Shown one piece after another: positions 1 to 64,000 of a stretch of 64,000 nt of DNA. The position numbers and the translations under genes are program-made. The notes under the pieces are model-generated. The model was not told the origin of the DNA and made no database searches. It saw only the letters and a program-made list of their open reading frames with translations. The stretch lies in the NCBI RefSeq assembly GCF_006861795.1, contig NZ_VDGH01000008.1:124001-188000 (forward strand). The letters run 5' to 3'. This DNA is from Psychrobacillus lasiicapitis (GTDB lineage: Bacteria > Bacillota > Bacilli > Bacillales_A > Planococcaceae). Numbering within the stretch: the stretch's first letter is position 1; every line of letters begins with the position of its first letter.

Positions 1-385
1 ATACGAATATGGATAAAACAAATAATAAAAATATAGATAACTTTTTCACAAAAATCCCCCTTATTTTTTAATGTTAAGACAATAAATTCGAGTATTGCAT
101 CTTTAGTTGAAAGGGCTTTCAAACAAGCTTTTCCATTTTACTTCTGCACACCACGCTTTCTTATTATCTTTGTGAAGATTTAATAAGAGTTGTCTTACAT
201 GTTATGAATTTTGTTTATTGGATACAACTCAAGTAACAAATTATCACAACAAAAAACCATTGTAAAGAAAAATTAAAATATTTAGTATATTCTGCATTAT
301 GGTATTGTTTTTTGAATATTCCTATATTATCATTGGTTTGTAATCCTGTATCCGAAATACAAAGTTAATAAGGGGAGGAATTTTA
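1..385. other. Leader region without a recognisable gene
   Basis: This is AT-rich sequence ahead of the TRAP permease pair. I find no open frame with a ribosome binding site and no clear terminator. A TRAP solute-binding gene would be expected near the permease genes, but none ends inside this stretch. A strong AGGGGAGG ribosome binding site at 371-378 belongs to the gene that starts at 386. Confidence 0.5.
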
Positions 386-883
386 TTGAGAATTTTAAAT
401 TTTATTGAAAGCGCTTTATCCGGACTTTTTTTCCTTGTGGGTATTGCAATTAGCCTATACTCCGTCTTTATGAGGTATGTAATCGGGGCTTCTCAAAGCT
501 GGGCAACAGAAGTTTATACGATGCTACTTGTATGGGCGATTTTCATAGGATTCTCTACAGCTTTAAAAGACGATAAACATATAGCCATCGAGTTTCTGTA
601 CGACAAATCAGGTCCGAAAATAAGAGGTTTCTGTCAAGTTATTACTTTTGTTATTGGGATTGGCTTTAGTATTTTTATCTTTTGGACAGGCTTAGAAATG
701 GTTTTAGTAGCGCACGAACAGGCTATTAAAACGATTGATCTTGGTTTCCCTATTTGGATTAACTACTTAATCATGCCAATCGCAGGTGCTTTGTTATTTA
801 TACGCTTTTGTGAGAAAGCCTATAGATTTTTTGTTAAAAAAGAAGATGTTACGGGAGGGAGTGATTTAGAGTGGCAGCAATAA
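386..883 (+). CDS. dctQ: TRAP transporter small permease (DctQ family)
   Basis: Small membrane subunit of a tripartite ATP-independent periplasmic (TRAP) transporter, which uses an ion gradient to import organic acids. The 165-residue protein has about four hydrophobic segments (roughly residues 8-30, 45-62, 85-105 and 125-145), as in DctQ. The N-terminal stretch holds the family-type RYVIGASQSWATEVYTMLL region. The start is TTG at 386, chosen because AGGGGAGG lies seven bases upstream. It overlaps the following dctM gene by 13 bases, so the two are translationally coupled. The substrate is unknown and no DctP partner is present next to it in this window. Confidence 0.88.
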   Translation: MRILNFIESALSGLFFLVGIAISLYSVFMRYVIGASQSWATEVYTMLLVWAIFIGFSTALKDDKHIAIEFLYDKSGPKIRGFCQVITFVIGIGFSIFIFWTGLEMVLVAHEQAIKTIDLGFPIWINYLIMPIAGALLFIRFCEKAYRFFVKKEDVTGGSDLEWQQ

Positions 884-2136
884 TCGTTATTGTTTTATTG
901 TTTGTGTTAGCTTTTTTGAGAGTTCCTATCGCCATAAGTTTAGTCGTCTCTAGTGTCACTGGTCTATTTTTAGTAGACTTCTCACTTAACACCGTTATTC
1001 AAAAAATGTTTACGGGTGTGAATAGTACTACACTAATGGCCATTCCTGGCTTTGTGTTCGCGGGATTAATAATGGCTAAGGGTGGAATTTCCAAGTATTT
1101 GATCGAGTGTATTAAAACTTGGGTGGGTCATACAAAGGGTGGTTTATCGGTCGTTGCTGTTCTAACTTGTATGGTTTTTGCTGCTATTTCTGGATCTAGC
1201 CCTGCTACTGCAGCAGCTATTGGAGCGATTATGATTCCAATGATGGTAAAAGCAGGATACGATAAAAATTATGCAATGGGATTAGTTGCAGCAGCTGGGA
1301 CTCTTGGAATTTTAATTCCTCCTTCTATCCCACTTATTCTTTATAGCTCTGTTTCCGAAGAATCCACAGGAAAACTATTTTCTGCAGGTATTTTACCAGG
1401 CATATTGCTTGGCCTTGCATTAATGGTTTATGCCGTGATTGTAGCACATCGAAAAGGCTATGGCGGACTAGAAAAGGTGCCGTTAAATAAGCGTTGGAGA
1501 CCTACTTTAAAAGCTATATGGGGATTAGTAATGCCCGTTCTAATATTAGGAGCGATTTATAGTGGTATCGTTACACCAACAGAAGCATCCTTCCTAGCTT
1601 GCTTGTATGCTATTATTGTATCCATCTTTATTTACAGAGAATTAGATTGGGCTAAATTTAAGCAAATTCTAACGGAATCTGTTACTACGACATCGATGAT
1701 CTTTTTAATTATTGCCGCTGCACTTATATTAGGAATGTTCTTAACAACAGAACAAATTCCACAAGAGTTTGCTACTTGGGTAAGTGATAGTGGTTTTAAC
1801 AAATGGACGTTTTTAATCATCATTAGTATTGTATTTTTTATACTTGGAATGTTCTTGGAGCCAACTGCTATCATTCTAATTACACTTCCAATTTTATTGC
1901 CAATTATTGCAGCTTTGGATATCAATGTGATCCATTTTGCAATTATCATGGTAGTAAATATGGAACTGGGTATGATTACACCACCAGTTGGACTCAATTT
2001 GTTCGTCGTCAGCGCTATCGCCGAGGAAAAAGTCGATCGTGTAATCAAAGGTGTGATACCATTTTTCGCGATTTTCGCGATTGTACTTGTACTTATTATC
2101 ATTTTCCCAGAAATATCTCTATTGCTCGCAAAATAA
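871..2136 (+). CDS. dctM: TRAP transporter large permease (DctM family)
   Basis: Large 12-helix subunit that forms the transport path of a TRAP importer in the cytoplasmic membrane. The 421-residue length is normal for DctM. The conserved segment with GSSPATAAAIGAIMIP near residue 110 and the GILIPPSIPLILY segment near residue 145 are characteristic, as is the near-repeat MGMITPPVGLNLFVVSAIA late in the protein. The GTG start at 871 follows GGGAGG at 853-858 inside the end of dctQ. A strong terminator follows at 2151-2206. The cargo cannot be read from the permease; the neighbouring genes on the other strand need not be related. Confidence 0.92.
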   Translation: MAAIIVIVLLFVLAFLRVPIAISLVVSSVTGLFLVDFSLNTVIQKMFTGVNSTTLMAIPGFVFAGLIMAKGGISKYLIECIKTWVGHTKGGLSVVAVLTCMVFAAISGSSPATAAAIGAIMIPMMVKAGYDKNYAMGLVAAAGTLGILIPPSIPLILYSSVSEESTGKLFSAGILPGILLGLALMVYAVIVAHRKGYGGLEKVPLNKRWRPTLKAIWGLVMPVLILGAIYSGIVTPTEASFLACLYAIIVSIFIYRELDWAKFKQILTESVTTTSMIFLIIAAALILGMFLTTEQIPQEFATWVSDSGFNKWTFLIIISIVFFILGMFLEPTAIILITLPILLPIIAALDINVIHFAIIMVVNMELGMITPPVGLNLFVVSAIAEEKVDRVIKGVIPFFAIFAIVLVLIIIFPEISLLLAK

Positions 2137-2150
2137 TAGTAGGTTAATAG

Positions 2151-2206
2151 CAAAGCCAAGAGCCATTGGATTTCTAAGATTCCAGGTTCTTGGCTTTGTT
2201 TTGTTA
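2151..2206 (+). terminator. Rho-independent terminator of dctQM
   Basis: Arms at 2151-2164 and 2185-2198 pair over 14 bases with one G-T wobble and extend further inward (TTGGA/TCCA). A T-rich tail follows at 2199-2206. It lies 15 bases after the dctM stop. Confidence 0.88.
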
Positions 2207-2239
2207 TTTGATCAGTATGTCGGGCATTAATGAAAAGAA

Positions 2240-2276
2240 AGATGCTATCCCGATAAAATATCCGGAAATAGCATCT
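2240..2276. terminator. Hairpin between converging genes
   Basis: Imperfect inverted repeat GATGCTAT...ATAGCATC with inner CGATA/TATCCG pairing. T-rich runs lie on both sides (TATTTTTC on the plus strand, TTTCTTTTC on the minus strand), so it probably ends the GMC oxidoreductase transcript and backs up the dctM terminator. Confidence 0.65.
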
Positions 2277-2302
2277 ATTTTTCAACACTGTATTAGTTTA
2301 TC

Positions 2303-4015
2303 TTAAACGAGTGATCCACCCGATTTACTGTATTTAATAATACCTTCAGCACTCTTATATGCTAATGCTCCTACTGTTCCAGTCGGATTATAACCACCAT
2401 TATGAGGGAAATTACCTGCTCCAACTACAAATAGATTCTCAGCATCCCAATGCTGTAAGTAAGTATTCACTACGCTATTATCGGGACTTGCTCCCATAAT
2501 CGTACCGCCCGTATTATGTGTTGTCTGATAACCGACAATATCATAGTCAGTAATAGGATTTTTACCTTCGACTGTTTTAGCACCCATTTCTTTCATGATA
2601 TTCTGCGTAACTTCGGTGATATACTTATGCAAAGCACGGTCTTGTTCGGTAAAGTTATACGTCATTTGAAGAAGTGGCAATCCATAAGCATCTTTATAGG
2701 TACTATCTAAAGAAAGGAAATTTTCTTTGTGCGGCATAGATGCACCTTGCGTTCCAATTCCTAATGTACGAGTAAAGTTATGAATAGAGTTCTTTTTGAA
2801 TTCCGCTCCCCATGTAGGTGTATCACGTGGAATTGGATTGGTTTCAATCGGTCTAGAGCCTGTTTGAGTAATGGAAATACTACCACCATGAATAAAATTC
2901 AAATCACTATGATCGAAATTATCGCCATTAAAATCATCAATCGTCATACCAAGTGCTCCTGCACCCATAAATGTATTCATCTGCTCATCAAAATAACCAG
3001 TAGCACCCGGAAGGATTTGATAGCAATAATTCTTTCCTAGCGTACCTCTTCCTGTATCAGGGTTATATTGTTCACCTATGTTAGATACCATTAAAAGTTT
3101 TGCATTATTCATCACATAACTTGATAGGACAACTACTTCTGCTTCTTGGATAAATTCCTCACCAGAAAGTGTATCTAAGTATTTAACGCCGGATACTTTA
3201 TTGCCATTTTTAATCACTTCCACGACATTTGAGCGGAATCGCATTTCAAAGTTTTTCGTCTTCTCTGCCGTCGGTATTACAGTTATTTCTGGAGAACTCT
3301 TTGCACCATATTCACAGCCGAAACGCTCACAGAAACCACAGTATTGGCAACTATTGATCGCTGCTCCATCTGGATTCGTATAAGGCTCAGACAAATTCGC
3401 TGAAGGTAACATAAACGGATTGTATCCAAGCTTTTGTGTAGCGCTTTCAAATTTCTTTAAAATCGGTGTCTTTTTCATCGGTGGCGTTGGAAATGGTTGT
3501 GATCGTTTCCCCCAGAAAGGATTCGTATCTTCACCAGAAATTCCAAGCGTTTGTTCATATTTATAAAAGTAAGGTTCTAACTCATCATAGGTAACTCCCC
3601 AATCTTGTAGCAAATAATCTTTCGATAATTTATTGGGTCCATACTTTTCATCCGTCATCGTTTTAATTTGAAAATCATAAGGCAAGAATCTCCAGGAATG
3701 TCCATTCCAATGCGTCCCGGAACCTCCAAGTCCCTCACCAAGTAAAAAAGAGCTTAATTGACGCATTGGGAGCGCAGGCATTTTACGGTTATTTCGAATA
3801 GTAATCGTTTCTTTTGAAAGGTTTTGCATCAGTTCATATCGAACCGCATAACGATACTCGTCATGAACCTTCAAATAATCTTCCGTGTTTCGCGCTTCCC
3901 CTCTCTCTAAACCAAGAACCTTTAGACCCGCTTTCGCACATTCAGCAGCAATGATACCGCCTGTCCAACCTAATCCAACAACAACAACATCTACTTTTGG
4001 TAATGTAGTAGCCAT
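2303..4015 (-). CDS. GMC-family FAD dehydrogenase, catalytic (alpha) subunit
   Basis: Flavin dehydrogenase of the glucose-methanol-choline family, related to the alpha subunits of membrane-bound gluconate/glucose/sorbitol dehydrogenases that oxidise sugars or polyols outside the membrane. The Rossmann FAD motif VVGLGWTGGIIAAECAKAG lies at residues 12-30. A cysteine cluster CQYCGFCERFGC at residues 223-234 resembles the 3Fe-4S-binding cysteines of the Burkholderia FAD glucose dehydrogenase alpha subunit. Near the C-terminus the TTHNTGG and NFPHNGGYNPTGT segments carry the GMC active-site His/Asn pair. It has no signal peptide. The gene just upstream encodes its small Tat-bearing subunit, which implies co-export as a complex. 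No cytochrome c subunit gene is present. The substrate is unknown. Confidence 0.88.
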   Translation of the reverse strand: MATTLPKVDVVVVGLGWTGGIIAAECAKAGLKVLGLERGEARNTEDYLKVHDEYRYAVRYELMQNLSKETITIRNNRKMPALPMRQLSSFLLGEGLGGSGTHWNGHSWRFLPYDFQIKTMTDEKYGPNKLSKDYLLQDWGVTYDELEPYFYKYEQTLGISGEDTNPFWGKRSQPFPTPPMKKTPILKKFESATQKLGYNPFMLPSANLSEPYTNPDGAAINSCQYCGFCERFGCEYGAKSSPEITVIPTAEKTKNFEMRFRSNVVEVIKNGNKVSGVKYLDTLSGEEFIQEAEVVVLSSYVMNNAKLLMVSNIGEQYNPDTGRGTLGKNYCYQILPGATGYFDEQMNTFMGAGALGMTIDDFNGDNFDHSDLNFIHGGSISITQTGSRPIETNPIPRDTPTWGAEFKKNSIHNFTRTLGIGTQGASMPHKENFLSLDSTYKDAYGLPLLQMTYNFTEQDRALHKYITEVTQNIMKEMGAKTVEGKNPITDYDIVGYQTTHNTGGTIMGASPDNSVVNTYLQHWDAENLFVVGAGNFPHNGGYNPTGTVGALAYKSAEGIIKYSKSGGSLV

Positions 4016-4036
4016 TCGTAATACCCCTCTCTCTTC

Positions 4037-4792
4037 TTACATGCTGCCAAGTGACTTTGGCTCGATTTTTTGGAATTCTTCTTTTTCAATTACAGCGATA
4101 TAGGACATTTGGTGACCTGGAAACCCTTTCATTCTCCATCCGTCCATATTATTGTTTCCGCTATACATCGGATCGGAGTAAGCACCTTCTAATGTTGCAG
4201 ATCGAAGCATTCTAAAGAAAAAGGCAGCTGTTGTTCCCGACATCTTCACTTCATCCTTTGAAAAAGCAGTTAAAATTTCATCCATTTGCTCCGGCTCAAT
4301 GCTTGAAAATCCATTATCAAATCTTTTATTTGCCTCTTCTTCCAGCTTCTCAATACCTTGCTTAAACACATCAGCGCGCGTTAAACGGCTTTGGTATCCT
4401 TGTGTTGGAGCTCCTACTGCAAATGGTCCGTGCATATACTCTTTCGAGTTGCTTCCATACTGACCGGCTAATTGACGATCAATAAAATAAGGGACTCCCA
4501 ACTCAATTGCACCTGGTCCTAAATCATCTTTAGGAAAAATACGTTCTGTTGCATTTGAAAGCACTTCAAAATCTCGGTTGTTCTTGAAAAATTGGAACCC
4601 AGCATTCGCGTGTTGAGTATGATCACTCGGACTAGTCCCTTTTGGTGTAGTAGCTGATTTGTTGTCATTAACGTTATAACCAACTAACCCACCGATTAAT
4701 CCCCCACCAATTAAAGCTCCAGCGGCAACTCCCGACGTTTTTAAAAAGTCTCTTCTCGTTGAAAGATTTTTCTTTTCTTCTGGCATACTCAT
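4037..4792 (-). CDS. Gluconate 2-dehydrogenase subunit 3 family protein, Tat-exported
   Basis: Small (gamma) subunit partner of the downstream GMC dehydrogenase, 21 bases apart in the same transcript. The N-terminus has a clear twin-arginine signal, TRRDFLK at residues 12-18, followed by a hydrophobic, glycine-rich segment to about residue 40. In characterised complexes of this type the gamma subunit carries the export signal for the catalytic subunit, and the absence of a signal on the GMC subunit fits that. Of 251 residues, the body from about 70 onward matches the family (FPKDDLGPGA, FIDRQLAGQYG). Start may be residue 1 or Met3; AAGGAG precedes both. Confidence 0.87.
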   Translation of the reverse strand: MSMPEEKKNLSTRRDFLKTSGVAAGALIGGGLIGGLVGYNVNDNKSATTPKGTSPSDHTQHANAGFQFFKNNRDFEVLSNATERIFPKDDLGPGAIELGVPYFIDRQLAGQYGSNSKEYMHGPFAVGAPTQGYQSRLTRADVFKQGIEKLEEEANKRFDNGFSSIEPEQMDEILTAFSKDEVKMSGTTAAFFFRMLRSATLEGAYSDPMYSGNNNMDGWRMKGFPGHQMSYIAVIEKEEFQKIEPKSLGSM

Positions 4793-5145
4793 AGTCTCCT
4801 TAAAAATAGTGATTTCAAAAAATACCTACTCCCTAAAAGCATAGACAAATATAACCAAACTCAATCACTACCGATAATATTTTTTCTATAATTGCAATTT
4901 TACAACCGCTAATCTTTACCCTAAACTTTTTACATTAAACATAAAAAGTCACATTTAACTTACTCACTAACACATCCTACTAGGTCTGATAGCCTTTCAT
5001 TTCAGTTTTTACTAGGTGAACCAAACTTCCTAACACTATTATTACTAGGTAAATGTAGCGTAACAACAATGATTAGTGCATATCCCATTTTTATCGCTCA
5101 TACATTAGTAAAGTCGGTAAAAAGCTGCTCATTGGAGGAATACGA
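4793..5145. promoter_or_regulatory. Divergent intergenic region with three TACTAGGT direct repeats
   Basis: Non-coding stretch between the dehydrogenase pair (minus) and the hydrolase (plus). The octamer TACTAGGT occurs three times in the same orientation at 4978-4985, 5010-5017 and 5043-5050. The start-to-start spacings are 32 and 33 bases, about three helical turns each. Such phasing suggests binding of a regulator to one face of the DNA. I cannot name a regulator with this site. No clear sigma-A promoter could be fixed. Confidence 0.5.
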
Positions 5146-5955
5146 ATGGGTTATTACGTGAAAGTGGAAAAAGGCGTTAATATTTTTGTGGAGGATATTA
5201 ACACAACTTCGAATAAGACGATTTTATTTGTTCACGGCTGGCCCGCGAATCATCGAATGTTTGAGTATCAATTCAACCAGCTTCCAGCGATGGGCTACCG
5301 CTGTATTGGAATTGATATTCGCGGTTTTGGGAAATCGAGTAAACCGTGGAGCGGTTATTTCTATGATCGATTGGCAGATGATATTCGAATCATTATTGAT
5401 ACACTTGGTCTAGAAGATATAACACTGGCCGGGCATTCAATGGGAGGAGCTATTTCCATTCGATATATGGCGAGATATAGTGGATATAAAGTGGCAAAAC
5501 TTGCGCTAATAGGTGCTGCTGCCCCGGCTTTTACAAGGCGGCAAGATTTCCCTTATGGAAAAACAGTGGAGGAAGTAGATAAATTAATAGAAGAGACTTA
5601 CACAGATCGCCCTAAAATGCTAAGTAATTTTGGAGATATCTTCTTCGCACGCTACTTATCAAAAGATTTTATTGATTGGTTTCATGATCTGGGATTAGCC
5701 GCATCTGGTAACGCTACGGCTAAATGTTTAGCCTCCCTTCGAGATGAAGATCTTCGTAATGACCTACGACATATAAACGTTCCAACGGCTATTTTGCATG
5801 GAAAACAAGATAAAGTATGCCCCTACGATTTTGCCGAATTAATGCATCGGAGTATTAAAGGCTCTATATTGATACCGTTTGAATACAGTGGACATGGTTT
5901 ATTTTACTGTGAGATGGAAAAATTCAATGAGGAACTTGCGAAGTTTATAGGATGA
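5146..5955 (+). CDS. Alpha/beta hydrolase
   Basis: Single-domain alpha/beta-hydrolase of 269 residues, the length usual for esterase, lactonase or non-haem haloperoxidase-type members. The oxyanion-hole motif FVHGWPANH is at residues 28-36. The nucleophile elbow GHSMGG puts the catalytic serine at residue 98. The acid is Asp222 in HGKQDKVCP and the base is His250 in EYSGHGLFY, so the triad is complete. There is no signal peptide, so it is cytoplasmic. ATG at 5146 follows TTGGAGG at a good distance. A strong terminator follows at once, so the gene is monocistronic. The upstream region carries phased TACTAGGT repeats. The substrate is not predictable. Confidence 0.88.
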   Translation: MGYYVKVEKGVNIFVEDINTTSNKTILFVHGWPANHRMFEYQFNQLPAMGYRCIGIDIRGFGKSSKPWSGYFYDRLADDIRIIIDTLGLEDITLAGHSMGGAISIRYMARYSGYKVAKLALIGAAAPAFTRRQDFPYGKTVEEVDKLIEETYTDRPKMLSNFGDIFFARYLSKDFIDWFHDLGLAASGNATAKCLASLRDEDLRNDLRHINVPTAILHGKQDKVCPYDFAELMHRSIKGSILIPFEYSGHGLFYCEMEKFNEELAKFIG

Positions 5956-6004
5956 AAAAAGCTATTTCACGAATGGATTTCTATTTGTGAAATAGCTTTT
6001 GTTT
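5956..6004 (+). terminator. Terminator of the alpha/beta hydrolase gene
   Basis: Arms AAAAGCTATTTCAC (to 5970) and GTGAAATAGCTTTT (5987-6000) pair fully around a 16-base loop and begin directly after the stop codon. The A/T flanks would let it work in both directions. A close relative of this hairpin is present at 17592-17632. Confidence 0.88.
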
Positions 6005-6016
6005 GTTAGGTATGTC

Positions 6017-6043
6017 ACTAATCGATTTGATCGATTAGTTTTT
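6017..6043. terminator. Perfect hairpin across the end of the SDR gene
   Basis: ACTAATCGAT (6017-6026) and ATCGATTAGT (6030-6039) form a perfect 10-base stem with a three-base loop, followed on the plus strand by TTTT. It includes the stop codon of the minus-strand gene ending at 6035. It may be a second plus-strand terminator for the hydrolase. Confidence 0.5.
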
Positions 6044-6925
6044 ATTTGTCTCTAAAATATCTCCAATAAGTACAGGCAACCATTCTTCTAAATCTCTAAA
6101 TTGGAAGCCCAAATTTCTAGCCTTTTCATTGTCCATTAACCAAGACTCTGAAATATTGAACGGCGACACATTGGTTTCATTCGGTATAGAAGTAATGATC
6201 GCTGAAGTTTGTGTCTTTTCTTCTATAGTAGTGATTATGTCGCTTAACTTAACTTTTCCATTAGATAACGCATTAATTGGTCCAGTAAAATCTGAAAGAC
6301 CAATCCATGCTAAGAAGTTTCCAGCTTCTTCTTCCGTAATAAAATCAATGGTTGCTTCTGGATTTACTAAGTGTATCTCCTCATGATTGCGGATTTTTTC
6401 AATATGAAAATGAAGGCGTTTTGTATAATCGTTCAAACCCAACACGATAGGAAATCTCACCGCTACCACAGTAAATGGTGCTTTTTGAAAAAATACAGCT
6501 TCCGCTTGCCTTTTTCCTTCGTTATAGGAAAAATCCTCTTTTGGGCCTTGAACGATCGTGTGTTTCCATGGATTAAAATCCTCTTCAACAAAACCTACTT
6601 CTCCATTACCTGCATCGTAAACTGATTTGGAGGAAGTGAACACATACTTTTTCGTCTTATCTTGAAACACTTGTATCGCTTCCATTGCTTCTTGAGAGGA
6701 ATAACAGATCTGGTCAAAAATGATATCCCATGTTTCATTGCCGCATAGCTCCTTAAGCTCTTCCACATTCAATCGATCGACTATGATTCTATTCACACGT
6801 GTTGAAAAAGGATTCTGCGTATTACCTCTTGTTGCGATCGTCACCTCAAAACCTTTCGCTAGCAACGCTTCTACTAAATGCACACCGAAAAACCTTGTTC
6901 CCCCTAATACTAATGCTTTGCTCAT
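6035..6925 (-). CDS. NAD-dependent epimerase/dehydratase family protein (atypical SDR)
   Basis: A 296-residue Rossmann-fold protein of the extended/atypical short-chain dehydrogenase group. The dinucleotide-binding motif is LVLGGTRFFGVHLV at residues 5-18. The YxxxK pair is Tyr134 and Lys138 in YNEGKRQ. The GGTRFFG form of the motif and the VTIATRGNT segment recall CSP41-like atypical SDRs, so it could act on a nucleotide sugar or serve a non-catalytic role. It lies 53 bases downstream of the deaminase gene on the same strand and could share its transcript. The physiological substrate is unknown. Confidence 0.8.
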   Translation of the reverse strand: MSKALVLGGTRFFGVHLVEALLAKGFEVTIATRGNTQNPFSTRVNRIIVDRLNVEELKELCGNETWDIIFDQICYSSQEAMEAIQVFQDKTKKYVFTSSKSVYDAGNGEVGFVEEDFNPWKHTIVQGPKEDFSYNEGKRQAEAVFFQKAPFTVVAVRFPIVLGLNDYTKRLHFHIEKIRNHEEIHLVNPEATIDFITEEEAGNFLAWIGLSDFTGPINALSNGKVKLSDIITTIEEKTQTSAIITSIPNETNVSPFNISESWLMDNEKARNLGFQFRDLEEWLPVLIGDILETNKN

Positions 6926-6978
6926 TTTTTAATCCCCTTTGTTTTATTTATTACTCTAATCTCCTTCTATTAAAGAAC

Positions 6979-7446
6979 CTATAACATACCCTTTTTATTA
7001 AACTCTCTCCATAAGTTCATAGGGTTTTCGATTTCTTCTTGAAGCTCCATCCTAACCATCGGCAACACTCTCTCTTCTGTTTCCTTTTGTAGGTCTTCAT
7101 AAATAACTGCCGATTTTCCAAGGCCCACACTTTTTGCCTCTTCCAAACTTGCACAATAATAAATTCTCTCTACTCCAGCAAAATGCATTGCTGCAAAACA
7201 CATCGGACATGGAAATCCACTAGCATACATTGTAGTGCCAGATAAATCATTCGTTTGTAAGTACTCTTGTGCACGTCGAATAGCCAGCAACTCAGCATGC
7301 CCACTGATATCATACTTCATATGCAGCTCATTTACTCCCTCACCAAGGACCTCTTCATTCTTTATAAGAACTGCACCAAAAGGCTGTCCCCCATCTCGAA
7401 CATTTTCGATAGCCAATTCAACCGCGCGCTTCATAAAGTTATCCAT
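6979..7446 (-). CDS. Nucleoside/guanine deaminase-like protein (CDA fold)
   Basis: Zinc-dependent deaminase of the cytidine-deaminase superfamily. The zinc ligands and catalytic glutamate are visible as GHAE (His50, Glu52) and PCPMC (Cys80, Cys83). The 155-residue length, the EERVLPM segment and the C-terminal WREFNKK tail resemble Bacillus guanine deaminase GuaD. However, the usual SCEPCPMC is SGFPCPMC here, so the base specificity is uncertain and tRNA adenosine deaminase can be excluded only by the tail. GGGAGGAGG precedes the ATG at 7446. It probably acts in purine salvage in the cytoplasm. Confidence 0.78.
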   Translation of the reverse strand: MDNFMKRAVELAIENVRDGGQPFGAVLIKNEEVLGEGVNELHMKYDISGHAELLAIRRAQEYLQTNDLSGTTMYASGFPCPMCFAAMHFAGVERIYYCASLEEAKSVGLGKSAVIYEDLQKETEERVLPMVRMELQEEIENPMNLWREFNKKGML

Positions 7447-7750
7447 GCTAAGCCTCCTCCCTTTGAGAACATCATATCATTCTATTGCGGGTTCCAGGCA
7501 CCTTTAATATAGTTTTATTTCACTATCTGAGAGTGTAATGCATTGGAAGTAGCGAATATATTAAGAATTTTAACCCCAATGATATCTTAAATTTCCGAGT
7601 CCCATTCTTGTACTTATCAAGAAGACAAAGACATCTCCAAAAGGGCTCTCCAAAGTCGACTGAGGTCGATGATGGAGAGCCCTTTTGTACTTTTATTTTG
7701 TATCATTTGTATGAATGCTTGAATGTTCGAAAGTCCGTTTCTTTTGCTTT
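7447..7750. other. Intergenic region with a terminator, no gene
   Basis: Apart from the ribosome binding site of the deaminase (7450-7462) and the hairpin at 7639-7686, I see nothing recognisable. Short frames here lack ribosome binding sites. Confidence 0.5.
7639..7686 (-). terminator. Terminator of the choice-of-anchor I gene
   Basis: Arms AAAAGGGCTCTCCA (7639-7652) and TGGAGAGCCCTTTT (7673-7686) are perfect 14-base complements. Read on the minus strand, the stem ends in a short T-run. It lies about 65 bases past the stop of the gene ending at 7751. Confidence 0.85.
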
Positions 7751-9880
7751 TTATCCAAATTCATATATTGCAACTGTTCCTGAGATTTCATGAGTTGCAG
7801 CTAGTAATGCTTTGCCTGTTGGACTCTTTTCAGCTGATATAAATAATAATCCTTCTGGTGAAACATCCCCAGCAGCATCTTCTGAGAAGTCACGGCTTGA
7901 AATAAGAGTGACAAATTTCGGTGCTTTTACATCGGTTAAATCATAGACCATAATACCGCTATAACGTTCTAAAGCGATAAATCCATAAGTTATTCCGTCA
8001 ATTTCACCAACTACTGCTGTTTCGGGCTCAGGACCTTTGTCATCACTTCGGCTGTCTACTTTTATCTCATCGCTATTCGTATTAAAATATTTCGGTGTTT
8101 TCTCAGCAATAATACGTTCAAACTCACTACCGCTGTCATATACTTGCTCTAACGTTTTCGCATCAAAAATCGAGAAGCTACGTCCACCATAACCATAAAT
8201 TGTTTCATATGCAGTGCCCTCAGCATTTAATCCATTTTCTGTCGTCACTTTATAGCCTTCTAATGTGGACAAATCAAATTTATCTAGTTCTGCTTGGGTA
8301 AAACCTTCATATTTAGAAGCATCTAGTTTAATTGGCAACTCGATATCAGCAAGATTCGCTACTTCCGAATAACCACCATCATCTACATAATCACGAGAGT
8401 CACCTTCATTCGGTGTAATGATGTACGTTTTACCATTAACTACAAAAGAATCTATTGCATCTGGCATATGCCAGGTAAGTATTGGTGCTTTATTAATACC
8501 AATCGCTTTATCATCTTTGTTTGCATCGATTTCATTTCCAGCTACAGAATGATCGATAACTCCTAATCCTTTTACCGACATAATTTTGTCGCTAACTAAA
8601 TCTACAGTAGCAATAGCATTGTTTTCTTGTAGTGTTACATAAGCTGTTTTGCTATCTGGTGATACCGATACATATTCTGGTTCCAGTTGTGCTAAGTAGG
8701 AAGAACCTTTGCCTTGATAAGACATGCGCACCTTTTCATCTAACATAGCTTCGGTGAAAGTTAGTGTTGTTTCTTCAAATGAAGGTACATCTATGATAGA
8801 AATTGAACCATCTGGATCAATGGTCGTATCTTTATTAGGTTCCCCTTCATTTGCAACAATTGTTTTTTTCCCATCAGGAGTGAATGTCACCATGTCTGGT
8901 AAAGCCCCAACTTGAACAGCCTTCACAAAATTCCCATCTTTAGTAGCAAAAATAATATAGCCTAGATCTGTTTTTTCAGCGTAAGCAGCAATGGCGATTA
9001 AATCTTCCGTTGGATGAGAAGCGATACTTGTAATGTTCTTTACGCCTTTAACACCGTAATCCTCAATTACAACGCGTTTAGCTGAATCTACTTGTGTAAA
9101 TTCAGCTGATCTAACATCAGCAAATGACAAAATATCAAATCCACCAACAGCACCATTTGTAACGAAGGCTTTCTTCAGTTTTTCATCATAAGCTAAAATT
9201 TCCGTGCCAGTTTCTCCTTGACCACTGTCATACCGAGCGACTTGTTTAACTGCTAGTTGTTCCGGATTAGAATTATAAAGAGGTGGTGCTTCATTCTCAT
9301 TTGACTTGGATGCCACGAGTTGTGCATGTTTTCTATCAGCTGGTGTTTTGAATTTAGCTAAAAGTAGGTCACGTGGTGCTTTGCCTGTGAAGCGATACAT
9401 AATTGCAGATCTTTCTTTCAATTGATAAGAAAGCTTTTGAAATTGTTTTTCTACTTCAACCGAGTCTTTATCTGACTCTGCTTTTTCGATTGCCTCTATG
9501 ATTGGAGTTATGTATTGAGTAGCATAGTTATACGCATCAATATATGGAATTACGCCTTTTGTAATTCTTTCATTGTATAAGTCTTCTAAATCACTTAATA
9601 ATGCTTTTTTGTTCTTTACCCTCGATTTTTCTATTGCTGCTTTTGCTTTTTGATAGCTTTCTTTTGCTGTATTAAGTGCAGGGTAAAGATCCATACTCGT
9701 CGTAATTTTTCCTTTTTGAGCTGGTACTACATAAGCGTAAGACGCCTCTTTCATATCTTTACGCGCTTGTTCCACTATATCTTGTAAAGAGCTACTTGCA
9801 AAACTAACACCTGTTGATGAAAACAATGAGGTCGCAAGCACCGTAGCCATTACTGTTTTTTTCACCTTATTTTTTTTCAT
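7751..9880 (-). CDS. Secreted choice-of-anchor I protein (beta-propeller esterase-like) with SbsC-like wall-binding N-terminus
   Basis: Secreted 709-residue protein. A signal peptide covers residues 1-29 (ends VSFAS). Residues about 30-195 form an alpha-helical domain with IDAYNYATQY and RFTGKAPRDLLL. It is clearly paralogous to the N-terminus of the 5'-nucleotidase at 14.7-17.4 kb and resembles, from memory, the secondary-cell-wall-polymer-binding region of the Geobacillus S-layer protein SbsC. The copy here lacks the last helices of that region. From about residue 210 to the end is the choice-of-anchor I beta-propeller domain, with segments such as TPDGKKTIVANEGEPN and EGDSRDY; members are often labelled alkaline phosphatase-like, but activity is poorly established. 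It has its own promoter with PhoP-type boxes at 9964-10028 and is followed by a terminator. Confidence 0.85.
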   Translation of the reverse strand: MKKNKVKKTVMATVLATSLFSSTGVSFASSSLQDIVEQARKDMKEASYAYVVPAQKGKITTSMDLYPALNTAKESYQKAKAAIEKSRVKNKKALLSDLEDLYNERITKGVIPYIDAYNYATQYITPIIEAIEKAESDKDSVEVEKQFQKLSYQLKERSAIMYRFTGKAPRDLLLAKFKTPADRKHAQLVASKSNENEAPPLYNSNPEQLAVKQVARYDSGQGETGTEILAYDEKLKKAFVTNGAVGGFDILSFADVRSAEFTQVDSAKRVVIEDYGVKGVKNITSIASHPTEDLIAIAAYAEKTDLGYIIFATKDGNFVKAVQVGALPDMVTFTPDGKKTIVANEGEPNKDTTIDPDGSISIIDVPSFEETTLTFTEAMLDEKVRMSYQGKGSSYLAQLEPEYVSVSPDSKTAYVTLQENNAIATVDLVSDKIMSVKGLGVIDHSVAGNEIDANKDDKAIGINKAPILTWHMPDAIDSFVVNGKTYIITPNEGDSRDYVDDGGYSEVANLADIELPIKLDASKYEGFTQAELDKFDLSTLEGYKVTTENGLNAEGTAYETIYGYGGRSFSIFDAKTLEQVYDSGSEFERIIAEKTPKYFNTNSDEIKVDSRSDDKGPEPETAVVGEIDGITYGFIALERYSGIMVYDLTDVKAPKFVTLISSRDFSEDAAGDVSPEGLLFISAEKSPTGKALLAATHEISGTVAIYEFG

Positions 9881-9963
9881 AATTTTCCTCCTACCGATAT
9901 TTATAAACTACTAATCTACTAATTAAATTAATTTTATAAATTAGATATAACAATGACTACTTA

Positions 9964-10028
9964 AGAATAGAGAATACAAATATTAAGTACAATGTGAATA
10001 TTGTTAAATACATGTAAATTTTTGTTAG
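9964..10028 (-). promoter_or_regulatory. Pho-box-like repeats and promoter of the choice-of-anchor I gene
   Basis: On the minus strand four PhoP-type hexamers follow each other: CTAACA (10028-10023), TTTACA (10018-10013), TTAACA (10007-10002) and TTCACA (9998-9993). Start spacings are 10, 11 and 9 bases. Bacillus PhoP boxes are TT(A/T/C)A(C/T)A repeats about 11 bases apart. A promoter candidate abuts them: TTGTAC (9992-9987), 17 bases, TATTCT (9969-9964). The gene start is 84 bases further on. Confidence 0.65.
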
Positions 10029-10036
10029 CATGTATT

Positions 10037-10083
10037 TACAAAAAAGAAGTGTTACGGGTATCAGTTACCCGTAACACTTCTTT
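10037..10083 (-). terminator. Terminator of the nuclease gene
   Basis: Arms 10043-10060 and 10066-10083 are perfect 18-base complements (core GTGTTACGGGTA) with a five-base loop. The minus strand then reads a T-run. It lies directly after the stop of the 1529-residue nuclease gene and upstream of the next gene's Pho boxes. Confidence 0.93.
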
Positions 10084-10094
10084 ATCCTTTAATA

Positions 10095-13000
10095 TTATGA
10101 AGCCTTTTGAACATTAGACGAGCTTGTTTGCCCCCAAATTGATTGCACCCATTCTGGATGATCGATAAATGGGTTGCGGTTTCCTTGCCATTTTTGAATG
10201 ATATTATTTCTATTTCGTTCCACTTCATCAACTGGGTCTTGAAGATGCCATTTTAAGAGAGTTGACAGCTTTCCGTGGTAAGGTGCACTTCCATTACCTA
10301 GCTTTTCGTTTAATTCCAAATCAACTTTATCTCCTTTTTCATAGCGAGTAGCCATATAGAAGAGAATTCTTGCAACATCACCTTTTACGCGATTAGGTGG
10401 CTCAAATGAATTTGAAGTTTTTAAACATCCATTACATCCGTTAACTGGGCTTCCCCCATTATCAAAATCTAAATTTCCTCTAGCGCTATTCACTTGTACA
10501 TCCGTAGCACGTAGGTGATGGATATCAGTACCGGGTCCTTTACTTGTCCCAAAGTCTCCGTGTGATTTAGCCCATGTATGTTCACGATTCCATTGTCCTA
10601 CATTACCACCGTTACTATTTTTGGAACGGGATACTCCTGAGTAAAATAAAATAACGTTATTCTTATTGTTCGGATCTTCATCCGTCTCTTTTAAAGCTTC
10701 CCATACTTGATCATAAGATAGTTGTGTATGATCATCGATAATTTCATGGAGCGCAGCTTTCAAGGCTTGTCCTTCTTTGCCAAAAGCATCTTTGTAATAG
10801 TCATCCACAGGGGAACCAGCAGTAGTCACATTTACACTAAAATTCGTAGTTACACTTTTTTCACCGTCTGTTGCAGTGACCCCAACAATATGAGTACCTA
10901 ATTCAAGCTTTAATTTTAATGTGTTTGCTTCAACAGTCCCTTTTGTTGATGTAAAAGTAAGTTTATCATTGTCTGGATCAGAAAAATGATCTGTCAATAA
11001 GATGGATGCTGTTTCTCCAACTCTAACGTCTAGGTTAGATATAGCTTTTTTTACAATCGGTGCTTTATTTTCACCAGGTAAAGAAGGAACCTCAATGGGT
11101 TCCCCTTTAACATTTGTAAATTTAATTGTTTCTGCATTTGCACCGTTAATAAATTCAATTTCTTGAATGTTTTCGGCTCCGCGGATTTCTTTTACATTAG
11201 TACCATCAATGATTAACTTTTGCACATTTGTTCCTTTGAAATCAATAATCGCACCAGCATTTACAGGTTTGATCGTTACAGAATGCTTCGCAAAACCTTC
11301 ACCTTGAAATTCTGCGTACGCTCCTTTGAAAAGGATTCCTTCTGTAATAACTGACTTGTCATCGAGTTTAACAGATATGCTTGGTTGCCCAATCGTCAAT
11401 TTCTTAGTTTTAAGATTTTTGAAGTCATATTCTTTTTCTGCTTTAATCGGTTCTTCTACATCTTCAGCTAGTAAATCAATTTGAACCATTACCGGATCAT
11501 GATCGCTTGCGCGTCCAGCCATATCCGTAAAGTCTGCGTTTATATGAAGAATATCAATTTTAGTTTTTGATTCTAAGTTCTTAGTAACTAAAATATGATC
11601 TAAAACTTGTGAATTACCTTGATACAAATATGTGTAACGATCAGCAGTTTCTACTTTGTTAATCATATTTGTCATTAGGCTGCCCTCATGGATTTTTAAT
11701 GATTGAGAGAATTGATAATCATTAAAGTCTCCTAAAGAAACAACATTTGCATCTGGATTTTTTGTTTTAATATCTTCTACAAAGTTATATACGATATTCG
11801 CAATTTTATGGCGTTGCGTTTCACTATCATATTTCGGAGGTTGAATAGATCCAAATAAAGGAGTATCTCCAGACTTCGAATTCCAGTGATTCGCTATTAC
11901 AATAACACTTTCACCTTTAAAATCAAACTGTGCTGCTAATGGTTTGCGGCTGCTATTAAATGCACTATTTGTAGGGTCAATGCGTCCTGGATTAAGTGTT
12001 AACTTTCCATCTTGGTAACCTACAGCTGTAGTCGCATTTCCAGAAGAGATACCTTCTGTTAATTTCACGCGTTCCGGATTATAAAGGAACCCGACACGGA
12101 TATTAGCATTTGGCGCACCACCATCTTGATTGTTCACAGGGTCAATATTTACATACTTATATTGAGCTCCGCCTGCAGCTTTTATTGCCGCAATCAATCT
12201 TGCATAGCTTTGGTCTGCCTTTGAGTCTCCAGAATCTTCCCCATTATTATCTTGAACTTCCGTGACACCAACAATATCAGGACTTTGCATATCATTAGCG
12301 ATTGCTCTTGCTAATTTACTAGCTTTATCATTGGAAGTAGATTTTGTATTATTTGAGAAGTTTTCTAAGTTATAAGATGCAATCGTTAATTTATCTTCTG
12401 ATTTAGCAATTGTTGTCTTCTCAGGTTTTGCAGTTCCTTTTGTATGAGCAGCTTTCATTTCATCTAAAGAAACATAGATTTTAAAGTTTTGGAATGAATA
12501 GCCCACTACTCCAGTAATCGGACCATTAAACTTATCCCCCGTTGCAACTTCAAAATCACGACCAGGACCATTAGGTTCTAAACGGAATTGTATACGATTT
12601 GGATTTTGGTTACCCTCTTCATATAATACACCGCCATGAAGAGAATTCGTTGGCGCGTTTTCTAGAAGTGTAACAAGGTCTCCATGCTCTTGCGGTGCTA
12701 CTGCTTTCACATTTCCAACTTCCACTCGCATTCCTTCAATGCTTTCCCAGAAATCAATTGCATCTACAGTCGGATTGAAAACAGTTAGATTATCACTATC
12801 AATTTTTGCTAATGCCATTTTTGTTTCATCGATGATGATTGGCGCTGGTAAAGTAACACCATTTTTTATAACTTCAACTTTTCCACCTTGATCATTTCTA
12901 ACGTTGATTTGTGTGGTTTTCAAGTCAGTTTGGTTAGCATCAGAATATCCATCATATGCATACTCGCTCACTTTCCCAGTGACAGATACTAGATCACCTA

Positions 13001-14684
13001 CTTTAATCGGCCATTTGTTTTTACCACTATAAAGTAAAATTGCTTCCGAGGTATTTGGATCATTATCCGCTAACTCATCTGGAGTTTGGATATGATAATA
13101 AGTTGAACCACTTAATTCAAATGAGTAAGTAACAACCCCTTGAATCCCTTCTACTGTTTTTCCATCGAATGAAGTAGCGTGCCCTGATCCTTGTATATCA
13201 TGAATTTGAAGACTATCTGTAATCTTATACTCAAAAGACTTCACTTCAGAAGATCCCTCAGCAGTTATTACTACTGCTTTAATTGTTGTATCTTTTTTAA
13301 TCTCGATAGGTGCAGTATATTTGGTGCTCTCTTTTGTTGGTTCAGTTCCATCTTCTGTGTAATAAATCTCTGCACCTACAGTTGTAGTGGACAGTGTAAC
13401 CATTGTACCACCGACAAAAGTTCCACTACCTGGATTTGCTATAACTGGTTGCAAAATTGAACTGTCGGAAATGATATCTTGCACTGATCTAGGGATGATT
13501 TGGTAATCTGAATCAAACTGTTGAACAATACCTGTAATAGATTCATATGTGTTACCTACAATTAAACCTAAAGAACCATTTTCATCACGGACGATGAATT
13601 CAGTTACTCCATCAGTTGCTGTATAGTTTCCTGCATTTACTGATTTTAATGTAATACTTTTTGCTTGCACTAGAAGTGATTCATTGTTTTCGGACACTTC
13701 TGCACCTGTAACTATTTTTGGTGATGGTGCTCCTACATTTCCTGACTTATTAACAATAGTTGCCCCATCTAATTGAAGAAGTCCACGATAATCTGCTAAT
13801 TTACCAGTGAGGATTACTTCATCTCCTACAGTTAAAGGCAGGCTAGTAGGGCGTACGGCAATACCACCTGTAGAATCTTGAATCGAAATAGTATTTTTCA
13901 AGTTTGCAGCTACTATTCCTTTAACCGTTACTGTTTGGCCAAGGGCTGTAGCACGTGCCTCTGCAATTGATACTGTCCCTTCTTCACTTAATACTGTATA
14001 ACTAAACTCAGCAACCGCACTGTTTTCAAGTCCCTCTTTTATAGCGATAGCTTTAATCGTCATATCTTTGTCAATGACGATCGGAGCTTCGTATTTAGTA
14101 CTTGAAACTGTTGGTTCTGACCCATTAGTTGTGTAATAAATTGATGCTCCTTCTGTTTTGGTTGATAGAATAATTTTAGTATCTTTTGGAACGCTTGAAG
14201 ACGGTATAGACACTGTAACAACTTCTACTTTGTTTTCTACAGGTGGTTCTCCGCCATCATCAAGGAACTTCATAGTAGAAACTGCAGAAATACCAGGTAA
14301 AGTAAAGTAAGCACCTAAAGTACCATTAATTTCAACTTTTTTTCCACGGTTATTCGGGTTAGTTGCTAATCCAAATTGAGCACGGAAATTAGTTGCTAAT
14401 CGAACTGGCAACATTTTCTTAATATCTGTCTCATCTGGAGAATCTGCAATAACTATATTTGTATCTGCAGGAAATGGAGCTTCTAAGTTCACCTTATTTT
14501 TATCTACCATATAGCCTACGATATATCCATGTACTGAAGCTGACCCTGAATTATTTGCAATAGCTTCAGCAACTGAAATTGACTCTGCCGCTTCTACATG
14601 TTGAGCATTAAATGGAGTAATTAAACTGAAAATCAAAAGAAATATTAAACCAATATTTACGGTTTTCCTCTTATACTGTTTCAT
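10095..14684 (-). CDS. Giant secreted double nuclease: ExeM/NucH-type phosphatase-fold nuclease fused to endonuclease I
   Basis: A 1529-residue secreted protein with two nuclease modules. A signal peptide spans residues 1-33. An OB-fold DUF6359-like domain (about 34-140) is followed by two chitobiase-C-like repeats (about 155-230 and 412-488, each with the IYYT..G.EPT signature) and OB-like domains between and after (about 236-400 and 495-750). The endonuclease/exonuclease/phosphatase domain runs from about 766 to 1085 (SYNLENFS, GVTEVQDN, ANHWNSKSGD, LGDFNDYQ, ASDHDPVM). A beta-rich region and a cadherin-like domain follow. The endonuclease I domain occupies 1294-1520 with NREHTWAKSHGDFG at 1366-1379 and DIHHLRATDVQVNSARGN, as in Bacillus Bsn. 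It should cut extracellular DNA and RNA. It lies 52 bases after the 5'-nucleotidase gene, so it probably shares that Pho-controlled transcript. Confidence 0.9.
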   Translation of the reverse strand: MKQYKRKTVNIGLIFLLIFSLITPFNAQHVEAAESISVAEAIANNSGSASVHGYIVGYMVDKNKVNLEAPFPADTNIVIADSPDETDIKKMLPVRLATNFRAQFGLATNPNNRGKKVEINGTLGAYFTLPGISAVSTMKFLDDGGEPPVENKVEVVTVSIPSSSVPKDTKIILSTKTEGASIYYTTNGSEPTVSSTKYEAPIVIDKDMTIKAIAIKEGLENSAVAEFSYTVLSEEGTVSIAEARATALGQTVTVKGIVAANLKNTISIQDSTGGIAVRPTSLPLTVGDEVILTGKLADYRGLLQLDGATIVNKSGNVGAPSPKIVTGAEVSENNESLLVQAKSITLKSVNAGNYTATDGVTEFIVRDENGSLGLIVGNTYESITGIVQQFDSDYQIIPRSVQDIISDSSILQPVIANPGSGTFVGGTMVTLSTTTVGAEIYYTEDGTEPTKESTKYTAPIEIKKDTTIKAVVITAEGSSEVKSFEYKITDSLQIHDIQGSGHATSFDGKTVEGIQGVVTYSFELSGSTYYHIQTPDELADNDPNTSEAILLYSGKNKWPIKVGDLVSVTGKVSEYAYDGYSDANQTDLKTTQINVRNDQGGKVEVIKNGVTLPAPIIIDETKMALAKIDSDNLTVFNPTVDAIDFWESIEGMRVEVGNVKAVAPQEHGDLVTLLENAPTNSLHGGVLYEEGNQNPNRIQFRLEPNGPGRDFEVATGDKFNGPITGVVGYSFQNFKIYVSLDEMKAAHTKGTAKPEKTTIAKSEDKLTIASYNLENFSNNTKSTSNDKASKLARAIANDMQSPDIVGVTEVQDNNGEDSGDSKADQSYARLIAAIKAAGGAQYKYVNIDPVNNQDGGAPNANIRVGFLYNPERVKLTEGISSGNATTAVGYQDGKLTLNPGRIDPTNSAFNSSRKPLAAQFDFKGESVIVIANHWNSKSGDTPLFGSIQPPKYDSETQRHKIANIVYNFVEDIKTKNPDANVVSLGDFNDYQFSQSLKIHEGSLMTNMINKVETADRYTYLYQGNSQVLDHILVTKNLESKTKIDILHINADFTDMAGRASDHDPVMVQIDLLAEDVEEPIKAEKEYDFKNLKTKKLTIGQPSISVKLDDKSVITEGILFKGAYAEFQGEGFAKHSVTIKPVNAGAIIDFKGTNVQKLIIDGTNVKEIRGAENIQEIEFINGANAETIKFTNVKGEPIEVPSLPGENKAPIVKKAISNLDVRVGETASILLTDHFSDPDNDKLTFTSTKGTVEANTLKLKLELGTHIVGVTATDGEKSVTTNFSVNVTTAGSPVDDYYKDAFGKEGQALKAALHEIIDDHTQLSYDQVWEALKETDEDPNNKNNVILFYSGVSRSKNSNGGNVGQWNREHTWAKSHGDFGTSKGPGTDIHHLRATDVQVNSARGNLDFDNGGSPVNGCNGCLKTSNSFEPPNRVKGDVARILFYMATRYEKGDKVDLELNEKLGNGSAPYHGKLSTLLKWHLQDPVDEVERNRNNIIQKWQGNRNPFIDHPEWVQSIWGQTSSSNVQKAS

Positions 14685-14736
14685 TATTTGGCTCCTATCA
14701 TTTTTCTATTTTTGATAATTACCTTAACTATTAAAA

Positions 14737-17436
14737 TCAAAGAATCATTTCACCATCAATCGTTATTCCGTCGAAGTTCACAATTTTCCCACCTAGTCCA
14801 GTAAAGTCTGCATCCCCTTCAACTGTAATATTAGAAAAAGAAATACTTTCGCTTGGATTACCGGTAAGGATTAAGTCACCTTTGATTACTGCATTTTCAA
14901 GTTTAGCAATATTTGTCACAGATACTGTAACGTCGCCATTGTATACTTTTGGTGCATCTTGTGTACCAGAGAAATCTTCTTCTCCAATCTCCCCACCTGG
15001 AAGTTCAGTGCCCGGATTTTTATTTGCAACGTCAACGATACGTCCCTCTACTTTTAGATCAACATTTACCAAGCTTGCGATATGGTCACGTAAGTTTTCC
15101 CAGTCAGAGAGGCCTAAATCTGTAACTCTTCCTTCTTCATATGCTTTTTTCAGAACGTCGTAGCCATCTCCACCTTTTGCTGTAAAGGCATTGGTTGCAA
15201 CTACATATTCTTCATCATCTTTAATTTCTACATAGCTATCTTTTGCCGCTTCGTATTTAATAGAAACTACACGTTCTCCTACCGGCTTAGAAGAATCGAA
15301 TTCTACTTTTGCACCAGATACATGAAGAAAACCGCCGTTTTCTTTAGGAAATTCTTTAAAACTAGTTTCAAATGTTGCTTTTAATTCTGCACCCGTAAGT
15401 TTCATAGTCGCTAGGGTATTTCCAAAAGGAAGGACTGTTATAACTTCACCTACCGTTATCGGACCTTGATTAATCCCCGCTCTTATTCCTCCACCATTTT
15501 GGAATGCCATAACGACATCTTTGTTATACACTTTGGCTTTATCTAGCATGCCATCTGTAATCAGATTTCCAAGTGGGGTTTCATTACTTCTTACACTTAC
15601 ATTACTTTCTGCATTTGATCTAGGGTTTTCTAAAGCTTTTACAGCAGTTGCACCAGTAGGCTGTTCTTTCAACTCTTTAATTTTATCCGAGTATTTTTTC
15701 AACAATTGAGCGGCTTCTGCATCCTCTTGTTTAGCGTTGACACTTATTAACTCGCCTGCATGTTTTACTACTCTTCCATATTTATCAAACTCTACATCTA
15801 ATGTGCCTAGAAATTCACTGTATTGATAAGCTTGCACGATAACGGTCGGATCTTTTGCTTTTCCATTTAAATCTTTATTTACTACTACCGGTTTTTCTAG
15901 TTTTGTATGACTGTGACCTCCTACAATAACATCGATACCTGTAACTTTTGCTGCCAATTGCAAGTCATTGTCATAAGCTGGATTATCATCATAACCTAAG
16001 TGAGTCACCGCTATAACCTTGTTAACTCCTTGCTTTTGGAACTCATCAACCATTGTTTGAGCTGCTTTTACATAGTCAGTAAAAGTTACCTTTTCTGGGC
16101 TAGAGATATCTTTTGTCTCTGCAGTTGTTAATCCGAACAAACCTACTTTTTGACCGTTTACAACTTTAATAATGCCACTATAAATCTGACTATTTTTTGC
16201 ATCACTTGATATCTTCACATTGAATAGGCCTTTTAAATCGTCATCCTGTGAAAAATCAACATTAGAGCTGACAATTGGGAAATTAGCTTTTTTAATAAAC
16301 TCTGCTAAAGCTTTGTGACCATCCGCCCCTGAACCAAGATCAAACTCGTGGTTTCCAAGTGTCATCACATCGTATTTCATCAGGTTCATAAACTCCAGAT
16401 CAGCTTGTCCCTTAAATTCATTAAAATATAACGTTCCTGAGAAAACATCTCCTGCATCTATTAATAGTGCAGATGGTTTTGCTTTACGAACATCCTTGAC
16501 TGCCGTAACTCGTTTTGCCACATTATCCAAGTTAGCGTGTGTATCGTTCGTATGCATCAATGATAAATTGAAGTTAGAGCCAGTATTACCGCCACCGCCT
16601 CCACTGTTTCCACCTCCGCTATTACCTCCACCACCGCTTCCACCACCAGGAGTAGATGGAGTAGTAGGTGTGATTATGACAACCCCTGCTTTTTTACTTA
16701 CCGCCTCTATTTTTTCTAATAATTCTTTCATCATTGGAAGTCGTTCAGTAGGTGGCAATCTATAGAGTAAAGGTTTAATTGTCTCTAAAACTCTTATAGC
16801 TTCCGCAGATTTTCCAGCAGCTAACAATTTATCTGCTTCTTGTACTTTCATATAAACTGTCACGGGCACCATCAGCTGATCACGTTTAAGGTTTGCCGGG
16901 TCTTTATATTGTTTTAACAATAAATCCCTTGCAGCTTTACCTGTAAAGCGATAAAGTATCGCTGTACGGCTTTTTAATTGAACGGATAGTTTGTGATATA
17001 AATTTTCTACTTTCGCCCAGTCTTTTTCTGCCTCTGCCTTTTGGAGATCTGCCATAATCGGCGTTAGATATTTGTCCGCATAATTGTAAGCGTCAATATA
17101 AGGAATAATTCCTTTTGTAATACGTTCTTCATATAGAGCATCTAAATCTTTTAACAAAGTATCTTTATTTTTTGCATCTGATTTCAAGATTGCTTTTCTA
17201 GCTTTTTGGTAATTTGCTTTTGCCAAATTCAATGCTGGATACAAATCTAAACTTGTTGCGAGTTTTCCATTTTGTGAAGGCACTACATAAGAATAAGCCG
17301 CTTCCTTCATATCTATTCTCGCCTGGTCGACAATTTCTTGCAATGAACTATTAGCGAAACTAACACTTGTTGAAGTTAATAAGGATGTTGCAAGAACCGT
17401 TGCAATTACAGACTTTTTTACCGTATTCCTATTCAT
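14737..17436 (-). CDS. Surface-anchored 5'-nucleotidase / cyclic phosphodiesterase
   Basis: Secreted 899-residue metallophosphoesterase that should strip phosphate from nucleotides outside the cell. The start at 17436 is chosen because GGAGGG lies just upstream; an 11-codon upstream extension lacks a site. A signal peptide covers about 1-28. An SbsC-like wall-binding helical domain (about 29-250; IDAYNYADKY, RFTGKAARDLLL) is paralogous to the one at 7.7-9.9 kb. A glycine/serine linker lies at about 262-287. The calcineurin-like domain starts near 290 (MHTNDTHANLD, GNHEFDLG, VGGHSHTKLE). The 5'-nucleotidase C-terminal domain follows (FQNGGGIRAGINQGP, FTAKGGDGYD). A short beta-rich tail ends the protein. 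It is the first gene of the unit behind the Pho boxes at 17.55 kb. Confidence 0.92.
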   Translation of the reverse strand: MNRNTVKKSVIATVLATSLLTSTSVSFANSSLQEIVDQARIDMKEAAYSYVVPSQNGKLATSLDLYPALNLAKANYQKARKAILKSDAKNKDTLLKDLDALYEERITKGIIPYIDAYNYADKYLTPIMADLQKAEAEKDWAKVENLYHKLSVQLKSRTAILYRFTGKAARDLLLKQYKDPANLKRDQLMVPVTVYMKVQEADKLLAAGKSAEAIRVLETIKPLLYRLPPTERLPMMKELLEKIEAVSKKAGVVIITPTTPSTPGGGSGGGGNSGGGNSGGGGGNTGSNFNLSLMHTNDTHANLDNVAKRVTAVKDVRKAKPSALLIDAGDVFSGTLYFNEFKGQADLEFMNLMKYDVMTLGNHEFDLGSGADGHKALAEFIKKANFPIVSSNVDFSQDDDLKGLFNVKISSDAKNSQIYSGIIKVVNGQKVGLFGLTTAETKDISSPEKVTFTDYVKAAQTMVDEFQKQGVNKVIAVTHLGYDDNPAYDNDLQLAAKVTGIDVIVGGHSHTKLEKPVVVNKDLNGKAKDPTVIVQAYQYSEFLGTLDVEFDKYGRVVKHAGELISVNAKQEDAEAAQLLKKYSDKIKELKEQPTGATAVKALENPRSNAESNVSVRSNETPLGNLITDGMLDKAKVYNKDVVMAFQNGGGIRAGINQGPITVGEVITVLPFGNTLATMKLTGAELKATFETSFKEFPKENGGFLHVSGAKVEFDSSKPVGERVVSIKYEAAKDSYVEIKDDEEYVVATNAFTAKGGDGYDVLKKAYEEGRVTDLGLSDWENLRDHIASLVNVDLKVEGRIVDVANKNPGTELPGGEIGEEDFSGTQDAPKVYNGDVTVSVTNIAKLENAVIKGDLILTGNPSESISFSNITVEGDADFTGLGGKIVNFDGITIDGEMIL

Positions 17437-17506
17437 AATTTCCCTCCTAGTATTATTCGCGCTAGGCAATTCTATCTAATAAATAGAATAATCAAGCAAC
17501 TACTCT

Positions 17507-17571
17507 ATTATAATTAAAATAGAACTTTAATACAAACAGAATATTGTGAAAAATTTGTAAAGTTAAGTTAA
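17507..17571 (-). promoter_or_regulatory. Pho-box-like repeats and promoter of the nucleotidase-nuclease operon
   Basis: On the minus strand: TTAACT (17571-17566), TTTACA (17561-17556) and TTCACA (17550-17545), with 10- and 11-base periodicity, as expected for PhoP boxes. Nine bases further is TTGTAT (17535-17530), a 17-base spacer and a perfect TATAAT (17512-17507). The weak -35 and upstream boxes suit an activated promoter. The same hexamer order occurs upstream of the choice-of-anchor I gene. Confidence 0.72.
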
Positions 17572-17591
17572 CAATACATTTACATAAATAA

Positions 17592-17632
17592 AAAAGCTAT
17601 TCCACATAGACACCCTAAGTGAAATAGCTTTC
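17592..17632 (-). terminator. Terminator of the ydjM-like gene
   Basis: Arms AAAGCTATTCCAC and GTGAAATAGCTTT (one mismatch) with minus-strand T-run. It lies 30 bases beyond the gene ending at 17661 and just upstream of the Pho boxes, which insulates that promoter. It is similar in sequence to the hairpin at 5956-6000. Confidence 0.8.
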
Positions 17633-17660
17633 TTCATTTTGTAAACTTTCTGCTTGAGAA

Positions 17661-18140
17661 CTAAAAATAACTGGTAAAAACTCCATATCCAAAATAAACC
17701 GTTAGCAGTGATAGTGCGGCAAACACTACATCTTCCACTGCTCCTCCAGTTTTCGTTGTAATCGGGAAACGCACCGTTACTTTAATCGGATACAACAATT
17801 TAATCCCGTTTTTTGTAGCCATATCCAAAATATAATGGCTCGCCATTCCTACCAAGATTCCCGCTACAATAGATTCATTTGTTACGAATGAATTCAAAAG
17901 AATTCCTATTAGAAACAAAAACAATAAACTATGTGTAAAGGAACGGTGGCCAAATAATGTACTAATAATTTTAGATAGTAAAGGCAATTTTCGCCCAATT
18001 TTACTTCCTCCGTGGCAAATATCTGGAATCAAAGCACCGACAACACCAGCGCCAACTAAAAGGACGGTTTCATAATTTGAAGTTTGGGCAAAAGCAAGAC
18101 TTGCTGTAATACCGCCAATGATGTGAGTTTTTCCTGTCAT
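17661..18140 (-). CDS. YdjM/DUF457-type membrane-bound metal-dependent hydrolase family protein
   Basis: A 159-residue membrane protein of the YdjM (LexA-regulated in E. coli) family, called metal-dependent hydrolases from conserved histidines. Visible motifs are the N-terminal MTGKTHIIGG, the ALIPDICHGGSKIGRK segment and GHRSFTHSLLF, which hold the family's His/Asp ligands. About four hydrophobic segments are seen. Members may be involved in membrane lipid metabolism, but function is not established. It is a single gene with its own terminator and no visible SOS box. Confidence 0.78.
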   Translation of the reverse strand: MTGKTHIIGGITASLAFAQTSNYETVLLVGAGVVGALIPDICHGGSKIGRKLPLLSKIISTLFGHRSFTHSLLFLFLIGILLNSFVTNESIVAGILVGMASHYILDMATKNGIKLLYPIKVTVRFPITTKTGGAVEDVVFAALSLLTVYFGYGVFTSYF

Positions 18141-18253
18141 GCTTCTTTTTTCTCCTTTTACTCTTAAGCTAAACTTCTATTTTACACTATTTTTCCAACT
18201 GACTAAATAGGATAACAGTAACCAATAAATTAGAAATTGCCACTTACGAAAAT

Positions 18254-18279
18254 GTTTGGCCGCTAATTGAAATGGGTAT
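18254..18279 (+). promoter_or_regulatory. Candidate SigB-type promoter
   Basis: GTTTGG (18254-18259), a 14-base spacer and GGGTAT (18274-18279). The SigB consensus is GTTTAA-N12-15-GGGTAT, so the -10 is perfect and the -35 matches four of six. It lies 39 bases ahead of the ATG of the small gene at 18319. Confidence 0.45.
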
Positions 18280-18318
18280 CATATAAAAACAATACATTAC
18301 ATTTAGGGAGTGACGAAG

Positions 18319-18726
18319 ATGAATAAAACTAGATGTGCCTTATTAATTGGAGGAATTGCCGCATTATCATATGCCTATTTCACTAAAATTGAAAATAGAG
18401 ACCAAGCAATAACAACTTTGAAAAATACTAAAACAAAAATTAATTCTTATACGGATACTAAAAAACATAAGCCGACACAAATGACGAAAGCTGGTTTCTC
18501 AGATCCTAAAGACCCAGACGACAATCGTATGGTGGAAGAAGGAGCCATGACAAGCGTTCAGTATTACAATGAAAAAGTACAAGAGCCCGATTCTAAATCG
18601 GCAGCAAAAAATGCTTTTCCAAAATCCCAACAAAAAAAGCTTCCTGAAAAAGAAGAATCTTTGCCAGAAGCTAATAACCAATCACCTGCAAAACAACAAA
18701 ATACCAATCATAATGCAAAAGACTAA
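18319..18726 (+). CDS. Small membrane-anchored hypothetical protein
   Basis: I do not recognise this 135-residue protein. Residues about 4-20 are hydrophobic (CALLIGGIAALSYAYF) and can act as a signal anchor. The rest is very hydrophilic, rich in Lys, Gln, Asn and Pro, and probably disordered, with GFSDPKDPDDNRMVEEGAM in the middle as the only conserved-looking block. ATG at 18319 is preferred to GTG at 18310, because AGGGA at 18305-18309 fits the ATG and the GTG lies within that site. A SigB-like promoter is 39 bases upstream, which suggests a stress-induced surface protein (inference). A terminator follows directly. Confidence 0.65.
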   Translation: MNKTRCALLIGGIAALSYAYFTKIENRDQAITTLKNTKTKINSYTDTKKHKPTQMTKAGFSDPKDPDDNRMVEEGAMTSVQYYNEKVQEPDSKSAAKNAFPKSQQKKLPEKEESLPEANNQSPAKQQNTNHNAKD

Positions 18727-18756
18727 AAAAGCGGCTGAAGCTTCAGTCGCTTTTTT
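18725..18756. terminator. Bidirectional terminator
   Basis: AAAAAAGCGGCTGAAG and CTTCAGTCGCTTTTTT pair with one wobble, with A/T runs on both sides. It serves both the small gene ending at 18726 and the converging GDSL gene ending at 18761. Confidence 0.9.
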
Positions 18757-18760
18757 CTAG

Positions 18761-19789
18761 TCAATTCTTCTTTTGTAATAACGCTAGCTTCGCTTTCGAT
18801 GGTGTTTCGTAACGAATTGCCGTGTTCTTTTGAACAAAGCTACTTCCCCCTAAACCATAAAGACCATTCTGTTGCCCTTTATAGCTGTAAACTCGGTACT
18901 CTTCTCCCTTTTTCAATGTTCGAATAGTAGATAAAGAGCCATCGTTTTCTATTTTCATCAAATAAGTATCTTGAAGAATCGTTACTTTACCAATTTGGCC
19001 AATTTTGAGCTCTGTTTTCCCCCACATTACTTTCGGAATGTTGGTTGGGGCCTGTACAGGCATTAAATAATTTTTTAAAAATTGATCAGCTAATACTTGA
19101 TACCCAGCTTCGTTTGGATGGATATCCTTTGGGTTTTCCAAAAATGCTGTGCCATTTACATCAAAAGCAGTTGCTATTTCCACAAAGTGTACATTTTCTC
19201 TTTTCGCGATTTCAGCCATTCTACTATTTACAAAACTAAAAGCGAGTTTCAACTGTTGTTTGACCCCATTATCCGCTATATGTGGTAACGGAAAATAATA
19301 ACCAAATAAATAAACATCTGCTTCCGGATTGAGTGCTTTCACTTGTTGAATAGCAGCAGTCAAATTACCAGCTACTTTATTTAACATTGCCGACGCTGTT
19401 GCAAGATCTGTATTAATACTTTCATCCTCTGGATTGTACATTTCATCTATAAAATCGTTGGCACCGCTAATAATGGTAACAAGCTCTGCCTCTTTCAAAG
19501 CTTGCTGCACCTCAGTACGCTTCAATGTTTCCAACAAACCGACGCTTGTTTCACCGGTCATGGCAAAGTCTTTGTTAAAGGACGCTAACAAATCTTTCTT
19601 AGCGAGCTCTTCACTAATAATATCGGTGAACCCTCTTCCAACCTTAATCCCATATGGCGTATGACCAGCTGCTAGTGAATCACCCAATGCTACATAATCG
19701 ACTTTCTTACTCTCCGCCTGTGCGTTAGGAGTCCAAACGCTAGAAAGAGCAAGTGCTCCGACTAATACAAACGATAAAATCTTCTTCAC
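18761..19789 (-). CDS. Secreted GDSL/SGNH-family lipase or esterase
   Basis: A 342-residue protein with an N-terminal signal segment (KKILSFVLVGALALSS) and an SGNH-hydrolase domain. Block I is YVALGDSLAAG (nucleophile Ser), block III is SGANDF and block V is DIHPNEAGY (Asp and His). It should hydrolyse an ester outside the cell; it resembles Bacillus YpmR-type proteins. The C-terminal 90 residues form a separate SH3-like or all-beta region. The GTG start at 19789 is chosen because AAGGAGG lies seven bases upstream; a longer frame to 19834 has no site. A GGGTAC element about 40 bases upstream is a weak SigB-type candidate. Confidence 0.83.
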   Translation of the reverse strand: MKKILSFVLVGALALSSVWTPNAQAESKKVDYVALGDSLAAGHTPYGIKVGRGFTDIISEELAKKDLLASFNKDFAMTGETSVGLLETLKRTEVQQALKEAELVTIISGANDFIDEMYNPEDESINTDLATASAMLNKVAGNLTAAIQQVKALNPEADVYLFGYYFPLPHIADNGVKQQLKLAFSFVNSRMAEIAKRENVHFVEIATAFDVNGTAFLENPKDIHPNEAGYQVLADQFLKNYLMPVQAPTNIPKVMWGKTELKIGQIGKVTILQDTYLMKIENDGSLSTIRTLKKGEEYRVYSYKGQQNGLYGLGGSSFVQKNTAIRYETPSKAKLALLQKKN

Positions 19790-19942
19790 TATTAATCCTC
19801 CTTCACCCATTCTATAATATGCATAAGTACCCATAGTTATCAGAATAGAACTACAACTGTTTTAATAATAGCTTTTCTCATTTAGAGACACAACTTTATT
19901 ATGGAAATAAATATAGTGAGCTTTAGAAAGCAGGTAAAGGCA

Positions 19943-19985
19943 AAAAATCCTTTCACAGTCTTGTTCAACTGCGAAAGGACTTTTT
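19943..19985 (-). terminator. Terminator of the RNase H-like gene
   Basis: AAAAATCCTTTCaCAG pairs with CTGCGAAAGGACTTTTT with minor mismatch. It lies about 15 bases beyond the gene that ends at 20000 on the minus strand. Confidence 0.82.
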
Positions 19986-19999
19986 AGTTTCTCCAATAG

Positions 20000-20662
20000 C
20001 TAATACTTCTCCATCTCACTAGTCCCAGTAATTTCAATTCCATTCAGAGCTTGGGTTGCCAATCGATCCGCTTCCGCATTTGCTTTTCTTGGAACTAACT
20101 CGTATTCTGGCTGAATACCTAAGTCTTTCATTTTAGCTTCAATACGATCTGCCCAACTAGATAAATCCTTTTCTATCACTGGCCATTCTTCACTCAAATG
20201 ATTAATCACGACCTGTGAATCTCCAATGAAGCGGACTGGTAAATGGTGAACCCCCAGAATTTCAAGCTCTTGCAAGCTTAGATAGAACGCCGCATATTCG
20301 GCCTCATTATTAGATACTAGCTCGGTAGCAAACGCATTTCTTCTTAATCGATACGACTTTCCGCTTTGCTCATAATAAATAACACAACCCAAACCAGAGC
20401 TGCTAGATGCTCGCTCGAATCCCCCATCAAAATAAACAGTCACATTATGTGGTTCCGTTTCGATTCCTTTCAAATAGCCCTTCAACTCTTTTATCGTCCA
20501 CGAACTATCAAAACGATCAATGAAAATCACATTTTTTGCGCGACCTATTTTCTCCAAGTCCTCTGCAACAAGTAGGGCTTGAGTTGCCTGCATCTCATCT
20601 GAGCGAAAGGTAATTTCCACCCCTTTAGGAGTCCTATAAATACATTCGATTATCACATTCAT
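20000..20662 (-). CDS. RNase HI-fold protein (YpeP/YpdQ-like)
   Basis: A 220-residue protein with a C-terminal RNase H domain. The metal-binding set is readable: YFDGGF (Asp), NNEAEYAA (Glu), IGDSQVV (Asp) and ANAEADRLA (Asp). It may cut RNA in RNA-DNA hybrids, though B. subtilis relatives of this type are often reported as weak or inactive. The N-terminal 70 residues form an extra domain (EITFRSDEMQATQALLVAE) as in YpeP. ATG at 20662 is preferred over GTG at 20665, because GGAGG at 20674-20670 gives seven bases to the ATG but only four to the GTG. It is monocistronic, with a terminator behind it and the RNA genes upstream. Confidence 0.82.
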   Translation of the reverse strand: MNVIIECIYRTPKGVEITFRSDEMQATQALLVAEDLEKIGRAKNVIFIDRFDSSWTIKELKGYLKGIETEPHNVTVYFDGGFERASSSSGLGCVIYYEQSGKSYRLRRNAFATELVSNNEAEYAAFYLSLQELEILGVHHLPVRFIGDSQVVINHLSEEWPVIEKDLSSWADRIEAKMKDLGIQPEYELVPRKANAEADRLATQALNGIEITGTSEMEKY

Positions 20663-20730
20663 CACAAATCCTCCAAACTATTAAATCCACATAACTATAG
20701 ATTACCCAATACAGTACATTTTTACATATG

Positions 20731-21093
20731 GAAAGAAAAAAGCGTAATCCTAATTGGACTACGCTTTCTTCTTTCCCCTCAATGGGGATACACTCGGAAA
20801 ATTCGCTAATGTTGCTTTGTTAAACCTTTACTGACAATGTTAACTTTCATCTCGTCAGTGCAGTTCACTTCGTCTGAAACATCATCAGACATCAAGGTGC
20901 ACTTCCACAAAAAACTTTTCTTTCACTTGCTAATCATACTCTTTGGGTCAGAACCTAAATATATCGGTTCCCGACGAGAGTGCCTTTCGCCAGTAAAGCA
21001 AATTTTCCGCCAAGGCTGTGCAAATCATCCTTTGGAGTCTCTTGTAAACGCATCGTTTACCAGTCCCTTCCTACGGTAGTTCCGCCTTGTACT
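20731..21093 (-). ncRNA. Unidentified SigB-driven structured RNA, copy 1
   Basis: Non-coding RNA gene inferred from four facts. It has a near-twin 470 bases away (96% identical). It is preceded by a SigB-type promoter. It ends in a hairpin (20739-20767) followed by TTTTTTCTTTC on the minus strand. Several stems keep pairing while loops differ between copies: GTCTGA/TCAGAC (20872-20877, 20885-20890), enclosed by AGTGCA/TGCACT (20857-20862, 20898-20903); CCCC/GGGG at 20775-20786 with a different loop in copy 2; GAACC/GGTTC (20951-20970); and a perfect 7-base stem GTAAACG/CGTTTAC (21044-21060). The 5' half is almost invariant. An 80-codon frame on the opposite strand lacks a ribosome binding site. 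I compared it mentally with RNase P, tmRNA, 6S, SRP RNA and common riboswitches and found no match. Confidence 0.72.
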
Positions 21094-21099
21094 ATTTAT

Positions 21100-21124
21100 A
21101 TACCCTTGAAGAAATTAGTTAAAC
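21100..21124 (-). promoter_or_regulatory. SigB-type promoter of RNA copy 1
   Basis: Minus strand: GTTTAA (21124-21119), a 13-base spacer and GGGTAT (21105-21100). Both boxes match the Bacillus SigB consensus exactly. The two boxes are identical in copy 2, while the spacer differs at five positions, as expected for selection on the promoter elements. Confidence 0.82.
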
Positions 21125-21199
21125 ATCTTTTTTCTTTTTTGTGTATAAAAACTTTATCCACGCTATCCTATAATATATCTTAAAGGTATGTCGAAAAAG

Positions 21200-21563
21200 G
21201 AAAGAAAAAAGCGTAATCCTAATTGGACTACGCTTTCTTCTTTCCCCAAATACGGGGATACACTCGGAAAATTCGCTAATGTTACTTTCCTAAAACGTTA
21301 CTGACAATGTTAACTTCCATCTCGTCAGTGCAGTTCACTTCGTCTGAAACTTCATCAGACATCAAGGTGCACTTCCACAAAAAACTTTTCTTTCACTTGC
21401 CGATCATACTCTTTGGAACAGAACCTAAATATATCGGTTCCCGACGAGAGTGCCTTTCGCCAGTAAAGCAAATTTTCCGCCAAGGCTGTGCAAATCATCC
21501 TTTGGAGTCTCTTGTAAACGCATCGTTTACCAGTCCCTTCCTACGGTAGTTCCGCCTTGTATT
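21200..21563 (-). ncRNA. Unidentified SigB-driven structured RNA, copy 2
   Basis: Second copy of the RNA gene at 20731-21093; similarity runs from 21199 to 21603 and includes promoter and terminator. About 12 substitutions separate the copies over some 316 aligned bases. They cluster in the 3' half (21284-21420), while about 160 bases of the 5' half differ at one site. Its terminator hairpin is at 21209-21236. The stem at 21342-21360 is unchanged with one loop substitution, and the CCCC/GGGG hairpin keeps its stem with loop AAATAC instead of TCAAT. A role in the general stress response is inferred only from the promoter. Confidence 0.72.
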
Positions 21564-21569
21564 ATTTAT

Positions 21570-21594
21570 ATACCCCGCTAGAAAGTAGTTAAAC
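21570..21594 (-). promoter_or_regulatory. SigB-type promoter of RNA copy 2
   Basis: Minus strand: GTTTAA (21594-21589), 13-base spacer, GGGTAT (21575-21570). Exact SigB consensus in both boxes. Transcription would begin near 21563. Confidence 0.82.
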
Positions 21595-21891
21595 ATCTTT
21601 TTTAAAAATATTTTTATATATACAGGGACAAAGTTCGACATATATTGCACGTTCAAGAAGGAAAATATCCATTTATGCATATTCTAGAGATTTTTCTTAT
21701 TAAATTTAGTATATTTGAAATGCAAAAGATGTTTTATACAGGAATTATTAAGTATTTTGTACCTCTTGCAAACACTCATTTATTCTTATTGCATTTATAT
21801 GAGAGAGTACAACATCTTAAAATTAGTTTGGAGAAACTATTTAACCTTTCAGCAAATAGCATGTTAACGATCGCAACAATAGTCTTCTTTT

Positions 21892-22773
21892 TTAATCCAA
21901 GTACTTATTTTTATTTTGTTTAATCGCACTGATATAAAAAGGAAGTTCTAAGAACTCAAAGAAAAACAATGCTTGCTTATATACTTCTTTGATTTCTGTA
22001 ATGGCACCATTCATTTTTTCTAAGCATTGACCTTTATAGTATAAGAATTGGCCAACCAAAAAGAAAAATGATGTCTCTTTTGATTTTTTTATTCCTAAAT
22101 TTGCTGTTTCTAGTGCTTCTTCATAGTCTTTTAACTCATAAAGTATATTGCATTTATTAAAGAGCACTGTAATGAGTGTTTCGTAAATTTTATGGTCGCT
22201 ATAGTTTTTATGAAAATGCTCTTTGAGAATTTTATTATAGTAGTATAAGCTTTTTGGGATTTCTCCATTTTCCGCGTATATATTTGCAATAGAATTACTA
22301 ATTTTAATATGTAAAAAGCGGAATTGAATAGTTGTTTGATTGGAAAAATCTAAAATGCTCTTTAAGCTACTAATACATTCTTCTGGTGTAATGATTTTCA
22401 AATAATAATGTGCTATATCTAAGAGGTATTCTAAGTAGAGATTTAACCAGATATTTTCAGAATCAATTTTGTTATGTTTAATAATTGAAATAATTTTTTT
22501 ATAATTATGTTCTTTTAGATGAAACTCAATATCTTTTATTAATCGTTCACTTTCTAAGACATCTTTATGAAATAACATTTCTATAAAATATTCAACTGGG
22601 ACTTGTAATTTTAAAGCTATTTTTAATAATGTATCAATTGCTGGATATACTTCTCCTGCTTCAATACGGCTAATAGTCGACTGTGTACAAATATTATTTG
22701 CGAGCTCTTTTTGGGACATTCCCATTTCAGTTCTTAGTTTACTAATCTCTAAACCTAAATATTTCATTTCCAA
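21892..22773 (-). CDS. PlcR-like quorum-sensing transcriptional activator (RNPP family)
   Basis: A 293-residue regulator with an N-terminal XRE helix-turn-helix (about residues 4-60; SKLRTEMGMSQKELANNIC, STISRIEAGEVYP) and a C-terminal helical TPR region (about 75-290). The match to Bacillus cereus PlcR, as I remember it, runs the whole length: ISRIEAGEVYPAID beside VSRIESGAVYPSMD, LKLQVPVEYF beside AKLQVPIIHF, NSIANIYAENG beside NAIANIYAENG, and GQFLYYKGQCLEKM beside GQLYYQRGECLRKL. PlcR binds a processed PapR peptide in the TPR domain. A PapR-like gene lies divergently 38 bases away. The TTG start at 22773 is chosen because GGGGTGAT is well placed and it aligns with Met1 of PlcR; ATG at 22767 and GTG at 22782 are alternatives. 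I see no canonical PlcR box (TATGNAN4TNCATA) near it. Confidence 0.83.
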   Translation of the reverse strand: MEMKYLGLEISKLRTEMGMSQKELANNICTQSTISRIEAGEVYPAIDTLLKIALKLQVPVEYFIEMLFHKDVLESERLIKDIEFHLKEHNYKKIISIIKHNKIDSENIWLNLYLEYLLDIAHYYLKIITPEECISSLKSILDFSNQTTIQFRFLHIKISNSIANIYAENGEIPKSLYYYNKILKEHFHKNYSDHKIYETLITVLFNKCNILYELKDYEEALETANLGIKKSKETSFFFLVGQFLYYKGQCLEKMNGAITEIKEVYKQALFFFEFLELPFYISAIKQNKNKYLD

Positions 22774-22811
22774 AAATATCACCCCATACTATTTAAAAGG
22801 ACGGTAATCAC

Positions 22812-22937
22812 ATGAAAAAACTATCTATTATTTTATTAATCGTACTAGCAGTAGCGCTTTATCCAAACGTAAGCAATGAGAGTGCTAAATTTATCGATAA
22901 ACCAATTACTACATTAGATTTACCACTTATCCACTAA
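22812..22937 (+). CDS. PapR-like signalling peptide precursor
   Basis: A 41-codon gene that starts with ATG at 22812 behind AAAAGGA (22795-22801). The protein begins MKKLSIILLIVLAVAL, a typical secretion signal, and continues as a short hydrophilic stretch to the C-terminal LDLPLIH. Bacillus cereus PapR has the same plan: MKKLL-type signal, 48 residues, active C-terminal peptide ADLPFEF. The shared DLP core, size, signal and position beside a PlcR-like receptor make it the likely pheromone precursor. It would be exported by Sec, cut outside and re-imported by an oligopeptide permease (none seen here). In B. cereus papR lies downstream of plcR on the same strand; here it is divergent. A perfect terminator follows, so the gene is monocistronic. 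Confidence 0.75.
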   Translation: MKKLSIILLIVLAVALYPNVSNESAKFIDKPITTLDLPLIH

Positions 22938-22946
22938 TAATAGTAG

Positions 22947-22990
22947 AATCCAATAAAGTTACTATTTCCATTAATTTTATTGGATTTTTC
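22947..22990 (+). terminator. Terminator of the PapR-like gene
   Basis: AATCCAATAAA (22947-22957) and TTTATTGGATT (22976-22986) are perfect complements, followed by a T-run. It separates the pheromone gene from the EAL gene. Confidence 0.88.
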
Positions 22991-23097
22991 AAATATTACA
23001 ATGTAAATAATTAACAATACCCTCTCCTAATACCCATCTAAACATGCATTTCAATCTGGAGAGAGCTCTAAAACTAAAATATACAAGGAGAACGACT

Positions 23098-24051
23098 ATG
23101 CAACTAAAAGCAAATAGTGTTGAATATTACCCTTTACACGTAGAAAGTAACTCAGACAATGTAAGTGATCATTTTAAAAATACTAGTTCTGAATTAAATA
23201 ATATAGTTAAGCCTGGGCAACAACTATTTGCATTATCAGCGAATGATGAAAAAGAATCACATTCACTGGAGTTGGACCTTGGATATGCTATAGAGCGAAA
23301 CCAATTGGAGTTGTATTATCAGCCTAAAGTCTTTGCAAAGACCAAGCAAATAATTGGTGCAGAAGCACTGATTAGATGGAATCATCCAAACCATGGCATG
23401 ATATCCCCAGCCGAATTCATACCTTTGGCAGAACAAACAGGATTAATAAAAGAAATTGGAAAATGGGTTACAAGAACAGCTTGTATGCAAAATAAAGATT
23501 GGCAAAATGCCAAGCTACCGATGATTCCCATTTCTATTAATTTATCTGCTAATCACTTCCTAGAAAAAGATTTAATCAGCAACATAGTACAAACATTGAA
23601 AGAAACTAACTTAGAACCTCAATACTTAGAAATTGAAATTACTGAAACGTCTCTATTGGAAGAGGAAGAAATTGTTTTCTCTATTTTAGAGGAACTAAGA
23701 AATTTAGGTATTAAAATTTCTTTAGATGATTTTGGAACAGGTTACTCGTCCCTTTCCTATCTTAATCGATTTAAAGGTAAATTAGATATTCTTAAAATTG
23801 ATCGTTCTTTTATTCGTGATTTAAGTAGTTCACATGAAGAGGATTCCAATTTTATTGTGAATATGATTATCCAATTGTCGCATCAGCTGAAGATGGAAGT
23901 AATTGCTGAAGGCGTTGAAACGAATGAACAGCTGCAAGTATTACAAAAATACAATTGCAATATTATTCAAGGTTACTTGTTCTCTAAACCACTAACTGCA
24001 TCTAAATTTGCCGACTTACTAAAAACGTCCCTATGTGAGAAACAAGACTAA
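23098..24051 (+). CDS. EAL-domain cyclic-di-GMP phosphodiesterase
   Basis: A 317-residue cytosolic protein. The first 60 residues have no recognisable domain. The EAL domain fills about 62-312 and looks catalytically complete: GAEALIRW (the EAL glutamate), a conserved NLS in SINLSANHF, EITET, DDFGTGYSSL (metal-binding Asp pair), KIDRSF, EGVET and the C-terminal QGYLFSKP. It should hydrolyse cyclic di-GMP to pGpG and so favour motility over surface growth. There is no GGDEF, PAS or membrane segment. ATG at 23098 is chosen because AAGGAG precedes it; a longer frame from 23044 has none. It lies downstream of the pheromone gene but beyond that gene's terminator. Confidence 0.9.
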   Translation: MQLKANSVEYYPLHVESNSDNVSDHFKNTSSELNNIVKPGQQLFALSANDEKESHSLELDLGYAIERNQLELYYQPKVFAKTKQIIGAEALIRWNHPNHGMISPAEFIPLAEQTGLIKEIGKWVTRTACMQNKDWQNAKLPMIPISINLSANHFLEKDLISNIVQTLKETNLEPQYLEIEITETSLLEEEEIVFSILEELRNLGIKISLDDFGTGYSSLSYLNRFKGKLDILKIDRSFIRDLSSSHEEDSNFIVNMIIQLSHQLKMEVIAEGVETNEQLQVLQKYNCNIIQGYLFSKPLTASKFADLLKTSLCEKQD

Positions 24052-24066
24052 ATTGTTTCTTACATA
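24032..24066 (+). terminator. Hairpin at the end of the EAL gene
   Basis: TATGTGAGAAACAA (24032-24045) pairs with TTGTTTCTTACATA (24053-24066) with one wobble, overlapping the stop codon. The T-run begins a few bases later, so termination may be weaker. Confidence 0.6.
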
Positions 24067-24122
24067 AGGACATTTTTTTAATAATAGCAGTTTTGCTTGA
24101 CTCTTAGATCAAAAGAAGAAAA

Positions 24123-25148
24123 CTATTTGGCCATATCTAGCGCCTTAAGCAGTTCCGCAATTTGATCATTCTGCTGATCTAAAAATTCTTTAAAGTCTTC
24201 TGAGTTTTTATAGTCACTTTCCCAACCAGCACTTGTCATTGCTGTTTTCCATTCTTCTGTTTCTACCATTTGTTGAATCTTCTCATTCCAGTAGCTAAGC
24301 GCATCTTCGCTTATCTCTTTCGGTCCAAAGATCCCTCTCCAAATCATAAATTCCGCATCGATACCTAGTTCATTCATAGTTGGGACATCTTTCAGTTCTC
24401 CTCCCATCCGCTCTGGAGAAGCGACCGCAAGCACTTTTACTTCGCCAGCTTTTACATACTGGGTTACGGATGAAGCATCTGTTGCAAGTACATCCGCATT
24501 ACCACCTAGTAAAGCAGTCATGGCTTCGCCGGTGCCATCATACGAGACGTATTTGATTGATTTATGATCTATTCCCGTCTTATATGCAGGTAAAATGGAA
24601 ACTAAATGATACATCGAGCCAGGGCCTGATCCTCCAGCAAATGAAAGAGAGGTAGGATCCTTTTTTAAATCATCTAATAATGCTTGAAGATCATTATACT
24701 TTGAATCTGCTTTAACAACAATTGAGCCATAATCTTTTGTTAATTGGGCAAGAGGTGTCGTATCATTATGTCCAAATGGGCTATTCCCTTCTTTTTTCAA
24801 ATGATTAATCAAAACAGGAGGTGAACCCGTGAATAATTTGTAGTCATTTTTAGCATCTTGCGTAACATAGCTAGCAAGAAACACAGTTCCGCCACCGCCT
24901 GGCTTATTTTCAACCATCATACTTCCATCCACAAGCTTGGCATCTGTCATCACTTTCGTAAATGTACGAGCTGTTCTATCCCAGCCTCCCCCTGGTCCAG
25001 AAGGTGCTACGACAACAATTGCTTTTTCTGGGTACGTATTTTTATTAGCTCCACTAGCGGTATTACTTCCTGTTCCACTACAGCCAGCTAACCCTAACGC
25101 CATAACCGTTCCTAATAGAATACCTTTCCATTTTGCCGTTTTCATCAA
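24123..25148 (-). CDS. TctC/Bug-family substrate-binding lipoprotein
   Basis: Binding protein of the tripartite tricarboxylate transporter type, 341 residues. The signal ends in the lipobox LAGC (Cys near residue 23), so it is a membrane-anchored lipoprotein. Family motifs are the VVVAPSGPGGGWDRTAR ligand loop near residue 48 and the GGSGPGSMYHLV segment. The usual partners TctA and TctB are absent on both sides, so it is an orphan here. It lies downstream of a TcuA-like dehydrogenase with a 124-base gap that holds a perfect cre site, so it probably has its own CcpA-sensitive promoter. The likely ligand is a tri- or dicarboxylate (inference). Confidence 0.87.
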   Translation of the reverse strand: MMKTAKWKGILLGTVMALGLAGCSGTGSNTASGANKNTYPEKAIVVVAPSGPGGGWDRTARTFTKVMTDAKLVDGSMMVENKPGGGGTVFLASYVTQDAKNDYKLFTGSPPVLINHLKKEGNSPFGHNDTTPLAQLTKDYGSIVVKADSKYNDLQALLDDLKKDPTSLSFAGGSGPGSMYHLVSILPAYKTGIDHKSIKYVSYDGTGEAMTALLGGNADVLATDASSVTQYVKAGEVKVLAVASPERMGGELKDVPTMNELGIDAEFMIWRGIFGPKEISEDALSYWNEKIQQMVETEEWKTAMTSAGWESDYKNSEDFKEFLDQQNDQIAELLKALDMAK

Positions 25149-25199
25149 TACTACTTCACCCCTTCAGATAGTATAAATCTCCATTTTTGCAGCAAATCT

Positions 25200-25213
25200 T
25201 GAAAGCGTATACA
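25200..25213. promoter_or_regulatory. cre site (CcpA operator) upstream of the TctC-type gene
   Basis: TGAAAGCGTATACA matches the consensus WTGNNARCGNWWWCAW at every position, including the flanking T at 25199 and T at 25214. It lies 52 bases ahead of the lipoprotein gene, which suggests carbon catabolite repression. Confidence 0.7.
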
Positions 25214-25230
25214 TTCTTATTTAAATGAAA

Positions 25231-25254
25231 CTCCCCGACAGCATAATCAGGGAG
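25231..25254 (-). terminator. Weak hairpin after the tcuA-like gene
   Basis: CTCCC and GGGAG pair around a 14-base loop; the minus strand then reads GAGTTTCATT. The stem is short, so termination may be partial. Confidence 0.35.
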
Positions 25255-25272
25255 AATTCTTTTCGTATAAAA

Positions 25273-26781
25273 TTAGTTCACCAACTCCGCATTTTTACCT
25301 AGGATATACTGTGCAGCAGATGTGCCGGCTAATTTTCCATAAACGGCACCAGACATTAGACCAGACCCACCTGGATAGTTTTCGTAAAAAATTCCACCAA
25401 TCATTTCACCAGCCGCAAACAGTCCTTTAATCGGTTGTTCTTCTTGATTTAGCACTTCCCCCGATGTATTTACATGTAATCCACCAAACGAGAAGGTGAT
25501 CCCGCATGTTACAGGGAAAGCATAGAATGGAGATTTCTCAATCCGGAGTGCCCAGTTCGATTTTGATGGAGTAATTCCTTTCGTTCCTTTACCATCTTTC
25601 TCAGCGGGCTTATAATCGCCTTCCTGCACAGCTTGGTTATACTCTTCGATTGTTTCTAAAAATTGTTTTTGATTTACCGGCAATAAATTCGCAAGTTCTT
25701 CTAGCGAATCTGCTTGATAGAAAGTTGCTTCTTCCAAGTCATATTCTTTCCGCAACATCGGGCGAACTTGAGCATCATAAATTTGGTAAGCTATATGACC
25801 AGGTTGTTTTAATACTTCCCGACCATATTTGGCATACGTATAATTCCGTAAATCTGCTCCTTCATCTACAAAACGTTTTCCCTCTTTATTCAGCATAATG
25901 CTGTAAGGATACGAATGCTTTTTAAAAATATCTCCTGGTTTTGTAAAGTCTCCGACAATCGGTGCATTAGAATCTGTTCCAATCGAATGACAGCCAGACC
26001 ATTCTCCAAATTTTTGTGCTCCAACTTCTAAAGCCATGAATATACCGTCACCTGTGTTAAATTCAGTCCCACGAACAATGGCAGCTTCCCATTCTTCACC
26101 GATATGTTCGCTTCTCAATTTCTTATTGGCCTCGAAACTTCCGCAAGCTAAAATTACACCGACTGTATTTACTGTAATTGTCTCGTTATCTTTTTCCACA
26201 ACAATTCCCGTAATTTGGTCGTTCTCTTTTATTAATTTTACCGCTCGCGCTTCATACCATATATCGATTTCGAGCTCTTTCACTCTTGCGAAAAGCTGCT
26301 TCATTAACCCAACGCCTTTATCTTCTGTTTTAATAGGCAGACCTCCCCAAAAGTGGCGCTTACCATCTTCCATAAAGGATTGATTTTCATAGTTTAACTC
26401 AAATTTAAGTCCTTGATCTCGCATCCATGCAATCGTTTCATAAGATTTAGAAACTAACTGCTTCGCAAGCCCAGGATTACTTTTTCCACCTGTAACGCGC
26501 ATCAAATCATTATAATAATCGCTTTCATCGTATTCGGGCATCATGATTATATCTGCTTCTTCATCTGTCAATTCTGGTATGATCTTTCGGATAGCTTCTA
26601 AATTATTATAAGCAACACGAATCGCCCCATCTGTAAAAAAGGAGTTCCCTCCACGTTTTTTCTCAGGTCCTCTTTCCAAAACAAGAACATTCGCCCCACC
26701 CTCTTTTGCGGCAATCGCCGAACATAAAGCTGCATTCCCTGCTCCAACTACCACTACATCATAACTTTGTGTATGTGACAT
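25273..26781 (-). CDS. tcuA: FAD-dependent tricarballylate dehydrogenase-like flavoprotein (TcuA family)
   Basis: A 502-residue flavoprotein of the fumarate reductase/succinate dehydrogenase group. The FAD-binding motif VVVVGAGNAALCSAIAA follows the N-terminus, with RGGNSFFTDGAIR next; that run is typical of TcuA, which oxidises tricarballylate to cis-aconitate. The C-terminal FSFGGLHVN and NYPGGSGLMSGAVYG segments complete the fold. The start at 26781 follows GAAGGAGGGG; a longer frame to 26865 lacks a site. TcuB, which reoxidises TcuA in Salmonella, is not adjacent. A LysR gene is divergent and a TctC-type lipoprotein gene follows, which supports a role in tricarboxylate use. Other 2-enoate reductase-type roles are possible. 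Confidence 0.78.
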   Translation of the reverse strand: MSHTQSYDVVVVGAGNAALCSAIAAKEGGANVLVLERGPEKKRGGNSFFTDGAIRVAYNNLEAIRKIIPELTDEEADIIMMPEYDESDYYNDLMRVTGGKSNPGLAKQLVSKSYETIAWMRDQGLKFELNYENQSFMEDGKRHFWGGLPIKTEDKGVGLMKQLFARVKELEIDIWYEARAVKLIKENDQITGIVVEKDNETITVNTVGVILACGSFEANKKLRSEHIGEEWEAAIVRGTEFNTGDGIFMALEVGAQKFGEWSGCHSIGTDSNAPIVGDFTKPGDIFKKHSYPYSIMLNKEGKRFVDEGADLRNYTYAKYGREVLKQPGHIAYQIYDAQVRPMLRKEYDLEEATFYQADSLEELANLLPVNQKQFLETIEEYNQAVQEGDYKPAEKDGKGTKGITPSKSNWALRIEKSPFYAFPVTCGITFSFGGLHVNTSGEVLNQEEQPIKGLFAAGEMIGGIFYENYPGGSGLMSGAVYGKLAGTSAAQYILGKNAELVN

Positions 26782-26947
26782 TTCGACCCCTCCTTCATAA
26801 CTCTTAACGTTATAGTAGAGTAAAATGAGAGATAAATATAATATCGTTTTTTTATTTTCATCCATAAAAGAATTTTATTAATAAGTTATCAAGTGATATG
26901 ATGAAATTAATTGATTGAATATTTAGTATTAGTGAGGAGGACACCTT

Positions 26948-27799
26948 TTGGATGAAAAAGATTGGCATATAATAACGACACTTTATGAAGAGAAAAATAT
27001 AACAAAAGCAGCTGGGCGGCTTTATATTTCACAGCCAGCTTTAAGCTATCGAATACAGCAGATGGAAAAAGAGTTTGATTCAAAGATTGTTTCTAGAGGA
27101 AAAAAAGGAGTCGAGTTTACGGTAAAAGGGGAATTTCTTGTCCAATACGCACAGGACATGATTGATCAATTACGCAAAACAAAAGAACAGATTTTAAATA
27201 TGGATAATACCGTAAAAGGAACGCTAAGGTTGGCTGTTTCAGGTCTATTTGCTCGTTATGAGCTACCTTCTTTATTGAAAGAATTTTTGTCCATATACCC
27301 TGAAGTTGAGGTAAATTTAAAAACAGGTTGGAGCTCCGACATTCATCAAATGCTTCAAAAAGAAGAATCGCATCTTGGAATTGTGAGAGGAGATTATAGC
27401 TGGAAGGAAAATAAAATATTATTACGGGAAGAAAAAATATGCATCGCTTCTAGTAAAAAAATAGCATTCGACGAACTTCCATACCTACCAAGAGTGAATT
27501 ACCAAACGGACCATTCATTAAAAAATACAATAGCAAACTGGTGGCAAGAAACTTATTCGGTTCCACCAATGATATCGATGGAAGTAGACCGGCTTGATAC
27601 ATGCAAAGAACTTGTGCTAAATGGTCTAGGATACGCTATTCTGCCGGAAATTTGTATTAAGAATGATGAGGATTTGTATATTGCACCTATTCTTTTACAA
27701 GAAAATAAGTATTTACTTAGAAACACGTGGATATTTTATCGGGATGCTACGCTAGAGTTAGCTCAAGTTAAAGCTTTTATTGATTTTTTGAGTGACTAG
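26948..27799 (+). CDS. LysR-family transcriptional regulator
   Basis: A 283-residue regulator with an N-terminal winged helix (ITTLYEEKNITKAAGRLYIS, QPALSYRIQQMEKEF) and a periplasmic-binding-like effector domain from about residue 90. The TTG start at 26948 is supported by GAGGAGG seven bases upstream; the nearby ATG at 26952 is out of frame. It is divergent from the TcuA-like gene with 166 bases between them, the usual LysR arrangement, so that gene and possibly the TctC-type gene are its likely targets. The effector may be a tricarboxylate (inference). Confidence 0.9.
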   Translation: MDEKDWHIITTLYEEKNITKAAGRLYISQPALSYRIQQMEKEFDSKIVSRGKKGVEFTVKGEFLVQYAQDMIDQLRKTKEQILNMDNTVKGTLRLAVSGLFARYELPSLLKEFLSIYPEVEVNLKTGWSSDIHQMLQKEESHLGIVRGDYSWKENKILLREEKICIASSKKIAFDELPYLPRVNYQTDHSLKNTIANWWQETYSVPPMISMEVDRLDTCKELVLNGLGYAILPEICIKNDEDLYIAPILLQENKYLLRNTWIFYRDATLELAQVKAFIDFLSD

Positions 27800-27813
27800 T
27801 ATTTCTTACATAA

Positions 27814-27858
27814 AAACTGCCCCCATCCATTAGACAAGTTAACAAATGAGGGCAGTTT
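27814..27858. terminator. Bidirectional terminator
   Basis: AAACTGCCCccAT and ATgaGGGCAGTTT pair between the converging LysR gene and RsbR paralogue gene, with A/T flanks on both sides. Confidence 0.82.
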
Positions 27859-27867
27859 CTGATTCAC

Positions 27868-28719
27868 CTAAATATTTTTATAAACACCAGTCATGAACAA
27901 CGCCTGTTTTAACGAACTAAATGTAGGTATACTGCTGAAATCGAGTCCTAACTGAATGGAGGTTTGGGCTATTTCTGGGCGAATTCCAGACATAAAAGTT
28001 TGAATGCCGAGTAAGTTGAGAATATCCATCAATTGAAACATTTCATTGGCTACCATCGTGTCCATGATTGGGACAGCAGAAATATCAATAAAAAGCTGTT
28101 CTATTCCAAGAGCAGAACACTTTTGTGGCACTTCTTGTAATAATGCTTTTGCTCGACTCGTATCAATATCACCTACAATTGGTAGCACAGCTACTCTTTC
28201 TAAAATTGGAATAACCGGAGTACCCAATTCATTTATTAATGTTTGTTGGGCAGTCAAACGCTTGTTGGACAACTCATAGTATTTTTCTGAAAACAGATAG
28301 ATAAGATGATCGAAAGAGGTGTTATATACTATACTCCACTTTATAATATGTGTTTTGGTCACTACCTCATCATGTTCTTTTGCAAAAAGACCAACATATC
28401 CCCATATTGTTTCACGAGTTTTGTTCAATGCCTCAATGACTTCATGTATAGGCGTATTATTTTCAATTCTACTTTTTGCCACTGTCTCGGCCCATAACAA
28501 TTGTTGCTCTTCTAAAGAACCCTTTTCCTCTAGAAATGCAGAGACAACAGTTTTGATCGTCAAAGCATGTTGTTCTAGTAGAATGTCATCTATTTGTGGA
28601 TTCGAATTGTTGGAGTAAAAGGCCCCAGTAAAATTGTCTTTCTCAGCAAACCATCGTTCTGTAATATTTCTAGAATTGTTAATTAGGTATTCATAAAGTT
28701 GTTCATTAATTGATTTCAA
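27868..28719 (-). CDS. RsbR-type stressosome paralogue (STAS domain)
   Basis: A 283-residue protein with an N-terminal RsbR-type sensor domain (about 1-150, ends in a helical linker) and a C-terminal STAS domain (about 165-275). The STAS phosphorylation region reads DISAVPIMDTMVANE, with the threonine expected for RsbT kinase; a second site is expected in DIDTSRAKA. Such paralogues build the stressosome that controls SigB. The TTG start at 28719 is preferred because GAAGGAAG lies just upstream and the protein then begins LKSINEQLYEYL, as in relatives; GTG at 28746 is the alternative. It stands alone, not in an rsb operon. SigB-type promoters about 7 kb away make a functional link plausible. 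Confidence 0.85.
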   Translation of the reverse strand: MKSINEQLYEYLINNSRNITERWFAEKDNFTGAFYSNNSNPQIDDILLEQHALTIKTVVSAFLEEKGSLEEQQLLWAETVAKSRIENNTPIHEVIEALNKTRETIWGYVGLFAKEHDEVVTKTHIIKWSIVYNTSFDHLIYLFSEKYYELSNKRLTAQQTLINELGTPVIPILERVAVLPIVGDIDTSRAKALLQEVPQKCSALGIEQLFIDISAVPIMDTMVANEMFQLMDILNLLGIQTFMSGIRPEIAQTSIQLGLDFSSIPTFSSLKQALFMTGVYKNI

Positions 28720-28872
28720 TTTACTTCCTTCTTTCTTAATTAACACATTGCTTCTTTAAGTATAAATGTTTCGAAGGAAAAATGGTAGTTTGCTGCCAAA
28801 CTGAGACTATCGAAAGATTTTACTCTCTCCTTATTGTTTACAATACTAATTAGATTTAACTTAAATATTTAA

Positions 28873-28900
28873 AAAGCCCATTCGTCAATGAATGGACTTT
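28873..28900 (-). terminator. Terminator of the catabolic operon at 29-37 kb
   Basis: AAAGCCCATTC and GAATGGACTTT pair with one mismatch and a minus-strand T-run follows (TTTTTAAATATTT). The hairpin shares GAATGGACTTTGAA with the one at 43225-43260. Confidence 0.75.
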
Positions 28901-28934
28901 GAATTATAAGTTATATTTCTAACCTAAAGTGCAC

Positions 28935-30110
28935 CTAAAATGATCTCGGTAAACCTAGTACATGCTGTCCAACAAAACTAACTACTAAATTATTGGAGAT
29001 TGGCGCTATTTTAAATAACCTTGCTTCTCTAAATTTCCTTTCAATATGATACTCTGCGGCAAATCCATATCCACCATAAGTATCCATAGCTGCATTAGCA
29101 GCTTCCCATGCGGCTTCCGACGCCAAATATTTTGACATGTTCGCCTCTGCTCCGCCTTTTTCATTGGCGTCAAATAGAGCTGCAGCTTTATCTCTCATAA
29201 GCTTTGCCGCTTCAATATTCATATAAGCTTTCGATATGGGGAATTGTATTCCTTGATTTTGACCGATTGGGCGACTGAAAACGACTCGCTCATTTGCATA
29301 TTGAACCGCCTTATCTACAAAGTAATAACCATCACCTATGCTTTCGGATGCTACTAAAATTCGCTCAGCATTCATACCACTTAGTACATAACGAAATCCT
29401 TTACCCTCTTCTCCAATCAAGTTTTCTACAGGAATCTCTACATTTTCAAAAAATACTTCAGTCGTGGCGTGGTTAACCATCGTCTCGATTGGGCGAATCG
29501 TAATATTATCCTTTTGGTCATTCATATCCAGAATAAATAAGCTTAATCCATCTGTCTTTTTGGCAACTTGTTCTTTCGGAGTTGTTCTTGCTAACAAAAG
29601 CATTAAATCTGAATACTTAGTGCGAGAAATCCAGATTTTCTGTCCGTTCACTATATACTTGTCTCCTTGACGGACAGCAGTTGTGATTATATTAGTCGTA
29701 TCACTGCCAGCGGTTGGTTCCGTTACTCCAAATGCTTGAAGTCGCAATTCACCTGTTGCAATTTTCGGTAGATAACGTTGTTTCTGCTCCTCACTTCCAT
29801 GATTCAGCAATGCGCCCATTGTATACATTTGAGCATGACCTGCCGCTCCATTCCCACCCGAACGATTAATTTCTTCTAAAATAACGCTAGCTTCAGCTAT
29901 ACCAAGTCCGGCACCTCCGTATTCTTCGGGTATCAGCACGGAAAGCCATCCTTCCTCCGTCAGCGCTTTAATAAATTCTTCGGGATATTCATTTTTTTCA
30001 TCGAGTTTTTTCCAATAATCTTCCGGGAACTTTCCACATAATGTGCGAATACTTTTTCTAATTAGCTCGATTTCCTCGCCTGAACTTTTTGCAGTTACCA
30101 AATGAACCAT
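28935..30110 (-). CDS. Acyl-CoA dehydrogenase (IVD-like catalytic position)
   Basis: A 391-residue flavoenzyme with the usual N-terminal, middle (FGVTEPTAGSDTTNI) and C-terminal (ANAAMDTYGGYGFAAEY) domains. The loop that carries the catalytic Glu in most family members (YEGT) reads KIAPISNN here, without Glu. A Glu in SGMNAERILVAS lies where isovaleryl-CoA dehydrogenase has its base (Glu254), so a branched substrate is plausible (inference). It is the last gene of the operon, before the terminator at 28.9 kb, and would oxidise the CoA ester made by the CaiB-type transferase upstream. It probably passes electrons to an electron-transfer flavoprotein encoded elsewhere. Confidence 0.87.
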   Translation of the reverse strand: MVHLVTAKSSGEEIELIRKSIRTLCGKFPEDYWKKLDEKNEYPEEFIKALTEEGWLSVLIPEEYGGAGLGIAEASVILEEINRSGGNGAAGHAQMYTMGALLNHGSEEQKQRYLPKIATGELRLQAFGVTEPTAGSDTTNIITTAVRQGDKYIVNGQKIWISRTKYSDLMLLLARTTPKEQVAKKTDGLSLFILDMNDQKDNITIRPIETMVNHATTEVFFENVEIPVENLIGEEGKGFRYVLSGMNAERILVASESIGDGYYFVDKAVQYANERVVFSRPIGQNQGIQFPISKAYMNIEAAKLMRDKAAALFDANEKGGAEANMSKYLASEAAWEAANAAMDTYGGYGFAAEYHIERKFREARLFKIAPISNNLVVSFVGQHVLGLPRSF

Positions 30111-30170
30111 TCCTCCTAAAAGTTTATGAATAAAACAGAATTTTAAAGATGGACGACTTGCTTAATTTCC

Positions 30171-31100
30171 TCAAGTAGAAACAGGGACTGGATACTTTTT
30201 ATCATATGGGCCAGCTTTCAATAAATAGCTGGGAGTTTGATGTCCCACTATTTCTTCCAACAGATGGGAAGCTTTCAATAGTTCTTTCAAGTCTACATTC
30301 GTCTGTATATCCATACTATGAAGCATATGAACAACGTCTTCGGTACAAACATTACCGGTAGCTCCCGGTGCAAACGGACAACCACCCAGCCCACCAAGTG
30401 CTGTATCAAAATGACTAACACCTGCATTCATACCTGCTAGTATATTGGAGAGGCCCATATCTCTTGTATTGTGAAAATGAAGTCCAAGCTTCTGTTTTGG
30501 AAACTCAGAACGCACTAATGAAATTAGCTGAAAAACCCTTTTCGGATTCGCCATTCCTGTCGTATCGGCTAATGTCAGTGTGTTTATATTCAATTCAGTA
30601 ACTTGATGCACGATGGAAACAATCCGATCTGTTGGTATTTCTCCTTCAAAAGGACAACCAAAGCTTGTAGCCAGTGACACATCCAAAGAAATTTTATTTT
30701 CGATACAAAGATCACTAATTTCATGTAACTCTTCTAAGGATTCCAAAGTTGTTTTTTGTACATTTTGTAGATTATGAGTTTCACTCACCGAAAAGACGTA
30801 GTTTATATTTTTGACACTCAGTTGAGCCGCTCTTTCTGCTCCCTTTAAATTAGGAACTAAAGCAATCAAATCAGCATCACCGGCTGCTTGCTGTATTTTA
30901 GAATATAATTCTCCACTATTAGCCATCTGCGGGACTCTTACAGGATGAACAAATGATCCAAATTCAAAGGATTGTACCCCAGCACTTTTCAACCGTTTAA
31001 ATAAATGTTCTTTTTCCTCTACATTGATTAATTTCTTTTCCAGTTGAAGTCCATCGCGTAGTACTACTTCATTGATATATACTTTTGTCGGAAAATTCAT
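30171..31100 (-). CDS. Hydroxymethylglutaryl-CoA lyase family protein
   Basis: A 309-residue TIM-barrel lyase of the HMG-CoA lyase group, which cleaves HMG-CoA to acetyl-CoA and acetoacetate. Active-site features are visible: VVLRDGLQLE near residue 13 (catalytic Arg-Asp), LGLHFHNTRDMG (metal-binding His pair) and GGLGGCPFAPGATGNVCTED (catalytic Cys loop). The usual PRDGLQNE is LRDGLQLE, and HFHDTRG is HFHNTRD, so a related 3-hydroxy-3-methyl acyl-CoA or citramalyl-type substrate cannot be excluded. It lies between the CoA-transferase and the acyl-CoA dehydrogenase genes. It would do the last carbon-carbon cleavage of the pathway. Confidence 0.87.
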   Translation of the reverse strand: MNFPTKVYINEVVLRDGLQLEKKLINVEEKEHLFKRLKSAGVQSFEFGSFVHPVRVPQMANSGELYSKIQQAAGDADLIALVPNLKGAERAAQLSVKNINYVFSVSETHNLQNVQKTTLESLEELHEISDLCIENKISLDVSLATSFGCPFEGEIPTDRIVSIVHQVTELNINTLTLADTTGMANPKRVFQLISLVRSEFPKQKLGLHFHNTRDMGLSNILAGMNAGVSHFDTALGGLGGCPFAPGATGNVCTEDVVHMLHSMDIQTNVDLKELLKASHLLEEIVGHQTPSYLLKAGPYDKKYPVPVST

Positions 31101-31153
31101 ACCAAGTTCTTCCCCCTTGCTCGCATTTCCACTTGATGATAAAAAGTGGAGGA

Positions 31154-32308
31154 TTACTTTTCAATCAGTTGTTGATGGAAACCGAATTCTTTTAATATTG
31201 CTTCTGTATGTTCACCAGCCTCGGGCACCGGATTCATTACAATGTCAAATTCCTTCGATGTAACAGGTGGTATAAGTGCTTTTACTACTCCACCTGGAGA
31301 ATGGATCTCTCTCCAACGTTCTCTAAATTTTAATTGAGGATGATGAATGAGTTCTTTTAATGTATTTAACTGGGCATTAGCAATATTAGACTCTTCCAGC
31401 TTAGCAATTATTTCTTTGGCACTTGAACTTTTAAACGTATCTTCTATTATTTCCTTTAATGCTATTTTATGCTGTACACGACTGCTATTTATATTAAAGC
31501 GAGAATCATTAATTAAAGATGGATTCTTTAATAGTTCTTCACAAAACTGTTTCCATTCTCTTTCATTTTGAATGGCTAAAAATACTTGTTCCTCATCTTT
31601 TACCTTGAACGGACCATAAGGATAAATTGCTGCGTGGCTTGCACCAGTTCTTTTCGGATCAGAGCCTCCATATTTAGAGTAAAGAAGCGGATATCCCATC
31701 CATTCACTTAACGCTTCTAGCATGGATATTTCGATTATTGCTCCTTTATTAGTTTCTTTTCTCGCAAACAATGCAGTTAAAATTCCTGTATAAGCATACA
31801 TTCCTGCAGCTATATCTGCGATAGAAATCCCAGCCCTTGAAGGTGTTTCCTCTGTTCCAGTGATGGACATCAATCCGGCCTCGCATTGTATAAGTAAATC
31901 GTACGCTTTTTTATCTTTGTAAGGTCCGTCCGACCCATATCCAGAAATACTACAAATGATTAGCTGCGGATACTTCTCCTTTAATTCCTCCGGGTTGAAA
32001 CCAAGTCGGTTGATCGCCCCTGGAGCCAAATTTTGTATGAACACATCAGCTTCGGAAAGAATCTTATCCAAAACTCTTTTTCCTTCCGGCTCTTTTAGAT
32101 CAAGTGTCAACGATTCTTTTGAACGATTTAACCAAACAAAAATACTAGACATTCCGTGAACCGTTTCATCATATTTTCTAGCAAAATCTCCGCCTGGTCT
32201 TTCGACTTTAATGACACGTGCTCCTAAATCTGCTAATTGTCTAGTCGTATAAGGTGCTGCTACTGCTTGTTCTAATGAAACAACAGTAATCCCTTTTAGT
32301 GGTAACAT
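31154..32308 (-). CDS. Class III CoA-transferase (CaiB/BaiF family)
   Basis: A 384-residue enzyme that moves CoA between carboxylic acids through an aspartyl-CoA intermediate. The catalytic aspartate is Asp137 in KKAYDLLIQCEAG. N-terminal VAAPYTTRQLADLGARVIKVERPGGD and the middle ISGYGSDGP are standard family motifs. It would activate the acid imported by the TRAP system with CoA from succinyl-CoA or acetyl-CoA. It lies 52 bases downstream of the crotonase gene and 53 upstream of the lyase gene. The substrate is unknown; mesaconate, itaconate, methylglutarate or similar dicarboxylates fit the set. Confidence 0.9.
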   Translation of the reverse strand: MLPLKGITVVSLEQAVAAPYTTRQLADLGARVIKVERPGGDFARKYDETVHGMSSIFVWLNRSKESLTLDLKEPEGKRVLDKILSEADVFIQNLAPGAINRLGFNPEELKEKYPQLIICSISGYGSDGPYKDKKAYDLLIQCEAGLMSITGTEETPSRAGISIADIAAGMYAYTGILTALFARKETNKGAIIEISMLEALSEWMGYPLLYSKYGGSDPKRTGASHAAIYPYGPFKVKDEEQVFLAIQNEREWKQFCEELLKNPSLINDSRFNINSSRVQHKIALKEIIEDTFKSSSAKEIIAKLEESNIANAQLNTLKELIHHPQLKFRERWREIHSPGGVVKALIPPVTSKEFDIVMNPVPEAGEHTEAILKEFGFHQQLIEK

Positions 32309-32360
32309 CGAACTCCCCCTTCATAGTTTTTATGGAATAGACCGGAGATGCGAATCACCT

Positions 32361-33155
32361 TTAAACACCTTGCCAAACTGGGTCTCTTTTTTCATTAAAT
32401 GCCAGTATTCCTTCTTCTCGGTCTTGCGAATTAGCACATTTATAGTATTCTTCTAATTCGATTGATAGTGCCTTTTCAATATCTGTTTGAATTCCTTTAT
32501 CAATTGATTGTTTAAGTGCTTTTAATGAAAGAGGAGCATTTTTTGCGATTCCTTTCACAGCTTCCAACGTTCCCTCGAGTAAACTCGCACCTGGAAATAC
32601 CCCATTAGCAAGCCCAAATTCGCGTGATTCGGTTGAAGTCATATGTTTCCCTGAATATAAAAATTCCTTCGCCACCTTTATTGGGATAGCTCTTGGCAAA
32701 AGCTGTGTCCCACCTGCACCTGGAATAATTCCGATCTTCACTTCAGGCAACCCGATCCTAGCATGCTCTGCAACATAACAAAGATCACAGCTCAGAGCCA
32801 TCTCCAACCCACCACCTAGCGCAAACCCATTCACAGCCGCAACAGTCGGAAACGAAAAATTCCGGATTGCTTCATATGCTTCTTCAAAAATATCATGCTG
32901 AAGCTTCCAATCCTTTTGAGACATTCCCTTCCTTTCTTTTAAATCTCCTCCTACACAAAAACTCTTTTCTCCAGACCCTGTTAAAATTAAAACTCGTAGA
33001 TCTTTTAGCGTCTCTAAATATTGAAAGCACTCGATTAACTCTTTTCCCATTTGAGTATTCAATGCATTCATCGCTTCCGGTCGATTAAGTTGTAAGACAT
33101 AAATATTGTCATTTTTATGATCATCAATAAGTTTTATCGTGTCCCAGTTTTTCAT
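32361..33155 (-). CDS. Enoyl-CoA hydratase (crotonase family)
   Basis: A 264-residue crotonase with both catalytic glutamates in place: GGGLEMALSCD and [17 protein letters not shown]. The oxyanion-hole segment is SFCVGGDLKE. Those features indicate a true hydratase that adds water to a 2-enoyl-CoA to give the (S)-3-hydroxy product. The PGAGGTQLLPR stretch resembles AUH-type 3-methylglutaconyl-CoA hydratases, which would feed the HMG-CoA lyase type enzyme encoded downstream (inference). It lies between the TRAP permease genes and the CoA-transferase gene. Confidence 0.88.
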   Translation of the reverse strand: MKNWDTIKLIDDHKNDNIYVLQLNRPEAMNALNTQMGKELIECFQYLETLKDLRVLILTGSGEKSFCVGGDLKERKGMSQKDWKLQHDIFEEAYEAIRNFSFPTVAAVNGFALGGGLEMALSCDLCYVAEHARIGLPEVKIGIIPGAGGTQLLPRAIPIKVAKEFLYSGKHMTSTESREFGLANGVFPGASLLEGTLEAVKGIAKNAPLSLKALKQSIDKGIQTDIEKALSIELEEYYKCANSQDREEGILAFNEKRDPVWQGV

Positions 33156-33186
33156 AAGTTTCCCTCCGCTTTCTAAATACTATCCT

Positions 33187-34485
33187 TTAACCTAATATGA
33201 AAAGTGCAATCTCCGGGAATATCCATACTAAGGCTAGTACTAGGATGATAATTAACCCAAAAGGCAATACACTTTTTATAATGGTTCCCATCGATTCTTT
33301 CGGTACCAATGTTTTAATAGCAAACAAATTCATTCCAACAGGTGGTGTAATTACTGCAAGTTCCATATTAATCACCATGATGATTCCAAACCAAATTGGA
33401 TCAAATCCTAGGCTCATTGCAATCGGGAAGAAGATTGGTGTTGTGATTAATAGTATGGAAACAACTTCCAAGAAAAAGCCCATAATGAGCCAAATAATAC
33501 TCATGATTAATATAACTATCCAAGGGGCAACAGAAAGTTCAGAGATAAAGTTAGAGAGATATTGTGGCATTCCTAGAAGAGTTAATGCAGATCCAAAAAC
33601 CACTGCTCCAACTACAACAGTAAGCAACATCGCACTTGTCTTTACTGATTCAATAAAGACAGTAGGGATCAACCGGGTAGGTAACGTCCGATGTATAATT
33701 GACGAAACAATGAATGCGTAAATTACTCCAACTGCTGCTGCTTCCGTAGGAGTGAATATCCCTGCATATATTCCACCCAATATAAATACTGGCAACAAGA
33801 GATCAGGGATTGCTTTAAAAAGTATATTTTTGTTTTCCTTTTCAGGAATAGTATTTTCTTCTATTTCTTGCATGGAAAGCTTAAGACTAGGAGCTTTAAT
33901 AACAGTATAAATAGATAGTAAAATGGCTATCATCAATCCTGGAATAATTCCTGCCATGAACAAATGTCCAGGGGAAGATCCACTTAATGATGCATACAAG
34001 ATTAAAGGAATACTTGGAGGAATAAGGATACCTAGAGACCCCCCCAGCGCTGAAAGACCATACGCAAGGTTTTTTGTATAGTTTTGTTTCAACATTTCAG
34101 GGATAGCAATCCGGCCTATTGTTAACACGGATGTCATACTAGAACCTACAATGGCAGCAAAAAGAGTGTAAGCCGCAACACTTGCCACTCCGGCCCCTCC
34201 TCTTACTCTTCTGAGAAAATGATGGGCTACCGCAAAAATTCGTTCCCCACTTTTACCGTGATACATTAGATTTCCCATAATGATGTACAAGGGAATCGCC
34301 ACAAAAATAAATTCAGATAAAGTATTTTTCAATGTGATTGGTACCTGTATTAAATATTGTGTATCAGCTGAAAATAGGATTGTAATTACTCCCGACAAAC
34401 CTAGTGCGAAACCAATTGGAACACCTAAAAATAATGCGATAAAAAGGACTGCTAATAATATCAATATGGCGCTCGTACTAATCAA
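33187..34485 (-). CDS. dctM: TRAP transporter large permease (DctM family)
   Basis: A 432-residue, multi-pass membrane protein that forms the transport channel of the TRAP system in this operon. Signature segments are FVAIPLYIIMGNLMYHGKSG, GSSMTSVLTIGRIAIPEM, LGILIPPSIPLILY and MELAVITPPVGMNLFAI. Its start overlaps the end of dctQ by eight bases. With dctP and dctQ upstream it makes a complete importer in P-Q-M order. The neighbouring CoA-dependent enzymes imply a carboxylate cargo. Confidence 0.93.
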   Translation of the reverse strand: MISTSAILILLAVLFIALFLGVPIGFALGLSGVITILFSADTQYLIQVPITLKNTLSEFIFVAIPLYIIMGNLMYHGKSGERIFAVAHHFLRRVRGGAGVASVAAYTLFAAIVGSSMTSVLTIGRIAIPEMLKQNYTKNLAYGLSALGGSLGILIPPSIPLILYASLSGSSPGHLFMAGIIPGLMIAILLSIYTVIKAPSLKLSMQEIEENTIPEKENKNILFKAIPDLLLPVFILGGIYAGIFTPTEAAAVGVIYAFIVSSIIHRTLPTRLIPTVFIESVKTSAMLLTVVVGAVVFGSALTLLGMPQYLSNFISELSVAPWIVILIMSIIWLIMGFFLEVVSILLITTPIFFPIAMSLGFDPIWFGIIMVINMELAVITPPVGMNLFAIKTLVPKESMGTIIKSVLPFGLIIILVLALVWIFPEIALFILG

Positions 34486-35008
34486 TTAATTTCGCCTCCT
34501 TTACTGTTGCATCGTTTGGTTCAGTAATAATTTTCAATACATTACCTATTCCAGCCAATATTAGAAGTCCACCACCTATACAAATAAATGAATAAGGAAT
34601 CCATAAAGGAACAGAAAGTAACGTTGGAGAAACGGATCCTCGCTCGAAGGAGCTAGCTGTGATATTCCATCCGTATATAAGTAATATAGCTGCATACGGA
34701 ATTACTAATATCACGTTAATTATTCGTAATACTTTATTAGCTTTACCTTTTAACTTATCGAGAAAGAAAGTTACCTTAAGATGTTCATCCTCAATCAGTA
34801 AATAACCCATGGAAAAGAAAACGATAAATTGCAAAATATACGATGATATTTCATTTGTCCAGATAGTTGGAGATCTAAATCCATACCTAGCAATCACTTC
34901 ATAAAAGACAATAATAGCAAGCAAGGCTATTAAAATAGCTAATAAGTAAACAATCGTTTTTTGTACGTATTCGATGCCTTTCAATACACCTCTCATAACG
35001 ATCACCAA
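34478..35008 (-). CDS. dctQ: TRAP transporter small permease (DctQ family)
   Basis: A 176-residue protein with four hydrophobic segments (about 15-40, 50-70, 90-112 and 130-150), including FYEVIARYGFRSPTIWTNEIS, a typical DctQ region. It bridges the binding protein and the large permease. It lies between dctP and dctM in one transcript and overlaps dctM by eight bases. Confidence 0.9.
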   Translation of the reverse strand: MVIVMRGVLKGIEYVQKTIVYLLAILIALLAIIVFYEVIARYGFRSPTIWTNEISSYILQFIVFFSMGYLLIEDEHLKVTFFLDKLKGKANKVLRIINVILVIPYAAILLIYGWNITASSFERGSVSPTLLSVPLWIPYSFICIGGGLLILAGIGNVLKIITEPNDATVKEAKLID

Positions 35009-35079
35009 CTCTCTTCAGATTTCTCAAAGGACATAAGTCACCCAAGATTATGATGTTTCTTATGTCCTTCAGATCCAAA

Positions 35080-36123
35080 TTATTGTTCGTTTGCTTTCTC
35101 TACCAATTCCAATAAGCGCTCGCCTATTTCACCTGAAGATTCAACGTATGCCTTATAACGATTAGAAGCTGCTTCTTTCCATAGTCCCATTTCTGTCTCA
35201 GAAGGTGTATATAGTTCTATCCCATGTTCCACCAATTGTTTTTTGTAGACTAAATCTTTTTCCTTTGCTTCTTTTCTTGACTGCTCTTGAGCAATTTCAG
35301 AAGCCTCTTCTATTGCTTTTTGTACATCTTCTGGCAACGATTCCCACCAATTAAGGTTTGTAGCTCCTTGAAAGGAAAGACTTAATAAGGTCATATCTGT
35401 TCCATATTTAGTTACTTCATACAAACTCCGATCAATTACTGAGGAAGGTCCTGTAGTGTAGCCATCTATCGCTCCATGCTCAAGCGCTTGATATATTTCC
35501 TGTGAACTCATACTTACTGGTGAAGCTCCTAGTTCTTCCAACATTAAGGATGCACCTTGACCAAAGCCTCTCATAATCTGTCCTGAAACATCCTTTGGTA
35601 CTTTGATTGGTTTACTTCCATAGAGTTCCACTGTTCCATAAGACGGCCATCCAATCAATTTCATCCCCAGCTTCTCAAATTGAGTATTAAATATGTCACC
35701 AAACTCTCCATCCTCAGCTGTCCACATAGACTCCCAAGAATTAAACAGTAATGGTAAATCCGTAACTTGTAACGGTTTTGCCTCTCCACCTGCTAGAAAA
35801 CCTGTTGTAATCTGTCCTATTTGAACGCCTCCCGTTGCAAGGGCATCTGGCAATTGTGTGTCGTTATATAGCTGTCCATTCGAGAATGTACTCGGAATTA
35901 AGTGAATGGAAGTATCTTTTGTTTTCTTATCAATTTCTTCCGCCAGTACTTCAAAATAAACACCAGTCGCATGCTCTTTCGGTAAGTTATAAGCAATTTT
36001 GATTGTTTGTGTTTTTTGATTTTTGTTATCTCCTGCTTTAGCGACAGAATCATTGCCCTTACTGCAACCAGTTAAAATCATTAATAAAATTAAACATAGG
36101 AATAAAAGCTTCTTCATAAACAT
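35080..36123 (-). CDS. dctP: TRAP solute-binding lipoprotein (DctP family)
   Basis: A 347-residue extracytoplasmic binding protein held to the membrane by a lipid. The signal ends in MILTGC, so Cys about 20 is the lipid-bearing residue. The DctP fold is shown by IKIAYNLPKEHATG at the start of the mature part, the RGFGQGASLMLEELGASPVSMS segment (with the conserved arginine that contacts ligand carboxylates) and YQALEHGAIDGYTTGP. A cre site lies just upstream (36140-36153), so glucose probably represses it through CcpA. The ATG may be at 36123 or two codons later; AAGGGGG serves both. Confidence 0.92.
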   Translation of the reverse strand: MFMKKLLFLCLILLMILTGCSKGNDSVAKAGDNKNQKTQTIKIAYNLPKEHATGVYFEVLAEEIDKKTKDTSIHLIPSTFSNGQLYNDTQLPDALATGGVQIGQITTGFLAGGEAKPLQVTDLPLLFNSWESMWTAEDGEFGDIFNTQFEKLGMKLIGWPSYGTVELYGSKPIKVPKDVSGQIMRGFGQGASLMLEELGASPVSMSSQEIYQALEHGAIDGYTTGPSSVIDRSLYEVTKYGTDMTLLSLSFQGATNLNWWESLPEDVQKAIEEASEIAQEQSRKEAKEKDLVYKKQLVEHGIELYTPSETEMGLWKEAASNRYKAYVESSGEIGERLLELVEKANEQ

Positions 36124-36139
36124 TTAACCCCCTTATTTG

Positions 36140-36153
36140 TGGTAACGCTTTCA
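36140..36153. promoter_or_regulatory. cre site (CcpA operator) upstream of dctP
   Basis: TGGTAACGCTTTCA fits the core consensus TGNNARCGNWWWCA at all positions. It lies in the 48-base gap between the MmgE/PrpD gene and dctP. It may block an internal promoter or act as a roadblock in the operon. Confidence 0.6.
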
Positions 36154-36171
36154 TTTATTTCCACAGACTAT

Positions 36172-37608
36172 TTACACAATGCGCTCTTCCTTACTTTCAC
36201 TCATAAAACCCTTAATGTTTTCAATCCACTCTTTGAGAGAATGTAATTTTTCCATTTCTAGTCCTTGTTGAAAAAAATGTTCCATTTTACTTTTTTGTTT
36301 ACTATCTACCTCATCACCATAAGCAAAAGTTAGGCAGTCAGACCATTTAGCTTCATATTCTTCTAAATTCATAGGCTTTCCTTTTGAACCAGGTGCGTGC
36401 TTAACTTCTTTTTCTATCACTTTGCCTTCTTTTGTTACTACGGACACATACACTGGTAACTTTTCGATTTCCTCGGAATCTGTGATTTCCCCTTCATATT
36501 CTGATAGCTGGACGATACCAAAGAGTTTTTGAATTTTGTCTCTTTGCACCATGGAATCTGTAAATGAGTTCAATTGAATTTCTCCATCTTCCAAAGCAGC
36601 TAAACAAGTATATTCAGCACTAAATTTTCCTTGTAGACCGGTTTTTGGCTTATGATGAATAAGTGCAGTTAGTCCATTTGGAGGAACCGATACATTTATC
36701 TCAACTACTTCACTAAGTTTTAAATTATTTTCCTTTCTTATTTCCAACATCCCATCAATAAAACGGTGGGTCAAATAACAACAAGGGAATTTTTTTACAC
36801 TTAATCCATTAATCTCATAGTCATGTTGCCCACCAAATATTGTGTTTTGCATGTTTTTGGATAAATGTACAAATGGATCACTACCTGTATAGGCTTGAAA
36901 AAAACCTCTTTCCTCAAAAATTTCTTTATTAGCGGTTAATCCTTCTTCAGCCAATAAAACAGCCTGTATTGAATGTTGGGCAGCTAAGCCTACGTGAAGA
37001 GGCTTGGTCATCGTTCCAAAATTCTTTTGAAGTCCGCCTGCCATCGAAGCGGAAATAGCAATGGCATTTTGCAATTTTTCTTTATTGAATCTCATCAGAT
37101 GTCCGCAAGCTGCTGTTGCTCCAATCGTTCCAAGTGTACTTGTAGAGTGCCATCCAAGATCATAATGTTTGAATCCCATCACTTTACCTATCGTTATCAT
37201 GACTTCTGTTCCTACCACATAAGCAGCTAGTATATCCTTCATAGATTTCTCCAAATATTCACCTAGTGTAAAAATAGAAGCCACTATTGGTGCACTTGGA
37301 TGCGCCAAAATGGTTGGCGTTACATCATCAAAATCTAACGCATGCGTCGCTGTCCCATTAATAAGAGCCGCATATTCCAATGGAACTTTTTCTAACTCTC
37401 CCCAAATAGAGGCCATCGCATAATTCGTAGACTTTTTCATATAAGTCTTTTTGACAACTTCTACACTTGGCTCGTTCCATCCCGCCAACGCGACCGCTAT
37501 TGTATCAATAATTGCAAGTTTAGAAATCTCAATAATTTCCGTACCTAAACTCTCATAGCTAACAGAACCTATATAATCAGCCATTTGTTCCAAAAATTTT
37601 TTTTGCAT
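36172..37608 (-). CDS. MmgE/PrpD family protein
   Basis: A 478-residue protein of the family that includes 2-methylcitrate dehydratase and cis-aconitate decarboxylase. Family segments are GTATHALDFDDVTPTILAHP, LGWHSTSTLGTIGATAA and KNFGTMTKPLHVGLAAQ. It should act on a free tricarboxylate or dicarboxylate by dehydration, isomerisation or decarboxylation. It is the first gene of the operon, divergent from a LysR gene, ahead of the TRAP transporter. No methylcitrate synthase or methylisocitrate lyase gene is nearby, so this is not a standard propionate operon. The exact reaction cannot be read from the sequence. Confidence 0.88.
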   Translation of the reverse strand: MQKKFLEQMADYIGSVSYESLGTEIIEISKLAIIDTIAVALAGWNEPSVEVVKKTYMKKSTNYAMASIWGELEKVPLEYAALINGTATHALDFDDVTPTILAHPSAPIVASIFTLGEYLEKSMKDILAAYVVGTEVMITIGKVMGFKHYDLGWHSTSTLGTIGATAACGHLMRFNKEKLQNAIAISASMAGGLQKNFGTMTKPLHVGLAAQHSIQAVLLAEEGLTANKEIFEERGFFQAYTGSDPFVHLSKNMQNTIFGGQHDYEINGLSVKKFPCCYLTHRFIDGMLEIRKENNLKLSEVVEINVSVPPNGLTALIHHKPKTGLQGKFSAEYTCLAALEDGEIQLNSFTDSMVQRDKIQKLFGIVQLSEYEGEITDSEEIEKLPVYVSVVTKEGKVIEKEVKHAPGSKGKPMNLEEYEAKWSDCLTFAYGDEVDSKQKSKMEHFFQQGLEMEKLHSLKEWIENIKGFMSESKEERIV

Positions 37609-37701
37609 TTTTCTCCCCCCTTTAATGAATTTAATTAAACCTTTAATTAAAAACAGAATTATTAGTATATTTATAACATTGAAAATTCAATCAGTCTAAT
37701 A

Positions 37702-37736
37702 TATAGTTTGAATAATACTTATAGAAAAAAACTATA
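37702..37736. promoter_or_regulatory. Inverted repeat between the divergent MmgE/PrpD and LysR genes
   Basis: TATAGTTT (37702-37709) and AAACTATA (37729-37736) are perfect complements 19 bases apart in the 145-base divergent spacer. The placement suits the operator of the LysR regulator encoded at 37754, though the right arm is close to that gene's ribosome binding site. Confidence 0.45.
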
Positions 37737-37753
37737 GCTATGAGGAGGTTAGA

Positions 37754-38641
37754 ATGGAGCCTAAAATTCTTAACTATGTCATTACACTGGCCAATGAAAA
37801 AAATTTTACGAAGGCAGCACGCAAACTTCATTTGGCACAGCCCTCTTTAAGTTACCAAATAAGTAAACTAGAAAAAGAATTGGGAATACTGTTATTCAAT
37901 AGAGAAAATGAGGTATCTCTCACTTATGCTGGGAAGGTGTTCATCTCCCATGCCAGACAGATTATCAATCAGTTTCAACAACTGAACTCTGAAATAATTG
38001 ACGTGGCAGAGATGAAAAAAGGCCAACTGCTTGTTGGAAGTTTAGCCCACACAGGTGCGTATATGCTACCTAAAACAATTTCGAGATTTAAGGATAAATT
38101 TCCAGGTATTGACCTTATACTAATCGAGGATACAAGTGTCAATTTACAATTACTGATTTCGAGTGGTCAGCTTGAAATAGGACTCATGTCGATGCCAATC
38201 ACAAATAATGAGCTCGAGAAAGAAACTATTTTAGAAGAGGATATTTTACTCGCTATTCCGACCAATCATTGGTTAGCTAGTTATGAGGAAGTCGATTTGA
38301 AGGATTGCAAGGATGAACCTTTCATATTCATTAAAGAAGGCAACCACTTTAGAAAAAAAACATATGATTTATGTGTACAATCCGGCTTCGAACCTAAGAT
38401 TGTTTTCGAAAGTATCAATATCAATACATGCCAATCTCTTGTCACCGCTGGAGTCGGAATTTCTTTCGTTCCTAGAATGGTTGTGAACGAATTTCAACTA
38501 ACAAATAAACCTGTCTACCTCCCTATCAAAGCAGAGAAAATTAACCCAAAGAGAGAAATTGTAATAGCGTATAAAAATGATCGATATCTCTCCAAAGCCG
38601 CACGAGCTTTTATAAATACGATGAGTGAGTTATATAATTAA
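37754..38641 (+). CDS. LysR-family transcriptional regulator
   Basis: A 295-residue regulator. The N-terminal helix-turn-helix contains NEKNFTKAARKLHLAQPSLS and ISKLEKELGILLF. The effector-binding domain follows from about residue 90 (GQLLVGSLAHTGAYMLP). It is divergent from the MmgE/PrpD-TRAP-CoA operon and is the likely activator of that operon, with an intermediate of the pathway as effector. ATG at 37754 follows GAGGAGG. A terminator at 38.68 kb separates it from the converging ABC transporter genes. It shows ordinary similarity to the LysR protein at 26.9 kb. Confidence 0.92.
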   Translation: MEPKILNYVITLANEKNFTKAARKLHLAQPSLSYQISKLEKELGILLFNRENEVSLTYAGKVFISHARQIINQFQQLNSEIIDVAEMKKGQLLVGSLAHTGAYMLPKTISRFKDKFPGIDLILIEDTSVNLQLLISSGQLEIGLMSMPITNNELEKETILEEDILLAIPTNHWLASYEEVDLKDCKDEPFIFIKEGNHFRKKTYDLCVQSGFEPKIVFESININTCQSLVTAGVGISFVPRMVVNEFQLTNKPVYLPIKAEKINPKREIVIAYKNDRYLSKAARAFINTMSELYN

Positions 38642-38678
38642 GAGCTAAATAAATTATTTCCTAAAAAAACACATTTTT

Positions 38679-38707
38679 AACGCCCACCTGATGAACAGGC
38701 GGGCGTT
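38679..38707. terminator. Bidirectional terminator
   Basis: AACGCCCACCTG and CAGGCGGGCGTTT pair with one mismatch around a five-base loop, a GC-rich stem between the converging LysR and ABC ATPase genes. Confidence 0.88.
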
Positions 38708-38746
38708 TGTCGATACTTTCTTATTAAATATTAGATGAACTACTTC

Positions 38747-39883
38747 TTATACCGATATTTTTTCCAGTAGCCTCTCTTCTGCCTTAATCCGCTGACCGCT
38801 CTCCTCATCGTAAAAGTGGGCACAGTCCATCTCAAAGCCGAGCATGACTTCCTCTCCTGGTGAAACAATCGTACGTGATTCTACCTGGGCGATGAATTCT
38901 TGTGGACCAATGGATGAATAGAGGAGCATATCTGAACCGGTCAATTCGGAAACAACAATCTTCGCACGTAAATGCTCAAAACGAGGTTCTCCCTTCAGCC
39001 CAGTCTGCATTTTAATATGCTCTGGACGGATTCCCATGACAATCGTTTCTCGATCATAGCCTTGTCCTTTTAAAACTGCTAGCTTATCTTGTGGAACCTT
39101 CAGTTCGATACCTTCTGAAACAAAGCGGTTTCCTACTATTTTACCTGAAAAGAAATTCATAGCAGGAGATCCGATAAAGCTTCCGACGAATACATTTTCC
39201 GGATAGTCATATACGGTCTTTGGAGTTCCAACCTGTTGGATTACACCGTCTTTCATAATGACAATTCGAGTGGCCATCGTCATTGCTTCTGTTTGGTCAT
39301 GCGTCACGTAAATAGAAGTTGTTTTAAGACGTTGATGAAGCTTGGCGATTTCTGCTCGCATTTGGAAACGTAATTTCGCATCTAGATTCGATAGGGGTTC
39401 ATCCATTAGAAACAGTTTCGCCTCTCGAACGATGGCGCGTCCTAATGCGACACGCTGCTTCTGCCCACCGGATAACGCACTTGGTTTACGTTTCAACAAA
39501 TCCTGCAAGCCTAAAATTTCTGCCGCTTCTCTCACTCGACGATCGATTTCTTTTTTATTGGTCTTCCGTATTTTTAATCCAAATGCGATATTGTCATAAA
39601 CAGTCATATGAGGATAGAGCGCGTAGTTTTGGAATACCATTGAAATGCCACGATTTGCAGGGGGTACATCATTCATCAGCTTGTCGTCTAGAAAAAACTC
39701 TCCGTCCGTAATCTCTTCAAGCCCTGCTATCATTCGTAGCATCGTCGATTTCCCACATCCAGATGGTCCTACAAGTACTATGAACTCCCCATCCTCCACA
39801 TGTAGGTTAAAATCTGTTACCGCATTCCCTTTTATCGATTTATCATATTGTTTGTTAATGTTTTTCAACAGCAACTCAGCCAT
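38747..39883 (-). CDS. Sugar ABC transporter ATP-binding protein (MsmX/UgpC type)
   Basis: A 378-residue ATPase that powers the permeases encoded upstream. Walker A is GPSGCGKST near residue 38, the signature is LSGGQKQRVALGRAI, and Walker B is LFLMDEPLSNLDAKL. The C-terminal 130 residues form the TOBE/MalK-type regulatory domain (VMGIRPEHI). The start at 39883 is chosen because GGGGGAAG precedes it; a 35-codon upstream extension would overlap the permease gene. It is the last gene of a complete CUT1 importer. No glycosidase gene is nearby to name the sugar. Confidence 0.92.
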   Translation of the reverse strand: MAELLLKNINKQYDKSIKGNAVTDFNLHVEDGEFIVLVGPSGCGKSTMLRMIAGLEEITDGEFFLDDKLMNDVPPANRGISMVFQNYALYPHMTVYDNIAFGLKIRKTNKKEIDRRVREAAEILGLQDLLKRKPSALSGGQKQRVALGRAIVREAKLFLMDEPLSNLDAKLRFQMRAEIAKLHQRLKTTSIYVTHDQTEAMTMATRIVIMKDGVIQQVGTPKTVYDYPENVFVGSFIGSPAMNFFSGKIVGNRFVSEGIELKVPQDKLAVLKGQGYDRETIVMGIRPEHIKMQTGLKGEPRFEHLRAKIVVSELTGSDMLLYSSIGPQEFIAQVESRTIVSPGEEVMLGFEMDCAHFYDEESGQRIKAEERLLEKISV

Positions 39884-39899
39884 TTTACTTCCCCCATTC

Positions 39900-40757
39900 T
39901 TATGATTTTCCGCCTGATTGTAAATTGATACCTTGTATGAAATACTTTTGGAAGAAGAAGAACAGAATGACGACTGGTAAAAGTACAAACAATGACCCTG
40001 CCATCAAGTAATTCCACTGCGTATTCATCTCTCCTTTAAACACTTGAAGTCCTAATTGAAGCGTATATAAATTCTCATTATTCACATAGAGAAGTGGTCC
40101 TAAGAAATCATTCCAAGCTCCATTGAACGAAAAAATCGCCACGGTTGCCATTGCAGGTTTAGTCAATGGAATGCCGATCTTTCTCCAAATATAGAAATGA
40201 CTTGCTCCTTCCATCTTGGCCGCTTCAATCATTTCATTCGGAATCGTCATATAGAACTGGCGAAGCAGAAATATATTAAATGCACCGCCAAAAAAAGCGG
40301 GTACGACAAGCGGCAAGTATGTATTGACCCAGCCAAGCTTTGAAAATAGAACGTACTGTGGGATAAGTGTCACAAAACCAGGGATCATCATCGTCGATAG
40401 AACGATGGCGAACAAAACATTTCTTCCTTTAAACGGTATCTTCGCAAACCCATATGCCACAAAAGAGTTGACAATCACTTGTCCGATTACGACCAAAATA
40501 GTAATGGTCAGCGTATTAATCGTGTACAAATCAAATGGAGCCGCTTCCCATGTTTTCAAGTAATTCTCCCATTTCCAATCAGTAGGGAAGAATGTCGGTG
40601 GGAAACTCATCACTTCCTTCATCGTTTTCAGGGAAGTGGAAATCATCCACCAAAGCGGCGAAAGGAATAATAGACTACCAATACACAATAAGATAAAATT
40701 CGCAATCTTCAGTACTTTCTTCCGATTAGTCATACTTGCAAAATAAGCATCCTTCAT
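39900..40757 (-). CDS. Sugar ABC transporter permease (MalG type)
   Basis: A 285-residue inner-membrane permease with six hydrophobic segments. The EAA loop that docks the ATPase reads EAAKMEGASHFYIWRKIGIPL. It overlaps the MalF-type gene by four bases and is followed 16 bases later by the ATPase gene. It pairs with the MalF-type permease to make the channel for a sugar or glycerol-phosphate-type substrate of the CUT1 class. Confidence 0.92.
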   Translation of the reverse strand: MKDAYFASMTNRKKVLKIANFILLCIGSLLFLSPLWWMISTSLKTMKEVMSFPPTFFPTDWKWENYLKTWEAAPFDLYTINTLTITILVVIGQVIVNSFVAYGFAKIPFKGRNVLFAIVLSTMMIPGFVTLIPQYVLFSKLGWVNTYLPLVVPAFFGGAFNIFLLRQFYMTIPNEMIEAAKMEGASHFYIWRKIGIPLTKPAMATVAIFSFNGAWNDFLGPLLYVNNENLYTLQLGLQVFKGEMNTQWNYLMAGSLFVLLPVVILFFFFQKYFIQGINLQSGGKS

Positions 40758-41665
40758 TTTTTCGCCTCCCCTTCATAATGCACCCAGCGAGGAGCGAGTT
40801 TTAGATTGATCATTGTTAGTACAAAAACGATGAGGAACAGTACCCATGACATAGCCATTGCGTAGCCCATATCAAATACTTTGAATGCTTTATTCCACAT
40901 ATAGTAGTTGTAGAAAAGTAGCGAGTTGACAGGACCTCCACCACCATTGGTCATAACATATGCCTCCTGGAAAATCTGGAAGCCACCGATGAGACTTGTC
41001 ACTACATCAAAAAAGATAACCGGTGTAATCATTGGTATTGTAATGTAGCGGAATTGCTGCCACGTGCTGGCACCATCTATTTCCGCTGCTTCATAAAGCG
41101 ACTTCGGTACACCCTGTAGACTTGCCAAATACAAGAGCATTCCACCGCCGACGCTCCAAAGCTTCATTAAAATTAGCGAAGGCTTCGTCCATTCGGGATC
41201 AAACAACCAATTCGGGCCATCAATGCCGACCCAACCGAGCATCATATTGATTAACCCCGTGCCCGGGTCGAGTAACTGCATCCATAAAAGATAAACACCA
41301 ACGCCCGATAAGACCGCTGGTAAGTAATAGATGGTACGGAAAAAGCGAAGTCCGGGTACATCTTGATTGAGTAGAACAGAAAGGAAAATAGCGCCAATCG
41401 TTGTAAGAGGAACAGAGAAAGCGACGTAATATAGCGTATTGTAGAGGGATGTCCAGAACAGTTGGTCATCCATTAGTAACTTCTCGTAGTTTCTAATCCC
41501 GATGAAATCCATCTGGGAGGTAATATTATAATTGGTAAAACTGGCACCTAGTGAAAATAACAGTGGTCCTGCTGTAAAGATAAGAAAACCGATGATCCAA
41601 GGAAGGATAAATATGTATCCAACAAGACCTTCCTGCCGTTTAAAATGTAACTTTCTCTTTTTCAT
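40754..41665 (-). CDS. Sugar ABC transporter permease (MalF type)
   Basis: A 303-residue permease with six membrane segments, a first one at about 18-38. The EAA loop is EAAEIDGASTWQQFRYITIPM. Start and context are clear: 57 bases after the binding-protein gene and a four-base overlap (ATGA) with the MalG-type gene. Part of a CUT1 family importer; specificity is set by the binding protein and is unknown. Confidence 0.92.
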   Translation of the reverse strand: MKKRKLHFKRQEGLVGYIFILPWIIGFLIFTAGPLLFSLGASFTNYNITSQMDFIGIRNYEKLLMDDQLFWTSLYNTLYYVAFSVPLTTIGAIFLSVLLNQDVPGLRFFRTIYYLPAVLSGVGVYLLWMQLLDPGTGLINMMLGWVGIDGPNWLFDPEWTKPSLILMKLWSVGGGMLLYLASLQGVPKSLYEAAEIDGASTWQQFRYITIPMITPVIFFDVVTSLIGGFQIFQEAYVMTNGGGGPVNSLLFYNYYMWNKAFKVFDMGYAMAMSWVLFLIVFVLTMINLKLAPRWVHYEGEAKK

Positions 41666-41722
41666 TGAACTATCCCCTTATGTATAGAAAAGGAGGAGAG
41701 CATTTCTGCTCCCCTTTTATCT

Positions 41723-43042
41723 TTATTGATTTTCTTTCACTAATCGCTCGACTGCCGCTTGGGCATCCTGCAATGCTTTTGTAGGAGTTTTCTTTCCTAG
41801 CATGACATTATCTATTTCCGGATTGATAAGAGTCGGAAAGTCCGGTGCCTGAAGAGGTGTCGGTGTTAACAATGTGTTTGGCATGTTTTCGACAGCCATC
41901 TGGTACACAATTCTGTCCTTCTCTGACATCTCTGCATTCTTAGCAGTTGCCTCTGCAGCTTTTATGTTCGCTACATTGTCATAGTTTTTGACAGCCCAGT
42001 ATTCTTGCGCATCTTGATCCGTCAAATATTTGATAAACTCCCAAGCTTCCTTTGGATGGCTTGAACCTTCTGGGATTTCAGCTACAAACCCGCCTCCCCA
42101 GCTTGTGTGGCCATTACCAGGCTCGCTTTCAGGCAGCATTGCTACGCCAAAGTCCAGTTCAGGAGCATAATCACGGATTTGCGTATTGAATGTTGGAGTG
42201 TTGACAAACATCGCTAATTTCCCTGTGAAGAAAGGATTTGACTGCTGACTGTCTATTTGGGATTTATACGAATTAATGACGTTATCGCCGTAACGTTCCT
42301 TCCACCCTAATAACCAATCCAACGTTTGACGATTTATATCTGTGTCCACTTCGACATTTCCTTTATTATCCACAACGTTTTGGCCTGCTGCGTTCAACAT
42401 CCATACGTCATAGTTAATACCAAATAGCGGATAGAATCCCAAACGGTCATATGTATCGCCGTTCTTTTTATCTAATTTTGCTGCGTATTCTTCTAGTTCA
42501 GCCCATGTTGTCGGTGGCTTTTCTGGATCTAGTCCAACTTCTTTAAAAGCCTCTTTGTTGTAATAGAGAATACGAGTATCTGTATTGAATGGAACTCCAT
42601 ACGAATCTCCTTCATATAAAGTAGCTTCCCATAGTTCAGGGTAGAATCGCTCAGAAATATCATCTTTCTCTAGAAATTGCGATAAATTCATTGCTTGTTT
42701 CTTCTGTCCGCGGAGTGCTGTCGCTTTGATATCATTAATGACAACATCTGGCGGATCGCCGGCTGCTATTGACGCAAGCTCTTTCGTCCAAATATCGCCC
42801 CATGGTACGAAAGTATGTTTTACAACAATCTCATCTTGCGAGTTATTAAAGTCCTCGATAATCTTTTCAATGACAGGCCTTCTAATCTCAGACCCCCAGA
42901 AACTCCAAAAATCGACGACCACCTTACCCTCTGCTCCTGCCTCCAGAGCAGCGCCCTTATCGCTTCCAACCTGGAAGCCAGCGCAACCTGAAAGAAGCAA
43001 CATCACTGCAATTAGTGAAAACAACATTCCCTTTTTAAACAA
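41723..43042 (-). CDS. Extracellular sugar-binding lipoprotein
   Basis: A 439-residue solute-binding protein of the CUT1 (MalE/UgpB-like) class. The signal ends in LLLSGC, so it is a lipoprotein. Typical segments are VVVDFWSFWGSE at the start of the mature part, AAGDPPDVVINDI and WGGGFVAEIPEGSSHPKEAW. It is the first gene of the ABC operon. The upstream 280 bases hold the terminator of the next gene but no clear cre site. Sugar type unknown. Confidence 0.92.
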   Translation of the reverse strand: MFKKGMLFSLIAVMLLLSGCAGFQVGSDKGAALEAGAEGKVVVDFWSFWGSEIRRPVIEKIIEDFNNSQDEIVVKHTFVPWGDIWTKELASIAAGDPPDVVINDIKATALRGQKKQAMNLSQFLEKDDISERFYPELWEATLYEGDSYGVPFNTDTRILYYNKEAFKEVGLDPEKPPTTWAELEEYAAKLDKKNGDTYDRLGFYPLFGINYDVWMLNAAGQNVVDNKGNVEVDTDINRQTLDWLLGWKERYGDNVINSYKSQIDSQQSNPFFTGKLAMFVNTPTFNTQIRDYAPELDFGVAMLPESEPGNGHTSWGGGFVAEIPEGSSHPKEAWEFIKYLTDQDAQEYWAVKNYDNVANIKAAEATAKNAEMSEKDRIVYQMAVENMPNTLLTPTPLQAPDFPTLINPEIDNVMLGKKTPTKALQDAQAAVERLVKENQ

Positions 43043-43224
43043 CTCTTTCTCCTCCTTCAGGATTTATAACAAAATACATACGACTTCCTTTTCCCTCTTA
43101 ATCTGACAAATAAACTTATTTTTCTTAAAATAGTTTATTAGTCTTTCTTTTAACTTCTTTTGTACCCTGTTTAAAGAACTAAATACTCACTCTCGTTTAG
43201 TTGTATAGTTTTCTACCATCTAAA

Positions 43225-43260
43225 AAAGTCCATTCATCAATTTCTCGATGAATGGACTTT
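43225..43260 (-). terminator. Terminator of the nitronate monooxygenase gene
   Basis: AAAGTCCATTCATC (43225-43238) and GATGAATGGACTTT (43247-43260) are perfect 14-base complements, followed on the minus strand by a six-base T-run. It shares its stem with the hairpin at 28873-28900. Confidence 0.9.
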
Positions 43261-43322
43261 GAAAAGATAAAGGAATAGTAGTCAAAAACATTTCTTACAC
43301 AGAGTTAGTATCACCTGATATT

Positions 43323-44315
43323 TCAATTCTTCAGTAAGTATTGTTCCTTATCGTTAATGATGGCAGTCTTTGCCTTATGATAAGAATCATGTAATTCTTC
43401 AATAATTTCAGAAACGTATTGTACTTTCTTGGTAACACCAACTCCTTGTCCTGCTCCCCATATGTCCTTCCAAGCTTTAACGTGGTGATTATTACTACCT
43501 GCTGAAAAATCCATCTCATTCTTATCCTTTAGATTACTAGGGTCTAGTCCTGCTTTTTGAATACTTGGGATAAGATAATTCGCATGAATACCGCTGAATA
43601 CATCGGTATATAAGACATCTTCAATCGTCGATTGAATAACCATCTCTTTATATTCATCCACCGCTAAGCTTTCCTTAGTTGCAATGAACCTGGAACCCAT
43701 ATATACAAAATCTGCTCCCAATACTTCAGCCGCTAGAATATCCTGACCTTTTGAAATTCCTCCAGCCAAGATAATGGGTCCAGCCCAAAACTCTTTTACT
43801 TCATGAATAAAGGAAATCGGATTTAAGGTTCCAGCATGTCCACCTGCTCCGCTGGAAACGAGGATCAATCCATCACTTCCTTTCTCTATTGCTTTTTTGG
43901 CAAACTTAATATTAATTACATCTGATAAAACTGTACCACCATATTCGTGTACAACTTCCACCACTGGACTCGGATCTCCTAATGACGTGATGACAATTGG
44001 CGGCTGATATTTTTTTAAGAGTTTAAGGTCTTCCACATATCTTTTGTTAGAACGATGACTAATAAAATTAACTGCCCATTGAGCTATCTTTTTATTAGGG
44101 TTTTTCATCTTTAAATCTTCTAATTCATTGGTAATCTGAATCATCCACTCTTCTAATACTTCACTTGTTCGAGCATTCAATGCAGGAAATGAACCCACAA
44201 CCCCCGCCTCACAAGCTTTAATGATCATATTGGGATTTGAAATCAAAAACATGGGAGCCATTATAACCGGCAACTCTAAAGAATCTTTAATAGTAGCTAT
44301 CGCTTTTTTTGTCAT
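43323..44315 (-). CDS. Nitronate monooxygenase / 2-nitropropane dioxygenase family protein
   Basis: A 330-residue FMN-dependent TIM-barrel protein. FMN-site segments are LPVIMAPMFLISNP near residue 14, SSGAGGHAGTLNP (with the catalytic His region), GGISKGQDILAAEVLGADFVYMGSRF and the late WGAGQGVG. It would oxidise nitronates, or, as in some relatives, act as an enoyl reductase-type enzyme. It lies downstream of the AidB-like dehydrogenase gene but beyond a terminator, so it is probably transcribed alone. Its link with the acyl-CoA cluster is positional only. Confidence 0.87.
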   Translation of the reverse strand: MTKKAIATIKDSLELPVIMAPMFLISNPNMIIKACEAGVVGSFPALNARTSEVLEEWMIQITNELEDLKMKNPNKKIAQWAVNFISHRSNKRYVEDLKLLKKYQPPIVITSLGDPSPVVEVVHEYGGTVLSDVINIKFAKKAIEKGSDGLILVSSGAGGHAGTLNPISFIHEVKEFWAGPIILAGGISKGQDILAAEVLGADFVYMGSRFIATKESLAVDEYKEMVIQSTIEDVLYTDVFSGIHANYLIPSIQKAGLDPSNLKDKNEMDFSAGSNNHHVKAWKDIWGAGQGVGVTKKVQYVSEIIEELHDSYHKAKTAIINDKEQYLLKN

Positions 44316-44416
44316 GAAATTAGTAGCTCCTTATTCATTATTGGTGAAGAGTGTTTTCTTTCAAGGCATTAGTAGAGATTCACTTTTTCTTTATTTCCCC
44401 TTCTATACAAAATAAA

Positions 44417-44440
44417 GACCCTCGTATTAATACAGGGGTC
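44417..44440 (-). terminator. Terminator of the acyl-CoA cluster
   Basis: GACCC and GGGTC arms enclose the palindrome GTATTAATAC; the minus strand then reads TTTATTTTG. It lies 47 bases after the AidB-like gene and ends the cluster transcribed from 53 kb or beyond. Confidence 0.7.
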
Positions 44441-44486
44441 CAAAGTTTAGCCCAATCTATCCTTCTTTTAAAGAATTGGCTTCCAG

Positions 44487-46277
44487 TCAGATTGAAACGA
44501 GTTCTATTTCATTTAATAATGTATTAACCACATCTTGCGATATTGGTTCCCAGTCAACAATCTTATTAAAAGAATCCAATAAAGATTTGTCTACCGAATA
44601 TACATCATCAAAACCGTTTGAAAGGAAATAACGGCATAAGTAATGGGTTGCCAAAAATAGTTTCCTGTAATTATTTTGATCTGTAATTTCAAAATCTGCT
44701 TCTTCAAGTAACAAACTGGCCGAGTAAATATGATACATACGATTCATTAATTTTTTAGCATGCAATTCCCGCTCTAAACCTTCTATTTTAAGAATACGTT
44801 TGGTTTGTTCTTGGATCCTACCGGAAATTGACCTCAACTGTTCTCCCACTCGCCTTGAAAGAGGGTTTTTAATACGATCGAGTCGGACAAATATTTCATT
44901 AAAGAAGATATCGCCAACTTTATCTTTGGTTAAAGATCTTAATACATCCAGTGCCAATATATTTGTCGTACCTTCCCAAATGGAGCCTACATGGGCATCA
45001 CGGACAAGTTTCGGATTTACCCAATCTTCGATATACCCATTGCCTCCTCTTACCTCCATTGCTTCGGCCGTTAAATATCTGGCTCTTTTACATATATAGC
45101 CTTTTAGTAATGGGGTTAATATACGTAATAGTGCTTGATCCTTTTCAGAACCTTTATCGGCTTCGGAATATATTTCTGCGGTGTGCAAAACAATTGATGT
45201 AGTTGTCTCACTATCAAGTAGAAGTTCAAATAGAGTTTCTCTCATCAATGGAAATTCAGACAGATTATTGCCGAACGAGGAGCGACCACGAGCATATTCC
45301 AGTGCTTCTAAATAACTTCGTCTAATCATTCCTGTTGACCTGACGGCATTGGAGAGACGTGATGAATTGACCATAGCCATCATTTGTCTAAACCCATTTT
45401 TAATATCCCCTACCTCATATGCGACTGCCCCTTCAAAGCTTATTTCGCCTGAAGCCATACATAGGGTACCCAGTTTATCTTTTAAGCGATTGATACTATA
45501 TCGATTCAGAGTATTATCTTCCAACTTTCGTGGCACCAAAAACATACCAAGACCTTTTGTTCCAGCCTGACTATTTTCTGGTCGTGCCAAAACTAGAGCA
45601 ATGTCTGCAGAAGGATTGGAACAAAACCATTTGTCTCCCCATAGTTCCCAATGGTCCCCTACCTTTTCGGCTTTCATTGTATTCGCACCAACGTCGGAAC
45701 CTCCTTGCTTCTCAGTCATAAACTGGGCACCTGTCCATAGTTCATCCATATCTGTACTCGTAAGATGAGGAAGATATTTTTGTTTCATCTCCTCGCTTGC
45801 GAATTTTTCCAATACTCGTGCTGCTGAATCCGTCATACTCATCGGGCAGAGCAAACCAAACTCCGCTTGCGCGAATAAGTACCAAAAGGCATATTTTAAA
45901 ACATAAGGGAATTCCTCTGGCCATCCCAATACACCAGATTTATGTGACATCGCCACCATACTGAACTTACTGTAACCTAGATGTTCCATTTCATGGTAAG
46001 ACGGATGGAACTCAATTTTATCAATACGATTTCCTTTAGCATCATAAGAATGCAGTTTCGGAGAGTTTTTATCTGCTGTACGTGACAGTTGATCGAGTTG
46101 ATTACCAGCAAGTTCACCCAACTCGGCAAGTAGTGGTTTTGCACGATTAAAATCTTCATTAGAAAGATAACGTTTCATTAGAAATAATAAATTTTGATCT
46201 TCATCAAAATAGTTGAATCCTGTTGTATCAGGCATTTTTCCGACAAATTCATTTTTATTCAATGAAGCGACTGACAT
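44487..46277 (-). CDS. AidB-like acyl-CoA dehydrogenase
   Basis: A 596-residue acyl-CoA dehydrogenase of the long AidB group. The N-terminal extra domain (about 1-150) precedes the flavin domains (QFMTEKQGGSDVGANT, WGDKWFCSNPSAD). The C-terminal catalytic loop is HVGSIWEGTTNI, so the Glu is present, and EVRGGNGYIEDW lies before it. A roughly 150-residue C-terminal helical part follows, longer than in E. coli AidB. The start at 46277 is chosen because GGGGG lies eight bases upstream; ATG at 46292 is the alternative. Acyl-CoA oxidation in the cluster is more likely than DNA repair (inference). Confidence 0.85.
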   Translation of the reverse strand: MSVASLNKNEFVGKMPDTTGFNYFDEDQNLLFLMKRYLSNEDFNRAKPLLAELGELAGNQLDQLSRTADKNSPKLHSYDAKGNRIDKIEFHPSYHEMEHLGYSKFSMVAMSHKSGVLGWPEEFPYVLKYAFWYLFAQAEFGLLCPMSMTDSAARVLEKFASEEMKQKYLPHLTSTDMDELWTGAQFMTEKQGGSDVGANTMKAEKVGDHWELWGDKWFCSNPSADIALVLARPENSQAGTKGLGMFLVPRKLEDNTLNRYSINRLKDKLGTLCMASGEISFEGAVAYEVGDIKNGFRQMMAMVNSSRLSNAVRSTGMIRRSYLEALEYARGRSSFGNNLSEFPLMRETLFELLLDSETTTSIVLHTAEIYSEADKGSEKDQALLRILTPLLKGYICKRARYLTAEAMEVRGGNGYIEDWVNPKLVRDAHVGSIWEGTTNILALDVLRSLTKDKVGDIFFNEIFVRLDRIKNPLSRRVGEQLRSISGRIQEQTKRILKIEGLERELHAKKLMNRMYHIYSASLLLEEADFEITDQNNYRKLFLATHYLCRYFLSNGFDDVYSVDKSLLDSFNKIVDWEPISQDVVNTLLNEIELVSI

Positions 46278-46303
46278 TGAGCATACCCCCATTTTGATAA
46301 AAA

Positions 46304-46551
46304 CTATCTTCTATTAAATACATCAAAATACATATTTGTATGAGACTGATGGAAGAGTCCCAGCGAAATCTCATTAGATATGAGTAAATCGATTGGGACA
46401 TATACATTTGCCATAGTGCTATCCAGTAAGGCGGCCAATAGGGCTTTCACTCCATATTTTCACCTTCGACTTTGGAAACAATAGTAGAGCAGTATTTTCC
46501 TACTCTAGCTACCAGAAAAGTATTAAGACCACTACTGGTTCCTCTATTCAT
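46304..46551 (-). pseudogene. Possible broken HPr-like gene
   Basis: A short frame opens with ATG at 46551 and runs through SSGLNTFLVARVGKYCSTI to a stop at 46447. In the adjacent frame the text continues at once as VKALLAALLDSTMAN and ...DLLISNE down to 46304. One missing G at about 46450 (GAG-TGA for GAG-GTG-A) would join them. The joined product, about 82 residues, has the length and rhythm of an HPr phosphocarrier (SG(L/I)..., KYxSxI, VKALLA for the KSIMG helix, a late I..NE), but the HARPA active-site segment is missing. It lies just after the citrate-synthase-type gene. Call is tentative. Confidence 0.35.
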
Positions 46552-46572
46552 CCCTGTTTCCAGGTTAAAACA

Positions 46573-47361
46573 TCAAACTTTGCTAGCTACCTGTACGGTA
46601 TAATTCGTATTTTCTTCAATGAAATCAAATAACTTTTGACCAACACTTTCTTTTCTACCTACCTCGATTTCTTCTACAATATGGGCAACCAAACCAACAG
46701 CTCTAGCCGCAACAGCAAAAGATTTCATTACTCGATGATCGAAATCCATATCTGCTAAAACAGCTCCTATTGCTCCAACCGCATTTAATGTGATTGACTT
46801 TCCTTTTTTAGCATTGAACTGTTTACTGATTTCGTTTATGACCTCTGAATTTTTCTTATAAAAGCCAAGTTCTTTTGCGAGTTCGAATAATTTTACTGTT
46901 CTCGGATCCACTGGTTTATGGATCGGATGTCCAAATCCCGGTAATTGGAGACCCTGCTCATCGCGATCAGCCAATATTAAAGTGGCAAGCTCGCTAGCAC
47001 TTTTATTTTCTCCATATTTCTCAAAACCTTTTCCCAACATTTCCGCAACTTGTTCCATTGCTCCAAGATAGACCGAACCAGCACCCAATAAACCTGCTGC
47101 TACTGCGGCTTGAACTGCTTCTGGTGCCCCTAAGTAAGTCAGTCTTGTAGAGATGGAGCTTGGTGTAAAACCATGTTCACAAATTGCGACCATGACTGCA
47201 TTCAGCATCCTTGATTCATTTTCAGTTGGTTTTCTATGTTTGGCACCTAAAAATGCCATATCTGCAAGTGTAATTGATCCCATCAAATCCTCCACAAGGT
47301 CATACCCATGCACAAAAATCTTATCTGTATGTGAAACTCCCACTTTTGTTTCAAATTTCAT
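46573..47361 (-). CDS. Citryl-CoA lyase-like half-size citrate synthase family protein
   Basis: A 262-residue protein that holds only the catalytic part of the citrate synthase fold (full enzymes have about 370-430 residues). The catalytic histidines are in ICEHGFTPSS and GFGHPIHKPVDPRT, and the Asp region is GAIGAVLADMDFDHR. Relatives of this size are annotated as citryl-CoA lyase or citrate/citramalate-type synthase homologues in acyl-CoA clusters. It could cleave or form a 3-hydroxy-3-carboxy acyl-CoA. It lies 17 bases after an acyl-CoA dehydrogenase gene, so it is in the operon. Exact reaction unknown. Confidence 0.78.
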   Translation of the reverse strand: MKFETKVGVSHTDKIFVHGYDLVEDLMGSITLADMAFLGAKHRKPTENESRMLNAVMVAICEHGFTPSSISTRLTYLGAPEAVQAAVAAGLLGAGSVYLGAMEQVAEMLGKGFEKYGENKSASELATLILADRDEQGLQLPGFGHPIHKPVDPRTVKLFELAKELGFYKKNSEVINEISKQFNAKKGKSITLNAVGAIGAVLADMDFDHRVMKSFAVAARAVGLVAHIVEEIEVGRKESVGQKLFDFIEENTNYTVQVASKV

Positions 47362-47378
47362 CCTTATTCCTCCTTATA

Positions 47379-48551
47379 TTAGATGGTTACTAGCTCTTTT
47401 TTTGAATTATATTTTTTTCTTAATTGCCCAGCGATAATATTTTTTTGGATCTCTGAAGTTCCTTCATAAATTCTTGTTATTCGTGCATCTCGATAAAATC
47501 GCTCTATTGGATATGATTGCATATATCCAAGGCCACCATGGATTTGAACCGCTTTATCCGCAATTCTTCCATATACTTCGGAACCAAGTAGTTTTGCCAT
47601 GGAAGCTTCTTTAATAACATTCTTCCCTTGATCAACCATCCAAGCTACTCTATAAGTCAAACTACGAAGCGTTTCAATTTCTAAATCCATTTCTGCCAAA
47701 TAATGTTGGATCACTTGCTGTTCAAAAATAGGCTTACCGAATTGAACTCGTTCCATCGCAAAATCTACAGAGAGTTCTAATAACCTTACACAAGATCCTA
47801 GATTTCGTGCAGCTAGACCTGCTCTACCATTTGCAAGAATTTTTAAAGCATTTACATAACCCAAGCCCTCTTCACCTAAAACATCTTCAATCGGCACTTC
47901 ACAATTTTCGAAGAATAGCTCCACTGAATGTGCCCCTCGTAAACCCATTTTCGCTTCATTCTTCCCGATTTTTAAACCAGGGTTATCTTTATGGATAATG
48001 AAAGATGTGATACCTTTAGGTCCTTTACTACTATCCGTTACAGCCATAACTGTGAAAATACTGGCAATAGGTGCGTTGGTAATATAATGTTTTGAACCAT
48101 TTAAGATATATTTATCACCATGACGGACTGCCATCGTTTGAAGGTTTGAAGCATCGGAACCAGCACTAGGTTCTGTTAAGGCAAATGCACCGACATATTC
48201 TCCTGAAGCCATTTTGGGTAAATACTTTCTTTTTTGTTCTTCAGTCCCCATTTCGACAATTCCAACAGTGCCTATTCCCGTGTGACCTCCAATAACGGTT
48301 GTATAACCATTCGCTGTCTTACCAAGTTCTTCAAAAATTGCACATTTTCCTACCATGCCAACTCCAAGGCCCCCATATTCTGCAGGAATACTTAATCCGA
48401 AAAGGCCAAGTTCCTTGCTTTTATCCATAATGGACTTGGGAATTTCGTCATCTTGTTCAATTTGATTAGCGAGGGGATCTACTTCATTGTAGACAAAATC
48501 ACGTACAGTTCTGGTTATATCTTTTATATCCTCAGATAATTCAAAGTTCAA
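47379..48551 (-). CDS. Acyl-CoA dehydrogenase
   Basis: A 390-residue acyl-CoA dehydrogenase of standard length. FAD/substrate segments are [15 protein letters not shown] and [13 protein letters not shown]. The catalytic Glu is in [10 protein letters not shown]. It is a close paralogue of the enzyme encoded at 59.8-61.0 kb (long shared runs such as [17 protein letters not shown]), so the two arose by duplication or serve two steps on similar substrates. It lies between the thioesterase and citrate-synthase-type genes. Confidence 0.92.
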   Translation of the reverse strand: MNFELSEDIKDITRTVRDFVYNEVDPLANQIEQDDEIPKSIMDKSKELGLFGLSIPAEYGGLGVGMVGKCAIFEELGKTANGYTTVIGGHTGIGTVGIVEMGTEEQKRKYLPKMASGEYVGAFALTEPSAGSDASNLQTMAVRHGDKYILNGSKHYITNAPIASIFTVMAVTDSSKGPKGITSFIIHKDNPGLKIGKNEAKMGLRGAHSVELFFENCEVPIEDVLGEEGLGYVNALKILANGRAGLAARNLGSCVRLLELSVDFAMERVQFGKPIFEQQVIQHYLAEMDLEIETLRSLTYRVAWMVDQGKNVIKEASMAKLLGSEVYGRIADKAVQIHGGLGYMQSYPIERFYRDARITRIYEGTSEIQKNIIAGQLRKKYNSKKELVTI

Positions 48552-48581
48552 AATTATTACCTCCCGTTTTTTAGTTCAGTT

Positions 48582-49004
48582 TTAGTCTTTCTTTTTTATA
48601 AGTGAAAAAACGCCAACAGCATTTGCTATGATGAGGCCGTCTTCATCCAAAACCTCTGATTCGACGTATTGTATTCTACTTTTAGAACTAACAACATTGG
48701 CTGTGGCGTAAACTGTCTTACCCAATTTTGCTGGGTTAATGAAATTTGTTGTAAGTGATACCGTAGTAACCAGTTCAGGTTGTAAAGATCGCAATGTGGA
48801 CGAGATGGCTACATCCAATAAAGAAACAATCGCACCACCATGAAGCGTGTTATTAATATTTTTAACTTTTTCGGTTACAACGAGTTTCACACATACATCA
48901 CCTTTCTCCAAGGAATGAAAGCTAATTCCAAGAGTCTTCCAATAGGGCGAACTCTCAAAATGGTCTTTTAACCAATCCAAGTAATCTGTATCTGTTTTCA
49001 TCAA
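48582..49004 (-). CDS. PaaI-family hotdog thioesterase
   Basis: A 140-residue hotdog-fold protein. The family motif NNTLHGGAIVSLLDVAIS lies near residue 50, with the catalytic Asp in LLDVA. Such enzymes release CoA from stalled acyl-CoA intermediates and so free CoA for the pathway. It lies 13 bases after the acyl-CoA synthetase gene in the same operon. Tetrameric and cytoplasmic by analogy. Confidence 0.88.
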   Translation of the reverse strand: MMKTDTDYLDWLKDHFESSPYWKTLGISFHSLEKGDVCVKLVVTEKVKNINNTLHGGAIVSLLDVAISSTLRSLQPELVTTVSLTTNFINPAKLGKTVYATANVVSSKSRIQYVESEVLDEDGLIIANAVGVFSLIKKKD

Positions 49005-49017
49005 ACCTTCTCACTCC

Positions 49018-51165
49018 TTATTGATTTGACACCAAGTATGCGGATTCCACTTCATCCCATACAAATAATCCATCAAGTGCGATTATTCCTTCTCCATCAT
49101 TTAATACAACGACTGGGTTGATATCCATTTCCTTCAACGTTCCATTTTGCTGGTCAACATAATCAGAAATTTTGACTAGTGCATCAGCAAATGCTTCTAT
49201 ATCTGATCTCTCTTGTCCACGTGTTCCTAAAAGCAATGGATATCCTTTTAACTCCTCCACCATCGTTTTAGCTTCTTCTTTCGTAATCGGGATATGACGT
49301 ATCGAAATGTCTTTTAAGACTTCGATAAATATTCCTCCTAAACCACAAACTAGGAAACTACCAAATTGCGGATCACTCTTTACGCCTATGAACATCTCAA
49401 TCCCATTTTTATTTAGCATCTCTTCAAGTAACACACCTTGGATATGTGCGTTAGGGTTATAATTTTTAGCCGCTTCCATTATGTCAATATAAGCCTGTTT
49501 GGCTTCGTCAATATTCTGAACGCCCAATTTAACCCCACCGGCATCTGTCTTATGCAAAATATCTTTGGAGATGATTTTGGCAACTAGGGGAAATTTTAGT
49601 CCTTCCACATAACTTTCTATCTGCTCCACCGATTGGATTACAGCATTTTCTGGAACTCTGATGTCCAGTTGTTTAAGGAGCCTTTTGGACTCATCTTCCG
49701 TCCAAACACGAGTTTTATATTGCACATTGTCCGGCTGATGTGCACGAGAAACAGGACTGCTTAAATCCGTCTCTTTGTGATAGAACTCCGAAAGTTCAAC
49801 CAAATGTTTGACAGCCAACATTGTGTCATAAGTTGTTTTATAAACAGGAACACCACTTTCGCGTAAAACCTGTCTACCTTTACCAGTCAATTCCTCGGTT
49901 CCTGTTACTGTCACAATAATCGGCTTTTCTTCTCGTTTATCTATCTCAACGACACTCCTGCAAATCTGTTCACCTAACACTCCACCAAAAGTAGTTTGAA
50001 TAACGATAATATCGGTATTGTCATCTCTCACTAAGGTTTCTACTGTTTCTGTTAAAATGTGTTGTTCTTTCAATGCTTGTGCCGTAATATCAATAGGGTT
50101 CAATGCTGAACCATAAGAGGGAATAGTGGCATCAATTTTGTCTTTCGTTTCTCCTTGCAATGGTTCCAAAATCAAGCCAAATTCCTCACTGAAATCAGCC
50201 ATTGCAATTCCTGCTGCGCCAGAGTTTGAAATCGTTACAACTTTCCTTCCATTGGACCATTTTCTTCTGGAGACAATCTTCATGACATCAATCATTTCAT
50301 CTATGTCTTTAACAGTGATAATACCGTATTGTTTAGCAATTACTTGGAACATCTCTTCTGATCCCGCCAATGAGGCAGTATGGGACGAAGCTGCTTCCTT
50401 CCCAATTGCAGACTTACCTGCCTTCAGGATAATCAATGGTTTTCTCAATACTTTTGCACGTTTTGCTACTGTTATTAGATGTTCTCCATTAGGAATCCCT
50501 TCCATATAAGCAGCAATCACTGTCGTTTCATCATCTTCGAGCATAAATTCAATTGAATCCACCGTGGTAATATCCATCTCGTTTCCGGTATTTATCACAT
50601 ATGTGAACCCCAGACTTTCTTCTTGAGCCAAACCGAAGACAGAAAACCCAAGTGCCCCGCTCTGTGAAACCAGCCCGATGTTTCCTCTAATAAATCCCTT
50701 TTCAGCTTCCATGGAAGTCGCAAACCCCATTGGAATACTATCTTTTACATTTAAACATCCAACACTATTTGGCCCGATAATACGAATATCATTTTCTTGA
50801 GCCATCTTTGCCACTTCATCCTGGATTTTTTTCCCGCTATCCCCAATTTCAGCGAAGCCAGAACTGAACAGTAAAATGTTCTTAACATTCTTTGAAATAC
50901 ATTCGCCCATTATCGAAATTAATCGGGAAGCAGACACTGCAATCAATGCCAAATCGACTTTTCCAGGGATGTCCAAAATACTATCAAAACATTTATACCC
51001 CTCGATTGAATCATACCTTGGGTTTACCGGATAAATTTCCCCCCCAAAATTACTATGAATTAGATTCTTCATCGGCTTTCCACTAATGGTTGTAAAGTCT
51101 GTAGAAGCACCTATAATTGCAATCGATTTCGGATGAAAGAAATCTCTTAATTCTTTAGTAGACAT
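49018..51165 (-). CDS. ADP-forming acyl-CoA synthetase (acetate-CoA ligase type)
   Basis: A 715-residue NDP-forming acyl-CoA synthetase with all modules in one chain: CoA-binding domain (about 8-130; PKSIAIIGAS), succinyl-CoA-ligase-like domains (about 150-460) with the phospho-histidine in ASSHTASLAGS, and an ATP-grasp domain from about 490 (FPLVAKIISKDILHKTDAGGV). It converts a carboxylic acid, ATP and CoA to acyl-CoA, ADP and phosphate. It is downstream of the TRAP importer genes, so it probably activates the imported acid. The direction could also be reversed to make ATP. Confidence 0.9.
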   Translation of the reverse strand: MSTKELRDFFHPKSIAIIGASTDFTTISGKPMKNLIHSNFGGEIYPVNPRYDSIEGYKCFDSILDIPGKVDLALIAVSASRLISIMGECISKNVKNILLFSSGFAEIGDSGKKIQDEVAKMAQENDIRIIGPNSVGCLNVKDSIPMGFATSMEAEKGFIRGNIGLVSQSGALGFSVFGLAQEESLGFTYVINTGNEMDITTVDSIEFMLEDDETTVIAAYMEGIPNGEHLITVAKRAKVLRKPLIILKAGKSAIGKEAASSHTASLAGSEEMFQVIAKQYGIITVKDIDEMIDVMKIVSRRKWSNGRKVVTISNSGAAGIAMADFSEEFGLILEPLQGETKDKIDATIPSYGSALNPIDITAQALKEQHILTETVETLVRDDNTDIIVIQTTFGGVLGEQICRSVVEIDKREEKPIIVTVTGTEELTGKGRQVLRESGVPVYKTTYDTMLAVKHLVELSEFYHKETDLSSPVSRAHQPDNVQYKTRVWTEDESKRLLKQLDIRVPENAVIQSVEQIESYVEGLKFPLVAKIISKDILHKTDAGGVKLGVQNIDEAKQAYIDIMEAAKNYNPNAHIQGVLLEEMLNKNGIEMFIGVKSDPQFGSFLVCGLGGIFIEVLKDISIRHIPITKEEAKTMVEELKGYPLLLGTRGQERSDIEAFADALVKISDYVDQQNGTLKEMDINPVVVLNDGEGIIALDGLFVWDEVESAYLVSNQ

Positions 51166-51227
51166 TAATTAAATCCCCCTTGTTTAACAGATATTATTAA
51201 ACTATTACTTTCATAGATTAATGAACT

Positions 51228-53138
51228 TTAAGTAGTAATCTCTTTGGAATGAAGTGCGCTCTTATTATTCATTCGAATTACTAATAATAAAATGATCGAT
51301 ATACCAATTCCTATTAAGCTTGAAAGAAGGAATGGGGCAATAATTAGTAAAGAAGTCAGTCCTAAAACAAGTCGAAGCACCTTGCTTCTAATATCTCCTG
51401 CCCATAAAACATAACCTTCCAAGGCTGAAGACAGTAAGAATATTCCTATTATTGCAGTTCCTACGACCATAATAACTTCCGGTAAAGGAGCTCGTCCTAT
51501 TAATGCAGGATTGTATACGATGATGAATGGAACAAGAAAGGTGACAATACCCAGTCGGACTGATGTAAACCCTGTTTTCATCGGATTTGCATCCGCAATT
51601 CCTGCGGCTGCGAAAGAAGCAAGTGCTACTGGTGGTGTAATGTAGGATACTGTAGCCCAATACAAAACAAATAAGTGAGCAGCAATTGGGTCAATTCCGA
51701 ACTGTACCAATGCGGGAGCCATTACCACTGCAAGGAAAATATACACTGCAGAAACCGTCATCCCCATTCCAAGGACAAAACTAGTTATTGCACCTGCTAC
51801 TAATATAAAGAACATATTATCGCCAGCTACAGAAACTAATTCTCTGGCGAACGAAAATGAAACACCAGTAATCGATAATGCACCAACAATAAAGCCAATT
51901 CCTGCTATCAAGCAGGTTAATTCTGAAAGTATTTTACCTGCATCCAATGCCAGGTTATAAAGTTTCTTCATATTGAAACGTGTTTCTTTCTTAATCATCG
52001 CAAGTGCAAAAAGAAGAATACATACATAGAATGGTGCCTGACCTTCATTGCGCATAACCACTAATAAGTAAGTCAGCAAAACTAAAGCAGTAAGAAATGG
52101 CCATCCTTGCTTTAAAACTGACGAGAAGGCTGGTAAATTTGCCTTAGGAATTCCTTTTAAATTGTTTTTTGCTGCATATCCGTCCGCTTGAATCAGTAGG
52201 GCAAAAAAATAAAGGAAAGCAGGAATTGCCGCTGCCATAGCGATTTCCACATAAGGAACGCCAATGAAAGAAGCCATAATAAAAGCAGCTGAACCCATAA
52301 TTGGTGGGGTAATTGTTCCCCCAGTTGATGCGGTTGCTTCAATAGCCCCTGCATAGTGCGGTGGATAGCCCGCTTTTTTCATGGAAGGAATTGTCATAGC
52401 ACCTGTTGTAATCGTATTGGAAATGGCACTCCCACTTAACATCCCAAAAAAAGCACTACTAATAACAGCTACTTTCGCTGGACCTCCACGGTATCTACCG
52501 AAGAGTGATTGCGCTAAGTTGAAGAAAAAATCTCCCCCTCCCGAAGCTGTCAAAACAACCCCAAATAGCATGAAACCGATTAAAAGAGATCCTACCGTGT
52601 CAAATGGAATACCAATAACACTATTCGTACTCATTACATGATTTCTTGCTGTTGTAAGAAAATCAAAAGACTGTCCCGACAAGAAACTAATGGGAATAGA
52701 ACCTGAAATTAAAGGGTAAAGAGAAAAAGCTGCACTAATTATCATGATAGGAAGTCCTGCTACTCGACGAAGTGCTTCAAGTATAATAACCCAAAAAATA
52801 ACACTGAATACCGTGGCTAAAGCGGGCGAAATGTATTCCCAACCCTCACTAATAATTCTTTGTGCATTTATACCCATATAAAGCGGAATACTAAATGAAA
52901 GAACTACCAATAAGACGTCATACCATCGAACACTTTTATTTTCCATCTTTTTACTAAATGGTTGGATAATAAAGGCGATGGGCATGAACATTGCTATGAG
53001 AAAATATAGATAAGCTGAATTAATTGGTTTAATTCCAAATATCCCAAGATAAAATAATTGGTTTACGGTTATTAAAATACCTAACACAGTTAGTACGGTA
53101 ACTATACCGCCCCAAAACTTTGTAATTCTAGGCTTCAT
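51228..53138 (-). CDS. Fused TRAP transporter permease (4TM/12TM, TAXI type)
   Basis: A 636-residue permease in which the DctQ-like part (first about 150 residues, four segments) and DctM-like part are fused, as is usual for TAXI-TRAP systems. DctM-type segments are FGMLSGSAISNTITTGAMTIPSM, EATASTGGTITPPIMGSAAFIMA and a repeat in YITPPVALASFAAAGIADANP. The binding-protein gene lies directly upstream. It imports an unidentified carboxylate for the acyl-CoA synthetase encoded downstream. Confidence 0.93.
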   Translation of the reverse strand: MKPRITKFWGGIVTVLTVLGILITVNQLFYLGIFGIKPINSAYLYFLIAMFMPIAFIIQPFSKKMENKSVRWYDVLLVVLSFSIPLYMGINAQRIISEGWEYISPALATVFSVIFWVIILEALRRVAGLPIMIISAAFSLYPLISGSIPISFLSGQSFDFLTTARNHVMSTNSVIGIPFDTVGSLLIGFMLFGVVLTASGGGDFFFNLAQSLFGRYRGGPAKVAVISSAFFGMLSGSAISNTITTGAMTIPSMKKAGYPPHYAGAIEATASTGGTITPPIMGSAAFIMASFIGVPYVEIAMAAAIPAFLYFFALLIQADGYAAKNNLKGIPKANLPAFSSVLKQGWPFLTALVLLTYLLVVMRNEGQAPFYVCILLFALAMIKKETRFNMKKLYNLALDAGKILSELTCLIAGIGFIVGALSITGVSFSFARELVSVAGDNMFFILVAGAITSFVLGMGMTVSAVYIFLAVVMAPALVQFGIDPIAAHLFVLYWATVSYITPPVALASFAAAGIADANPMKTGFTSVRLGIVTFLVPFIIVYNPALIGRAPLPEVIMVVGTAIIGIFLLSSALEGYVLWAGDIRSKVLRLVLGLTSLLIIAPFLLSSLIGIGISIILLLVIRMNNKSALHSKEITT

Positions 53139-53202
53139 TTTCTACACCACTTTCTTTTAGTAATACGCACCAAAGTTTTACTTTCGATGCGTTATTTCTA
53201 AT

Positions 53203-54378
53203 TTATTTAACTAGTTCTTCCTTCATTTTCATCCAATATTCCGGAAAATCTTTTTCGCTAATGTTTTCTTTCTTTGCTTTTTCAATTGTTTGATCCCATG
53301 CCTCTTTTAATTTCTTAGAACGCTCAATTAAAGCCTCGTTTTTCTTTTGATACTCTTCCGTCCATAATCCTTGCTCTTCCAAAAACTTAATAGTTCCTTC
53401 ATGCACTGGAACTCCAAAAGGTTCTACAAGAATACTATCTTTACCCCAGTTATGAAGATTCGCAGCAGCTCCTACCCAATCATCAAATGTTTCATCCATT
53501 GCCTTTACATATGCATATATGCTCTCTGCACTTTGGTCTGCATATGAAACTACAGGATAACCATACCCCATAAGTGTTACTGGATTTTCCTTTGTCATGC
53601 CCGCACCATTGTCCATTGGGCTAGGAACGACCCAAGGAGCGATTTCCTGAACACGATCCCAACCTTCCGTATCATTCTCATCCATTTGAATCCATTTTAT
53701 TGGGTCCATACTTTCTAATTCCAGTAGTACAGATGCAGTTGGATTCATGAAAATAACATCAATTTGTCCGTTTTGTAATGCATCGGCTTGACCACCATAA
53801 CTCGACAATTCAATTTTCTCCACGTCATCCCAAGTTAAATCTGCAAATGCTAAAGCGGCTTCCGCTTTTAGATTCACTGACATGTTGCCGGTGATATAAG
53901 GTACTTTCTTGCCCTTTAAATCTGCAATTGTTTCAATACCTGATTTTTCTAGTCCAACAAATCCAAGATAGCTGAAAGGTGCCCAAACGACTCTCATATC
54001 TTGTGGACCCCATTCTTTAGTAGCGAATTCATAATTACCCTCAAATGCAAATTGGTATTCATCCCCTAAGCGACCGGTTTCCGCCATACCATTTTTCATT
54101 GGTTGCATTCTTCCTACACCACTGGAAGACGGTAAAAGACGGATTTGTGTACCATACTTTTTGGCCATTCCATCTGCAATCGCAGTAGATTCTATATAAC
54201 CACCTGAACCTACATCATATACACTCCAAACCATTTGATCAGCTAAACCTTCTATTGATCCAGCTTCAGTTGAGACTCCTTTCGTACTTCCTTCACCACC
54301 AGCTGCTGAGTTTCCACAAGCTCCTATTATTAATGTGAAAATTAGTAGTAGCAACATTCCTACTTTGTTTTTGAACAT
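53203..54378 (-). CDS. TAXI-family TRAP solute-binding lipoprotein
   Basis: A 391-residue binding protein. The signal ends in IGAC, a lipobox. TAXI features are the early VWSVYDVGSGGYIESTAIADG, RLLPSSSGVGRMQPM and the central IADLKGKKVPYITGN. It is paired with the fused permease encoded 64 bases downstream. Length is slightly above the TAXI average. Ligand unknown; the operon suggests an organic acid. Confidence 0.9.
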   Translation of the reverse strand: MFKNKVGMLLLLIFTLIIGACGNSAAGGEGSTKGVSTEAGSIEGLADQMVWSVYDVGSGGYIESTAIADGMAKKYGTQIRLLPSSSGVGRMQPMKNGMAETGRLGDEYQFAFEGNYEFATKEWGPQDMRVVWAPFSYLGFVGLEKSGIETIADLKGKKVPYITGNMSVNLKAEAALAFADLTWDDVEKIELSSYGGQADALQNGQIDVIFMNPTASVLLELESMDPIKWIQMDENDTEGWDRVQEIAPWVVPSPMDNGAGMTKENPVTLMGYGYPVVSYADQSAESIYAYVKAMDETFDDWVGAAANLHNWGKDSILVEPFGVPVHEGTIKFLEEQGLWTEEYQKKNEALIERSKKLKEAWDQTIEKAKKENISEKDFPEYWMKMKEELVK

Positions 54379-54486
54379 TGAATTCCACTCCTTCGATTCA
54401 ATTTATATGTTTTATTCACTCAAACAATAGTATTATTCATTATTTCTAGTCCAGAATGCTTTCATGAATTCAATAGTGTGATAACG

Positions 54487-55227
54487 CTACATTGAACGTC
54501 CACCGGCTACCTCGATAATAGTACCAGTAATATAATTTGAGTATTCAGAGCATAGGAAAACTACTGCATTTGCAACATCTTCAGGTTGCCCCGGTCTTTG
54601 TAATGGAATTTCTAAGATTCTTGCTTGTCGCACATCCTCTGGCATAGCACGTGTCATCTCAGAGTCTATAAAACCAGGTTGAATTGCATTGACATTTATT
54701 TGATATCTAGCAGACTCTCTTGCAGCTACTTTCGTCATTGCTACAATTCCAGCTTTTGCTCCTGCATAATTCACTTGTCCCATATTTCCTATCTTTCCGG
54801 AGATAGAGGAGATATTTACAATTTTCCCTTTGCCTTGTTTTCTCATATGCAAAGATGCGGCTTGCATACATAAAAACGTCCCTTTCATGTGCACTTGAAT
54901 GACTTGATCGAAGTGTTCTTCGGACATTTTGTGCATCATCGCGTCTCGGGTAATTCCAGCATTGTTAACAAGGATGTCCAAGTCTCCAAATGTTTCAATA
55001 GTCTTATCAACCATTCGGTTCACATCATCTTTGTCACTAACATTTACCTTGCAGGCAATCGCCTTTCTCCCCAGCTTTTCAATCTCTTGCACAACATTCT
55101 CCGCAGCCTCCAAGTTCATATCGGCTACCATTATATCTGCACCATGTTTTGCGAGGGTCAATGCCGTATCTCTGCCAATCCCTTGTCCACTTCCCGTTAC
55201 AATTGCAATCTTATTTGTCAGATTCAT
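54487..55227 (-). CDS. Short-chain dehydrogenase, FabG-like 3-oxoacyl reductase
   Basis: A 246-residue classical SDR. The cofactor motif is TGSGQGIGRD near residue 11, followed by NNAGITRDAM, the catalytic Ser in NISSISGKIG and YxxxK in YAGAKAG. Close to FabG, it would interconvert (R)-3-hydroxyacyl-CoA and 3-oxoacyl-CoA. The MaoC-type (R)-hydratase genes lie just upstream, so the two steps fit together. ATG at 55227. NADP or NAD use is not certain. Confidence 0.9.
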   Translation of the reverse strand: MNLTNKIAIVTGSGQGIGRDTALTLAKHGADIMVADMNLEAAENVVQEIEKLGRKAIACKVNVSDKDDVNRMVDKTIETFGDLDILVNNAGITRDAMMHKMSEEHFDQVIQVHMKGTFLCMQAASLHMRKQGKGKIVNISSISGKIGNMGQVNYAGAKAGIVAMTKVAARESARYQINVNAIQPGFIDSEMTRAMPEDVRQARILEIPLQRPGQPEDVANAVVFLCSEYSNYITGTIIEVAGGRSM

Positions 55228-55321
55228 ATAAGAAGACCTACTCTCCTAATAATTTGATAAAATTAATCAATACTACTTTCCGGTAAGCTGCTTAACGATT
55301 TTCATAATTTTATAAACTTCC

Positions 55322-56098
55322 CTATCTCCCCACAAAAACAGGTTTTTGTTTATTGCGGAAAGCGTTTATTCCTTCTTTGTGATCCTCCGTTTGCTGAAGG
55401 ATTGTTTGTGCATAGCGTTCTGCTTCCAATGTTTCTTCCAAAGTCCGTTGACTTGATTTATTGATGATTTCTTTCGTGAATATATTCGTGTAGAAAGGCC
55501 CTGAAGCAATATGTTCCGCTTTTTCAATTACAGTAGCAAGTAGCTTCTCTTTGGAAATAATCTCATTCACAATACGATTTTCTTTTGCCTCTTCAACCAA
55601 AATCATCGATCCACTCAAAATCCATTCTTTAGCCTTATATGGTCCAACTAATTGTGGAAGGAAATAATTTAACCCACAGTCTGGTATAAGCCCAAGTTTG
55701 TTGAAGGCAAGCCCAAACTTAGCATCATCCGAAGCATAGACAATGTCTGCTGCTAAAGCTAAACTAAATCCTGCACCGACTGCATAGCCTTCTACCATGG
55801 AAATAACGATTTTATCCATGTTATAAATTTTTGATATAACTCCACTAAACAATTTCATATGATTGAAAGTTCCTAGAATGGTTCGATTCCCCATTCCATT
55901 TACGCTACTACCGGAACAGAAATTACCGTTTTCTCCTTTTAAAACAATGACCTTCACTTCCGGTGACTTCTCGCATTCTTGTAAAAGTTCTAGTAATCTT
56001 TCCCGCATTTCGAGCGTCATTGCATTCAGTTCTTTAGGGTTATTGAGAGATAAAATAGCAACATTATTAGTTAGTTCAAATTTAATGCACGATTCCAA
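55322..56098 (-). CDS. Enoyl-CoA isomerase-like crotonase (PaaG type)
   Basis: A 258-residue crotonase without either hydratase glutamate: the first position is GAGFSLALAADI (Ser) and the second FGLAFNKLGLIPD (Asn). An Asp in LGLIPDCG remains, as in PaaG-type isomerases, which also share the AF.K.GLIPD stretch. Isomerisation of a double bond, rather than hydration, is therefore likely. It is 37 bases after the MaoC gene in the same operon. Confidence 0.85.
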   Translation of the reverse strand: MESCIKFELTNNVAILSLNNPKELNAMTLEMRERLLELLQECEKSPEVKVIVLKGENGNFCSGSSVNGMGNRTILGTFNHMKLFSGVISKIYNMDKIVISMVEGYAVGAGFSLALAADIVYASDDAKFGLAFNKLGLIPDCGLNYFLPQLVGPYKAKEWILSGSMILVEEAKENRIVNEIISKEKLLATVIEKAEHIASGPFYTNIFTKEIINKSSQRTLEETLEAERYAQTILQQTEDHKEGINAFRNKQKPVFVGR

Positions 56099-56135
56099 TG
56101 CATTTCCTCCTTTGTGAACGCTATCATTTATTAGT

Positions 56136-56516
56136 TCAATCTTTTCCTACATGAAACTCAGCTGACACTTTCACTTCTGCCCCATTTTTTGCATAAGCAA
56201 CACATACCCATCTGTCATCTTCTTCACCGATTATTTCCCCTGTAATTATTAAGCGTTCTCCAGGCCTAGTCATCGCTTTGAAACGGACAGAAAACTCTAG
56301 CAGTTCCTTCTTTGGGAACCAAGTTCCAATTGCTTGGCCTACAAACCCCATAATTAGCATTCCATGGGCGATGACACCACCTAAACCTACCTTTTCTGCA
56401 AAAGGAACTACTGTATGAATAGGATTGAAATCACCTGATGCACCTGCATAACGAACGAGCTGAGTATGTGTTATTTCCTCTTTTTCCAATGTTGGAAATT
56501 CGTATCCAATATACAT
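56136..56516 (-). CDS. MaoC-like hydratase, catalytic subunit
   Basis: A 126-residue hotdog protein with the (R)-hydratase motif: YAGASGDFNPIHTVV (catalytic Asp and His) and GVIAHGMLIMGFVGQAI. Alone it is a half hydratase; the gene just upstream (11 bases) encodes the companion half. The pair probably hydrates enoyl-CoA to the (R)-3-hydroxy ester, as in Mycobacterium HadAB/HtdXY-type dimers. Confidence 0.9.
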   Translation of the reverse strand: MYIGYEFPTLEKEEITHTQLVRYAGASGDFNPIHTVVPFAEKVGLGGVIAHGMLIMGFVGQAIGTWFPKKELLEFSVRFKAMTRPGERLIITGEIIGEEDDRWVCVAYAKNGAEVKVSAEFHVGKD

Positions 56517-56527
56517 TTACACCCTCC

Positions 56528-56929
56528 TTAATGTCTTTCAATAATTGTTGTGTAGCCAATGATTGCAGTTTCCTTTTGTTGATTTTTATACTCTCTTTTT
56601 ACAGTATAAAAATCCATGCCTTTCTTTGTTTGGATATCTGCAACTTCGGTTGTAACAGTAATCTCATCGCCAACTTTAATATTTTTCAAATATTCATATT
56701 TCTGCCCACCATACAGTACTTTTTCTAGGTTTAATTCCAGCAATTGTCCGTATGGAGTTTTCCCACCCCAAAGATCGATGATTGTTGGAATTGTGGGGGG
56801 TAGAATTTCTCCAGATATATATGCTGGATTATCATCACCAATTGCCGCCATCAATTCTTTTACTTTTCCGAGTTCCAATTTAAAAATGAATTCATCAAAA
56901 GTCGTGCCTATTTCAATAACTTCACTCAT
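56528..56929 (-). CDS. MaoC-like hydratase, N-terminal-type (FAS1-like dehydratase) subunit
   Basis: A 133-residue hotdog protein of the FAS1_DH/MaoC-N group that lacks the catalytic Asp-His motif and forms a heterodimer with a MaoC subunit. Recognisable parts are AIGDDNPAY near residue 30, PPTIPTIIDLWG and the GGQKYEYLKNIKVGDEITVT core. Its stop is 11 bases from the catalytic-subunit gene, so translation is likely coupled. Confidence 0.85.
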   Translation of the reverse strand: MSEVIEIGTTFDEFIFKLELGKVKELMAAIGDDNPAYISGEILPPTIPTIIDLWGGKTPYGQLLELNLEKVLYGGQKYEYLKNIKVGDEITVTTEVADIQTKKGMDFYTVKREYKNQQKETAIIGYTTIIERH

Positions 56930-57092
56930 TCAGTTTCACCTCCATATAACCTGTCTAATGAAATCTTTTCAAGAAAAAAAACACCAATTTGAAATATTCG
57001 GATTATTTAATTTAAAAAATAAAGACATTCCTTTAAATGACTCATGTTTTTTATATACAAGATATGAGTCTCAATAAAAATCAACTGAAGAC

Positions 57093-58433
57093 TCAAATGA
57101 AATCTATTATATAGATATAAACGAATGCAATACATGTAACAACGAGAAAATAGATCCCATTCCATTTATAAGCAACAGTTATTCCGTGTGCTTTAACATT
57201 TTGACTAATTATTATATTCAATGCGTTCATAGGACTAATCGATGCAGACAACATCCAAGAAAATATGCACATAAATGCAATAGTAATCGGGTTATAGTCA
57301 ACTCCAGACCCAATAAGTGTCGTTAGAATCATTGGAATAGAAATAATCTGGTGTACACCTATCATCGACATCGTTACGACAAATATTAGAACAAACAGGA
57401 AAAGTATTGCTAATGATTCCTGGATTGACCATTCAATTACTTCACCCAATACGTTAACTAACGGTGTGTCCGCAATTGCATTCCCAAACAATCCTGCACT
57501 TAAAAATAGTGTGATTTCCATCCTGTACCCTTGCAATAAATTACTTTTAAAAGTGATACATTCGTTTTTTACAACACTCCATTTATTTCTTAGTAAAACC
57601 CAAACTAACGGAACGATAATACATATAAAGCTTACTAAAAGTAACATTGGTTTTTGCAGTATCGCTTCCATTCCTATTAATAGAAGCAAAAGACCTAAGA
57701 AAAAGATGAGTAGATAAAAAATGTACTTGTAATGAGATTTATCAGCATTTTCCTTTCCAGGTAAACGATTCGTTTTTATTAAAGCAACTGCATTTGGCCG
57801 AAGTAATAATGTTGCTACGATGACTTGAATGAATGCAAACAATACACCTACTAAAATGTAGGACATATAAGAAATATCTAGTAAGTAAATAATTAGACCT
57901 ACAGAAGCAAAGAATGGTGACCAGACGATAGTAGACGTAAAACCTGTGTAATAGGCACTCGACAATGTTTTGGGTTGAATCCCGATATTCTCGACTAAAC
58001 CATGAACCATGCGTAAAGAACCCATGTTTAGGATTGGTGCCATCAAGAGCATAAAGGAACTTACACCGTAAAAGTTTTTACGTTCATCATCTATATTACT
58101 CGTAAAACTCATTACAACTGGATCAATAATTCCTTCCCATTTCAATGGTATTGAAATAAGAGGAGCTAATATTAAAACCGCTAGCAAGGGCAGGTTTTGT
58201 GAAATCCCTTCGAATAACTCTAAACCACGGTTACCATTTATTAAATGGATGACCATTCCGGTAATAATAAGAACGATTGTAAACGTTCGCATTTTTTTCT
58301 CTGTCGTTAAAACTACCACGATATAAACTGCGACTGTTACAAGAAGAAACAATAGGCTTATAACTTTATAAGAACTATAGGAGTCTATCATGTATAGGAA
58401 ACACATAATCATGATGAGAGTAAAACGTAACAT
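57093..58433 (-). CDS. Unassigned multi-pass membrane protein, possible transporter
   Basis: A 446-residue membrane protein with about 11-12 hydrophobic segments and a short cytoplasmic loop near 225-240. I do not recognise the family with confidence. Pieces such as STIVWSPFFASVGLII near the middle and IGVHQIISIPMILT with SWMLSASISPMNALNIIIS near the end, each breaking a helix with polar residues, recall the re-entrant hairpins of ion-transporter-superfamily carriers (DctM, CitMHS, ArsB). A carboxylate or metabolite carrier of that group is likely. It is inside the acyl-CoA region but separated from both neighbours by 160-180 bases, so it may have its own promoter. Confidence 0.6.
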   Translation of the reverse strand: MLRFTLIMIMCFLYMIDSYSSYKVISLLFLLVTVAVYIVVVLTTEKKMRTFTIVLIITGMVIHLINGNRGLELFEGISQNLPLLAVLILAPLISIPLKWEGIIDPVVMSFTSNIDDERKNFYGVSSFMLLMAPILNMGSLRMVHGLVENIGIQPKTLSSAYYTGFTSTIVWSPFFASVGLIIYLLDISYMSYILVGVLFAFIQVIVATLLLRPNAVALIKTNRLPGKENADKSHYKYIFYLLIFFLGLLLLLIGMEAILQKPMLLLVSFICIIVPLVWVLLRNKWSVVKNECITFKSNLLQGYRMEITLFLSAGLFGNAIADTPLVNVLGEVIEWSIQESLAILFLFVLIFVVTMSMIGVHQIISIPMILTTLIGSGVDYNPITIAFMCIFSWMLSASISPMNALNIIISQNVKAHGITVAYKWNGIYFLVVTCIAFVYIYIIDFI

Positions 58434-58610
58434 TTTAAACCCTCTCTCTACTGGATTCTCCCAGTTGTCGACCTATCAACTTAACTAAAAAAATAGTAAA
58501 ATGATGTGAAATTTAAGTAGATCACCTTTAAAAGTTGACTCGATTAAATGAATATCTACTTTTTAAAATGGCAAAACCTTCACATTTGGATAAACAAGAT
58601 GTTAAGTATC

Positions 58611-59801
58611 TTAATTTTGAAGATTTTCGATAATTGTTGTAATTCCTTGTCCTCCGCCAATACATAATGTTACGAGTCCGTATTTTGACTTTCTTCTGGA
58701 CATCTCATGAAGTAACTTTGTCATTAGTATCGCTCCAGTGGCTCCGATTGGATGCCCAAGTGCGATTGCTCCACCATTTACGTTCACTTTTTCAATTTGC
58801 ATACCTGTTCCTTTGATGACAGACAATGCTTGTGCAGCAAATGCCTCATTCAACTCAATTAAGTCAATGTCTTCTATTGTTAAACTGCATTGTTTTAACG
58901 CTTTTTGTGTCGATGAAATTGGCCCAATACCCATAATTTCTGGAGAAACACCACTCACAGCTTGAGCTATAATTTTCGCTTTTGGTTGTAAGTTATATTC
59001 ATTCATTTTTTCTTCTGACATCATAAGAACAACTGATGCACCATCATTTCTTCCACTTGCATTCCCGGCAGTAACAGACCCACCTTCTTTAAAAACAGGT
59101 CGAAGTTTTGCCAATTGTTCTTTTGTAGATTTCCGTGGGTGTTCATCCACTTCAAACAAAGTGCTACTATTTTTCCCTTTTATTTCAATTGGAACGATTT
59201 CGTCTTTAAAACGCCCTTCAATGATTGCAGTCTCAGCCAGTAATTGACTTCTCACTGCAAATTCATCCTGCTCTTCTCTTGAAATCTTATATTGTTCAGC
59301 CAGATTTTCAGCTGTATATCCCATTGTTAGATTTCCATACTTTTCACTAGGTTGTGAACATGGTTGACTTTCTGTGTTCGGATCCAATAATAATCCATTT
59401 CCAACTCCAAAACCATAACGTGCTTTTCGGATATAATAAGGCGCCGTACTCATACTTTCCGCTCCACCTGCAATTATTACGCTAGACAATCCAAGCTTGA
59501 TTTGCTGGTCTGCATTATTAATCGCCTGTAAACCAGATCCGCATTGACGATGCACGGTATAACCTGGGACAGTCACTGGCAAGTCTGCTCCAAGTGCCGC
59601 TAAACGAGCCAAATTTGAAGTGTCTGCGCTCTGTTTTGCCTGACCCAAGATCACTTCATCCACTTCGATTTCAGTATTAACTCTTTCCATTAACTCACGT
59701 ATAACTTTTTCCGCCAAATGGTCGACCGTAATATCTTTTAATGAGCCACCCATCCTGCCAATTGCTGTTCTTACGGATTCAACAATAAAGGATTCACTCA
59801 T
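58611..59801 (-). CDS. Acetyl-CoA acyltransferase (thiolase)
   Basis: A 396-residue thiolase. The nucleophile cysteine is in HRQCGSGLQAI near residue 89. The second-half residues are NGGAIALGHPIGATGA (His) and LVTLCIGGGQG (Cys). The triad is complete. It would cleave 3-oxoacyl-CoA with CoA, or condense two acetyl-CoA. It is four bases after the acyl-CoA dehydrogenase gene, the last of a tight group of four beta-oxidation genes. Name atoB or fadA cannot be decided. Confidence 0.93.
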   Translation of the reverse strand: MSESFIVESVRTAIGRMGGSLKDITVDHLAEKVIRELMERVNTEIEVDEVILGQAKQSADTSNLARLAALGADLPVTVPGYTVHRQCGSGLQAINNADQQIKLGLSSVIIAGGAESMSTAPYYIRKARYGFGVGNGLLLDPNTESQPCSQPSEKYGNLTMGYTAENLAEQYKISREEQDEFAVRSQLLAETAIIEGRFKDEIVPIEIKGKNSSTLFEVDEHPRKSTKEQLAKLRPVFKEGGSVTAGNASGRNDGASVVLMMSEEKMNEYNLQPKAKIIAQAVSGVSPEIMGIGPISSTQKALKQCSLTIEDIDLIELNEAFAAQALSVIKGTGMQIEKVNVNGGAIALGHPIGATGAILMTKLLHEMSRRKSKYGLVTLCIGGGQGITTIIENLQN

Positions 59802-59804
59802 TTT

Positions 59805-60965
59805 TCATTGCTCCTTATTTTTATAACCGCGTTTTAGTTCACTAGCGATTATATTTCTTTGAATCTCAGAAGTACCTTCATAAATTTTTGTAATTCGTGC
59901 ATCACGATAATATCTTTCTATCGGATAATCTTTCATATAACCCATTCCACCATGGATTTGCAACGCAAGATCTGCTACTTTGTTATATACTTCAGATCCA
60001 AAAAGCTTGGCAATTGAAGCTTCTTTTACGACCCTCATATTTTGATCTGCCATCCATGCAACACGGTACGTTATTGACTTTAACACTTCGATTTGCATAG
60101 TCATTTCAGCAAGCATATGTTGAACAGCTTGTATATCAACGATTTTTTGATCGAATTGTTCGCGTTCATGAGCATATTGAAGCGAATGCTCCAACAGTCT
60201 GATACAAGATCCAAGATTCCTAGCTGCTAAACCCGCCCGTCCATTTGCAAGAATTTTTAGCGCATTAATATAACCCTGGTCTACTTCACCTAACACATTT
60301 TCCACTGGGACTTCCATATTGTCGAAAAACAATTCAGCTGAGTGAGAACCTCTTAATCCCATTTTCTGCTCAACAGCCCCAACGATAAATCCAGGCGTAT
60401 CTTTCTCGACAATGAACGAAGTGATTCCTTTAGCACCTTTTGAGCTATCAGTGACAGCCATTACAGTAAATACATGACCTTCGACAGCGTTTGTTATATA
60501 GTGCTTAGATCCATTTATCACATATTTATCGCCTTTTTTAACAGCAGTCGTTTTTAATTTTGCTGCATTTGACCCTGCACTTGGCTCAGTTAAAGCAAAG
60601 GCCCCAATCCATTCACCTGTAGCCATTTTTGGTAAATACTTTTTCTTTTGTTCTTCGTTCCCAAGTTCCACAATTCCAACTGATCCAATGCCGGTATGCG
60701 CTCCAATAAGTGTAGTGAAACCGTTGTGAGTTTTTCCTATCTCTTCATAGATTGCACATTTGCCAACCAAATCAAGACCAAGACCACCATATTCTTCAGG
60801 TATACTTAGTCCAAAAAGTCCCATTTCTTTTGACAGTGCAACTATTTTTTCCGGAATTTCATCCTTTTCTTCTATCTCCATTGCGAGTGGTTCCACTTCT
60901 TCTCGTACGAATTTTCTTATAGCATCCTTTAATAAAATTACGTCTTCTGAAAAATTAAAGTCCAA
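59805..60965 (-). CDS. Acyl-CoA dehydrogenase
   Basis: A 386-residue enzyme with [27 protein letters not shown] and the catalytic Glu in [10 protein letters not shown]. Complete in all three domains. It is a close paralogue of the enzyme encoded at 47.4-48.6 kb. It lies between the crotonase and thiolase genes with gaps of 15 and 4 bases, so the order hydroxyacyl dehydrogenase, hydratase, dehydrogenase, thiolase gives a full beta-oxidation set. Confidence 0.92.
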
Positions 60966-60979
60966 ATTTATCTCTCCCT

Positions 60980-61759
60980 CTATCTATTACTAAAGTTCGC
61001 TTCCCTTTTTTCCAAAAATGCTAAAGTTCCTTCTTTTTTATCTTCTGTACTAAACGCCACCACTTGGGATAATTTCTCAATCCACATCGCTGATCCTGAA
61101 TCCAAGTCAAAACCTTTATGTAATGCAAGTTTGACTAGTTGAACTGCCACCGGACCTTTTTTCATTATGTCTGAAGAAACTTTTTCAATGGTTTTAGTAA
61201 AACTTTCTTCTTCAGTAATATAAGTAACTAAGCCTATTCGCTCCGCTTCTTCTCCATCAATTATTTTGCCGGTCAAGATCATGTCAAGCGCTCTTCCCTT
61301 ACCGACAAGCTTCGCAAGACGGACCGTGCCACCTGCACCAGGAATAATTCCTAAGTTTAGTTCTGGTAGTCCAAACTTTGCATTCTTTGATGCAATTCTG
61401 ATATCGCATGCAAGAGCCAATTCACAGCCACCACCAAGTGCATAACCTTGCACAGCAGCAATCGTAACTTTGCTAGAACTTTCAATTTTGGAATATAAAC
61501 CTTGCATACCAGGAGCAAGCATTTCAAGTCCCTCGCGTTCATGAAGCTGTTTAATATCTGCCCCTGCAGCAAACGCCTTCCCACTAGTAGCGTGAATCAC
61601 GATTACCCTTACATCTTTATCTGACTCCGCATCAGTGAATGCAGAATCCATTTCATTAAGTGTTTGCGAATCTAGTGCATTTCTCATTTCAGGACGATTT
61701 AATGTAAGCCACATGATACCGTTCATTTTTCTTACAATTATATTTTCATAGTTTTTCAC
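60980..61759 (-). CDS. Enoyl-CoA hydratase (crotonase)
   Basis: A 259-residue hydratase with both glutamates: [12 protein letters not shown] and [17 protein letters not shown], and oxyanion segment [11 protein letters not shown]. It should make (S)-3-hydroxyacyl-CoA for the dehydrogenase encoded just upstream. The GTG start at 61759 is chosen because GGAGGGG is seven bases away and the gene then begins one base after the upstream stop; the ATG at 61792 would overlap the upstream gene by 32 bases. Confidence 0.9.
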
Positions 61760-61760
61760 T

Positions 61761-62624
61761 TCAACGCCCCTCCCCCTCCGTTGAATATTCATAAAACCCG
61801 CTGCCGCTTTTCTTACCGAACTTTCCAGCTTTCACATATTTGGCCAGCAGTGGACTAGGACGGTATTTTTCGCCTAATGTATTATGCAAATACTCCATAT
61901 TTCGTAAACGTGTATCGAGTCCTACCAAATCGGCAAGTTCTAAGGGACCCATAGGGTGATTAAGGCCTAATTTTATCGCTTTATCGATATCTTCAGCAGA
62001 TGCTATACCTTCCATCAACATGTTCATAGCTTCATTGCCAATCAAGCAATTCATTCTAGAGGTAACAAAACCAGGGAATTCATTCACTTCCACAGATTCT
62101 TTTTTCATCGATAAAGCAATACTTTTTACGAATTCTACCGTTTCATCTGATGTCTCTAACCCCCTAATTATTTCAACCAATTTCATTTTATGGACTGGAT
62201 TGAAGAAATGCATTGCAACCACTTGGTTAGGTCTTTTTGTTTGTGCACCTATTTCAGTAGGGCTCATTGTCGATGTATTTGTTGCCAAGATGGCTTCAGG
62301 CTTGCAGATATTATCTAACGCACGAAAAACTTTGATTTTTAAATCCATTTTTTCCAAAACTGCTTCTATTACTAAATCTGCATCTTTAGCTGCCAGAGTT
62401 AAATCCGATTCATATAAAAGGTTCTCTTTTGCTTCTTTATATCGCTCTTTTATCAAATAACCATGTTGTAAACTCAGATCAAGCATTGCATTAATCTCAG
62501 TCTTAGCTTCCGCTAACTTTTCATCATTTAGATCGTTCAAGAAAACTTTATACCCAGATACCGCACTCGTATATGCGATTCCTTTTCCCATAACGCCAGC
62601 ACCAACAACCGTAATTTGCTTCAT
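61761..62624 (-). CDS. 3-hydroxyacyl-CoA dehydrogenase (3-hydroxybutyryl-CoA dehydrogenase)
   Basis: A 287-residue single-function dehydrogenase for (S)-3-hydroxyacyl-CoA. The NAD motif VVGAGVMGKGIAY is at residues 5-17. The catalytic His is in HFFNPVHKMKLVEII; the C-terminal domain has GFVTSRMNC and NHPMGPLELADLVGLD. It is the first gene of the hydroxyacyl dehydrogenase-hydratase-dehydrogenase-thiolase group. It is preceded by a 66-base gap after the PAS-AAA regulator gene on the same strand. Confidence 0.92.
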   Translation of the reverse strand: MKQITVVGAGVMGKGIAYTSAVSGYKVFLNDLNDEKLAEAKTEINAMLDLSLQHGYLIKERYKEAKENLLYESDLTLAAKDADLVIEAVLEKMDLKIKVFRALDNICKPEAILATNTSTMSPTEIGAQTKRPNQVVAMHFFNPVHKMKLVEIIRGLETSDETVEFVKSIALSMKKESVEVNEFPGFVTSRMNCLIGNEAMNMLMEGIASAEDIDKAIKLGLNHPMGPLELADLVGLDTRLRNMEYLHNTLGEKYRPSPLLAKYVKAGKFGKKSGSGFYEYSTEGEGR

Positions 62625-62690
62625 AATTTAACCCCCTATTTTAGATTTAGTTTTTAACTGTTTTGATTAATTCCTATCACAAAATATCTA

Positions 62691-64000
62691 TTACTTTTCT
62701 AACCTTCTAATCTTCCTAATAATCGTAGATGCATCTACTTCTAGAACTTCCGCTATTTTTCGGGAGGAGGCTTCCGTCTGACTTACTTGGGCAATTAGCT
62801 CCCTTTCTAATTCTTTAACAGCTTCTTTTAGAGGCATTATTCTATTTACTACAATTGGTTTTTGCTGATTGATTCTTGATACTTCCGCCTCTTTTAATAT
62901 GCTTTCTAATTGTTCAGATGTTATAATTTCTTCTGGTGCTTTTACAAAAATCTGTTCAAGATAACTGATAAGTTCCTGAACATTCCCTTTCCAATCCGCT
63001 GAAATAATAACTTTTAAAGCTTCATCATTAAACTGTATTGATTTTTTATATTTCCTTGAAAATACGCTTGAATAGACTTTGACTAGTTCAGGAATATCAT
63101 CTTTTCTTTCGCGTAAAGGGGGTATTGAAATTGGTACAACATTTATTTTATAAAAAAGTTTTTCCCTAAACTTTCCTTTTCTTATGAGATCTTCTAGACT
63201 TTTATTTGTTGCTGCTATGATTCTTACGTCAATTTTGATTGATTTTGTAGAACCAATTCTCTTGATTTCTTGTTCTTGCAATACACCAAGTAATCTATCT
63301 TGTGATTGAATGGACAACCTCTCTATACCATCCAAAAAGATTGTTCCTCCATTCACGAATTCAAAAACTCCAGCCTTGCCGTTAGTGTTTTCTTCAGTGT
63401 CTGCGGTGTTAACGTAGCCGTAAAGTTGCCTATCCAATAAATCGGACGTCCCCCTATAACAGTCCACTTTGGCAAAAGGTTTATCTTGTCTAAGACTTGA
63501 CTTATGAATAAAATTTGCAACTTTCTCTTTTCCAACCCCCGTTTCACCACTAATCAAGACAGGAACATCTACTTTGCCGATTTGATGTACCTTTGCAACG
63601 ATATTCTTCAACTCTTTTGAGATAGCGACGAATTCCTCTTCGCCTTTTTCGTCTTTAAGGTTACTTAAGAGGAACTGAGTTTGATCATTTTTTCGTTGCA
63701 AATTATAAATTTCAGTCATATCTTTCACATTTACTACTACTCTTTCCACGACATTATGTGAATCTTTAATAGGAATTAAGGAAATGGATAATGAATTATT
63801 ATTAATCATATTATTTTCTTGGAATTTGTAAGTTTTTCCTTTTTCCACTACCTCTTTAATCATTTTATGGAAAGTATCGTTCTTCTTCTCTTCATTTAAA
63901 TCTCTATAATATAAGGTATTAAAACTTTCATTACTTTTAATGATATTTCCTTTTTGATCTGTGATACATATGCCATCACTTGAGTTACCCATTATCGTCT
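62691..64000 (-). CDS. PAS-AAA+-Fis regulator without GAFTGA (TyrR-like), partial
   Basis: The gene runs past the window edge: the frame is open to base 64000, so the N-terminus is missing and the ATG at 63992 is not necessarily the start. Visible are the end of a PAS domain (SSDGICITDQKGNIIKSNESF), an AAA+ domain with Walker A GETGVGKE, and a C-terminal Fis-type helix-turn-helix (SRKIAEVLEVDASTIIRK). Two hallmarks of sigma-54 activators are altered: the GAFTGA loop reads NTADTEENT, and Walker B reads FLDGIERL where FLDEIGEL is usual. It may thus work on a different polymerase form, or as a repressor, as TyrR does. It probably controls the adjacent acyl-CoA genes. Confidence 0.85.
   Translation of the reverse strand, partial: TIMGNSSDGICITDQKGNIIKSNESFNTLYYRDLNEEKKNDTFHKMIKEVVEKGKTYKFQENNMINNNSLSISLIPIKDSHNVVERVVVNVKDMTEIYNLQRKNDQTQFLLSNLKDEKGEEEFVAISKELKNIVAKVHQIGKVDVPVLISGETGVGKEKVANFIHKSSLRQDKPFAKVDCYRGTSDLLDRQLYGYVNTADTEENTNGKAGVFEFVNGGTIFLDGIERLSIQSQDRLLGVLQEQEIKRIGSTKSIKIDVRIIAATNKSLEDLIRKGKFREKLFYKINVVPISIPPLRERKDDIPELVKVYSSVFSRKYKKSIQFNDEALKVIISADWKGNVQELISYLEQIFVKAPEEIITSEQLESILKEAEVSRINQQKPIVVNRIMPLKEAVKELERELIAQVSQTEASSRKIAEVLEVDASTIIRKIRRLEK

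Follow-up and report, generated by a model that had tools for sequence, protein, structure and literature searches.

Four PlcR/PapR classes have been described in the Bacillus cereus group (PMC6568020). In the complex of PlcR, DNA and PapR, the sole specific contacts reported there are those of Glu6 of the peptide with Lys89, Gln237 and Tyr275 of the receptor (PMC6568020). Lys197 of PlcR meets the C-terminus of PapR, PlcR does not bind DNA without its peptide, and the pentapeptides of the different PapR classes vary at their first and last residues (PMC5007282). Receptors of the Bacillales are said to have the pheromone gene immediately downstream (PMC9765709). Full-text literature searches for Psychrobacillus with PlcR or quorum sensing, and for PlcR with the genera of the family, returned nothing on the system described here, partly as judged by title. 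Three receptor surveys, whose supplements may list the genus, do not mention Psychrobacillus in their main texts (PMC9765709, PMC10075063, PMC12700828).

Quorum sensing poses the open question of how a peptide receptor and its signal can evolve jointly and still recognise each other. We analysed a window of 64,000 nucleotides from the 4.49-Mb genome of Psychrobacillus lasiicapitis, and consider it highly probable that one locus in it (Table 1) encodes a PlcR/PapR-like quorum-sensing pair, the peptide of which would be exported, cleaved, taken up and bound by the receptor.

A PlcR-type receptor and its divergent propeptide gene

The regulator aligns with PlcR over 284 residues, which bears out the full-length match proposed in a first-pass annotation of this DNA; 100 of 278 aligned positions are identical (34/66 in the HTH). 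Pfam assigns it HTH_3 and RNPP_C domains. Its AlphaFold model is all helical with a pLDDT of 90.1, and PlcR is its nearest characterised relative by sequence and by fold. With an HTH and a TPR region, a length of about 290 aa and an adjacent propeptide gene, it belongs to the PlcR subfamily of the RRNPPA regulators. It evolves with a pN/pS of 0.18.

The coordinates of the 293-residue regulator and the 41-codon divergent ORF, 38 bases apart, were confirmed as first annotated. An alternative ATG at 22767 would give a regulator of 291 aa; the TTG start is favoured because TTGGAA is kept in 14/14 aligned orthologues and the ATG is ATT in one of them (L011). The distance from the regulator TTG to the peptide ATG is 37-42 bp in 12 of 13 genomes and 19 bp in the remaining one (L006). 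In an alignment of this stretch, ATCACC is kept in 14/14 genomes and AAAGGACGG in 10/14, and from their position we infer that the former may be a ribosome-binding-like site of the regulator and the latter that of the peptide gene. The promoters probably reach into the neighbouring coding regions. Between the regulator and an ORF at 20000-20665 lies a tandem duplication of about 350 bp (20730-21083 and 21199-21553), the copies of which agree at 96% over 300 nt and at 100% over 49 nt with a spacing of 469-470; it has no Rfam match, and no RNA family reaches threshold in 20000-25500.

Table 1. Features of the locus, in window coordinates; residue numbers are those of PlcR
Position	Strand	Feature	Remarks
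21892..22773	-	PlcR-type receptor/regulator, HTH and RNPP_C (TPR)	293 aa from TTG 22773
22048..22050	-	Gln codon, position 237	Lys if pheromone position 6 is Thr
22057..22059	-	Leu codon, position 234	Phe if pheromone position 6 is Val
22144..22146	-	Ile codon, position 205	Tracks pheromone position 5
22291..22293	-	Ser codon, position 160	Tracks pheromone position 7 (His)
22507..22509	-	His codon, position 89	Lys in PlcR, where it binds PapR Glu6
22774..22811		Intergenic stretch, 38 bp	Between the start codons of regulator (TTG) and peptide gene (ATG)
22812..22937	+	PapR-like propeptide gene, 41 codons	MKKLSIILLIVLAVALYPNVSNESAKFIDKPITTLDLPLIH
22914..22934	+	Predicted mature heptapeptide LDLPLIH, positions 1-7	Alignment with PapR ADLPFEF and 12 orthologues
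22945..22988	+	A/U-rich hairpin, 17-bp stem, 10-nt loop	Between peptide gene and EAL gene
23098..24051	+	Stand-alone EAL-domain protein, 317 aa	First gene downstream of pheromone gene

The propeptide consists of two Lys, a hydrophobic segment, a polar middle and the C-terminal LDLPLIH, with the length of seven for the mature peptide borrowed from PapR. The first-pass annotation had read it as a Sec-exported propeptide and had tied that reading to conservation of the small ORF alongside the regulator. The Sec signal was judged by eye. A full-length regulator is present in 14 of the 19 genomes of the genus, and 13 of these 14 keep a divergent ORF of 41-48 codons that ends in xDLPxxx. A profile search finds the peptide gene at this one place in 13/19 genomes, plus three weak matches elsewhere (E 0.002-0.006). 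Across the 13 genomes the ORF is under purifying selection (pN/pS 0.376, dN/dS 0.24), with a dN/dS of 0.16 for residues 1-19, 0.39 for the middle and 0.17 for the last ten residues. The ORF is thus more than a chance reading frame. Pfam and NCBIfam contain no model that it matches at E up to 1, as might be expected if it were spurious or encoded a secreted peptide of another role. Given its conservation, the selection on it and its covariation with the receptor (below), we find this scarcely credible; the ORF has also been predicted already as a hypothetical protein in several public genomes. A protein database holds 40 relatives at E up to 1, and those with names are hypothetical or uncharacterised proteins from Psychrobacillus and one Bacillus sp. 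FJAT-22090.

Signal sequences usually drift. In ten genomes the signal-sequence part of the gene (22812-22868) is nearly invariant, MKKLSIILLIVLAVALYPN, with a pN of 0.023 against a pS of 0.375, as strict as the regulator HTH in the same genomes (0.038 against 0.491). This conservation is looser once the three peptides of the L004/L006/L014 type are included.

Pheromone and receptor residues that change together

The receptor of the window keeps Lys87, Asn159, Asn201, Gln237 and Tyr275 of PlcR; Lys89 is replaced by His and Lys197 by Thr. We take Asn159 and Asn201 to be PapR contacts as well. The first-pass annotation had made its case depend on these contact residues too, and the comparison favours it: Lys87, Gln237 and Tyr275 are retained and, where Lys89 has become His, its partner Glu6 is also absent. 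Residue 89 is His in 33 of 34 Psychrobacillus receptors and Gln in the other (P0068), and pheromone position 6 is Ile, Val, Thr or Ala in all 34 pairs, never Glu. The combination of Glu6 and Lys89 that marks PlcR/PapR sensu stricto is therefore missing from Psychrobacillus.

The separate signalling specificity that had been proposed for this genus holds but was understated: PlcR-like receptors with peptide candidates also occur in other genera, and the 34 Psychrobacillus pairs carry 23 different heptapeptides. All keep D-L-P and differ only at positions 1, 5, 6 and 7. The pairs comprise 13 from genomes and 21 held out. Pheromone states of repeated origin were told apart in the 13 genome pairs by four receptor columns: Lys237 and Phe212 for Thr6, Thr205 for Tyr5, and Ser160 for His7. 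His5 and position 1 gave further columns, which were not carried forward. Columns 160, 205 and 237, together with Phe212, were fixed before the hold-out pairs were considered; 166, 234 and 125 were chosen after all data had been seen.

Hold-out pairs were assembled from database receptors and peptides, joined by equal size of the longest contig (24 pairs) or by strain name (one pair) and not taken from one DNA record. Four of these 25 repeat genome pairs and agree with them, which leaves 21 new pairs. The peptides are representatives of 90% clusters, so the peptide displayed could differ from that of the contig itself, yet the four checkable pairs agree. Ser160 is found in 8/8 hold-out receptors paired with His7 and in 0/13 others, Lys237 in 3/3 with Thr6 and 0/18 others, and Thr205 in 6/6 with Tyr5 and 1/15 others (P0068). 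The rule linking Phe212 to Thr6 failed: Phe212 is present in one of three new Thr6 pairs and also beside Ile6 (P0007). No receptor column for pheromone position 1 survived the hold-out.

Further associations were read post hoc from all 34 pairs. Asn7 occurs with Thr160 (9/9) and Tyr125 (9/9), Phe7 with Ala160 (4/4), Val6 with Phe234 (7/7), and His5 with Ala or Ser at 166 (10/10) and Val205 (9/10). An unguided ranking of the 186 variable receptor columns by normalised mutual information places 205, 234 and 160 at the top for positions 5, 6 and 7, and does so in the 21 hold-out pairs alone; by raw mutual information column 125 ranks above 160 for position 7, and column 237 comes fifth for position 6. 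Within the hold-out, the receptor predicted position 5 (from 205 and 166) in 19/21 pairs, position 6 (from 237 and 234) in 20/21 and position 7 (from 160) in 17/21, against majority-class baselines of 6, 13 and 8 of 21.

The pheromone and receptor genes are adjacent, and a match between them could reflect joint inheritance of linked genes in place of contact. We mapped the changes on a tree of the 34 receptors built with eight pocket columns left out, using one parsimony resolution. His7 changed nine times, with Ser160 changing on the same nine branches; Tyr5 changed seven times, always with Thr205 (eight changes); and Thr6 changed three times, always with Lys237. Among 415 residue-columns, the next best share only four, three and two of the His7, Tyr5 and Thr6 changes, so that other receptor columns, which are equally linked, do not follow the pheromone. 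Some states speak less clearly: Val6/Phe234 carries little weight, having changed only once, and on well supported branches there are four, four and two independent pairs for His7, Tyr5 and Thr6, nearly all in agreement and too few for a sign test. Gln237 is, moreover, a reported PapR contact (PMC6568020), and the specificity residues sit in model helices 106-122, 147-166 and 192-211, and at the start of helix 238-251 or immediately ahead of it. These helices would alternate in the TPR array, as expected if they formed one face. We therefore regard joint inheritance as a very improbable explanation of the match.

Contact between peptide and receptor remains the favoured reading, and the covariation of the final pheromone residues with particular receptor residues suggests a readable signalling code. 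Changes recur in the genus, and each of the last three positions has a receptor residue that matches it, which makes the stepwise evolution of specificity directly testable by single substitutions. The code would also be a rule for assigning signals to orphan receptors. One such receptor (L016, in genome G008) occurs without a pheromone gene and without a stand-alone EAL gene. Its residues Thr160, Lys125, Ala166, Val205, Leu234 and Gln237 predict a signal DLPHI followed by Tyr or Asn, which would be made by others.

Proposed regulatory model and the adjacent EAL gene

The EAL-domain protein carries EAL, DDFGTGYSS and EGVET stretches, presumably the catalytic motifs of EAL phosphodiesterases, and resembles solved phosphodiesterases such as MucR. 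It is likely a c-di-GMP phosphodiesterase and, judging from gene content and order, the likely target of the pair. A search of the 19 genus genomes for stand-alone EAL genes (E up to 1e-60, open frame below 370 codons) finds one in exactly the 13 genomes that have the pheromone gene, always directly behind it on the same strand; the remaining six have longer EAL proteins only. The copy in G013 has an in-frame TGA within the matched stretch. From this we infer that pheromone and phosphodiesterase genes may form one unit under receptor control. In another family, one genome (L119) has an EAL-domain ORF (659-1405, 46% identity) that converges on a PlcR-like regulator.

The hairpin ahead of the EAL gene has a folding energy of -15.6 kcal/mol for 22938-23000 (z -5.8), and 10 of 13 genomes have a strong hairpin here; it is weak in L004, L006 and L014. 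It is possibly a terminator or an attenuator, and with so strong a hairpin between them the peptide and EAL genes may be expressed separately. The EAL gene has, in addition, a ribosome-binding-like site of its own. These features would fit a mere neighbour with its own promoter, the real targets lying elsewhere. Its co-occurrence with the pheromone gene in 13/19 genomes, and the lack of both in the genome with the orphan receptor, weigh against this; we hold it to be a substantial possibility, somewhat less probable than its opposite.

Homology, fold, small-ORF conservation, covariation and EAL co-occurrence were read from sequence; export, cleavage, uptake, binding, the sign of regulation and the target follow as a proposal. 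Members of the PlcR subfamily have their peptides imported by Opp, hold them in the TPR groove and bind DNA once the peptide is in place. Here, the 41-residue propeptide would be exported through Sec and cut outside the cell to release the C-terminal heptapeptide, which would be re-imported and bound in the TPR groove of the divergently encoded regulator. The covariation of residues speaks for this binding. The bound regulator would change its DNA binding and so alter how its targets are transcribed; the likeliest of these are the pheromone gene itself and the EAL gene behind it. A high density of the same pherotype would then lower c-di-GMP. The pheromone would have diversified mainly at positions 5, 6 and 7 and less at position 1, with matching receptor changes at 205/166, 237/234 and 160/125. 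A PlcR-type signal would thereby be connected directly to c-di-GMP. We lean, with moderate confidence, towards the joint proposal that each of the last three positions is read by its own receptor residues (160/125, 205/166 or 237/234) in a combinatorial code and that the signal sets c-di-GMP through the linked phosphodiesterase. If so, species would gain new private signals through independent single changes.

NprB, an M4 neutral protease, matures PapR in B. cereus. The M4 domain PF02868 is found in none of the 19 genus genomes, and a control search finds the B. subtilis copy; NprB thus has no counterpart in these genomes, and a thermolysin-like cut before the hydrophobic residue 1 was dropped as a candidate.

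In keeping with the first-pass annotation, which saw no canonical PlcR box, the window contains no exact match to TATGNAN4TNCATA, and sites with one or two mismatches number 49 against 55 in shuffled sequence. Over the 19 genus genomes together there is no clear excess: PlcR-box sites number 218 and sites of the reversed control 210 (5-21 and 6-15 per genome). Two single genomes show an excess, that of the window with 21 against 11 and G013 with 20 against 9, and a one-mismatch box lies behind the regulator at 21666-21681. The absence of a PlcR box from the locus, and the divergent genes with only 38 bp between their starts, a layout that suits mutual repression, would fit a pheromone system of the opposite sign, in which the peptide releases or inactivates a repressor as in PrgX. 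Against this, PlcR is the nearest relative in both sequence and fold, and PlcR needs its peptide in order to bind DNA (PMC5007282); we consider the repressor reading unlikely.

Related pairs and comparison with known systems

With a cut-off of E 1e-18, 46 of the 261 family genomes (11 of 19 genera) carry PlcR-like receptors; with a cut-off of 1e-25, 59 of 398 genomes sampled from the class do. Psychrobacillus is included in both counts. A motif-filter search for peptides gave candidates for 47 of 151 regulators, 13/14 within the genus and 34/137 outside. Eight candidate ORFs were dropped by eye as chance (the same-strand ORFs of L006 and L092, L085, L108, L115_3, L143 and the second matches of L079 and L135), L082 was dropped for a receptor piece below 270 aa, and L092 was added for its internal KELPFEF repeats, giving 29 pairs outside the genus. 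The 29 include several close relatives, and some may be chance, as the control (20 in the zone of 700-1400 bases) was counted by ORF start and is not directly comparable.

Among the 29, 14 are divergent, seven convergent and eight downstream on the same strand. The divergent order singled out in the first-pass annotation therefore holds for Psychrobacillus, in 13/13 genomes, and is not peculiar to it; we rejected it as a unique trait. Nor does the sample fit the downstream order stated for Bacillales receptors (PMC9765709).

Across genera, pheromone position 6 and residues 89/237/275 are matched in most pairs. Outside the genus, position 6 usually holds either Glu, paired with Lys89 or Gln89 in 7/10, or Gln, paired with Arg89, Glu237 and Phe275 in 12/12; many of these pairs are near relatives, and the counts are not independent events. 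Glu6 accompanies Lys/Gln/Tyr at 89/237/275 in PlcR and L049-L051 (L083 has His at 275) and Gln/Asn/Tyr in L061, L062 and L067. Exceptions are L069 (INIPSEP) and L071 (EDIPAEP) with His89, and L092 with Gly89. The Arg89/Glu237/Phe275 set also occurs with Cys6 (L102, L103). Ser160 was rejected as a general mark of His7, being present outside the genus in 17/18 receptors of His-ending peptides and also in 8/11 with other ends.

Beside a Rummeliibacillus receptor with His89 (L063), a divergent ORF of 34 codons ends in LDLPFVH, a heptapeptide also present in Psychrobacillus L009 and L012; the L063 receptor scores 235 bits, against about 500 for those of Psychrobacillus. The shared peptide could reflect either cross-talk or convergence. 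In L092, a convergent propeptide with three copies of KELPFEF lies beside a PlcR-like receptor.

The Psychrobacillus pair shares with PlcR/PapR an HTH and TPR receptor of equal length and fold, and a propeptide, some 40 residues long, that ends in a D-L-P heptapeptide. It differs in gene order, papR lying downstream on the same strand and the Psychrobacillus gene being divergent in 13/13 genomes; in having Ile, Val, Thr or Ala for Glu6 and His (once Gln) for Lys89; and in a locus without a PlcR box, the lack of an M4 protease domain in the 19 genus genomes and an EAL gene downstream. Work on PapR heptapeptides by Bouillaut in 2008 reportedly assigned the specificity of the groups to receptor residue 278 and to the first residues of the pheromone; in Psychrobacillus it lies at the other end. 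PapR classes keep Glu6 and differ in three N-terminal residues (PMC6568020), whereas Psychrobacillus varies at positions 5-7 and 1. PlcRa/PapRa, a B. cereus paralogue, is similar in its PlcR-like fold (by homology model), its exported peptide gene, which lies upstream, and the lack of a palindromic box; it differs in that its CSIPYEY is internal to the precursor and keeps Glu6, and its direct target is abrB2 (PMC3519770). The other pairs of the family and class share the receptor family and peptides with LP or IP near the C-terminus. Co-evolution of a pheromone with its RRNPP sensor has been published for ComR/ComS of streptococci (PMC8605241), a system unlike the Psychrobacillus pair in subfamily and function.
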